From contig JAIOPP010000093.1 of assembly GCA_021413845.1 (NCBI GenBank), forward strand, positions 1 through 37,693: a stretch of 37,693 nt of DNA, in the 5' to 3' direction. This DNA is from Planctomycetia bacterium (GTDB lineage Bacteria; Planctomycetota; Planctomycetia; Pirellulales; PNKZ01). Within the stretch, counting starts at the first letter, position 1, and each line of letters opens with the position of its first letter. The notes beneath the pieces are model-generated. The model worked only from the letters and a program-made list of their open reading frames with translations. It was not told the origin of the DNA and did no database searches. The position numbers were made by a program, and so were the translations under genes. Positions 1 through 37,693 of this stretch are shown one piece after another.

Positions 1-66
1 GATCTCCAATTCCGCTTCCCGTAACTTCTGAATGATCTGCTCGACCTGCAAACGCTTCGTGCCCAT
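1..66 (-). CDS. IS3-family transposase OrfA, N-terminal 22 residues only
   Basis: The minus strand reads MGTKRLQVEQIIQKLREAE and continues past the window edge. The pattern of a basic start followed by EQIIxKLREAE is typical of the helix-turn-helix N-terminus of IS3-family OrfA proteins, which bind the element's inverted repeats. In a complete element OrfA is followed by an integrase-like OrfB made by frameshifting. A strong purine-rich ribosome site (AGGGAGGGG) sits immediately upstream of the ATG. Whether the copy is intact cannot be judged. Confidence 0.6.
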   Translation of the reverse strand, partial: MGTKRLQVEQIIQKLREAELEI

Positions 67-90
67 GATCCCCTCCCTTTTTCAAGTGAT

Positions 91-115
91 GGTCGTCAGT
101 CTACGACTGACGACC
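91..115. repeat. Perfect hairpin in the IS leader
   Basis: GGTCGTCAGT (91-100) and ACTGACGACC (106-115) are exact reverse complements with a 5-nt loop, CTACG. The hairpin lies between the putative IS end and the OrfA ribosome site. Several IS elements use leader hairpins to block expression driven by outside promoters. That role here is an inference. No T-run follows, so it is not an intrinsic terminator. Confidence 0.6.
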
Positions 116-194
116 GGACTCGTTTAAGGGGGGCAGGTCAGTCGCCCGCATTCCCGCTCGCTGCGAGAATCGTTCCGTCAGGAGGGAATTAAAG

Positions 195-854
195 ATGAGT
201 GTTTGCACTGCCTATGAGTCACATGAATGGATTGTCTACTCGACCGTCGTACGATACGACCCTCTTGGGCCGCAGCGCTCTCGTTACAGTTGGCAGCAAA
301 CCTGCTGCCTGATGGTACAGTGCGCTAGCTGCGGAATGGCAGGCGCGGTCTGGGCGCCTACGTCGGCGGAGTGGCTGGCTGCCTTTCATGCTTCTCACCG
401 CCCCTATCGTTGGGCGGACGCGTCCCGTGTAAGGCAGGAGGGTGTAGCCATGCCGGTTATGGTGCGGCGGCAGCCTGGTAAAGTCTGCGAGTGCATTGCT
501 TCGGGGCGAGTTGATGATCCTGGTGAGTACGAACGGCTTCCGGATCCGCGCGAACGCCCACCAAATGACTTCTACCAAAGTGACTCCCCGCTCACCGATC
601 AGGAGAAACGGGATCTCGATGACCTAGCTAATGTGGTTGTTGAGGGCGGGCTGTGTAGCCGCTGGTTCTCGTCTTTCGTTCGGCACTGCGGCCAGCATGC
701 GGAAACCCAAACCTCCCTTGCCGCCCGCGTCATTGCCGGACGCATCGAACACTGGCAGTCCAAAGGCCCGCACATGTCACCCGGTCTCGTCGCCTTTTTG
801 TTGCGTTCGACGATCGCCGTCAGTAGCAGATCTGTTGCCATCATTTGCCGTTGA
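195..854 (+). CDS. Hypothetical protein with a CxxC pair
   Basis: This 219-aa reading frame opens with a strong ribosome site (GGAGGGA, about 8 nt before the ATG), which favours a real gene. I do not recognise a named domain. The N-terminal half has a cysteine cluster (CC at about residues 37-38, then CASCG at about 44-48) that could bind metal, followed by an aromatic segment AAFHASHRPYRWADASRV. The middle is proline- and charge-rich (DPGEYERLPDPRERPPND). The C-terminal third is predicted helical. It lies between the IS end and the integrase, so it is probably cargo of the integrated element. The last ~20 residues are serine/valine-rich with no clear domain character, so the true end could differ if there is a sequence error. 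Confidence 0.55.
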   Translation: MSVCTAYESHEWIVYSTVVRYDPLGPQRSRYSWQQTCCLMVQCASCGMAGAVWAPTSAEWLAAFHASHRPYRWADASRVRQEGVAMPVMVRRQPGKVCECIASGRVDDPGEYERLPDPRERPPNDFYQSDSPLTDQEKRDLDDLANVVVEGGLCSRWFSSFVRHCGQHAETQTSLAARVIAGRIEHWQSKGPHMSPGLVAFLLRSTIAVSSRSVAIICR

Positions 855-915
855 CTACCCCGTGAAGCTACAGTCGAAACCGCGGTAAGCATGTTACTAC
901 CTTCGGAGTTGATTG

Positions 916-1221
916 ATGCCCAGATACCGCAGCACTACGGATGGTGCCGCCACACTTGTCGGCAAGCTACTGCTCCTCATCGCAGAGAGCCCCGAGACTT
1001 CAGCCACGCTGGCCGCGAAGCTCAACGTCTCCTCGCGACAGGTGAACCGCTACATCTTGCAGTTGATCGCGGCAGGGTGGCTGATCGAACGCGAAGGCGA
1101 ATGGTTGAGACACGACTATCACTTCGTGCTGAAGTCACCAAGGATCGTGATGCCCGCAGTGCCGCAATCGAAGATCAAGCGACCGAAGAAAAAACGAGCG
1201 AAGAAGTCTGATAGGAGTTGA
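916..1221 (+). CDS. Small winged-helix/HTH DNA-binding protein
   Basis: This is a 101-aa protein starting at the ATG at 916, with GGAG seven bases upstream; a TTG at 913 is an alternative start. Residues about 14-65 form an HTH of the DeoR/MarR-like type: ESPETSATLAAKLNVSSRQV is the helix-turn-helix, followed by NRYILQLIAAGWLIEREGEW as recognition helix and wing. The C-terminus is very basic (IKRPKKKRAKKSDRS), which suits nonspecific DNA contact. It lies 73 bp upstream of the integrase on the same strand. Position and size suggest a regulator or recombination directionality factor for the element, but the sequence does not prove this. Confidence 0.7.
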   Translation: MPRYRSTTDGAATLVGKLLLLIAESPETSATLAAKLNVSSRQVNRYILQLIAAGWLIEREGEWLRHDYHFVLKSPRIVMPAVPQSKIKRPKKKRAKKSDRS

Positions 1222-1294
1222 ACGCCCTCCGATACGTACCAGCCCTGTCGGAGCGAAGCGTAACAAAGAGGCTGGGGATCGTGGAGAAATCAAC

Positions 1295-2536
1295 ATGGAC
1301 GAAATCAAGGTGAAGGTTGTCGAGTTCGGCGACCGCAAGCACTACCAGATGCAGTATTCCGACCCAGTGACGCGTAAGAAGAAGACGCGGTCGACCGAGG
1401 TCGAAAAAACGGGGCTCAAAAAGGACCGGAATGAGGCGGAACGCGTCGCGGCGAAGTGGGAGGCTGAACTGCGTGAAGGAAGGTATTCCTCGCCCAGCAA
1501 GACTCTTTGGTCGCACTTCCGTGAAAGCTACGAAGCACAGGTTCTGAGCGGCTTGTCAAAACGAACGCTTCAACAAAGCGATATTGCTTTCGACATGGTC
1601 GAGCGGCTGTTAAACCCGCAACGTGTCCATGATGTCACGGCACAGCGACTTTCTTGGTTGGCTGCGGAGTTGCGGAAGGAAACGAAAGTTGGCGAGAAAA
1701 CGAAACCCGGTTTGTCGGAATCGTCGATCAAGAGCTACTTTGCGCATTTGAAGGCGGCTCACCGATGGGCCGAACGTGTTGGCATGATCGCCAAGGCGCC
1801 CGTGTTTCCGAAACTGCATCGCGCTTCGAGTAACGATTCCGCGAAGGGACGTGCCTTGAGCGGGGAAGAGTTTGACCGAATGATCGCTGCGGTGCCGAAG
1901 GTTGTCGGAGAGGGCCGGGCGGCGGAATGGCAGCGATTCCTACGTGGCCTATGGATGTCGGGCTTTCGCGTCGGCGAATCACTCGTACTGTCTTGGGATG
2001 AAGGGGCCGGAATCGTCGTCGACATCGCAGGCCGCAACCCGGTTGCGCACATCGAGGCCGATTCGCAGAAATCGCACCGTAGCGAAACGATTCCCTTGGC
2101 ACCGGAGTTCGGCGAGCTTCTTAAAGCCGTACCTCCAGATCAGCGCCAGGGGGCCGTGTTCTCGCCGATCGACCAGAAGGGAAAGCGAGCGTCGCTGGAA
2201 GTCGCAATTCGCACGATCAGCGAGATTGGCCGGAAGACGAATGCGAAAACTTGGACGAACGCCAAAAGCGGTAAAACAAAGTGTGCGACCGCTCACGATC
2301 TACGTCGTTCGTTCGGTACCCGCTGGGCCTCTCGCGTGATGCCCGCCGTCTTGCAGCAAATGATGCGGCATGCGAGCATTCAGACGACGATGCGCTTCTA
2401 TGTCACCCGCAACGCAGTCACTGCGGGGGATGTGATCCGCGAAGCCTTCGAGAAAACCCAGTCTGGTAACAGTTCTGGTAACAGTTCTGGTAACAGTGCC
2501 CCTTCAGCGCATGAAAAAAGCACCCACGAGTCTTAG
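1295..2536 (+). CDS. Tyrosine site-specific integrase
   Basis: This 413-aa phage-type integrase catalyses integration and excision of the element. Residues about 8-65 resemble an arm-type DNA-binding domain. About 70-170 is the SAM-like core-binding domain (SSIKSYFAHLKAAHRWAERVGMI). About 185-372 is the catalytic domain. Visible active-site residues are Arg225 in SGFRVGESL, a likely Lys259, His334 and Arg337 in HDLRRSF, His359 in MMRHAS and the nucleophile Tyr369 in MRFYV. All key residues are present, so the enzyme looks functional. GGAG lies just upstream of the ATG. The C-terminus carries an odd SGNS repeat tail coded by three identical 12-bp units. The stop codon is 35 bp from the 3' end of a tRNA-Lys gene, the likely attachment site. 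Confidence 0.93.
   Translation: MDEIKVKVVEFGDRKHYQMQYSDPVTRKKKTRSTEVEKTGLKKDRNEAERVAAKWEAELREGRYSSPSKTLWSHFRESYEAQVLSGLSKRTLQQSDIAFDMVERLLNPQRVHDVTAQRLSWLAAELRKETKVGEKTKPGLSESSIKSYFAHLKAAHRWAERVGMIAKAPVFPKLHRASSNDSAKGRALSGEEFDRMIAAVPKVVGEGRAAEWQRFLRGLWMSGFRVGESLVLSWDEGAGIVVDIAGRNPVAHIEADSQKSHRSETIPLAPEFGELLKAVPPDQRQGAVFSPIDQKGKRASLEVAIRTISEIGRKTNAKTWTNAKSGKTKCATAHDLRRSFGTRWASRVMPAVLQQMMRHASIQTTMRFYVTRNAVTAGDVIREAFEKTQSGNSSGNSSGNSAPSAHEKSTHES
2462..2497 (+). repeat. Three perfect 12-bp tandem repeats in the integrase gene
   Basis: The unit TCTGGTAACAGT occurs three times without a mismatch. It codes for Ser-Gly-Asn-Ser repeats in the C-terminal tail of the integrase, after the catalytic tyrosine. 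Because the unit is a multiple of three, copy-number change would keep the frame. This is a likely slippage site. Confidence 0.95.
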
Positions 2537-2549
2537 TCGTAAGTGCTTT
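2514..2549 (-). terminator. Candidate intrinsic terminator for tRNA-Lys
   Basis: On the minus strand AAAGCAC pairs with GTGCTTT across a 20-nt loop, and the descending arm runs into a six-T stretch. It lies just downstream of the tRNA and overlaps the 3' end of the integrase gene. If the element entered at the tRNA 3' end, this terminator was brought in by the element. The stem is only 7 bp, so confidence is moderate. A short CACTC/GAGTG hairpin with a GGAA loop (2560-2573) sits next to it. Confidence 0.4.
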
Positions 2550-2571
2550 AGTCGTATGACACTCGGAAGAG

Positions 2572-2644
<73 letters not shown>

Positions 2645-2661
2645 GGCGGCGGAAGCCCCTT

Positions 2662-2689
2662 ATCATATCGATTCGCGACCGGCTCTCAA
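2662..2689 (-). promoter_or_regulatory. Promoter of tRNA-Lys
   Basis: On the minus strand there is TTGAGA (2689-2684), a 16-bp spacer and TATGAT (2667-2662). The predicted start is about 10 nt before the mature tRNA 5' end. A 7-bp inverted repeat GCCCCTT/AAGGGGC (2655-2661 and 2688-2694) brackets the promoter; its role is unknown. Confidence 0.6.
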
Positions 2690-2791
2690 GGGGCCTGACG
2701 CTCGTTTTGCCGGCCGAATTTTTGCCTAGCTTTTATCGCGCCAATCGACCCCTTTCGCCGGCGTTCGCCGCCCTCTTCTCCGCCGTGCGCG

Positions 2792-3823
2792 TTACTTTGC
2801 GTGGTCTTGCGGCTTTATCCCTTTGACATGGCCGCCGAAGCTGAACATCGTCGGCTTGTACTCCCCGACGATGTCGACCTGCGATTTTTCCGGGATCGCG
2901 TTCTCCAGGCCGGCCGCCCAGTAGATGCCGTTGACGATCAGCCGTCGCGTCCCTTCGTATTCCAAGTCGACCGCGGCTCCGGTCGTCGTCGTGAAGGCTC
3001 GGCCGGTCTTGCCCGACTTCGGCGCTTGGTACGACTTCGTCCACGCGATCGGCATCATCGGATCGTTCTTCGCGCCGGCTAGGGCGGGGTCGTCGAACTT
3101 CATGCCGGCGACCACTTGCCCGAGCACGAGCGGTTGCGAATCGCCCGGTAGCGGCAGTCGCACGCCGTACACATCGCTCGGCGCGAAGACATCGCCGTCT
3201 TTGATGCCGCGCAGAATCGGGTGCGATGCTTGATCCTTCACGAGAATGCCGCGGGCCGCTTCCGACTTATGCTTGCCGTGATGGCTGATCCACGTCTCGC
3301 CGAGCACCTGCCGGCCGAACCCGCCGTCCCAGGCCCCTTGGGCGCCCCAAGAATAAGCGGCGTACTTGCTATCGCCTTTGATGTTGAATGCGTGCGTCGC
3401 CGTGCGTAGGCCGACGATCGGTTTGCCGCTCTCGACGTAGTCGTCGATATGTTGCATCTGTTCGTCGGGCAGATTGCGAAAGCGCAGCAGCATCACGCAG
3501 ACGTCGGCCGTCTTCAACGCTTCGAGGCCCGGGATGTTCGTTTGAAAGTCGGGTTTGATCGTGCCGTCGCTCGGGTCGATCGGGAAGAGGACCGTGCATT
3601 TGAAGCCGTGCTGCTTCGACAGGATCTTGCCGAGTTGCGGCAGCGCTTCTTCCGAGCGGTATTCATCGTCGCCGCTGATGAGCACGACATGCTTCCCCTT
3701 GCCCGGCCCTTCGCCCCCTGCATACACGACCCACGACGTCGCGCCGTCGGCGGCGAAGGCGAGCGGCAGCGGCGACAGGAGTGCGAACGACGATACGATG
3801 CTCAAAGCGAGAGCGAGCTTCAT
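2792..3823 (-). CDS. Secreted ThuA-domain protein
   Basis: This is a 343-aa protein using the ATG at 3823 (AAGGAA upstream; an in-frame start at 3865 has no signal peptide directly after it). Residues 1-24 are a typical signal peptide ending in AFA. Residues about 42-300 match the ThuA family, a GATase-1-like fold linked to sugar metabolism and very common in planctomycetes: KHVVLISGDDEYRSEEALP at the start, then a conserved VGLRTATHAF segment and late TGRAFTTTTGAAVDLEYEG. The exact reaction is unknown for most members. It is the last gene of the minus-strand run, separated by 142 bp from the 991-aa gene, so it may have its own promoter, although I see no clear one. No clear terminator separates it from the tRNA. 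Confidence 0.85.
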   Translation of the reverse strand: MKLALALSIVSSFALLSPLPLAFAADGATSWVVYAGGEGPGKGKHVVLISGDDEYRSEEALPQLGKILSKQHGFKCTVLFPIDPSDGTIKPDFQTNIPGLEALKTADVCVMLLRFRNLPDEQMQHIDDYVESGKPIVGLRTATHAFNIKGDSKYAAYSWGAQGAWDGGFGRQVLGETWISHHGKHKSEAARGILVKDQASHPILRGIKDGDVFAPSDVYGVRLPLPGDSQPLVLGQVVAGMKFDDPALAGAKNDPMMPIAWTKSYQAPKSGKTGRAFTTTTGAAVDLEYEGTRRLIVNGIYWAAGLENAIPEKSQVDIVGEYKPTMFSFGGHVKGIKPQDHAK

Positions 3824-3965
3824 GACAAGTTCCTTGCGTGCGGCGGCGAAGCGATTCACGGGCAAGCGGATATCTTACTCACCCGCCGCGACGATAGAAA
3901 GCTTGCCGCGTCGTCGAATCGCGGCGCGACTATTTGCGCGGAGGCGCGCCGTCGATGAAACCGCT
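3824..3965. other. Intergenic 142 bp between the ThuA gene and the 991-aa gene
   Basis: No open frame with a ribosome site is seen. It contains an imperfect GGCAAGC/GCTTGCC inverted repeat but no T-run, so no terminator is called. Confidence 0.4.
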
Positions 3966-6941
3966 CTATTTGCCCGCACTCGGGACGCCCAGAACGTTCT
4001 TGCGATCGGCTTCGCTCAGCCAGCCCGCGACGTTGAGCGCGAAGCGACTCACGCCGGCGTCGTCCCAGAACCTCTCATAGAAACTCGTGAAGCCGCAGTG
4101 CAGCAGCAGCCGGCTCGAGCCGGGGAGCTCGAACGTGGCGATCAGCGGCAAGCCGTTCGAGGCGTAGCAGACGGGCCTCAGCCATTGCCCGGAGATGCTG
4201 CTGATCGTCGTCCCTTCGAAAAGAGTTTCGACGTTGTGAAAGAGAGGCGAGCTTGGGTCGAAGCCGGGGCTTCCCTCTTGGCGACGCTTCAACTTCTGCT
4301 CGCCGAGGTAACTGCCTGTGATCGTCGTTCCCGGCGCGATCGCGTTCAACACGGCAAGCGCTTCGGCCGTGAACGGCGCGTTGTCCGCAAGCAGGCAGAC
4401 CGCGAGCCGGCCCGCCCGCCAGCGATCGAGGATGGCCTTTAGATGGCCGGGAGGAAGTCGGTTGGCTTCCGAGGAAAAAAGCCAGAGCTGGCGGGTGCCG
4501 TCGAGCTTCGAGGCAAACGTCGCGAGCGGCGGCAGCGGAGCGTTGATCCGTTCGACGGCGTAGCCCTTCGACGAAAGTGCGGCCGGCAACGGCGACTCGT
4601 CGATCTCCTCGTCGAGATAGAACGACACGATGATGATCTTCTGCCCCTTCATCTGACCGTCGGCGATCAAATCGTTGATGGAGCCCTTCAAGTTGCCATG
4701 CCTGTCGCGCAAGGCCTCGGGCGAATCGGTGGCCGTGCGCGCTCGCAGGCCTACGTTGGCGCTTTCAGTTAAGCCGCTTACCTCTCCGAGCTCGCGGCGC
4801 TTTCCCGCCGGCGAACCGCGCGGGGAGGAGCCCGCCGCAACGCCGGACGGCAAAGGAGAAACGGCCGAACCGGTCATTCCGCCGAGTGCCGAGGGCCTTT
4901 GTTCATTGCCGGTTTGCGAGAGGGTTCGTTGGCCGAGCGATGCCATCCCTTCCGCCAGTCCCGTTCCGCCGACGGTCGCTCCGCTCGCCACCGTAGTTCC
5001 CGTCGCGGCGACCATTCCTTCGCTGGTTCGTAGTCCTGCGCTGTTGCCGGCCGCCGACGATTTGCCGCGCGCTCCCAGGCCCGTCGTCGCGGTTCCCGTT
5101 GCGGAACCTGCGATGTCGCCGACGTCGCCGATCTCGCGCCGTGTTCCGGATGCTAAGCCGGAGGCGGTGCCCGTTCCGCCGGCGACTCCGCCGCTAGGAG
5201 CGGCCGATGCCGTGCCGGTCGTGCCGCCGAGAGCCGAGGGGCGCAGGCCGGAGCCCGTTTGTGCCACGGTTCGCTCGCCGAGCGAAGAGCCCGACCCGGA
5301 AATCGCGGGCTGCATGCCGACCGCGGTTCCGCTCGTGGCGTTACCTTGCGTCATGGTCGGTCCGACGGCTGCCGCGAGCGCTCCGCCGGAGAGTTGGTTC
5401 GTGGCCTCGGTCGCGGATCCGACGGCGCGTCCTCGCCCCGGCCGGCCGATCGCCGCGGCGGCCGTGGCTTGTCCGGAAGTGCCGTCGCCGGCGGCATCGG
5501 CGCGTCGCATTCCTACGGAAGAACTGCCGGCGGTCGCTCCGCTGCCGGCGCCAAGCGGCGATGGAAGCGAGGTGTTCGATGCGAGCGATTGTTGGGGCGT
5601 GCCTTGGTCGCCGCGCGTGGTCGTCGTCAGCACGGCTTCGAGCGACGCGCCGCCGGAAACCTCGGCCGAGGCCGAAGTCGGAGCGGTCGGCACGGCGACC
5701 GCGACGGTTTCCATTCCCGCGGCTGCGCCGCCGGCGCTCGAGCGTTGCGGCCGATTCGTCGGAGTCGTCGTCGGCGCGGAGTCGCTCGGTTCGGGAGCTT
5801 CGGCGCGCGAGAGCGCGGCCGGAGCGGCGGAGCCCGGCGCAAGGGTAATCGCCGGCGAAAAGGTCGGCGCGACCTGTCCGGCGGACGACGCGGCCGCTTG
5901 GCGCTGCATCGTCTGCACCGGTGACATCGCTCCGGCGAGCGGCGCTTGTTGCGTCGCGCGCGCGGCTGCCGCTTCGGTCGCGGCGAGCGGCATCGAATCC
6001 GCGGTTTGCGTGAGTCGTCGAGCGAGCGCCGCCGCGACATCGGCCGAAGCGGTTTGGTCGGGCATGTCTCGCCGTGTCGGCGACGTCGGCTCGACGGTCG
6101 GCCGTAAGCGATCCGCAGCGCGAGGATCGACGGCGTTCACGCGCCGGCTCGGTGCGGCGGCCGCTTCGCGACGAGCCATTTCCAAACTTTCGGCAGCAAG
6201 CGATTGCTTGAGCTCCGCGACGGCCGTCGGCTTCTGTTGCGGCACGGCCTCGGTCGTGAGCTTTTCTTCGAGCTCGCGACGGTTCAGTGTTTCTTTCGGC
6301 AGCACGTCGTTGCGCTGCGGGGTCGAGAGCTCGACCCGAGCCATCTCGATCGGCGTCGGTTTCGGCTCGCGCGTCGGCTCCGGTTCGACCATCGACTCCT
6401 TCTCGGCCTTCAGTTGCTCCGGTGTTTTCGGAGTGACTTCGATCTTCGCCTCGTCGCGAATCTCGGTATCGGCGGGACGCGTGAGCTCCGTGGCCTTGTC
6501 GTCGGGAGCTTGGGCGGGGATGTAGTCGGGAATCGTCACCGCGACTTCCTCGTTCAGCGACAGGGAAGCGTCGGATACCGGCGACAGCGATGCGCTGAGG
6601 AAATATTGCCGCGACCAGAACAAGAGCGAGACGTGAAACACGAGGCTGAGAAAGATTCCGAGTTGCAAACGTCGCTGCGAGCTGCCGCGCAACAGCGCCG
6701 CACCGATCAACAGAAACAGCGCGACGACGCCGGTCGAGCCGATTTGAACCCAAGCGTTGCGATACCAAACCTGCGTGAGGAAGTCGCTGTTGGGGTTCGT
6801 GTAGATATAGCCGGCCAAGCCGCCGGCGGTGATCAGCAGCAGCAACGTGATCGGCCACCACTGCTCGTCGAAGTCGGCAAGCCTATCGGGCGAGATCTTT
6901 CGCACGACTTGCTGCTTCGCGGTCGTATGGGTGACGGACAT
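3966..6941 (-). CDS. Large three-TM protein with low-complexity linker, downstream of ExbB/ExbD
   Basis: This 991-aa protein has an unusual architecture. Three hydrophobic segments (about residues 29-48, 65-85 and 92-111) anchor it. A charged and proline-rich stretch follows (about 140-300, many PTPE/EPKPTP motifs), then an Ala/Gly/Ser/Thr linker (about 300-740). The linker contains a clear internal duplication, SLGERTVAQTG...RPSALGG near 553-573 and SLGQRTLSQTG...RPSALGG near 668-688. A compact C-terminal domain (about 755-985) begins KIIIVSFYLDEE and looks like a Rossmann/GATase-type alpha-beta fold. I cannot assign it to a named family. Its position after TPR, ExbB and ExbD genes suggests the place of TolA or TonB: membrane-anchored, long periplasmic spacer, terminal effector domain. 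The function is inferred from this context only. Large open frames on the other strand are composition artefacts. Confidence 0.8.
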   Translation of the reverse strand: MSVTHTTAKQQVVRKISPDRLADFDEQWWPITLLLLITAGGLAGYIYTNPNSDFLTQVWYRNAWVQIGSTGVVALFLLIGAALLRGSSQRRLQLGIFLSLVFHVSLLFWSRQYFLSASLSPVSDASLSLNEEVAVTIPDYIPAQAPDDKATELTRPADTEIRDEAKIEVTPKTPEQLKAEKESMVEPEPTREPKPTPIEMARVELSTPQRNDVLPKETLNRRELEEKLTTEAVPQQKPTAVAELKQSLAAESLEMARREAAAAPSRRVNAVDPRAADRLRPTVEPTSPTRRDMPDQTASADVAAALARRLTQTADSMPLAATEAAAARATQQAPLAGAMSPVQTMQRQAAASSAGQVAPTFSPAITLAPGSAAPAALSRAEAPEPSDSAPTTTPTNRPQRSSAGGAAAGMETVAVAVPTAPTSASAEVSGGASLEAVLTTTTRGDQGTPQQSLASNTSLPSPLGAGSGATAGSSSVGMRRADAAGDGTSGQATAAAAIGRPGRGRAVGSATEATNQLSGGALAAAVGPTMTQGNATSGTAVGMQPAISGSGSSLGERTVAQTGSGLRPSALGGTTGTASAAPSGGVAGGTGTASGLASGTRREIGDVGDIAGSATGTATTGLGARGKSSAAGNSAGLRTSEGMVAATGTTVASGATVGGTGLAEGMASLGQRTLSQTGNEQRPSALGGMTGSAVSPLPSGVAAGSSPRGSPAGKRRELGEVSGLTESANVGLRARTATDSPEALRDRHGNLKGSINDLIADGQMKGQKIIIVSFYLDEEIDESPLPAALSSKGYAVERINAPLPPLATFASKLDGTRQLWLFSSEANRLPPGHLKAILDRWRAGRLAVCLLADNAPFTAEALAVLNAIAPGTTITGSYLGEQKLKRRQEGSPGFDPSSPLFHNVETLFEGTTISSISGQWLRPVCYASNGLPLIATFELPGSSRLLLHCGFTSFYERFWDDAGVSRFALNVAGWLSEADRKNVLGVPSAGK
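4764..5285 (-). repeat. Diverged internal duplication in the linker of the 991-aa gene
   Basis: Two segments about 345 bp apart code for similar ~60-residue units, residues about 553-616 and 668-726. Shared landmarks in order are SLG(E/Q)RT, QTG, RPSALGG, SGVA and RRE(I/L)G(D/E)V. A third partial copy of the RR motif occurs near residue 479 (GMRRADAAGD). The similarity is at protein level and the DNA has diverged. Confidence 0.7.
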
Positions 6942-6990
6942 AAGGCGATCCGGCGGTTAAGTGTCCGAACGGTGCGACTATCGGCGGGGT

Positions 6991-7410
6991 TTAGTTTCCG
7001 GCAGCTGCGGAGGTGATACGGCAATCACGGATGTCGACCTTGGCGCATAAATTCATTACGGCGACGACGTACTTGAGATCGCAATTCTCGTCTCCTCGGA
7101 TAATGACGGTCTGCCGGCCCGGGTTGTCGGCCTGCGCTTGCCGCAGAACGGCCAGCAGTTCCTCCGGCGTGAGGTTGCGACCGGCCAGGAAGATCTTCCC
7201 GCCGCGATCGACGTTGATCGTCATCTCTTTGGGCTTCGCGATGCGGGCCATCGCTTCATCGGCCTTCGGCAGCACTAAGTCCATCTCCCGCTCCGCTTCT
7301 TCGAAGCGTGCGGCGACGAGAAAGAAAATCAACAACTGAAACACGACGTCGATCATCGGCGTCAGGTTCAGCTTGTTGAGTGCCGAAGATTTTTTAATTC
7401 GGACGGGCAT
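6991..7410 (-). CDS. exbD: ExbD/TolR-family proton-channel subunit
   Basis: This 139-aa protein has the standard family length and layout: a short basic N-terminus, one TM helix (about residues 15-35) and a periplasmic domain. The helix carries LTPMIDVVFQLLIFF with the conserved proton-binding Asp21. The periplasmic part includes VIIRGDENCDLKYVVAVMN, typical of ExbD/TolR. It partners ExbB to convert proton flow into mechanical work on a third, TonB/TolA-like protein. It lies 68 bp after ExbB and 49 bp before the 991-aa gene on the same strand, consistent with one operon. A purine-rich site (GAAGGTG) precedes the ATG. Confidence 0.92.
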   Translation of the reverse strand: MPVRIKKSSALNKLNLTPMIDVVFQLLIFFLVAARFEEAEREMDLVLPKADEAMARIAKPKEMTINVDRGGKIFLAGRNLTPEELLAVLRQAQADNPGRQTVIIRGDENCDLKYVVAVMNLCAKVDIRDCRITSAAAGN

Positions 7411-7478
7411 AATCCAACACCTTCACGATTTCAGACCAGCGGCAAGCTCCGGAGACCGATCAGGTTTCTTTCTTGGTT

Positions 7479-8450
7479 CTACTTCGGAACGATCGCCGGA
7501 ATTCGTTCCGGCGCGGCGGCATGACTCTCCGGGTGCGCGGCGGCGTTGTCCGATTCCCCGCTCAACGATTGACGATTGACTCGCAACTTCCCTTCGAAGC
7601 GTTCCCACTGCGGCAGCATCGCGAGGACGAATTCATCGAGATCGCGAAACAGGCTTTGAATGCGCCCTTCGAAGTAATGCGCGAGCACCGCCGCCGGAAT
7701 GGCGACGCACAAGCCGGCGAACGTCGTGACCAGCGCCACGTAGATGCCGCGCGCAAGTAGCTCGGCCTTGTTGGTGTGCAGCGTGGAGTTGGCCGTGTCG
7801 AAGAAGGCCATGATCATCCCTTGCACGGTCCCGAGCAATCCGATCAACGGCGCGACCGATACCTGTAGCTCGATGGGGCGGACGTTCTTGTACAGCTTTT
7901 CCGCCTCACGCTCGTTGACTTCCTTCAGCGTGGCTTCGAGTTCGGCGTACGGGCGACCGATCTTCAATAACACGGCGCGAATTACGGTCGATGCGACCGA
8001 CGGATACTTCATGCATGCGCGGTAGGCGGCCCGCGGGTCGACGCCGCCTTGGCGTTTCGACAACTCGCCGAGTTCTTGAATCAATTTCGGCGGCATGAGT
8101 TTGCGTCGTCGCAAGCCGAGCATCCGCTCGAACGAAAAGCAAACGACCGCTACCGAAGCGAGGTAGATCGGATACATCAACGGCCCGCCGGCGTTCGCGA
8201 GCTCGAATAAATTGATGGCCGGGATTTCCTTCGGCGGAAGCGGGGCTTCGACCGGCTGCCCGTTCGGAGCGGCTAGCGCTTGTTGCGCCAGTTGCTCGGC
8301 CTGCTGCATCCGATCGTTCGTACCTGCCCCGCGCGCGCCGGGACCGGTTCCGGTGGGAATCGGTTGCGCCAAAGCCGGCAACGCCGCGCCGACCGCAGAA
8401 GCTGCGAGCAGCGCGACGAGGAAAAATCGAGAACCGAAAATCCGTTGCAT
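7479..8450 (-). CDS. exbB: ExbB/TolQ/MotA-family proton-channel protein
   Basis: This is a 323-aa protein. I chose the ATG at 8450 because the preceding gene ends at 8512 and a signal peptide follows directly (VALLAASAVGAALPALAQ). It has an N-terminal periplasmic Pro/Gly-rich segment, a first TM near residues 75-97 (GPLMYPIYLASVAVVCFSFE), then the family core: SVAPLIGLLGTVQGMI and GIYVALVTTFAGLCVAIPAA, the two helices that form the proton path with ExbD. The presence of a signal peptide before the first helix is common in the ExbB variants of this phylum. The C-terminal tail is Ala/Pro/Glu-rich. It includes a short CGATTGA heptamer pair at DNA level (7566-7579). Confidence 0.92.
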   Translation of the reverse strand: MQRIFGSRFFLVALLAASAVGAALPALAQPIPTGTGPGARGAGTNDRMQQAEQLAQQALAAPNGQPVEAPLPPKEIPAINLFELANAGGPLMYPIYLASVAVVCFSFERMLGLRRRKLMPPKLIQELGELSKRQGGVDPRAAYRACMKYPSVASTVIRAVLLKIGRPYAELEATLKEVNEREAEKLYKNVRPIELQVSVAPLIGLLGTVQGMIMAFFDTANSTLHTNKAELLARGIYVALVTTFAGLCVAIPAAVLAHYFEGRIQSLFRDLDEFVLAMLPQWERFEGKLRVNRQSLSGESDNAAAHPESHAAAPERIPAIVPK

Positions 8451-8511
8451 ACCGACGAACTCCGAATGCTTCGAGCCGTGTCGCAAGTGCGACACGTACT
8501 CGACGACGAAC

Positions 8512-11500
8512 CTATTTACCGAGATCGGCGAGCCGCTTCTTCGCGAGCGCCGCTTCTTCATACTTCGAGTATTTATCGACGACTTCCTGATACGACCGCT
8601 TCGCTTGATCGAGCTTGCCGAGCACCTCGAAACATCGGCCCGCCTCGAACTGCGAGCGAGCTTGCCACTCCGGGTAGGCGTATCCGTAGGCGACCTTAAA
8701 GAAATGCTTCACCGCTTCCGTATGGTTTTTACGGGTGAAATAAATCTCGCCGATCATGAAGCGGGCTCGCGCGCCGATTTCTCGATCGGTCTCTTCGGTG
8801 ACTTTTTCGAAGATCGCCAACGCTTCATCGGCGGCCCCGCTCTGGTACTTGGCCCAGCCGCGCTCGTAGTTGATCTCCGGCAGATACGGCGACTTCGGGT
8901 TGAGCTGAGCCGCGGCATCGAGCAGTTGCAGGGAACCCGACCAATCTTCCAGTTGCGCGGCCGCTTGTCCGGCGTGCAGCAGCGAGAGCAGGGCGAAGTC
9001 GGGCCCTTGCGGCGACTTCACGCGGGTATACGAGGCGAGCGCTTCTTTATACTTCGCTTGCTTGAACTGCGATTCCCCTTCCATGAAGGCGGCGTCTTGC
9101 GCGAGCTTACCGTTGGGGAAGTTCTTCTGTTGGAAGCGAAACCACTCTTCGGCCTTCGGGAACTTATCTTGATGGAAGTAACTCCAGCCGAGTTTGTGCG
9201 CGGACTTCTCGGTTAGCTCCGCCGAGTCCGATTTTTCGCGGGCATCGTAATAAGCATCGACGGCGGCCGCATAGTCTTTGCGAGCATACGCCTCTTCGCC
9301 GACATGAAACAAAGCTTCGGCGGCCTGTTCGCTCTGCGGAAATTCCTTGGCTAGCCGACCGAACGCCGCGGCCGACTCCTTCGCGTTGCCGGCGTTCTTC
9401 CGAATCCATCCGATTTCGTACAGCACCTTCGGCGTACCGGCGTATCGCGTGTCGCTCTGGAGCAGCTTCTCGAACGTCGCGAGTGCATCGGTGTTTTTGC
9501 CGATCCCCTCTTGGCAGAGCCCGAGCACGTAATAGGCGTCGGTAAGATCCTTGCCCGTGGGCTTGGATTTAAGGAACTCGTTGAGGTCTGCGATGGCGAG
9601 ATCGAAATGCTCGAGTTGCTGATGCGCGAGCGCTCGGGCATAACGGGCTTTCGCGGCCAGCTCGGCCGGTGCGGCGCTTTTCAACAGCCCATCGAGCGCG
9701 GTGATCGCCCCGGCGGCGTCTCCTTGGCCGATGAGGGCCCAAGACAGGCCGTAGCGCGCGTAAGGGACGAGCGTGCTTTGCGGATAGCCGTCGAGCACGC
9801 GGCGGTAAGCGGCTTCGGCTCCCTTAAGGTCGCCGGCGGCATAGGCGAGTTCGGCGGAACGATATTCGGCCGTGTCGCGCAATCGGCTCTTCGGATACTT
9901 GGCAAGGAATTCCGACAGCGCGGCCTGCGCACCGGCCGCGTTGCCGGCTAAGCGGTTCGTTTCGGCCAGGGCCAGCAGCGTGTCATCGGAACCGAGACGC
10001 TCGGGCGCGGCTTGCAACGCCGCGCGGAAATCGGCGATCGCGCCGGCGTAGTCGTTCGTCGCTTGGCGACTCAGCCCGAGCAGATGACGGGCCTCGGATT
10101 TCAAGGCCGGATCGCCGAGCAGATCGGCTTGCTTGGCGAGCGAATCGATCACGCCGGCGTGTTTGCCTGCGAGCGAGAGGGCGAGGGCTCGGCGGACGAT
10201 CCACTTCGCGCGGTCGGCATGTTGCGTAGGAACGGCGGCGAAAAGTTCGTCGTAAGCCGTGACTGCCGATTCGTGCTTCCCGGCGCGAAGCAGAGCCTCG
10301 GCATTGATGTAGAGCACATCGTTTCTCAAGTTCGCGCCGGTGCCGGCCGGCAATTTGAGAAAGGCGACGGCGAGATCGCGAGCCTCGTCGTTGCGGCCGA
10401 GTTCCAAGGCCATGAAGGAGGCGAGATAGCGGGCCTGCGGCGCGAGGGGATCGGCCGGGAATTTTTCGTAGACGGCCTTATAGGCCGCGAGCGATTCCGC
10501 ACGACGCTCGGGTTGCTCGTAGAGAGCGTCGGCAAGATCGAGCATGAGTTGCGGCGCGAATTTCGAGGCCGGAGAGTTTCTCAACGCGGCGGCGAAGCGC
10601 AGCGCGGCGTCGGCCGGTTGCTTCGATTTCAACAGCGCGCGGCCGGCCCAATGCGAGGCTTCGGCCGCGGCGTCTCCCTTGCCGTCCGCGAGCGGCGCAA
10701 GCTTCGCCGCTACGGCCGGATAGTTGCCCGCGAAGTAATCGCTTTTGCCCGCGGCAAGTAGAGCCGCGGCTTTGTATTGCGAGCCGGGAAAGCTCTTCGG
10801 CAAGGCATCGTAAACCGCGGCGGCTTCGGCGAACCGTTTCCGATCGTAGAGGCAGCCGGCTTGACGGAGCAGGGCATAGTCGGCGGCGTCGTAGCCTGGG
10901 GTCGCCGCGGCGGAGGCGAAGATCTTTTCGGCGGCGTCTAAGTCGCCGGCGGCCGAAAGAAGCTCGGCTCGTCGAACATCGACGTCGACGCGCAGCGCGT
11001 GCTTCGGAAACTTAGTGAGGAACTCGACGTAAGCGGCTTGCGCTTCCGCTCCTCGGCCGAGTTCGTCGAGCGTTACGCCGAGCGCGTACAGTGCATCGGG
11101 CAGCAACGGATCGGCAGCGAATTCGGTGACGAAGCGGCGGTAGAGATCGGCCGCCGGGGCTTTCTTATTCTGGGCGTAAAGCGCTTCCGCCTCGAAGTAG
11201 ACCGTCTGCGGAAGATGCTTCCCGGTCGGATGCGACGTCAGCAAGGCGGCGAGGGTCTTCTCGGCGGCTGCGAACAGTTCGGCTTTGCCGGCCTGCGCCG
11301 CGTTGAACTGCGCCATGCCGAGGTACAGTCGCGACGACGCGATCAGCTCGAACTTGGGATCGAGCGCAATGAGCCGCTCGAAGGCCGCGATCGCGCCGGC
11401 GTAATCTTTGGTTTGCAGCTTGCAAATACCGAGGTAATGGGACGCCTCGGCGACCCTTTTATCTTGCGGAAAGCTTTGAATGAACTTGGCCCATTCGTCG

Positions 11501-11694
11501 GCCGCGAGATCGAACGCCTGGCGGTTATGTAAGCCGCCGGCCGTGTTGAACTGTAGGTTGGCGGCGCTGCTCGCCGGTGTTTGAGCCTGGGCGACGTCGG
11601 CAAACATGCAAAGAGCGAACGGCGCGATCAACAGCGGGGAGCCGAGCGCGGCGGACTTCAAAAAACTGCGGAAGATAGACCGGAACGAAATCAT
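8512..11694 (-). CDS. Giant periplasmic TPR-repeat protein
   Basis: This 1060-aa protein starts at the ATG at 11694, which has GAGGAAG upstream; an in-frame upstream start lacks a good site. Residues 1-37 form a signal peptide ending ADVAQAQ. The rest is almost entirely tetratricopeptide repeats of about 34-37 residues, with TPR hallmarks such as YLGICKLQTKDYAGAIAAFE and repeated FPxS...A..LG patterns. I estimate more than 20 repeats. CpoB/YbgF of the Tol-Pal system is a much shorter TPR protein in the same genetic setting. This one is likely a scaffold in the periplasm that recruits partners to the ExbB/ExbD motor encoded just downstream (61-bp gap). Partners are unknown. Confidence 0.88.
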   Translation of the reverse strand: MISFRSIFRSFLKSAALGSPLLIAPFALCMFADVAQAQTPASSAANLQFNTAGGLHNRQAFDLAADEWAKFIQSFPQDKRVAEASHYLGICKLQTKDYAGAIAAFERLIALDPKFELIASSRLYLGMAQFNAAQAGKAELFAAAEKTLAALLTSHPTGKHLPQTVYFEAEALYAQNKKAPAADLYRRFVTEFAADPLLPDALYALGVTLDELGRGAEAQAAYVEFLTKFPKHALRVDVDVRRAELLSAAGDLDAAEKIFASAAATPGYDAADYALLRQAGCLYDRKRFAEAAAVYDALPKSFPGSQYKAAALLAAGKSDYFAGNYPAVAAKLAPLADGKGDAAAEASHWAGRALLKSKQPADAALRFAAALRNSPASKFAPQLMLDLADALYEQPERRAESLAAYKAVYEKFPADPLAPQARYLASFMALELGRNDEARDLAVAFLKLPAGTGANLRNDVLYINAEALLRAGKHESAVTAYDELFAAVPTQHADRAKWIVRRALALSLAGKHAGVIDSLAKQADLLGDPALKSEARHLLGLSRQATNDYAGAIADFRAALQAAPERLGSDDTLLALAETNRLAGNAAGAQAALSEFLAKYPKSRLRDTAEYRSAELAYAAGDLKGAEAAYRRVLDGYPQSTLVPYARYGLSWALIGQGDAAGAITALDGLLKSAAPAELAAKARYARALAHQQLEHFDLAIADLNEFLKSKPTGKDLTDAYYVLGLCQEGIGKNTDALATFEKLLQSDTRYAGTPKVLYEIGWIRKNAGNAKESAAAFGRLAKEFPQSEQAAEALFHVGEEAYARKDYAAAVDAYYDAREKSDSAELTEKSAHKLGWSYFHQDKFPKAEEWFRFQQKNFPNGKLAQDAAFMEGESQFKQAKYKEALASYTRVKSPQGPDFALLSLLHAGQAAAQLEDWSGSLQLLDAAAQLNPKSPYLPEINYERGWAKYQSGAADEALAIFEKVTEETDREIGARARFMIGEIYFTRKNHTEAVKHFFKVAYGYAYPEWQARSQFEAGRCFEVLGKLDQAKRSYQEVVDKYSKYEEAALAKKRLADLGK

Positions 11695-11840
11695 CGTCTT
11701 CCTCTTCGAGCGGGATGCGGAAGCCGGGGGCGAGGCCGGCTGACATTTCAACGGGGGTGCAACCCGACATTATTGCAGGTTCGCGAAAGCGCAGCGAGAG
11801 GCTGCGGGAACTACGCCGGCCTGTTAGGCGGAATTTCGCT
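11695..11840. other. Intergenic 146 bp before the TPR/Exb block
   Basis: Read on the minus strand it holds a weak AATAAT -10-like hexamer near 11770 but no convincing -35. A small hairpin around GCCT-AAC-AGGC lies just after the DUF1501 stop. It may separate the DUF1501 transcript from the TPR/Exb transcript; nothing stronger can be said. Confidence 0.3.
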
Positions 11841-13313
11841 TTATGCTTTCGCGAAAAGCGAGGCCACGGCGCGACCTTTCCCATCTTCCGTGGCATAAAA
11901 CGGCCGTTTTTCCACATCGAACGCCGTCTGCGGCGAAATACCGAGCGCCGTAAAGATCGAGGCGTGCAGATCCATCACGCTGACCGCATCTTTAATGGCC
12001 GATAACGGACGCTCCGGCGCGGTTGCTCCGTGGACATAGCCCCGACGCATCCCGCCGCCGAACATCACGACCGACGAGCCGGCAGTGTAGTGCCGATGCT
12101 GCCCGTAGTGCTTCATCTCTTGGATGACGTCGGTCGGTGCCGTGGCTTGGTCTCGGGCGTTCGAGCCCGGTCTTCCTTCGATGAGCATATCGCGGCTGAA
12201 TTCGCTGGCGATGATGACGAGGGTCCGTTCGAGCAGCCCGCGAGATTCGAGATCGCGCACGAGCTGCGCGATCGGACGATCGATCTCCTTCTTCATCCTG
12301 ACGAGGGTCTCGTGACCATCCTTGTGGGTGTCCCAATGAAGGAAGGGAACGTACTCCGTCGTGACTTCGACGAACCGCGCTCCCGACTCGACGAGCCGGC
12401 GCGCCAGCAGACACCCTCGACCGAAGCGGCCGGTATCGTAACGCTCATAGCTTTCCTTGGGTTCGAGCGAGATGTCGAACGCGGCCCGTTCGTCGGCGCT
12501 TAAGAGTCGATAGGCGTTTTCCATCGAACGGAGGAGCGATTCCTGCTGGAAATCGCTCATGCGGTCTCTGTTCGGATTCCCGTCGACGAGCCGGCGATAG
12601 AACTTGTGGCGATCGGCGAAGCGGCCCGGCTCCATTCCTTTCGGCGGACGAACCGATTGCGCGGCCTCTTCGGGAAACGGTAGGTTCATCGGACCGAACT
12701 CGCTGCCGAAGAAGCCGCCGGTCGTGAAGGCTTTAAGTTCTTCTTGTTCGCCGACCCCTTCCAATCGCTGTCCGATGTTAATGAACGGCGGCAAGACCGG
12801 GTTGCGCGGACCGAGCACCTTGGCGATCCATGCGCCGATGTGCGGACAGGCGACGGTTTGCGGCGGCACGTAGCCGGTGTGCCAATGGTATTGATGGCGC
12901 GAGTGGAGGATGTTGCCGAGGTCGGGCTGCTGGTGCGAGCGAATCAGGGTCGCGCGGTCCATCACTTGGGCGATGTGCTCCAAGCCCGCGGTGAGCTTGA
13001 TGTCGTCGACCACGGTGTCGATCGCCGGGAACGTGCTCAAGACATCCTTCACCGGTGTGCCCGGCTTGAACGGCGAATAGCGCTTCGGGTCGAACGTGTC
13101 GGGCGCGGCCATGCCGCCCCCCATCCAAAGCAAAATACAAGCATCGGCCGTCGGCTTAGGATGCACGACCTTGTGTCCGCCGGCTGCGGCTTGCAGCAAG
13201 CGCGGCTCTCCGAGCGCGAGCGTGCCGAGCGCGGCGGCGCTAAGCTGCTTGAGATAATCGCGGCGCGTCGCGAGTTCTTCGTAGCGCGCCGTTTGTTTCG
13301 GATTCAAGGCCAT
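11841..13313 (-). CDS. DUF1501 protein (sulfatase-like fold)
   Basis: This 490-aa protein has the normal family length. It has a twin-arginine-like start (RRDYLKQL, residues 17-24, followed by SAAALGTLALG), suggesting Tat export. The family hallmarks are visible: ACILLWMGGGMAAPDTFDPK, HSRHQYHWHTGY, HIGAWIAKVLGP, VTTEYVPFLHWDTHKDG and a C-terminal GGGMRRGYVHGAT. DUF1501 belongs to the alkaline-phosphatase/sulfatase superfamily, and its reaction is not established. It is almost always encoded after a PSCyt1/DUF1549/DUF1553 protein in planctomycetes, as here with a 38-bp gap, and the pair probably acts together outside the cytoplasm. Confidence 0.93.
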   Translation of the reverse strand: MALNPKQTARYEELATRRDYLKQLSAAALGTLALGEPRLLQAAAGGHKVVHPKPTADACILLWMGGGMAAPDTFDPKRYSPFKPGTPVKDVLSTFPAIDTVVDDIKLTAGLEHIAQVMDRATLIRSHQQPDLGNILHSRHQYHWHTGYVPPQTVACPHIGAWIAKVLGPRNPVLPPFINIGQRLEGVGEQEELKAFTTGGFFGSEFGPMNLPFPEEAAQSVRPPKGMEPGRFADRHKFYRRLVDGNPNRDRMSDFQQESLLRSMENAYRLLSADERAAFDISLEPKESYERYDTGRFGRGCLLARRLVESGARFVEVTTEYVPFLHWDTHKDGHETLVRMKKEIDRPIAQLVRDLESRGLLERTLVIIASEFSRDMLIEGRPGSNARDQATAPTDVIQEMKHYGQHRHYTAGSSVVMFGGGMRRGYVHGATAPERPLSAIKDAVSVMDLHASIFTALGISPQTAFDVEKRPFYATEDGKGRAVASLFAKA

Positions 13314-13351
13314 CGAGTCGGCTCCGCTTGGTTAGTCGCCGGTGGATTTCA

Positions 13352-15874
13352 TTATCGCACCAACTGAAACTCCGGCAACATCAGCACGGCCCAGAGCAAG
13401 TCTTCTACGTTGCGCGCCGTCGGCTCCGAGCCGAGTATGTCCCGCGCTACGGCTAGTTCGTCCGTCGACGGCGTGCGGGCCAGCGCAGCGCGGAAGATCG
13501 CGACGACGAGGTCGGCCGGCTTGCCCGGATGCGCCGCGAGGATTTTCGGCGCTCCGACCGTGAGCGCTTTGGCGAGCGTTTCGCCGTTCGAGAGATCGAT
13601 CGCTTCGAGCGTGGTTAGCTCGGCGGGGCGCACGCTGACGATCTGGTCGCGATTCGGGCGACCGAGCGAGCGCATTAAGAAGTCGCTTTTGACGAGAGAG
13701 GCGCGAACCGGTTGCTCGACCTTGAGCGACCCGCGCACCAGGCCCGAACGCAACGCTTCTTGCAGCGCTAAAGCCCATTCGGGCGCGGGCGGATGCGCAA
13801 CCGGCTGCCAGCGCGGTTCCGTCGACTTCGCCGGTTCACCCGGCTTCGCGCTCGCCGTTTCCACGACGACTTGCCCGTTGCGGTCGGGCTTGTAGGGCGT
13901 CGATTGCCAGAGATCGTCGGTGGCGAAACGCATCAGCGAGCCATCAGCGAGCATGATACGCGCTTCCAAGAATGCCGAACTACCGTTCGATGCTTGCCGA
14001 CCGGGAGAAATGGTAAGCAAGAATTCGTTCGCACCTGCGCGCAGCTGGGGCGTGATCGTCGTCGGCTGGCTTACGCTGCGGGCCGTGCCGACGGCCGCTT
14101 GCTTGCGATTGACGAGCAGCGAGTAGCCATCGGCCGCGACGATGACGACCGTTCCTTGCAGCGGCGCCTTCGGCAGCGTGAGGGTGCCGCGAAACGTATG
14201 GTCGGCGGATTGTTTATCTGCCGAAGCATGCGGCGCGATCCACTTGCCGGAGAGGATCTCCGCGGCCACGGCCGACGGTTCGGCTTTACCGCGCAAGAGC
14301 GGAGCATCGAACTTCGTCGGAGCACCGGCGGTGAGTTGCCAAACGCCGTCGACGAATTGCTCGGCCGTCATCCGTTTCGCGCGCGGCCCTGCATACACGT
14401 AGCTGCGCTCGTCGGCATCGTCGCCGATAATCTCGACACGGCTTTGATACGCCTCGGACGTGGCGATCAACAGCAGCGTTTGTTTGAGGTCGTATCGCTC
14501 GGCGGCCAAATGCGCCGCAAGGAAGTCGAGCAGATCGGAGTTCCACGGTTCGGTCTGCATCGCGTCGACCGGATGCACGATGCCGCGTCCCATCAAGCGA
14601 TGCCAGAAACGATTGACGAGCGTGCGCGTGAAGCGGCCGTTTTCCGGATGCGTCAGTAAGGCCGCAAGCTGCTTTATGCGCTCGGGCCGTGGCGCGCCGG
14701 CGTCGATCTGCCCGAGTTCGGGAAAGAGCCATGCCGCCTTCGCTTGCTTGCCGATCGGTTTATCGCAGCGATGGATCTCGAGCGGCGTCGAAGCGTAGAC
14801 CGCGGCCAGTCCGTAGGCTTCGTCGAGCTTCCAACGATCGATGAAGCTGTCGTGGCAGGAGGCGCATTTCAAGTTGATGCCGAGGAACGTCTGACCGACG
14901 CTCTGCGCGAATTGGATCTCGACGGTTTGGCCCGCGCTGACGTCGCCGCGCCACCGAATGCCGTCGGCGAAGCCGGCGCTGTCGGGAGTCGGCGGGTCGA
15001 CAAGCTCGCGCGCCAAGCGATCGTAGGGGATGTTCATCGCAAGCGCGTCGTAAAGCCAACGGCTGATTTGCTTCCGGCCGCCGGTGATGAAGCCGGTGCC
15101 GGTATAATCGTTACGCAGCAGATCGTTCCAAAACGTCAGCCAATGCTCGGCGTAAGCGACGTCGTCGGCTAGGAGCGCGCGAATAAACTTCGTACGCTTG
15201 TCCGGGCTCGTATCCGCAAGAAAAGCGTCGAGTTGTTTCGTCGTCGGCAACAGCCCGACGAGGTCGAGGCTCGCGCGGCGCGCGAACGTGGCGTCGTCGA
15301 TCGGTGCGGGGCGCGGGAGCTTGCGCCGGGCGAGATAGTCGTCGAGTAGGCGGTCGATCGGATTCGTCCGCCCTGCCATCGCCGGCGGCAACGCGACCTT
15401 GCGCGGCCTGAGCGGCGGCTCGTAAGCGGGACGAACGAAGACGAAATCTTCGTCCCAAACCAGACCTTGATCGATCCAAGTCTTCAGCAGCGCAATCTTC
15501 GCGGCCGGTACCGGCTTTTCCGGAGCAGGGGGCATGTGCCGGTCGGCGTCGTCGGTCGTGAGTCGACGAATCAACTCGCTCGCGTTGCTTTTGCCGCCGC
15601 CGTTTTTATCCAACGCCACGACCGGCCCGTTCTCACCTCCGGCGAGCAGTTCGGCCCGACTATTGAGCGAGAAGCCCCCTTGTTTCTTGTCGCCGGTGTG
15701 GCACTTCACGCAATGCTCGCGGAAAATCGGTGCGATCTCATGCGCGAAGTCGAGCTTCGCGGGTTTGCCGAGCGCGTCGTCGGCCGCGCGGAGCGGCGCG
15801 GCCGACGACATGAGCGCGAGCAAACCTAACAGCGCGAGCCGGCAAAGACGGAGCGACATAGATCGCCGAAGCAT
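13352..15874 (-). CDS. PSCyt1 / DUF1549 / DUF1553 c-type cytochrome protein
   Basis: This is an 840-aa protein with its start chosen at 15874 (GAGGAGC upstream, signal peptide directly after). Residues 1-30 are the signal peptide. About 40-140 is the planctomycete cytochrome domain PSCyt1 with haem motif CVKCH (55-59) and a later MPPAPEKP that supplies a Met ligand. About 170-380 is DUF1549, holding a second CxxCH (CASCH, 337-341). The C-terminal DUF1553 begins around FTRTLVNRFWHRLMGRGI. Between them is an inserted beta-rich region (about 510-660) with a carbohydrate-binding look. It is predicted to carry electrons in the paryphoplasm/periplasm. It is followed by DUF1501 and preceded 52 bp upstream by a DUF1080 gene. 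The enzymatic role of the family is unknown. Confidence 0.93.
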   Translation of the reverse strand: MLRRSMSLRLCRLALLGLLALMSSAAPLRAADDALGKPAKLDFAHEIAPIFREHCVKCHTGDKKQGGFSLNSRAELLAGGENGPVVALDKNGGGKSNASELIRRLTTDDADRHMPPAPEKPVPAAKIALLKTWIDQGLVWDEDFVFVRPAYEPPLRPRKVALPPAMAGRTNPIDRLLDDYLARRKLPRPAPIDDATFARRASLDLVGLLPTTKQLDAFLADTSPDKRTKFIRALLADDVAYAEHWLTFWNDLLRNDYTGTGFITGGRKQISRWLYDALAMNIPYDRLARELVDPPTPDSAGFADGIRWRGDVSAGQTVEIQFAQSVGQTFLGINLKCASCHDSFIDRWKLDEAYGLAAVYASTPLEIHRCDKPIGKQAKAAWLFPELGQIDAGAPRPERIKQLAALLTHPENGRFTRTLVNRFWHRLMGRGIVHPVDAMQTEPWNSDLLDFLAAHLAAERYDLKQTLLLIATSEAYQSRVEIIGDDADERSYVYAGPRAKRMTAEQFVDGVWQLTAGAPTKFDAPLLRGKAEPSAVAAEILSGKWIAPHASADKQSADHTFRGTLTLPKAPLQGTVVIVAADGYSLLVNRKQAAVGTARSVSQPTTITPQLRAGANEFLLTISPGRQASNGSSAFLEARIMLADGSLMRFATDDLWQSTPYKPDRNGQVVVETASAKPGEPAKSTEPRWQPVAHPPAPEWALALQEALRSGLVRGSLKVEQPVRASLVKSDFLMRSLGRPNRDQIVSVRPAELTTLEAIDLSNGETLAKALTVGAPKILAAHPGKPADLVVAIFRAALARTPSTDELAVARDILGSEPTARNVEDLLWAVLMLPEFQLVR

Positions 15875-15926
15875 CGTCGTTCGCTCCTCGTTACGGTCGC
15901 GGTGAAAGGTCGGCGTTCCTTCTTGG

Positions 15927-16706
15927 TTACTTCTTCTCAGCGGCTTTCGCACGCTGTTCGAGATACGCTTTTTCCTTCGCCTTCATGGCGTCGGGAATCG
16001 CGGCCGGCGCATAGTCGCTCGAAGCGACGACCTTCTCATCGGCCGGGATCGTGCGAAGCTTGATACCGCGATACCAGACCGGGTCGCCGTGGTCTTGCAA
16101 GTTGAGATTGGCGCCGCGCGACGGCAGGTCGCCGCCGCGGATCTTCAAGATCTCGACTTCCTTGGCCCACTTCGGATCGGCGTAGTCGATATCGACGACC
16201 GCTTTGCCGTTGAGCCAATGTTGGATGACGGTCCCTTTGCAAACGATGCGGCCTTCGTTCCATTCGCCGACCGGCTTGGTGTTGTCTACCGACGGAGCGA
16301 AACCGAAGTAGATCGACGCGGCGCTGGTGCGAGGGTTCTTGCCGTCGTTGTGAACGGCGTTGTCGAGAACCTGATATTCATATTGACCGGGACGATAGTA
16401 AACGCCCGAGTTGCTCCCCTTGGCGACCTTCCATTGGAAGCGGAGCTCGAAATCATCGGGCATCTTTTGCTTCGTATAGGTCAGGCTCCCCCCTTTTCCT
16501 TCGCGCGTGACGACACCGTCGGCGACCTTCCAATTGCCGCTTTGATCCCAACCCTCGAGCGTCTTGCCGTCGAAGATCGCCGCGAAGCCGGCTTTGGTTT
16601 CGGCCTCGGTGAGGGTGTTGGGATCGTCGGCGAAGACGCTCTGCGAAACGAGCGAGGCGCAGAGCGCGAAAGCGGCGGGTAAAGCGAGAAAGAGGCGGCG
16701 ATTCAT
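15927..16706 (-). CDS. DUF1080 (3-keto-disaccharide hydrolase-like) secreted protein
   Basis: This 259-aa protein starts at the ATG at 16706, directly followed by a signal peptide (LFLALPAAFALCASLVSQSVFA). The whole mature part is one DUF1080 domain, a concanavalin-like jelly roll: FAAIFDGKTLEGWDQSGNW at the start, FELRFQWKVAKGSNSGVYYRPG in the middle, VKGTV/WLNGKAVVDIDYADP later and GLKLR-like IKLRTIPADE at the end. The family is named for a hydrolase acting on 3-keto-disaccharides; individual specificity is unknown. The start is only 17 bp after the stop of the toxin gene, so it may share that transcript. It leads into the DUF1549 and DUF1501 genes. Confidence 0.93.
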   Translation of the reverse strand: MNRRLFLALPAAFALCASLVSQSVFADDPNTLTEAETKAGFAAIFDGKTLEGWDQSGNWKVADGVVTREGKGGSLTYTKQKMPDDFELRFQWKVAKGSNSGVYYRPGQYEYQVLDNAVHNDGKNPRTSAASIYFGFAPSVDNTKPVGEWNEGRIVCKGTVIQHWLNGKAVVDIDYADPKWAKEVEILKIRGGDLPSRGANLNLQDHGDPVWYRGIKLRTIPADEKVVASSDYAPAAIPDAMKAKEKAYLEQRAKAAEKK

Positions 16707-16723
16707 ATTAGATCCTTCAGAAG

Positions 16724-17053
16724 TTAAAGTAAGTCTTTTCGACGGAGCGGGCGTTGTCCCGGCGACTGAACGCGTAAAATCCGAACTTGCATCATGTCTT
16801 CGTCGATCGCGTAGAAGATTTGATAGGTATTGCCCTGGGAGGTGCCGAACGGAAAGCAACGAACTCGAATTCCCAGCCGGCGACTATACGGGCTCGGCGG
16901 AAACATATCCGCCGATCGACGAAGCTCGGTGTAAGCACTTATATAGGCGTCGTGCCAGTGTCGAGCACCTTGGGGCGAGCGCGTCGTTAACCATTCAAGA
17001 ATTCCATCGATATCTTCGCGCGCTCGACGCAGGATAGCAACGTCGTATTTCAT
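16724..17053 (-). CDS. ParE/RelE-superfamily toxin
   Basis: This 109-aa protein has family-typical size. It has the alpha-helical start (VAILRRAREDIDGILEWLTTRSPQGARHW) and the beta-sheet end with FPFGTSQGNTYQIFYAIDED and VRILRVQSPGQR. The pattern of R..REDI, ELR, GIR and IFY...VRILRV is that of the ParE/RelE fold. ParE members inhibit gyrase and RelE members cleave mRNA on the ribosome; sequence alone does not decide which. Its ATG overlaps the antitoxin stop by 4 bp (ATGA), so the two are translationally coupled. Confidence 0.88.
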   Translation of the reverse strand: MKYDVAILRRAREDIDGILEWLTTRSPQGARHWHDAYISAYTELRRSADMFPPSPYSRRLGIRVRCFPFGTSQGNTYQIFYAIDEDMMQVRILRVQSPGQRPLRRKDLL

Positions 17054-17325
17054 GCGCGCTTCGGGCTCGGTTTCAAACCGAACTTTCGTTCGAGTTCGAT
17101 GAGATGCTCATCGAAGGGCATTCCCTTGTCTCCCGCGGCAAGATCGTCGAGCGCTTCCTGAATCATCGCGACGACTTCTTCCGATTCTTCCTCCGACGGT
17201 TCGGGCGGGTGCGCGGCCCACCATTGTTCGAGCGCTTCCTCCAGCGACAATTTCGCTCCGGCTTGCAACTGAGCGTTCGCGAATTGCACGAACGCGCTTA
17301 GATCGCCTGAGTTGTCCGTTGCCAT
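17050..17325 (-). CDS. Antitoxin partner of the ParE/RelE-type toxin
   Basis: This 91-aa acidic protein lies upstream of and overlaps the toxin by 4 bp, the usual antitoxin-first order. The C-terminal half (VVAMIQEALDDLAAGDKGMPFDEHLIELERKFGL) matches the toxin-neutralising tail seen in many planctomycete antitoxins, with the AAGDxGxPFDE motif. The N-terminal half (SLEEALEQWWAAHPP) is presumably the DNA-binding or dimerisation part, but no clear ribbon-helix-helix is recognisable. It likely represses its own promoter in the 84-bp gap upstream. Confidence 0.82.
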   Translation of the reverse strand: MATDNSGDLSAFVQFANAQLQAGAKLSLEEALEQWWAAHPPEPSEEESEEVVAMIQEALDDLAAGDKGMPFDEHLIELERKFGLKPSPKRA

Positions 17326-17409
17326 GACGCGCCTCTACCGGATGTCTTTTCGATACCTGCCGCCCGTGTCGCCCGCTCTCGCCGAGTATACCAAACCACC
17401 CGCACCAAG

Positions 17410-18909
17410 CTATTTCTTCGGGATGAAGTTCAGCGTGTAATACGCTTCGGAATGCAGCAGCGGTAGACCGCGCTCGGAGCGGATGCCGGCGGATTTCAGC
17501 TCATGCACATGACCCGGCACGAGCGCATCTACCGTGAGTTGCACGCTCAGGCCGTCGGCCGCGACAGTCGCTGCCGTGATCTTCGGCTGCGTTTGGTCGA
17601 CTTCCGGACTGCCGTACGACGATTGATAGATGTACGTGTAGGTCTGCAAGGCGTACGACTTCAAATCGGCCGTCGTCTTCGGGTCGACCGGCTCCGTGAA
17701 GCGGAGCGTGAAGCCGTCGGGCTCGGCGTGCATCGTGTGGATTTCGAAGGGAACTTCGCCGGTCCATTCGAGCCGCTCTAAGGAGAACGGCGCCGTGCCG
17801 CGCGAGCCCCAGCCGCGGTTGGTGCCGCCGACGAACATCGTGCCGCGGTCGTCGAACTTCAGCGCGAGGTTGCCCGAGCCGAAGCCTTGGCGAAAGGGGA
17901 AGCAGGCTCCTTGATAGTGCCCGTCGACTTTTTCGAGCGCGACGCGCATGAGCGTGCTGTGCGATTGATCGGCGACGAAAAGCTGTTCGCTGAACGGCCC
18001 GAACTTTCCTTTCGACAGATCGCAAGCGATGCCGCTCGCCGATTGGCCCATCTTCGGATAAGGGAACCAGCAAGACGGCGGGACGAGTTCGGGAATCTTC
18101 GCCAGCTCCGCGGCCCAACGACTGCCGCTCTGCGGCTCTTGCGGCCGCTTGCCCATGTTCGGCGCTTGGTCGTACCAAGAGAAGCCGCCCGGATGCCCGA
18201 CGAACTTCCCCGGCACGAGATGCTTGAGCACGCAGGCGCCGTTCCACGGGCCTTGGTTGTCGGTATAGAACATGTCGCCTGCGGCGTTCATGCCGAGGCC
18301 TCCGGGCGAGCGCAGGCCGCTCGTCGTCGGAATCACTTTCCCCTCGGGCGTGATACGCAGAGCCCAGCCGCGAAACTTGTTCGAGCTGTTGAACGAGCCG
18401 GTAAGACAGAGCGCGACCCAGAGGTTGCCGTCGCGATCGAACTCGCTGCCGAAGGCATATTCGTGGTAGTCGCCGTTGATCTCCCAGCCATCGGCGAGGG
18501 TCTCGAACACGTCGGCGCGGTCGTCGCCGTCGGTGTCGCGCAGCTTCGTCACTTCGCCGCGCTGCGTGGCGTAGAGAGCGCCGTCGCGATAGGCGAGCCC
18601 GAGCACTTCGTGAAGCCCGGACGCGAAGAGTGTGTATTTCAGTTTGTCGGCTGCCGGCGGATTGCTCCAGGCGCCGTCGACGAGATAGATGTCGCCGCGG
18701 CGGGTCGAGAATGCGATCCGCTCCTTCGGCAACAACTGGATCGCGCCGATTTCGAGTACACGATCTTTCGGCAGCGGCAGGCCAACGATCCGATAGTAGT
18801 CGGCCTCGACCGGCGGCTTGCCGGTAGTCGATACCGGCTCGGCGGCAAGCAACGTCGATCCTTGCCATCCGACGACGGACAACAACATGGCGATAAGATA
18901 ACGATTCAT
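17410..18909 (-). CDS. Secreted sorbosone-dehydrogenase-like beta-propeller
   Basis: This 499-aa protein starts at 18909, where a signal peptide follows ([24 protein letters not shown]); the longer in-frame extension to 19191 would overlap the upstream gene and has no export signal. Blades are visible from [13 protein letters not shown] through [65 protein letters not shown] and [11 protein letters not shown]. This is the PVC-type variant of glucose/sorbosone dehydrogenases (membrane-bound dehydrogenase domain family) rather than the Gram-negative PQQ enzymes, and catalytic activity is unproven. It lies 83 bp after the five-haem cytochrome, which would be a natural electron acceptor. No clear ribosome site is seen. 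Confidence 0.82.
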
Positions 18910-18992
18910 ATTTAAGTACCAGCCGTTCAAGGCAAGCGATATTCGGGGTAGTCGGACTTCAAAGAGAAACGATGCAAGCGATGCGGCGGGCA

Positions 18993-21821
18993 TTACCAAA
19001 CAAGCTCTTGTTCCACCAACGCTCGTCCGTCGGCGAATGATACCGGCACGAGCAATTCTTGGCCTTGCGGACCGGAGCGAACGACCGGCTCCGCTTGGCC
19101 CGAGCGGACCCGGACGCGCCACAGGCCGTCGATCTCGTACCAGCCGTCGGTTGCGGCAGCGATCTGCTTCGCGGCGACCGCGCGGAACCAAAGCTGCGAG
19201 TCTTTCACCGTGTCGGCCTTAAGCGCGATCTTGCGACTGAACGTCGTTTGCTTACCGGCTTTGACCGGCGTGATCGTGTCTTCAACGTGGACGTCACCTA
19301 GATCGTAGAGGAAGGTCGGTCGACGGTTTTCGCCGAGCCGATACCCGCGGAAGTGCTGATCGAGTTCTTTCGGCGTTGCGGTCGGCCACGGCTGTTGCGT
19401 GGTTTCGAGACGCGCGAACGCGACTCCCGTAGGAAGTTGAATTACGTCGTCGCCGAGCGGACCTTGGAAACCCTGGCCGCGGCCGGTCCAATGCTTCGCG
19501 GCATCGACGAACGCGCCGTGCCACATCGAGGCGAGTCGCAATCCGCCGGCGTCGAATGCGAGGTTTGCTTTCTCGGGATAGCCGACGCCGATGGCACGCG
19601 GGCCGACCCCTTCGATGAAGTTGCGATAGATGATCGCTTCCTTATCCGCGATCAGCTCGATCGGTTGCCCGCCGACGCCGAACGGAATGGCTGCTTTCTC
19701 GCCGTCGTTCAGAAACAGCCACATCGCGGCAAGTTGCTTTTCGGCGTTGCCGCCGAGAGTTTCCTTCAACGGGCTTTGGCCGTTGACGAAAATGGTCGGC
19801 ATGCGGGTGCCGGGCCGAAGCGATTGCGGATCGCGCACGTACTTCGCAAACCATTCGGGCCGAACTCGGCGCGTGAGGATCGTCATGTCGATCCCTTGGA
19901 TCCCTTCGGCCTTCTGCTTGTTGAACTGATGACACTTTACGCAGCCGAAACCTTTCGTGCCGATGAGCGCTCGGCCATCGGCTTTCGCGCGATACTCCGG
20001 GCCCTCGAGCACGGCGAGCTTATCGTTGAGCGGCGCATCGAGTTCTTGCAACACGCCTGCCAGCTTGCCGACGTTCGTTCCGCCGAAATTCGGCATCACG
20101 GTTCGCATGTAAGGACGATCTTTCGAGCCGCGCTCCAGCACCTGCTTCAAATACGCATCGGCCAGTTTCGCACCAACCCCATCGAGCCGCGGCGGCAGCC
20201 GGCCTTCGTCTCCCATCTCGGGCGTCGTGCCGACGAACAGCGGGCTCAACAGCTCGGAAGTCGGATCGCGATCCGGGATGCCGTCGTCGTTGAGGTCGAC
20301 CGTCTTATTCGGATCGACGCCGCCGAGGCCGTCGCGCTGGTGGCAAGCATAGCAATTGAATGCGGCGAACGAACTTTCGGCGCGCTGCTTGGCCGTTGGT
20401 TTCGCCTTCATCTTCCCAGCGCTCTGCGCCCACTCCAGCGACGCCGTGAGCGCGCTGCGCTGAGCGGCGGTTAGGCTATAGCGCGGGATCGTTTGTAGAG
20501 GGTCGGTAACGGGTTCCTCGGCGAGGCACCCACGCCCGTCGCGCAATTCGGCGAATTGCCGTATCGGCTCCTTCGCTGCCAACGTCTCTTTGCCTTGCTT
20601 CAATTCGTGGCACGAGGCGCAGCCGGTCGAAACGAACAGTTTCTTGCCGAGCGCGGCGAGTTGCGGATCGACTTGGAACGCCGAATCGACCTTTTTCGCC
20701 GGCTCCGATGTCAGCGTAACGACGCTCGCGAGGCTGCGCCAAGGGTCGTTGCCGGAGCTTCTTAACACGACGTTCAACACCGCGTCGCCGCCGGCGTCGA
20801 AGTAGTCGACGACGACTCGATGCACGCCGGCTTTCAACGTCGACTTTCCCTCTTTATCGCCGACCGGGTGGATGCCGTCGGCATCGACGACCGTCGTACC
20901 GTCGATCGAGAGCCGCGAGCCGTCGTCGGAAGAGAGACGAAACGTATAGGTCGCGTCTTTCTCCAAGCGGAGGAAACCTTCGAAGCGCAGGCCGAAGTTG
21001 TTCTTGCGCTTCGCCACGCCGACGTCGAGCCCGGCCGAGATGCCTGTCTCGTTCGGCTTCATGGTCTCGAAGTTCGGCAGCCGTTCCCAGCGCCCTTCGT
21101 AGAAGGAATACCGGAAGTTCGGTTCGCCGCGCACATCTTTCAAGAAATACGATGCGATGTCGTTCGCCTCGGGCTCCGTAAGATTCAGCGACGGCATCCG
21201 GCCCGAGCTGCGCACCTTGAGCGGATCGCGCAGAAAATCGGCGAGCGACTTGAGCGTGTACTTTGCGTCGACCTTCGGCAGCGGCACGGCGAACGGAACC
21301 GGCTTCGCATCGGCCTTCTGTGAATTGTGACAAGCCGCACAGCCGACTTCGTGGAACAGTTGCTCGCCGCGCTTCACGGCCCCTTGGTCGATGTTCGCAT
21401 CGTGGAGCGTTTGCGTCGTCGTCGAAGCCAGGAAGTGAACAAGCGCTTCGACACTCTTCGCCTTCTCTTCGAGCGGCAGAGTCGCAAGCATGTCGGGCAT
21501 CGTCGTGCCGGGCTTCGCTTGATGCGGGTTGGCGAGCAACGCGCGAATCCATTCGGGTCGAACCCGATTGCCGACGTCGCTCAAGACCGGTGCTTTCTTG
21601 GCATGGACGAAGTCGGCGAGTGCGCGGTCGAGTTGATGGCAACTCGTGCAATTCAGTTCTCCCGCCAGTAAAAGGCCGCCGGCGGCGAGATCGGTTTTCT
21701 TCGCTTGGTAAAGCCGCTCGTAAGAGGCGATTACCGGCGTGGCGATCGACGTCGGCGCGGGAGACTTCGCGGTAGGTGCGGCCGCGAGCGTGGCGACGAC
21801 CAAGAGCAAGGCTGAGTTCAT
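18993..21821 (-). CDS. Five-haem c-type cytochrome with inserted PA14 domain
   Basis: This 942-aa protein starts at the ATG at 21821, before a short signal peptide ([14 protein letters not shown]). Haem-binding CxxCH motifs occur at residues 58-62 (CTSCH), 161-165 (CAACH), 401-405 (CASCH), 490-494 (CYACH) and 627-631 (CVKCH). Met ligands are likely in [21 protein letters not shown] and GTRMPTI. A PA14-like sugar-binding domain (about 235-360, [29 protein letters not shown]) sits between haems two and three. A calcium-binding [11 protein letters not shown] loop lies near 509-519. The final ~250 residues are beta-rich without a haem. It probably binds a polysaccharide-derived substrate and passes electrons from the propeller protein encoded downstream. 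The start lacks a clear Shine-Dalgarno site. Confidence 0.9.
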
Positions 21822-22130
21822 GCGTGGGGTTCGGCCGATGAGCAGGAAGGAAAAATCAAGCGGGAGCGGCGGCCGTAAGGGAAACGAACGCGACGCTGCC
21901 GGCGGGGGAATCGCGGGGAGGAACATCACTTTAATCGGTGCGCCGGCCCGGCGACAGACCCTACCTGAGGCGGCCGAAATACGTCGCCGGAGGTGAGTTC
22001 ATGTCGCTCGGCGATTGCGCGTCGGCCGTTTGACGACGCTCTCGGCGGCGACTATTCTCGCGGGAGTTTCGCTGCTCCGAAGTTCGCACATAGCTTCGCA
22101 TTCCGCTTCTATCGTCCGGAGAAAATCGTC
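21822..22130. other. Divergent intergenic region, 309 bp
   Basis: This separates the minus-strand cytochrome cluster from the plus-strand DUF1080-ThuA gene and must hold promoters for both. I see no hexamer pair I would defend, and no repeats. In-frame extensions of both genes run into it, but they lack signal peptides and are not used here. Confidence 0.4.
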
Positions 22131-23765
22131 ATGTTCGCACGCCTCGGCCTACTACTGATCACGGCGCTCACGCTCGCCGCTTCCGCTGCGACCGTTCGCG
22201 CAGCGGATCCCGAAGAGGGATTCATTTGGATGTTCGACGGTAAGTCGCTCGAAGGTTGGGACGGCGATCCGAAATTCTGGAGCGTCGGCGACGGCGGAGC
22301 GATCACCGGCCGCACGACTGCGGAGAACCCGACTAAAGGAAACACGTTCCTGATCTATCGCAAGGCCGAAGTCGCCGACTTCGAGTTCCGTTGCGAATTC
22401 AAAATCATCGGCGGCAACTCCGGCATTCAATATAGGAGCGAAGAAGTCGCGAAGTGGGTCATCAAGGGATACCAAGCCGACTTCGACGCCGGCGGCGGAT
22501 GGACCGGGTCGCTCTATGAAGAGAAGGGGCGCGGCATTCTCGCCAAGCGCGGCAACAAGGTCTTGGTTCCTGCCGGCGGCAAACCGGAGAACAAAGAATC
22601 GATCGTGACCGAGAAGGAAGTCGTCGATTCGGTGAAGAAGGAAGATTGGAATTCCTACACGATCCTCGCCGAAGGAAACCATCTGATCCAAAAGGTCAAC
22701 GGCATCACGACCGTCGATCTCGTCGATGAAGACGATAAGGCCGGCAAGAAGTCGGGCCTGCTCGCGTTGCAATTGCACGCCGGCCCGCCGATGACCGTCG
22801 AGTTCCGCAACATTCGGATTCGCCACATCAAATCCGCCAAGCCGGTAGAGAAAGTCTCGAAGCGCCTCGCTCCGCCTGCGGGCGAAGGAAAGAAGATCGT
22901 CTTCGTCGCCGGCAAGCCGAGCCACGGCTACGGGGCGCACGAACACAACGCGGGCTGCATTCTCCTCGCGAAGGAACTCGAGAAGGCGTTGCCGAATTAT
23001 AAGACGGTCGTCTATCGCAACGGCTGGCCGACCGAAGCCGGCGCCTTCGACGGTGCCAACGCAATCATCATGTATTGCGACGGCGGTGGCGGACACATGG
23101 TGAACGCCCACTTGGAAGAAGTCGACGCGCTGGCGAAGAAGGGGGTCGGCATCGTTTGCATCCATTACGGCGTCGAAGTCCCGGCCGATCCGGCAGGGAA
23201 GAAGTTCTTGGAATGGATCGGCGGTTACTTCGAGGCCAATTGGTCGGTCAATCCTCACTGGACTCCGAAGTTCGACAAGCTGCCCGAGCACGCGATCACG
23301 CGCGGCGTGAAACCGTTTTCGATCAACGACGAATGGTATTACCACATGCGCTTTCGCCCCGAGCTGCAAGGGGTGACGCCGATCCTCTCGGCGCTGCCGG
23401 GCCCGGACACGTTGACGCGCCCCGATGGTGCGCATAGCGGCAACCCGAACGTTCGTAAGGCGGTCGCGGCCGGCGAGATTCAGCACATGGCTTGGGCTTC
23501 GGAAAACGCCGGCGGCGGTCGCGGCTTCGGCTTCACCGGCGGTCACGATCATTGGAACTGGGGCTGTCCCGACTTCTTGAAGATCGTGCTCAATGCGATC
23601 GTTTGGACCGCGCACGGCGAAGTGCCGGCGGAAGGGGTCGTCGCGCCGACGGTGACGCTCGCCGAGCTTGAGAAAAACCAAGACTATCCGGCTCCCGCCA
23701 ACTTCAATCGCGAGACGGTGATCAAGAAGATCAACGCTGCCGGCGGCAAAGCCGACGGGGAATAA
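22131..23765 (+). CDS. DUF1080-ThuA fusion protein
   Basis: This 544-aa secreted protein starts at 22131 (GGAG upstream, signal peptide [20 protein letters not shown] after it). Residues about 28-240 are a DUF1080 jelly roll ([40 protein letters not shown]). About 254-510 is a ThuA domain ([63 protein letters not shown]). The same two domains occur as separate genes elsewhere in this window. Fusion supports the idea that they act on the same substrate, probably an oxidised (3-keto) sugar. It is transcribed away from the cytochrome cluster and ends at a hairpin terminator. Confidence 0.93.
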
Positions 23766-23849
23766 TTTCGCGCAACGTGGTTCGCAACATCGCATCTGCA
23801 CGTTGTCGGCGTGCGCGTGCGCAGCGGATCGTCATGCGTTGCCGGCATG

Positions 23850-23870
23850 CGCCGAGAATTATTCTCGGCG
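23850..23870 (+). terminator. Hairpin terminator after the DUF1080-ThuA gene
   Basis: CGCCGAGAA (23850-23858) pairs perfectly with TTCTCGGCG (23862-23870) around a 3-nt loop, followed by GTGTTTT. It lies 85 bp after the stop codon. The T-run is short and interrupted, so efficiency may be partial. Confidence 0.6.
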
Positions 23871-23886
23871 GTGTTTTAAAACGGCC

Positions 23887-23915
23887 TTGACCCTCGCCGG
23901 ACCTTCTCCTATTCT
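23887..23915 (+). promoter_or_regulatory. Sigma-70-type promoter for a candidate small RNA
   Basis: TTGACC (23887-23892), a 17-bp spacer and TATTCT (23910-23915). The spacing is optimal and the hexamers match consensus at five and four or five positions. It sits directly after a terminator and is not followed by any gene with a ribosome site, but by structured sequence ending in a strong terminator. Confidence 0.6.
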
Positions 23916-23921
23916 CCCGCC

Positions 23922-24184
23922 GCACGTTCGGACATGGCAACGACGCGAGTCGCGGCCGGGTTCGAGCGAGAGCGGTACGAAGCGGATATCCGCGCGATAG
24001 GGTCTGCACCGGAAGCGGCTTGCTCAGCGAGTTCGGTTCTGCGGACCACGGAGAGGTTCGTTCGGCAAGGATGCCGTCCGAAAGCTCCGGCATCGCGTCA
24101 TCTCGTATCGCGGGGCGTCCAATCGCTCCCGGAAAGATCGGCGTCCTTCGCCCCCCTGGGACCCGTCTTTCCGGGAGTTTTTTT
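23922..24184 (+). ncRNA. Candidate structured non-coding RNA, about 263 nt
   Basis: The interval starts just after a well-spaced promoter and ends in a 12-bp intrinsic terminator. Between them are several foldable elements: CGAC-GCGA-GTCG with a GNRA-type loop (23941-23952); a long rod closed by GGTCTGCA/TGCGGACC (24001-24008 with 24040-24047, one wobble) and containing an inner CTTGC/GCGAG stem; and GATGCCG/CGGCATC (24070-24076 with 24088-24094). Open frames crossing it have no ribosome site and read through the terminator. I checked by eye for signatures of 6S, SRP, RNase P and tmRNA and saw none. No plus-strand gene follows within 2.4 kb, so it is not a leader. The class is unknown and the ends are predicted. 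Confidence 0.5.
24126..24184 (+). terminator. Strong intrinsic terminator
   Basis: CTCCCGGAAAGA (24126-24137) and TCTTTCCGGGAG (24166-24177) form a perfect 12-bp stem with a 28-nt GC-rich loop, directly followed by seven T (24178-24184). It works on the plus strand only, because no A-run precedes it. It therefore ends a plus-strand transcript, although the nearest upstream plus-strand gene already has its own hairpin 250 bp earlier. Confidence 0.85.
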
Positions 24185-24234
24185 GCGCGCATGGATCTAC
24201 TGATGTAAGCGTTGCAAGTCGCGGCGGTGCGAAG

Positions 24235-25278
24235 TTAGCGCACCGTCTTATGCGGAGCGAGTAGCGGGGCTGCCGCGCTCGGCGCGATCACCACATCGTT
24301 CGGGCCGATTCCTGCGCCGACGAAGCCCGAGTGGTTCGAGAAGAGGTCGTCGCCGAGATCGCGACGTCGGCAACAATTCAGGAACAGCGCGTGGCCGTCT
24401 TCGAAGAAGACGTTCTGGCCGCCGCAGCCGTGGTTCAAACTTCCCAACGCGTGATCTTGCGGGGCGTCGGCCAAGAGCGCGAAGTGGGGCCGACTTTGAT
24501 TGCGGACGAAATGGTAGCTGCCGTCTTCGACGTAGCCCAGAGCGTAGCCGTAGCTACCTCCCATCTTCGCTGTCAATTTGTCGAGCGCTGCCGAATCGGC
24601 ATGCTCCAATTCGTCGAGCGTCGGAATGTTCTCGAACTGGGCGCAAGCCCGAGCTTGTCCCGGACAAACGACATCGCTCGCATCCATGAGCAGCCGCGCT
24701 TGCTGCAAGCGAGGAGCATAAACGCCGGCATGCGCCAGAGGGCCCGAGTGGGGAACTTCGGGGAATAGATCGCCGTGCGTGCGACTGTAGTCGATCAGAG
24801 CCATCCCTACGCGATGCAGTTTATCGCGGCAAGCGACGACGCGCGACTGATACCGCATCGACGCCAAGGCGGGAAAGAAGAGCAGCGAGGCAGCGACGAC
24901 GATTCCCGCCGTCACAGTCGCATCGGCCCAACCCCAACGCCGCGCGGGGGGAGCGGTAAGATCGACGGGCTGAGAAGCCTCGTAGCGCTTCCGCAGAGAC
25001 ATGAGAGAAGCAGCATCTTCGGACGGAACCGCTTCTTCGTAGCGCGACGAATTCTTTTCCACGACGTCCGCTAGACCCGAAATCCATTCACAAGTTCGCT
25101 TAGCGAGACCCTCGGGTGGGTCGTAGCTCGCGGTTGTCCCATCGATCGGTTCTAAACTTCGCCGGAGCAGTTCTAAGTCGCGGCGAAGTTCGGGGTCGAT
25201 CGAGAGTCGGCGTTCTAGTTCGCGTTCCTCGTCAGGCTCCAATGCTCTCAGCAAGTAGCCCAGCAATTTGTCGCGCAT
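24235..25278 (-). CDS. Anti-sigma-like membrane protein with a pseudopilin-like C-terminal domain
   Basis: This 347-aa protein is encoded 15 bp after the ECF sigma factor on the same strand. Residues 1-70 (LLGYLLRALEPDEERELERRL...) look like the N-terminal helical domain of planctomycete anti-sigma factors, without a zinc-binding HxxxCxxC motif. One TM helix lies at about 119-141. The outside part begins RYQSRVVACRDKLHRVGMALIDYSRTHG (two pieces, about 142-169) and later has NHGCGGQNVFFEDG (282-295). Both resemble the N-terminal and the H-x-DG segments of the DUF1559 prepilin-like family. The likely role is a transmembrane anti-sigma factor that senses an external signal through a borrowed DUF1559-like domain. 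The fusion reading is my inference. Confidence 0.72.
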   Translation of the reverse strand: MRDKLLGYLLRALEPDEERELERRLSIDPELRRDLELLRRSLEPIDGTTASYDPPEGLAKRTCEWISGLADVVEKNSSRYEEAVPSEDAASLMSLRKRYEASQPVDLTAPPARRWGWADATVTAGIVVAASLLFFPALASMRYQSRVVACRDKLHRVGMALIDYSRTHGDLFPEVPHSGPLAHAGVYAPRLQQARLLMDASDVVCPGQARACAQFENIPTLDELEHADSAALDKLTAKMGGSYGYALGYVEDGSYHFVRNQSRPHFALLADAPQDHALGSLNHGCGGQNVFFEDGHALFLNCCRRRDLGDDLFSNHSGFVGAGIGPNDVVIAPSAAAPLLAPHKTVR

Positions 25279-25293
25279 CGAACTTCTCGCGGA

Positions 25294-25941
25294 TTACGAT
25301 AGGTGGGCCTCTTGGAAGGCCTCGTTGAGCTTGAGCACTGCCGTGTGCAAGCGGCTCTTGACGGTGCCGACCGGCACGTTCAACCGATCGGCGGCTTCCC
25401 GATACTTGAGTCCCTGGTAGTAGATCATATTCACGGCTGAGCGCAACTGCTCCGGCAGTTCGCCGACGGCACCGCGCACCCACTCTTCCCGCTCGCCCGA
25501 CTCGAGGTTGGCTTGCGGAGCGGCCTCGCGGCTTTCCAGCAAGTTCAACAGCGAGCCCACATCGTCGTCGGCGTTTTCGCGCTCGCGTCGGTCCAAGCTT
25601 ACCAACTTGTGGCGCTTCGTGCGGCGCTGAAGGTCGATCGCTTGATTCGTCGCAATCGTATACAGCCACGGACGAACCTTACGATCGGCTTCGAACTGCT
25701 TGCACTTCAAGTGGACTTGGAGAAAAGTCGCTTGAAAGGCATCTTCCGCCGCCGCTTGATCGTTCAAGAATCGGCGAAGGTAGCTGTACAGTTCGCGCTC
25801 GTAGCGATGGACAAGCTGGTCGAAGGCCGCGCGGTTACCGGCATCGCGATACGATGCCAGCAATTCCTCATCGGTCCATTCTCCCAGCGTCCGAGCCGAT
25901 ACGCGAGCGATTCGTTGCAGGGGCAGTGTTGCTGTAACCAT
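25294..25941 (-). CDS. ECF-type RNA polymerase sigma factor
   Basis: This 215-aa protein starts at the ATG at 25941 (MVTATLPL). Region 2 spans about residues 35-108: FDQLVHRYERELYSYLRRFL, AAAEDAFQATFLQVH and FEADRKVRPWLYTIATNQAID. Region 4 spans about 160-210 with the HTH YREAADRLNVPVGTVKSRLH. There is no region 3, as expected for ECF factors. An acidic linker (ERENADDDVGS) joins the two. The anti-sigma-like gene follows after 15 bp, the usual pairing. The ORF extends upstream to 26076 but without family similarity or a ribosome site. Targets cannot be read from this window. Confidence 0.93.
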   Translation of the reverse strand: MVTATLPLQRIARVSARTLGEWTDEELLASYRDAGNRAAFDQLVHRYERELYSYLRRFLNDQAAAEDAFQATFLQVHLKCKQFEADRKVRPWLYTIATNQAIDLQRRTKRHKLVSLDRRERENADDDVGSLLNLLESREAAPQANLESGEREEWVRGAVGELPEQLRSAVNMIYYQGLKYREAADRLNVPVGTVKSRLHTAVLKLNEAFQEAHLS

Positions 25942-26684
25942 ATACGTGCCGTTTAAGGGAATAGTTCTCGACAACCACGTCGACGCTATTACCTCTCCTA
26001 AAAGCTTGCGATTCGTACTTCGTCGTCGACCGGAACCCGTTGCGAGAGGCCTCGATGCCTCTTTGGCAGGTACCACGCCCGGTCGGCGGGGCGAATGATA
26101 CCTTCTAATGCAACCGATATGCCGAACCTGTCGTCAAAGCGGTGAATGCGTGTGCAGTACACGGCACAATCGGCGCAAAACGTATATGTAGAAGCTAGTT
26201 GCGACGAATGAAATTTTTTGGTCCGAGTTCCAACTACGGCAGGATTGTAAAAACGGCCTCCTGAAAATTTTGCTGGCGGTTACATGGGTAAATTGCAGGA
26301 AATGTCGCACCTTACGATATTTTCCTTCATTTTCGCTCAGGGTTCTGCCGAGAAGCCGTCGTCCCCCCTTGTTGTGTCAATATGACGACAGGATGGCTCA
26401 AAGTGAGACGGCGAGTTCCCGCCGGCTAAGTGGCCGGTATGGAATGGCGTATGAAAATAGCGCAGCCGTATGAAATTGAAACTCCGAGCCGCAACTCATC
26501 GAAGCGTTCTCGGATTGAGATTGTTACGCCTCGCTCCGCGCTCTTGGTTCTTATTCATTACCGCGGTGTTGCCCTTCGCATAAACGAATTTTGTCGGGCA
26601 TTGAAAGCGCGACTACTCCTAACGAGAATGTGGCGAGAGCCCTGATTTTTCGTCTCCGTGTCGTCGCCCCCACTAGGATCGCGC
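25942..26684. other. 743-bp divergent intergenic region, locally AT-rich
   Basis: This lies between the sigma-factor gene (minus) and the DUF6786-like gene (plus). About 26190-26350 is clearly more AT-rich than the surroundings, with runs such as AAATTTTTTGG, which is typical of promoter DNA. A weak plus-strand pair TTGAAA - 17 bp - GAGAAT ends near 26630. A CCGGC-TAAGTG-GCCGG hairpin lies near 26420. Short frames here have no ribosome site and no recognisable product. No RNA family was recognised. Confidence 0.4.
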
Positions 26685-28103
26685 ATGCGCCTGGCCGTTC
26701 TCGCGCGAATTCCTCGCTTCGTTATCGTTTCTCTCTTCGCTCTCGGGTGTGCGGCGGTCGCGTTGCGTTCGTTCGCGCAAGATCCGAAGAAGCCCGTCGC
26801 GGTAGTTCCGAAGCCGGCGGCGACTCCGATAGCGCCGCCGAAGCCGAGTGCGACGGCGACTCCGACAGCTTCGCCGACCGGCACGAAACCGGCGCCTGCA
26901 CCGAGCTCCGTCGTTGCTTCGTATGCAGCGCAGCGAGATTTTCTCGCCAAGCATACGAAGGTGCTCGAGCTCACCGATGGGCGCGGCGCGCATGTCGCCA
27001 TCTGCCCGGAGTGGCAAGGTCGGGTCATGACGTCGAGTTGCGAAGGCCCTGAGGGGCCCGGCTTCGGTTGGCTCAACGAGCCGTTTATTCGCGCCGGCAA
27101 GTTGGATGCACACTTCAACAACTACGGCGGCGAAGATCGTTTCTGGCTCGGACCCGAGGCCGGGCAATTCGGACTCTGGTTTGCGCCGGGAAAGAAACAG
27201 ACGCTCGCCGATTGGTTCACGCCTGCCACGCTCAACGCCGGGCCGTTCGCCGTCTCGCAACAGACCGAGGCCTCGTTCTATCACATGACGCGCGGCGTGC
27301 AGTTGCAGAACGCTAAGGGGACGCGGTTCGATCTCGCCGTGGCCCGCGATGTTCGTTTGTTGTCGGCTTATCACTTCGGCGAGTTTTTCGGCGCCCCCGC
27401 CGCGAAGCTCGCCGCCGACGGCAAGCTGAAGCTCGTCGGCTTCGAATCGCGCAACGTCGTTACGAACAAAGCGAAGCCGCTCGCAGCCGCCGAAGGCTTG
27501 GTATCGATTTGGACGTTGGGTATGTTTCCTCCCGGCCCACAGACGGCGCTGATCGTTCCTTATCGCTCCGACGCCGATGCCGCGAAGGAAGCGGCGCTGG
27601 GGCCGATCGTCAACACCGATTACTTCGGCAAGATTCCTCCGGAGCGGCTGCTCGTCTTGCCGAAGGCGATTCTATTTCGAGGCGACGGCACGTTTCGCGC
27701 GAAGCTCGGTGTGTCTACGCGCCGCGCGGTGCCGTACATGGGGGCGATCGACTTCGCCTCGGGCACGTTGACGCTCATTCATTTCACGATGCCGAGCGAT
27801 CCGGCCGGTGCGAAGTATGTGAACAACCAATGGCAGCTTCCGCAAGCCGAGCCGTTCGTCGGCGACATCGCCAACGTCTACAACGATGGTCCCGCGGAGC
27901 CGGGCAAGCCGAGCCTCGGAGGCTTCTACGAGTTGGAGTCGTCGTCGCCGGCGCAAGAGCTCGCCACCGGCCAATCGCTCACCCACCATCATCGAACGTT
28001 CCACTTGCGCGGCAACCCGGCCGTTCTCGCCGCCGTGATGAAAGCGGTCCTCGGCATCGATGCCGAAGAAGCGAAACGCTTTCTCGCCGAGAAAGCCAAG
28101 TGA
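26685..28103 (+). CDS. DUF6786-like secreted protein
   Basis: This is a 472-aa protein from the ATG at 26685. A signal anchor or peptide (FVIVSLFALGCAAVALRSFAQ, residues 12-32) is followed by a Pro/Ala/Thr spacer (about 35-70). The globular part starts FLAKHTKVLELTDGRGAHVAICP and contains FNNYGGEDRFWLGPEAGQFG and SFYHMTRGVQL. These are the segments I associate with the DUF6786 family, which is aldose-epimerase-like in appearance; the family name is recalled and not checked. The biochemical role is unknown. It is followed by an inverted repeat in a 7-bp periodic tract that fills the gap to the methyltransferase gene. Confidence 0.7.
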   Translation: MRLAVLARIPRFVIVSLFALGCAAVALRSFAQDPKKPVAVVPKPAATPIAPPKPSATATPTASPTGTKPAPAPSSVVASYAAQRDFLAKHTKVLELTDGRGAHVAICPEWQGRVMTSSCEGPEGPGFGWLNEPFIRAGKLDAHFNNYGGEDRFWLGPEAGQFGLWFAPGKKQTLADWFTPATLNAGPFAVSQQTEASFYHMTRGVQLQNAKGTRFDLAVARDVRLLSAYHFGEFFGAPAAKLAADGKLKLVGFESRNVVTNKAKPLAAAEGLVSIWTLGMFPPGPQTALIVPYRSDADAAKEAALGPIVNTDYFGKIPPERLLVLPKAILFRGDGTFRAKLGVSTRRAVPYMGAIDFASGTLTLIHFTMPSDPAGAKYVNNQWQLPQAEPFVGDIANVYNDGPAEPGKPSLGGFYELESSSPAQELATGQSLTHHHRTFHLRGNPAVLAAVMKAVLGIDAEEAKRFLAEKAK

Positions 28104-28108
28104 TCAAC

Positions 28109-28185
28109 GCTAAATGATAAATGAAGAGACGATGTTCGCTCCGACATTTATCATTTAGCATTTATCATTTCCTCTGACCTCCGAC
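28109..28185. repeat. 7-bp-periodic repeat tract with a 15-bp inverted repeat
   Basis: The 77 bp divide into eleven heptamers, including GCTAAAT, GATAAAT, ACATTTA, TCATTTA, GCATTTA, TCATTTC, CTCTGAC and CTCCGAC. GCTAAATGATAAATG (28109-28123) and CATTTATCATTTAGC (28145-28159) are perfect inverted copies and could form a terminator-like hairpin. CTGACCTCCGACCC at 28174-28187 recurs exactly at 31766-31779. The tract occupies almost the whole intergenic space. Confidence 0.8.
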
Positions 28186-28200
28186 CCCTTCTTCAGCCCC

Positions 28201-28902
28201 ATGCTCTCCCGCGTTCTCGAACCCGAAGCGATGGACACGCTTGACGAAGCGCGCGACTACGATGCGATCGATCATCGCGATGTCAATCGACTCTTCGCCG
28301 CCGACGTGCTCGCTGCTTTGCAACAGGCAGGACTCTTATCTACGGACCAAGGTTGCCATGTCATCGACATCGGCACCGGCACGGCGCGGATACCGATCGA
28401 GCTCGTGCGGCAAGCGCGTGAAGCCGGCGTCGGCCGAGGCTTGATCGTCGCCGCGGTCGATCTCGCGGCCGAGATGCTCGTGGTCGCGAAGGAGAACGTC
28501 GCCGCGGCCGGCATGGCCGATGTGATTCGCTTGGAACGACTCGACGTCAAGACGCTGCCGTATCCTGACGAGCGCTTCGCGGCCGTCCTTTCCAACAGCA
28601 TCGTGCATCACATTCCCGACCCGGCGGAAGCGATCGCCGAAGCGGTTCGCGTCACGCGCCCCGGCGGCTTGCTCTTCTTTCGCGATCTCCGCCGACCTCG
28701 CGATGCCGCTGAGCTGGAGCGCTTGGTCACTTTGCACACCGCCGGCTCGAGTCCGACGCAGCGCGAGCTGTTTGCCGCGTCGCTGCGTGCGGCGCTCACC
28801 GTCGACGAGATCGGGGAGATCGTCGCTGCGTTGGGATTTCCCGCCGCCGAGGTGCGTGCGACGAGCGACCGGCATTGGACATGGCGTTCGACGAAGCCGT
28901 AG
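28201..28902 (+). CDS. Class I SAM-dependent methyltransferase
   Basis: This is a 233-aa soluble protein. Motif I is VIDIGTGTARIPIEL (residues 54-68). The acidic end of strand two is in VAAVDLAAEMLVVAKEN. Motif near strand four is FAAVLSNSIVHHIPDP, followed by AVRVTRPGGLLFFRDL, the usual order of a ubiE/Methyltransf_11 or 25 type enzyme. The start (LSRVLEPEAMDTLDEARDYDAIDH) is a leader I associate with planctomycete homologues. It supports the ATG at 28201, although there is no ribosome site; an inner ATG at 28231 is possible. The substrate is unknown and the neighbours give no hint. Confidence 0.85.
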   Translation: MLSRVLEPEAMDTLDEARDYDAIDHRDVNRLFAADVLAALQQAGLLSTDQGCHVIDIGTGTARIPIELVRQAREAGVGRGLIVAAVDLAAEMLVVAKENVAAAGMADVIRLERLDVKTLPYPDERFAAVLSNSIVHHIPDPAEAIAEAVRVTRPGGLLFFRDLRRPRDAAELERLVTLHTAGSSPTQRELFAASLRAALTVDEIGEIVAALGFPAAEVRATSDRHWTWRSTKP

Positions 28903-28947
28903 AATGCCGGAGTCGGTCGCACGTGGCATACCCGCAGGAATAAGACG

Positions 28948-29472
28948 ATGAAACTCTTTCGGTCGATACGCGCCGTCGCCTCGCTCGCGATTCTCGGCGG
29001 CGCGGTATTAGGTTCCTCGTCGAGTTCTACGTTCGGAGCCGACGAAGTGAAGCCGCCGATTCAGACGAAAGCGGCGGAGAAGCCGGCGGGCGAGAAGACC
29101 GATCGCGAGCGGATCATCGGCACCTGGATCGTGGCCCGCCTCGGGGGCGGAAGCCTGCCGGAACGTAAGCCGGCCGAGGGAGATTCGATCACGCTGACGA
29201 TCGAGAACGAGCAGTTCAAGGCCATCGTCATCAACGACGGCAACACGCAGGAAGTCGTCGGGAGCTTTTCGCTCGTCGCCGAAGAGACGCCGAAGCTGCT
29301 CGATGCCGTCGTGCAGAACGGAGACAAAGCGATGTCGGTCTACGCGCTCTACGAACTCGAAGAAAAGGTGTTAAAGATTCGCTTCAACGCCGCCACCGGT
29401 GAACGCCCCGCCGACTTCAAGACGCCGGTCGAAGGAGGAATGACTTTGATTTTCCATCGGAAAATCAAGTAA
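28948..29472 (+). CDS. Secreted TIGR03067-domain protein
   Basis: This 174-aa protein has a signal peptide (VASLAILGGAVLGSSSSSTFGA) and one small beta-barrel-like domain, from about residue 53: DRERIIGTWIVARLGGGSLP, then ITLTIENEQFKAI and a terminal MTLIFHRKIK. This is the pattern of TIGR03067, a domain of unknown function expanded in planctomycetes and often found with lipocalin-like features. AGGA precedes the ATG at 28948. It lies 45 bp after the methyltransferase gene and is convergent with the 1442-aa gene. Confidence 0.85.
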   Translation: MKLFRSIRAVASLAILGGAVLGSSSSSTFGADEVKPPIQTKAAEKPAGEKTDRERIIGTWIVARLGGGSLPERKPAEGDSITLTIENEQFKAIVINDGNTQEVVGSFSLVAEETPKLLDAVVQNGDKAMSVYALYELEEKVLKIRFNAATGERPADFKTPVEGGMTLIFHRKIK

Positions 29473-29564
29473 ACCAGAAACCAAAAACTAGAAACCAGAA
29501 AAGCGTTGCCGCGATCTTTCGAGTTTCCCACTCTTTCTTCTAGTTTCAAGTTTCTGCTTTCTAG
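29471..29564. repeat. Opposed 7-bp repeat tracts between convergent genes
   Basis: From the stop codon onward the heptamers AAACCAG, AAACCAA, AAACTAG, AAACCAG occur in series (29471-29498). Near the other gene the inverse form occurs: TAGTTTC, AAGTTTC, TGCTTTC, TAGTCTT (about 29541-29568). CTAGAAACCAGAAA (29488-29501) and TTTCTGCTTTCTAG (29551-29564) pair with one mismatch, so a long hairpin serving both convergent transcripts is possible. Confidence 0.75.
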
Positions 29565-29572
29565 TCTTCTTC

Positions 29573-32500
29573 TTACGGCGGCGTCGGGCGCTCGCTCATC
29601 AGATACGCCAGCAGGTCGCGCAGTTCGCTCGGCGTCTTCACGACTCCTTGCGGCATCGGCGACAGCGTTGTCGGGGCTCGTTCTTCGATCTCTTTCTTCG
29701 CGAGCGTCCGTCGCGAGGCGTCGGGCAGCAGCAACTCTACGCCGTCGGCCGTTTCCGCAACGACGAGCCCTACGAGCGTCAGCCCTCCGTCGGTCGTGAA
29801 GCTTTGTGCGCGAAACGGCTCGGCCACTTGCCGGCTCGGCGACAAGACCGATTCGACCAAGTGCGGCACGGTGAAGCGCCGTTTCGCATCGACCAAGCTC
29901 GGCGCTCCGGCCCCTTTTTGTTCCGATCCGATCGCGTGGCACTTGGCGCAGCCCAACGTACCGAACAACCGCCGCCCCTCGGTCGCGCTCCCTTGCGTCG
30001 CTTCCTTTACCCAATCGAGCGCGAGAAATTCCGGACCGATCGCCTGCGAACCCCCGGCCGCAGCCGCCTCGCGCAACCGCGCGGCGAGCATGCCGGAATC
30101 GAGCTTCTCAGCGAGAGAGCCTTCCAACTTTCCGACGGAGCGCAACTCGATCCGCGGCGGCGATGATCCCGACGATGTAGTGGAACTCAGGCCCGTGCGC
30201 AACAGAAACTCGTTGCCCCCGGGCTGTAGATCGACGATCCATCCGGCCCCCGCCCGATCTTTCGCAGGCAGACCGTTGAACCACACTTGCGTCGCGGCAT
30301 CGGTGCCGGTCGTCAACAATGCTCGCTGTCGCGCACCGCTTTGAACGCCGAAGTAATAGTAGTTCAGACCGCCGGCTTCGCCGATGCGCCGCTTCTCCCA
30401 AGCTTTGCCCCCGTGCGTCGTCATGAGATCCACCTGCCCTCGCTCCGGCGCGTAGCCCTTCGTAGCGCTTGCTGCATCGTCCGTGATCGGCCCGAAGTGC
30501 CACGCCTGCTCGATGTTCATTGCCGGAGCATTTTTCAACGTAGCGAGAATCGCATCGCGGCGCACCTGCTCGATGCGCGGCTCGCTTCGCGAATCTTTCA
30601 AGAGCCCCAGAAAGTAGGCGGCTTGCAAACGGACGCGCTCCGAAGGATCTTCGAGTGCTTTCAACAAGAGCGCGAACAGCGCTTCTTGCTCTTCGCTAGG
30701 CGGTACGGCCTTCCAGCGCTCGGCCATCGTGTAGCTCCCGATGCGGGCGAAGTCGGCCAGATCGACGACGGCATCGGAGCCGTAGAATTGTTGGTCGCGA
30801 TGAAACCAGCCGTTCCCCTTGGGGTAGTTGAGCGGCAGCGACTCCGGCGGCGTCTCGTCGTGCGCCGGCACGGTGAGCTTTCGGCCGATCGCCAACACGG
30901 CGTTGAGCCGCGTCGGTTCATCGGTGGCTTTGAGTATCGCCGTGAGTTGCGCCGCATCGGCCTTGCCGGCGACGTAGGACACACCGAGCTGCCGTTCATA
31001 ATCGTCTCTGACGGAGCGGCTGAGAATCTCCGCATTCGTAAGCTCGGGTCCACCCAACGAACAACCGATCGACTTGAAGAAGATGTCGCCGAGCAAGCTC
31101 TTCGGCGCGTCGTCGATGCGCGTAACTATCACCAAGTCGCTCGCGCAATAAGGCGCCGCCATGTTGCCGCTCATGTAGAGAGCCGTGACGAACAGTTCGC
31201 CGCCGGCGCCGACAGCGAGCCCGACGGGCCGGCAGTTATCGTCTCCTTGCAGGATCGTTTCTTCTTTCGCGGTAAGGGTGGTGCTGCGCGGCTCGAGCTT
31301 GTAGCCGGTCACGGAATGGCGATCCCACCGGGCTTGCAACAACCGGCCGCGCACGGTGTCGGGTAGGTATTTGCGATCGTAGTACACCAAGTCGCACGGC
31401 ACGCCGCGCCCCAAGTCGCACACCGGATCGACCAAGTCGAACCGCTCGGGACTCTTCGACGCCATCCAACCGCGCGGCCAACCGAAGTCGATTCCCGGCA
31501 CGACGTGCAGCAACTTCGCCGGCGCATATTGATCGGCACGGCTCTCGTGGTCGTTATCGTTAGTGAACAGCTCCCAACCGGAGGCGAACGCCAAACCCAC
31601 CGGTCCGCGCAAGCCCGTCGCAACGACGTTGACCGCCCCATCCTGCAACGAATACCTCAGCACGGCCCCCTGACCGGTATAAGGAGTCTTCCGCCAAGCG
31701 ACTTCGGACTTGTTCTTCTCTCCCAACTGACCACTGACCACCGACAACCGACCACTGTCTTTTCCCTGACCTCCGACCCACGCTCCCTGACCCCTCGAGT
31801 AATAAACCCAATGTCCCCAATGATCGGGCCGCGTCCAATCGCCGTAGTTGATGAGGGGATCGCCGTGTGTGATGTAGAGATCTCCCTCGGAGCCCCAAGC
31901 GAGGCAATGAAAACTGATATGCAGATCGAGCGGGATGCCCCATAGCAAACGCTCGGGCACCAGCCCTTCGCGCGCTACTCGGCCGTTCGGCACTCGGTAC
32001 AGGGCATTGCATGTCAGAACGAAGAGATCGTCGTCCTTAAACTCCAGACCCATGATGATCGAATGTTTGGGAAACCGCAGGAGCTCACGGCGCGGCTTGA
32101 AAGCCTGCTTTCCTTCGCGCTCGAACACGAACACTCCTTCGCGGCCCCCGACGAAGACGTTGCCGTCCTTGTCGGCTTTCACTCCCATATAAACTTGGTC
32201 GGGCGAACGATCGACGAGCGTCACCTTCAGCGTCGGGTCGAGCGCTTTAAGATGTACGCCTGCGCTGGGAATCGGTGCGCGTGAGGGTTCACCCGCCGTT
32301 TGCGTTAGACGCACGGCATGATTACCGAGCTTCGACGAATCTACGGCCGACGCTTTCACGTCCGCAGTGAATCGCCACAGGCCGACGGTCGTTTCCTCGG
32401 CTTTGCCGGTGTCGACCGTAGTTGCCGCCGGGCTCTTCGGCCCAATCGTGCGCAAGCCTTTTGAAATCCGCACGTATTCGAGAGTCCCGTCGCAGCCGAT

Positions 32501-33901
32501 ATTCCCTTCGACGACCCGGAGAAACGCGAGCTTCTCCGGCGGCGCATCGCGTTTTGCAGCTGCTTTACGGACGATCGTCTGATCCGCGGCTTGCACGCCG
32601 TCGACGAACAGCCGCACGCGCTCCAGCTCGTAGAGCATCGCAATGTCGCGCGGCTTCCCGTCGCAAATGTCGGTCGTCGTGCGGACATGGTCGGGCTGCG
32701 CACCCGGAATGTATGCCGTCAACGCGCCGCTCTGGGGCATCGCAAAGAGTTCCCAATGGTCGGGTGATTGCTTCGTGTCGTTGGCGACGAGCACGTTGAA
32801 GCTCGACTTGCTTTTCACCGTCCCGCGCAGTTCGACCGTCATCGGCAACTGCCGATACTCAAGCTTCCCGGGAGCAAGATAACCGCCGCCATTCGTGCCC
32901 CCGCTCGCTTGCGGCTTCGCGGGATCACTCGCACCGGGAGTCGGAGTGCGCATCTTCGGTTTCACACCGGCCGGCTTGCCTTCGAGTTGCGGCAACAGCC
33001 AGTCGAGGCCGTCGAGATTGTCGTGCAGTCGGGCCTCGGCGTCGTCTTGCGTGTGCCCGAGAATGCCGATCGGCCCGCGATAGCCGCTTGCGCGAATGAT
33101 CTTCAAAAGCTTCAGATCGAGCTCTCCTTGTCCGAGCTGCAGAATCTTTTGTCCCCGTCGATCCCCTTGCGTGTTCATGCCGTTAAGGTTGAGCACCAGC
33201 AAGTGCGGAATGATCTTCGGTAAGAATTCCGCGAAGCGCTCGAGCTGATCGTGGCCGTGATGTTGGTTGTAGACGATGCCGACGTTCTTCAACTTCAGCT
33301 CGGCGATGATCTCCAACTGGTTCTCCGGTTCGCCGAACCAGCCGCCGTGGTTGTACAGGCCGACTTGCATCCCCTGCGCGGCCGCCGCTTCCGCGATCGG
33401 CCGAATGCGGTTCGCCTCCTGCACGACGCGGGCCTTCTGCTCTTCCGGCGAGTTCGTCGCCGAGCCGCCGCCCGTGATCCAAAGTTGCGGCGTGATGCCG
33501 TGCTTCTTGCAGATCGCAAGAATGTGCTTCGCTTCTTCGTTGAGCGAACCGGGAAACCACCACGCGTCGAGCGCAATGCCGTGCCGCTTGCAGGCTTCGA
33601 TTTCGGCATCGAACGTCGGAATGTGTTCGCCCCGATAGTCGTAGGCGAAGTGCTTGAAGCCGAGCTTTTCGAGCATCGCGGCCCGTTGTTCGGGCTCCCG
33701 CTTCTTCGCATCGAACGGCACGATGCACCACGCCATAAGATTATCGCGACGGAAAATGTCTTCCTTGTGCGACGATCCGTCGGCCGACGCTTTCGCGGGC
33801 GCATTCTGCGCGACGACGCACGGAACTTGCCCGAAGAACAAAAGTGCGAAGATGAAAACAAGGCAGCGTGTAATAGCGGAACGAGTCATAGTGGAACGCA
33901 T
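29573..33901 (-). CDS. Multidomain secreted protein: TIM barrel, LamG-like, beta-propeller, HEAT-like, c-type haem
   Basis: This 1442-aa protein starts at 33901 (or the ATG at 33889); residues 1-31 are a signal peptide. About 48-308 resembles sugar phosphate isomerase/epimerase TIM barrels (HFAYDYRGEHIPTFDAEIEACKRHG; VGLYNHGGWFGEPENQLEII; GPIGILGH). About 340-550 is LamG/DUF1080-like and beta-rich. About 555-935 is a sorbosone-dehydrogenase-like propeller (LAWGSEGDLYITHGDP; VATGLRGPVGLAFASG; YTGQGAVLRYS). About 985-1125 is HEAT-like. About 1300-1435 is a haem domain with CAKCH (1318-1322) and a possible Met ligand in LSPMPQG. One polypeptide thus combines sugar-handling, dehydrogenase and electron-transfer parts. 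Residues about 701-726 are coded by a heptamer repeat tract that looks inserted in a propeller loop. No Shine-Dalgarno site is evident. Confidence 0.9.
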   Translation of the reverse strand: MRSTMTRSAITRCLVFIFALLFFGQVPCVVAQNAPAKASADGSSHKEDIFRRDNLMAWCIVPFDAKKREPEQRAAMLEKLGFKHFAYDYRGEHIPTFDAEIEACKRHGIALDAWWFPGSLNEEAKHILAICKKHGITPQLWITGGGSATNSPEEQKARVVQEANRIRPIAEAAAAQGMQVGLYNHGGWFGEPENQLEIIAELKLKNVGIVYNQHHGHDQLERFAEFLPKIIPHLLVLNLNGMNTQGDRRGQKILQLGQGELDLKLLKIIRASGYRGPIGILGHTQDDAEARLHDNLDGLDWLLPQLEGKPAGVKPKMRTPTPGASDPAKPQASGGTNGGGYLAPGKLEYRQLPMTVELRGTVKSKSSFNVLVANDTKQSPDHWELFAMPQSGALTAYIPGAQPDHVRTTTDICDGKPRDIAMLYELERVRLFVDGVQAADQTIVRKAAAKRDAPPEKLAFLRVVEGNIGCDGTLEYVRISKGLRTIGPKSPAATTVDTGKAEETTVGLWRFTADVKASAVDSSKLGNHAVRLTQTAGEPSRAPIPSAGVHLKALDPTLKVTLVDRSPDQVYMGVKADKDGNVFVGGREGVFVFEREGKQAFKPRRELLRFPKHSIIMGLEFKDDDLFVLTCNALYRVPNGRVAREGLVPERLLWGIPLDLHISFHCLAWGSEGDLYITHGDPLINYGDWTRPDHWGHWVYYSRGQGAWVGGQGKDSGRLSVVSGQLGEKNKSEVAWRKTPYTGQGAVLRYSLQDGAVNVVATGLRGPVGLAFASGWELFTNDNDHESRADQYAPAKLLHVVPGIDFGWPRGWMASKSPERFDLVDPVCDLGRGVPCDLVYYDRKYLPDTVRGRLLQARWDRHSVTGYKLEPRSTTLTAKEETILQGDDNCRPVGLAVGAGGELFVTALYMSGNMAAPYCASDLVIVTRIDDAPKSLLGDIFFKSIGCSLGGPELTNAEILSRSVRDDYERQLGVSYVAGKADAAQLTAILKATDEPTRLNAVLAIGRKLTVPAHDETPPESLPLNYPKGNGWFHRDQQFYGSDAVVDLADFARIGSYTMAERWKAVPPSEEQEALFALLLKALEDPSERVRLQAAYFLGLLKDSRSEPRIEQVRRDAILATLKNAPAMNIEQAWHFGPITDDAASATKGYAPERGQVDLMTTHGGKAWEKRRIGEAGGLNYYYFGVQSGARQRALLTTGTDAATQVWFNGLPAKDRAGAGWIVDLQPGGNEFLLRTGLSSTTSSGSSPPRIELRSVGKLEGSLAEKLDSGMLAARLREAAAAGGSQAIGPEFLALDWVKEATQGSATEGRRLFGTLGCAKCHAIGSEQKGAGAPSLVDAKRRFTVPHLVESVLSPSRQVAEPFRAQSFTTDGGLTLVGLVVAETADGVELLLPDASRRTLAKKEIEERAPTTLSPMPQGVVKTPSELRDLLAYLMSERPTPP
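31724..31800. repeat. 7-bp repeat tract inside the coding region of the 1442-aa gene
   Basis: Eleven contiguous heptamers are readable: CAACTGA, CCACTGA, CCACCGA, CAACCGA, CCACTGT, CTTTTCC, CTGACCT, CCGACCC, ACGCTCC, CTGACCC, CTCGAGT. It codes on the minus strand for a low-complexity stretch ending SGRLSVVSGQL. The frame is open on both sides. It shares CTGACCTCCGACCC with the intergenic tract at 28174-28187. Confidence 0.8.
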
Positions 33902-33957
33902 GATGAAATGACGCGTAGGAAGGAGGATCGAAGGGATTCTTAAAGCAATGAGGGGTA

Positions 33958-34635
33958 TTACTTTTCCGGATACAGCTCGGCGAGCACGGCTGCGAGGCGA
34001 AGTTCGATATGCGCGGCCATCGCTTTGCGGGCCGCGATCGGTTTACGCGCCGCCAGCGCCGTAAGAATCGTGCGATGCTCTCCGAGTGCCGCTTGCAAGT
34101 TGACGTCGCTGCCGGTGAGGCGACAAAAGCAGCGAACGAGTCGTCGATAGCGGGCGATGTCGGCGCGCAGGCGTTCGTTGTCGGCGGCCTCGGCGATGGC
34201 GTCGTGGAACGCGAGATCGAAGTCGATCGCTTGCGCATTCCAACTTGGAGTCTTCCGCATCTTCGCCAAGCGAATCGCGACGGCTCGCAGCGCCTTCACC
34301 GTTTCGGGAGCGATGCGCATCGCGGCGCGTTCGGCTGCCGCGGCTTCTAATAAGCCGCGCATCGCGTAAATCTCGACGACATCGTTGCGATCCAACTTCA
34401 CGACGCGCGGCTGACGGTTCGCAGGCTGCTCGACGAGGCCGTCGTGTGCGAGTCGCTGCAGCGCATCGGTGATCGGCGTCCGGCTCACTTGAAATCGTTC
34501 GGCGAGTGCGACTGCGCTCAGCTCTTCGCCCGGCGCAATCTGGCCTCGCAGAATCGCTTCTAAGAGGGTTTCGTAAGCCGCGTCGGAAAGAGACGTGCGC
34601 TTCAGGGGAAGGGTCTTCATCGGGCTCGATGTCAT
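33958..34635 (-). CDS. GntR-family regulator, FadR/FCD subfamily
   Basis: This is a 225-aa protein. I prefer the ATG at 34635 because AGGA lies five bases upstream; in-frame ATGs at 34659 and 34620 are alternatives. The N-terminal winged helix runs from LSDAAYETLLEAILRGQIAPGE through ALAERFQVSRTPITDALQRL to a wing ending VVKLD. The C-terminal FCD domain has the usual metal or ligand residues: Asp and His in FDLAFHDAI, His in LGEHRTI and His in AAHIE. FCD regulators bind small carboxylates or sugar acids. It is divergent from the alpha/beta hydrolase-amidohydrolase pair, which it most likely controls through the 138-bp gap. Confidence 0.92.
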   Translation of the reverse strand: MTSSPMKTLPLKRTSLSDAAYETLLEAILRGQIAPGEELSAVALAERFQVSRTPITDALQRLAHDGLVEQPANRQPRVVKLDRNDVVEIYAMRGLLEAAAAERAAMRIAPETVKALRAVAIRLAKMRKTPSWNAQAIDFDLAFHDAIAEAADNERLRADIARYRRLVRCFCRLTGSDVNLQAALGEHRTILTALAARKPIAARKAMAAHIELRLAAVLAELYPEK

Positions 34636-34677
34636 GCTCGTCCTGCTTTCGAAATCCACATTAGAATAACCAAACGC

Positions 34678-34707
34678 TTGACCGCGCTCGGCGTGGTGTC
34701 GTACACT
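34678..34707 (+). promoter_or_regulatory. Promoter of the hydrolase-amidohydrolase operon
   Basis: TTGACC (34678-34683), an 18-bp spacer and TACACT (34702-34707). It points away from the GntR gene into the alpha/beta hydrolase gene and would give a leader of about 60 nt. Confidence 0.55.
34696..34706. promoter_or_regulatory. Possible GntR operator overlapping the -10
   Basis: GTGT-CGT-ACAC is a small palindrome with GT/AC half-sites, the type bound by FadR/FCD regulators, and it covers the -10 hexamer. Such a short palindrome can occur by chance. Confidence 0.3.
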
Positions 34708-34720
34708 CGACCTTCACCTG

Positions 34721-34744
34721 CATGCAGTATGCAGCACGCAGCAT
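34721..34744. repeat. Short heptamer repeat in the leader of the hydrolase gene
   Basis: CATGCAG, TATGCAG, CACGCAG and a trailing CAT give three 7-bp units. They lie in the predicted 5' untranslated region, 30 bp before the start codon, and include the palindrome CTGCATGCAG. Confidence 0.6.
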
Positions 34745-34773
34745 AGGCCGCTGAAATCGGAAACGCAAGAAGC

Positions 34774-35706
34774 ATGACTTCGCCTCATTGCTGGACAACC
34801 GAACGGTTCACGAACGACGGTCGTCGGCTCAGCTTCTTTCATTCGGCCGAAGCCAACGTCGAAAGCGGCAAGCCGCTCCCGCGTACGGCTGTGGCGATGT
34901 TGCACGGCGTGCTGCGGTCTTGGAACGTCTTTCTCCCTCTCACCGCCCATCTTTCGACCCGCTACGATCTGTGGTCGCTCGATCAGCGTGGGCACGGAGC
35001 CTCGGATCGAGCCGAGCGCTATCTCGTCGTCGACTACGTCGCAGACGCCGTCGCTTGGTTGCGAGGGACGTTCGGCCGGCAGGGGCGCGTCCGCCCGATC
35101 GTGTTGTACGGCCATTCGCTCGGAGCGATGGTCGCCGCCGGGGTGGCCGCGGCCTGCCCGGAGTTGGTGCGCGGCGTGGTGTTGGAAGACCCGCCGTTTC
35201 GCACGCTCGGCCCGCATATCGGCGCCACGAATTTTCATAGCTACTTCGAGCAGATCGCGCTGCTCGTGCGCGATCGGCAGGCTTCGTCGACCGTCGCGGG
35301 GCTCGCGCGTCGGCTGGCCGAGATCACGTTCGTCGATCCGCAATCCGGTCGCGCACAGCGACTCGGCGACGTGCGAGATGCCGCCTCGTTGCGCTTTTCC
35401 GCCGCTGCCCTAATGCACGTCGATCCGCATGTGCTCGATCCGCTCGTCGCCGGCGACTGGCTCGACGGGTACGATGAAGACGCCGTGTTCGACGGTTTGA
35501 AATGTCCGGTCTTGCTGCTGCAAGCCGATGCCGCGCTCGGCGGCATGCTCGTCGATGCCGACGTCGAGCGCTTGCGCGCTCGTGCCGCCGACGTAACCCA
35601 TCTGCGGATGCCGGGCGTCGGGCACATGATGCATTGGCAGCGCACGCAAGAGATCGCCAACTATACGTTCAGCTTCATCGAATCGCTCGACGGAACCACG
35701 CCATGA
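34774..35706 (+). CDS. Alpha/beta-fold hydrolase
   Basis: This is a 310-aa cytoplasmic protein. It shows the oxyanion loop MLHGVLRSW (residues 42-50), WSLDQRGHGASD (67-78), the nucleophile elbow GHSLG with Ser115, and probable partners Asp252 (LLLQAD) and His284 (GVGHMMHWQ). The triad is complete. The family includes esterases, lactonases and C-C hydrolases. Position suggests a lactone or ester related to the amidohydrolase substrate, but specificity cannot be read. It is the first gene of a two-gene operon: its stop overlaps the next start by 4 bp (ATGA). A promoter lies about 70 bp upstream and a GntR regulator is divergent. Confidence 0.88.
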   Translation: MTSPHCWTTERFTNDGRRLSFFHSAEANVESGKPLPRTAVAMLHGVLRSWNVFLPLTAHLSTRYDLWSLDQRGHGASDRAERYLVVDYVADAVAWLRGTFGRQGRVRPIVLYGHSLGAMVAAGVAAACPELVRGVVLEDPPFRTLGPHIGATNFHSYFEQIALLVRDRQASSTVAGLARRLAEITFVDPQSGRAQRLGDVRDAASLRFSAAALMHVDPHVLDPLVAGDWLDGYDEDAVFDGLKCPVLLLQADAALGGMLVDADVERLRARAADVTHLRMPGVGHMMHWQRTQEIANYTFSFIESLDGTTP

Positions 35707-36977
35707 AGATCGCCGCAGGCACCACGGTTATTCGCAACGGCCGGCTCTTCGACGGCACCGGCGCGCCGCCCGTCGCCGATGGCGTAGTCGTGGTCGCGGA
35801 AGGACGAATCGCCTACGCGGGCCCTGCGGCGGCGGCACCGCGCACCTCGCCCGATGTTCGTTCTCTCGATGCTCGCGGCGGCACCATCATGCCGGGCTTG
35901 GTCGAAGCGCATTTTCATCCGACCTATTTCGACGTCGCGGCGCTCGAAGACCTCGACATCAAATATCCGGTCGAATACGTCACGCTGCTCGCCTCGGCCA
36001 ACGCGAAGCTTGCCGTGGAGTGCGGCTACACCGCGGCGCGCAGCGGCGGCAGCTTGTTTAACATCGACGTCTGGCTCAAGAAAGCAATCGAGAACGATCT
36101 CATCGTCGGACCCAGGCTGGCCTCGAGCGGTCGCGAAATATGCGGAGCCGCCGGCCTGATGGATTGGAATCCCGACTATCGAAAGATCGGCATGGAAGGG
36201 CTCGTGCTGATCGTTAATGGTCCGCATGAGGCTCGCGCCGCCGTGCGCAAGCTGGTGAAAGACGGCATCGAGTGGATCAAGACCTATCCGACCGGCGACG
36301 CCGCCGCGCCCGACGCGAACGATCACCACACGCTTTGCATGACGTTCGAGGAGATGCACGCCGTCGTCGAAACGGCCCATAATCATGGGCTCAAAGTAAC
36401 CGGCCATTGCCGCGCAACCGAGGGAATCAAGAACGCGCTGCGCGCCGGCTACGATGCCGTCGAGCATGCCAGCTTCATCGATGACGAAGGCTTAGAACTG
36501 TTGTTGAAGCGCGACGTGCCGTGCGTGCCGGCGCTCTATTTCGAGTTGGCGAGCATCGAGCGGGGGCCGGAGTTCGGCATGTCGCAGCGCGTGATCGACG
36601 GGCATCGCGAAACGCTTGAAGGAGGGGCCGAGAGTGCGAAGCGCATTCTGCGCGCAGGGGGCCGACTCGGCATGGGGGGCGACTACGGTTTCGCTTGGAA
36701 TCCTCACGGCGACTACGCGAAGGAGCTCGCCTTCTTCGTCGAATACGTCGGCCTTACGCCGCTGGAAGTGTTGAAGTGCGCGACGAAGACCGGTGCCGAA
36801 ATTCTCGGCCGTGGTGCGGAGATCGGCACGCTCGAAGCCGGCAAACTCGCCGACATCCTCATCGTCGACGGCGATGTGGTCGGCGACGTTCGCATCTTAC
36901 AAGACCGATCGAAGATTCTCGCCGTCATGCAAGGCGGAGTCGTCAAAGCGGGAACATTGTCGCGCCCGTCGGCTTAG
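35703..36977 (+). CDS. Metal-dependent amidohydrolase (imidazolonepropionase-like)
   Basis: This 424-aa protein starts at the ATG at 35703, overlapping the hydrolase stop. The longer frame upstream is a shadow of the hydrolase gene. Metal-site residues are in place: H70 and H72 (HFHPT), K193 (WIKTY) as the likely bridging lysine, H235 (TGHCRA), H255 (VEHASFID) and D327 (GGDYGF). The N- and C-terminal beta-sandwich parts are visible as RNGRLFDGTGAPPVADG and LEAGKLADILIVDGD. The subgroup (Xaa-Pro dipeptidase/imidazolonepropionase-like) hydrolyses cyclic amides or dipeptides; the substrate is unknown. It ends in a convergent overlap with the propeller gene. Confidence 0.92.
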   Translation: MKIAAGTTVIRNGRLFDGTGAPPVADGVVVVAEGRIAYAGPAAAAPRTSPDVRSLDARGGTIMPGLVEAHFHPTYFDVAALEDLDIKYPVEYVTLLASANAKLAVECGYTAARSGGSLFNIDVWLKKAIENDLIVGPRLASSGREICGAAGLMDWNPDYRKIGMEGLVLIVNGPHEARAAVRKLVKDGIEWIKTYPTGDAAAPDANDHHTLCMTFEEMHAVVETAHNHGLKVTGHCRATEGIKNALRAGYDAVEHASFIDDEGLELLLKRDVPCVPALYFELASIERGPEFGMSQRVIDGHRETLEGGAESAKRILRAGGRLGMGGDYGFAWNPHGDYAKELAFFVEYVGLTPLEVLKCATKTGAEILGRGAEIGTLEAGKLADILIVDGDVVGDVRILQDRSKILAVMQGGVVKAGTLSRPSA

Positions 36978-37693
36978 CGAATCGTGCCTGCCGGAAGATC
37001 CAGCACGTGTGCGGCGGCGAAGCCGTTGCCGAACGTTTGGAAGTTCTTCAACGTCCAAACGACTTGCTTGTCGCGCGTGACCTCGAACAATTGCGGCGCG
37101 TCGGGGCCGGCGTGGCAGTTGCCGACGATCACGTTGCCGCTGGGCAACACATGCAGCGTCGTGACCCAAGCCAAGCGAATGCCGGGCAGTTCGTCTTGCC
37201 CGATACTCCAGACGATTTCCCCTTGCGGCGTCACCTCGATCACGCGGTTGCCGTTGCCGCAGGCGATGAGCGTGTTGCCGTTTTTAAGACGGACCGCGCC
37301 GTAGACATCGGTGCCATGTCCTTCCGGACCATGTCCGCCGGAGCGCGGCCGGCCGACAAGGTCGAGCTTATACGTCCAAGCGATCTTGCCCGACGGTTCG
37401 TATTCGCGCACCAAGCCCTCGGCTTCTTGGCAGACCAAGTAGTTGCCGTCGGCGAGTTTGCGAACCAAGCGGGTATCTTTATGGGCGTTCGGCTTCTCGC
37501 GCGTCAGCGGCATCTCGAAGACGATCTTGCCGGCGGCATCGACTTCGACGATCCGGCCGTTGCCGCTTTCGGCGACCATCGTGCGCCCGTCGGCGAGGCG
37601 CTGAAACGCGTGGACTTCGACACGACCGGCGTAGCCGCTCTTCGGCAGCGCTTCGTATTGCCAGGCGATCTCCTTCGCCGGCGTCATCTCGAC
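36974..37693 (-). CDS. NHL/PQQ-like beta-propeller protein, 5' end outside the window
   Basis: About 239 residues of the C-terminal part are present. The frame is open to the window edge (Val-Glu precede the first in-window Met at 37687), so the true start is probably beyond it. Repeated blade motifs are visible: FQRLADGRTMVAESGNGRIVEVD, VRKLADGNYLVCQEAEGLVREYE, VRLKNGNTLIACGNGNRVIEVT and LHVLPSGNVIVGNCHAG, each ending G.I.W/F. They are typical of bacterial arylsulfotransferase- or PQQ-like propellers that planctomycetes carry in large numbers. No enzymatic residue is recognised. Its TAA and the amidohydrolase TAG overlap within TTAG at 36974-36977. Confidence 0.8.
   Translation of the reverse strand, partial: VEMTPAKEIAWQYEALPKSGYAGRVEVHAFQRLADGRTMVAESGNGRIVEVDAAGKIVFEMPLTREKPNAHKDTRLVRKLADGNYLVCQEAEGLVREYEPSGKIAWTYKLDLVGRPRSGGHGPEGHGTDVYGAVRLKNGNTLIACGNGNRVIEVTPQGEIVWSIGQDELPGIRLAWVTTLHVLPSGNVIVGNCHAGPDAPQLFEVTRDKQVVWTLKNFQTFGNGFAAAHVLDLPAGTIR

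Follow-up and report, generated by a model that had tools for sequence, protein, structure and literature searches.

The window, that is, the whole 37,693-nt stretch of DNA that was analysed, comes from a Planctomycetia bacterium (contig JAIOPP010000093.1). On its + strand, a 3-keto-disaccharide hydrolase/ThuA gene (21993-23765; Pfam PF06439 and PF06283) is ended by a hairpin at 23850-23870 (+), which bounds the locus described here and lies outside it. The downstream neighbour, an anti-sigma-like gene with NCBIfam anti-sigma matches below cut-offs, is carried by the opposite strand (24235-25278, -). Between them, a promoter occupies positions 23887-23915 of the + strand (-35 box TTGACC at 23887-23892, 17-nt spacer, -10 box TATTCT at 23910-23915). 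It is followed by a conserved GC-rich discriminator, CCCGCC (23916-23921, +). Transcription probably starts near 23922. Together with a terminator whose T run (seven T) covers 24178-24184 (+), this would delimit a small RNA gene of about 263 nt (23922-24184, +), both ends being deduced from the promoter and the T run. A 153-aa ORF on the minus strand (23731-24192) overlaps this gene; searches of Pfam (cut-off E 0.001) and of NCBIfam (cut-off E 0.01) assigned it to no family.

The original prediction had placed at this site an undescribed structured small RNA with its own promoter and terminator, starting right after the hairpin of the preceding gene and with no gene behind it on the same strand. 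Promoter, 12-bp perfect terminator with seven T, hairpin (23850-23870) and gene order are all as it described, and judged from the comparisons below the reading appears largely right. The RNA is also predicted to fold stably, as had been claimed: positions 23922-24186 reach -133.1 kcal/mol, compared to -112.0 +/- 4.9 kcal/mol for shuffled sequences (z -4.3; none of 200 shuffles as good). Pattern scans for single sites, when taken alone, are weak evidence for a promoter or a terminator: over 4.3 kb around the gap they returned 3 promoter-like sites for 0.7 expected and 7 terminator-like sites for 5.1 expected.

From 5′ to 3′, the RNA carries the following elements, all on the + strand. P1 is a self-complementary GCGGATATCCGC hairpin (23982-23993), read from the sequence. 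In P2 (24001-24047), GGTCTGCA at 24001-24008 pairs with TGCGGACC at 24040-24047, below a variable apical stem. P3 (24049-24089; helices 5 and 6 of alignment A1, see below) is a hairpin presenting a CsrA/RsmA-type loop, with CAAGGATG at 24066-24073. This is the sole CANGGANG motif of the window RNA, which contains nine GGA in total. A single-stranded CCAATCG (24119-24125), conserved in alignments A2 and A3, precedes the terminator hairpin (24126-24177). The latter consists of a perfect 12-bp outer stem (24126-24137/24166-24177), an inner stem given by the fold (GTCCT 24143-24147/GGGAC 24158-24162) and a C-rich loop, GCCCCCCT (24150-24157), the proposed pairing seed. In the predicted fold of the window RNA, CCCCCCU stands open in a 10-nt loop.

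We then compared the locus with its homologues. A strict promoter, TTGAC-N-N16-18-TANNNT, was found within 520 nt upstream in 110 of 118 homologues, compared to 3 of 611 control windows, with a spacer of 17 in 104 of the 110. Over these 110 sequences the discriminator columns read C85 C95 C91 G65 C75 C99. Downstream of the hairpin, a T run (at least 5 T in 8 bases) is present in 115 of the 118. Both promoter and terminator are thus recurrent features. Three short forms (L090, L159 and L162) keep the hairpin and its C6 loop without a clear T run, and termination may be different there. A relaxed promoter rule added two loci to the 110, giving 112 RNAs that were used for motif counts; the six loci without a promoter were left out. 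RNA lengths, approximate since they were taken from 6 nt past the -10 box to 30 nt past the matched pattern, range from about 113 to 469 nt. A protein-coding reading was considered and rejected: the spacing of the two conserved blocks is even over the three phases (34, 31 and 28), and the longest ORF per RNA varies from 2 to 130 aa. We are nearly certain that Planctomycetia have here a free-standing gene for a non-coding small RNA, autonomous and conserved. The case for autonomy is comparative: it is built on the gene's own promoter, an intrinsic terminator, covarying stems, the lack of fixed neighbours and the lack of an Rfam family.

A DNA search found the RNA in 53 of 57 genomes (own genome included), mostly once. 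Model R1 gave matches in 20 of 294 genomes of the phylum and in 99 of 198 genomes of the class. Covariance model R3 was matched by 170 of the 297 class genomes sampled, among them 78 of 82 of the own order, Pirellulales, mostly with one copy. Outside the order, family f21 contributed 73 matched genomes, f112 contributed 17 and f115 contributed 2; two of the f112 matches are weak, at E 2.8e-4 and E 8.9e-5. None of the matches listed for these 297 genomes came from families f111, f113 or f114. The 37 sequences used to build R3 match by construction, since the model contains those hairpins. In a wider phylum sample, R3 matched 25 of 27 genomes of f21, and the best match of every matched genome within the class reached at least 53.5 bits. 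Thirteen genomes outside the class also matched, all at 30.1 bits or less; from these scores and their mostly short lengths, we judged them to be generic terminators. A pattern scan of a genome collection returned at least 118 stretches. Among the 80 matches listed, 78 were labelled planctomycete, including Blastopirellula marina DSM 3645 (Planctomycetia, Pirellulales), and two were labelled only ‘bacterium’. A mobile element was also considered and rejected: viral contigs gave 0 exact pattern matches.

Two blocks recur in the relatives, joined by a linker of variable length: a core (P1, P2 and P3) and a 3′ block. The core comprises a short palindromic P1 hairpin, a P2 stem in which GGUCUGCA pairs with UGCGGACC, and P3 with the CANGGANG loop; the 3′ block reads CCAAUCGCUCCCGGAA...GUCCUNNGCCCCCCUGGGAC...UUCCGGGAGC-Un. 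To follow the core, 30 members of the order were cut out using the CANGGANG motif and aligned (A1); the start positions of L013, L021 and L026, in which the P2 stem is not recognisable, were set by hand. Bases are paired in 83.9% of cells, compared to at most 42.3% in slid controls. Changes on both sides were observed in 22 of the 34 core pairs, and the covariation score is 0.268 for 0.159 in shuffles, with none of 500 shuffles as high. By element, 74% of cells are paired in the P1-like helix 1, 91.7% in P2 (helix 2), where 5 of 8 pairs changed on both sides, and 87.0% and 80.6% in helices 5 and 6 of P3. The P1-like helix of the relatives is a ATCCACGTGGAT-like hairpin located a few bases nearer to P2 than P1 of the window, and it is uncertain that the two are the same element. 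A TGCGGACC-like P2 core was recognised in 56 of the 112 RNAs. Each of the 30 A1 members carries one CANGGANG motif after P2, an invariance partly due to construction since the rows were cut out by this motif. CCAAUCG is kept in most Pirellulales rows and in many others, and is absent from the f112 and f115 rows.

The terminator hairpin is the most constant part. In 30 Pirellulales rows 98.5% of its cells are paired and it hardly varies: 7 of the 11 outer-stem pairs and 3 of the 5 inner-stem pairs never change. Variation becomes visible across the class, in alignment A3. Forty loci were chosen for it; L047 and L221 were missed by the pattern, and L042 was omitted as its hairpin is nearly the same as that of L041, giving 37 rows. 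Three matches of R1 were left out, L220 and L229 being plain terminators and L231 having no C6 loop, while L216, L226 and L227 were read and not chosen. In A3, 90.9% of the hairpin cells are paired and 7 of 16 pairs changed on both sides. Cells with such changes number 32 for 12.3 in shuffles, and the covariation score is 0.282 for 0.172. The conservation of stems in relatives that the original prediction had called for is therefore found in both the core and the terminator hairpin. The particular helices it had singled out, one with a GNRA tetraloop and a long rod, are not the conserved elements. Conservation instead concerns the P2 stem, the P3 hairpin with its CAAGGAUG loop, CCAAUCG and, within the terminator, the C6 loop.

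The loop sequence CCCCCCU is unchanged in all 37 diverse rows of A3, which were picked by a pattern that itself holds CCCCCC. The hairpin bearing it is the only part kept in all groups read. Folds were also predicted for four distant members; in two of them, some bases of the C run form short additional pairs with adjacent ones. We also asked whether a duplicated C run is a general feature, and rejected this: C5 runs strictly 5′ of the hairpin number 27 for 20.4 in shuffles (112 RNAs), which is not a clear enrichment, and a cruder count (49 for 30.7) was inflated by the hairpin's own stem. A C5 or longer run 5′ of the hairpin is present in 23 of the 112 RNAs. In L042, L069, L070 and L073-L075, the C-rich motif looks duplicated, with an extra CUCCCCCC-like run preceding the terminator hairpin. 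In addition, genome G448 of family f21 has four terminator-hairpin matches (L224-L227) that are altered around the C run and may form a multicopy sRNA family.

The second conserved loop resembles a known protein-binding site. CsrA/RsmA sites have been described as RUACARGGAUGU by selection (PMC7652899) and by the consensus A/U-CANGGANG-U/A (PMC4353343). The P3 loop of the window RNA (24066-24073) matches the published site, with GGA in a CANGGANG-type hairpin loop. Over the 112 RNAs, CA(N)GGANG, in which the bracketed base is optional, was counted 159 times for 19.6 in shuffles, and 111 times inside hairpins for only 2.7. Each RNA has 0-3 of these motifs, and the window RNA one. At this position of the loop, no triplet is as frequent as GGA: among 416 hexaloop hairpins of the form C-NNxyzN-G, it fills xyz in 106, and the next triplet in 18. 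The total number of GGA is only mildly raised, at 2-15 per RNA with a mean of 8.0, compared to 5.7 in shuffles. The sequences are related, so that these counts are not independent; they show selection for the motif, not the number of independent origins.

At least one CANGGANG hairpin is present in 79 of the 112 RNAs (one in 49, two or three in 30). By the rule used, 33 RNAs have none and 19 lack the motif altogether; CsrA binding therefore cannot be the universal function. The motif is absent from all 13 RNAs shorter than 150 nt, which leaves the terminator hairpin as the universal part. Where a second GGA hairpin exists, it lies 18 to 226 nt from the first, and these differing spacings suggest repeated gains. 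CsrA itself was found in 57 of 57 genomes, with 2-14 matches each and 10 in the own genome. Of three CsrA regions fetched from the latter, two gave complete proteins. In E. coli and in B. subtilis there is a single CsrA. We consider it fairly likely that the RNA binds CsrA.

A GGA hairpin could also mimic a ribosome site, a possibility that arose since no hexamer is more enriched before start codons than CAAGGA. It was set aside since the base preceding GGA varies (C, T, A or G), which is allowed in CsrA sites, unlike in a ribosome site. CAAGGA was counted 17 times ahead of starts for 0.6 expected (ORFs in loci L038 and up, and in the window). Over 426 ORF starts, approximate as they are the first ATG of long ORFs, the strongest ribosome-site signal is AAGGA (41 for 2.8 expected). 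Many planctomycete ribosome sites thus also look like partial CsrA sites. G-rich sequences give a weaker signal at the same 426 starts: AGGGG is mildly enriched, with 12 for 4.4 expected, and G6 was found only 4 times for 1.1.

Four genomes of the genus were searched for the loop complement CAGGGGGGC preceding an ATG. This gave 21 matches for 9 with the reversed pattern (3 for 4 in the own genome), and the ATG opens a frame of more than 200 codons in only 5 of 20 places. Comparing the downstream frames by eye, we found no two alike among these four genomes. As this search gave no shared target, the pairing step is an inference. We favour, by a small degree only, a pairing of the C-rich loop with mRNA leaders.

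We propose the following mechanism. The RNA would act in trans on mRNAs, with CCCCCCU, held open in the 10-nt loop of the terminator hairpin, as the pairing seed. This seed could dock on G-rich leaders carrying AGGGG-type ribosome sites and block or alter their translation, as do LhrC of Listeria and staphylococcal sRNAs. In most members, one to three CANGGANG hairpins would in addition bind CsrA; the RNA might titrate the protein, or use it for its own presentation or stabilisation. GC-rich discriminators after the -10 box point to growth-rate or stringent control. The conserved GC-rich stretch found here suggests that synthesis of the RNA could be controlled in this way. Taken as a whole, the statement that this is an autonomous trans-acting sRNA combining a C-rich terminator-loop seed with a CsrA-binding module seems to us evenly balanced between right and wrong. 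A wider formulation is more tentative and probably goes too far: a class-wide core RNA linking the multiplied CsrA proteins with a second function, regulatory or RNP, based on the C6 loop. The terminator of this RNA would be its fixed working part, and CsrA hairpins would be gained and lost around it.

A first alternative does without the CsrA module. The RNA might be a base-pairing sRNA only, its function residing in the C-rich terminator loop, and the GGA hairpins lineage-specific ornaments bound by nothing particular. Such a reading agrees with the terminator hairpin and its CCCCCCU being the only element common to all groups, and with the 13 shortest RNAs doing without CANGGANG. The further upstream C runs, seen in few members and overall not clearly above shuffles, would also fit it. 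Against it, GGA hairpins exceed shuffles about 40-fold, and the differing distances of second ones argue for repeated selection; we regard pairing alone as doubtful.

Conversely, it is the seed that would be lost if the RNA were a housekeeping molecule scaffolding a protein complex, with the near-fixed terminator hairpin as a protein-binding site. The invariant stem pairs within Pirellulales do exceed what a terminator needs, the RNA is near-universal in the order and mostly single-copy, and the loop-complement search of the four genus genomes found no target. Yet the stems of distant members have undergone compensated changes around an unchanged loop, as expected for a loop that is presented, and the spread of lengths is loose for a scaffold. 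We therefore think this reading unlikely, below that of pairing alone, and retain the trans-acting sRNA with both modules as our working proposal.

The genomic context was examined for signs of an action in cis. No neighbouring gene is conserved. The most frequent family, whose sequence reads as that of a SIS-domain sugar isomerase, lies within three ORFs of 17 of the 118 loci. Relatives were expected to carry the RNA downstream of DUF1080-ThuA genes, and this association does not hold, no gene family being near more than those 17 loci; the accompanying view that a leader origin is less likely gains from the same count. The nearest downstream ORF is slightly more often on the same strand (59 loci) than on the opposite one (45), as might be required of a leader, or of an element regulating a neighbouring gene in cis. 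Against such an element stand the variable neighbours, the T-rich stretch that follows the hairpin in nearly all homologues and the orientation of the next gene of the window, and we hold it to be very improbable.

Known RNA families were searched with Rfam. In the whole window, the only match at gathering score is a tRNA (2572-2644, -; 68.1 bits), and 6S (RF00013), SRP (RF00169), RNase P (RF00010) and tmRNA (RF00023) gave no covariance-model match. A lax search of the gap alone returned three chance-level matches (E 0.89 to 2.1). The best of these scores, 21.6 bits over the terminator hairpin, belongs to Scr3202 (RF02833), whose gathering score is 52; at E 0.89 it is at chance level. Among 20 homologous loci, three sub-threshold matches were obtained, all outside the RNA. 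The new RNA is on contig C93 of the own genome, which carries SRP on C138, RNase P on C148 and tmRNA on C137; these copies elsewhere contradict an identity with any of the three. A 6S match is present in 7 of 57 genomes, in each case on a contig distinct from that bearing the new RNA; the own genome has none. The original prediction, which by eye had seen no signature of these four, is thereby upheld, and a diverged copy of one of them, for which size and ubiquity could be invoked, is scarcely credible given that no family reaches its gathering score on the RNA and that the matches to all four, in the genomes searched, lie elsewhere. Separately, with the Rfam model and strict filters, 6S was detected in only 7 of 57 genomes of the order, in 3 of them over cut-off; planctomycetal 6S has probably diverged beyond the model or is missing in many genomes.

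The family thus appears to be new, class-wide and absent from Rfam. A candidate motif from Planctomycetes without an Rfam number, Rhodopirellula-1, was reported by Weinberg et al. 2010 (PMC2864571). It is listed there as an ambiguous RNA, probably cis-regulatory and shared with Proteobacteria, whereas the RNA described here is free-standing and convincing in one class only; on this description the two are probably different. For the PVC group as a whole, a review table counts 8 sRNAs (PMC9029176). Among the matches listed in searches of the open-access literature, judged from titles and abstracts, none was a functional study of a small RNA from Planctomycetes.

Two groups of characterized RNAs come closest. 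In LhrC of Listeria monocytogenes and in staphylococcal sRNAs, C-rich loops pair with G-rich ribosome-site regions (PMC4132741, PMC9410917). In LhrC, as in RsaE, IsrR and FsrA of Firmicutes, loops carry C-rich stretches, and in LhrC one such stretch lies in the terminator loop, a disposition like that of the new RNA. The latter likewise combines a C-rich loop, predicted to be unpaired, with its own promoter and terminator. It differs from this group in giving no Rfam match, in its longer and fixed C run (CCCCCCU), in its GC-rich hosts and in the CsrA-type hairpins added in most members.

CsrB, a sponge for CsrA, has about 20 GGA motifs, and the new RNA has fewer. The likeness to CsrB/CsrC and RsmX/Y/Z lies in GGA hairpin loops matching CANGGANG, and the mean of 8.0 GGA is near the eight of RsmY and RsmZ in one Pseudomonas, three of which are in predicted loops (PMC4353343). 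Unlike these sponges, which have no need of it, the new RNA has a fixed C6 terminator loop. McaS and GadY of Escherichia coli are base-pairing sRNAs that have at least two GGA motifs and bind CsrA (PMC7652899). As proposed here, the new RNA would be of the same kind; it differs in having no Rfam match and in that motif hairpins number one in 49 and two or three in 30 of the 112 members.

Present in nearly all sampled genomes of the order and in further families, this RNA offers an entry to post-transcriptional control in planctomycetes. Its hosts carry 2-14 CsrA matches per genome, and it brings together a fixed loop and CsrA-type sites. A covariance model is ready for a new RNA family entry.

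Two further observations concern the flanking genes. A second promoter-like site, TTGACG-17-TATTCT at 22030-22058 of the window, begins 37 nt past the listed start of the hydrolase/ThuA ORF (21993) and precedes the likely real start near 22131. Sharing the same -10 hexamer, it suggests that this is the housekeeping promoter type of the genus and that the ORF has been given too early a start. On the other side of the RNA, an ECF sigma factor gene (25294-26076) is followed by the anti-sigma-like gene (24235-25278, -); in the product of the latter, the sub-cut-off anti-sigma matches are N-terminal, and the long, unassigned C-terminal part looks, by eye, prepilin-like (DUF1559-type).
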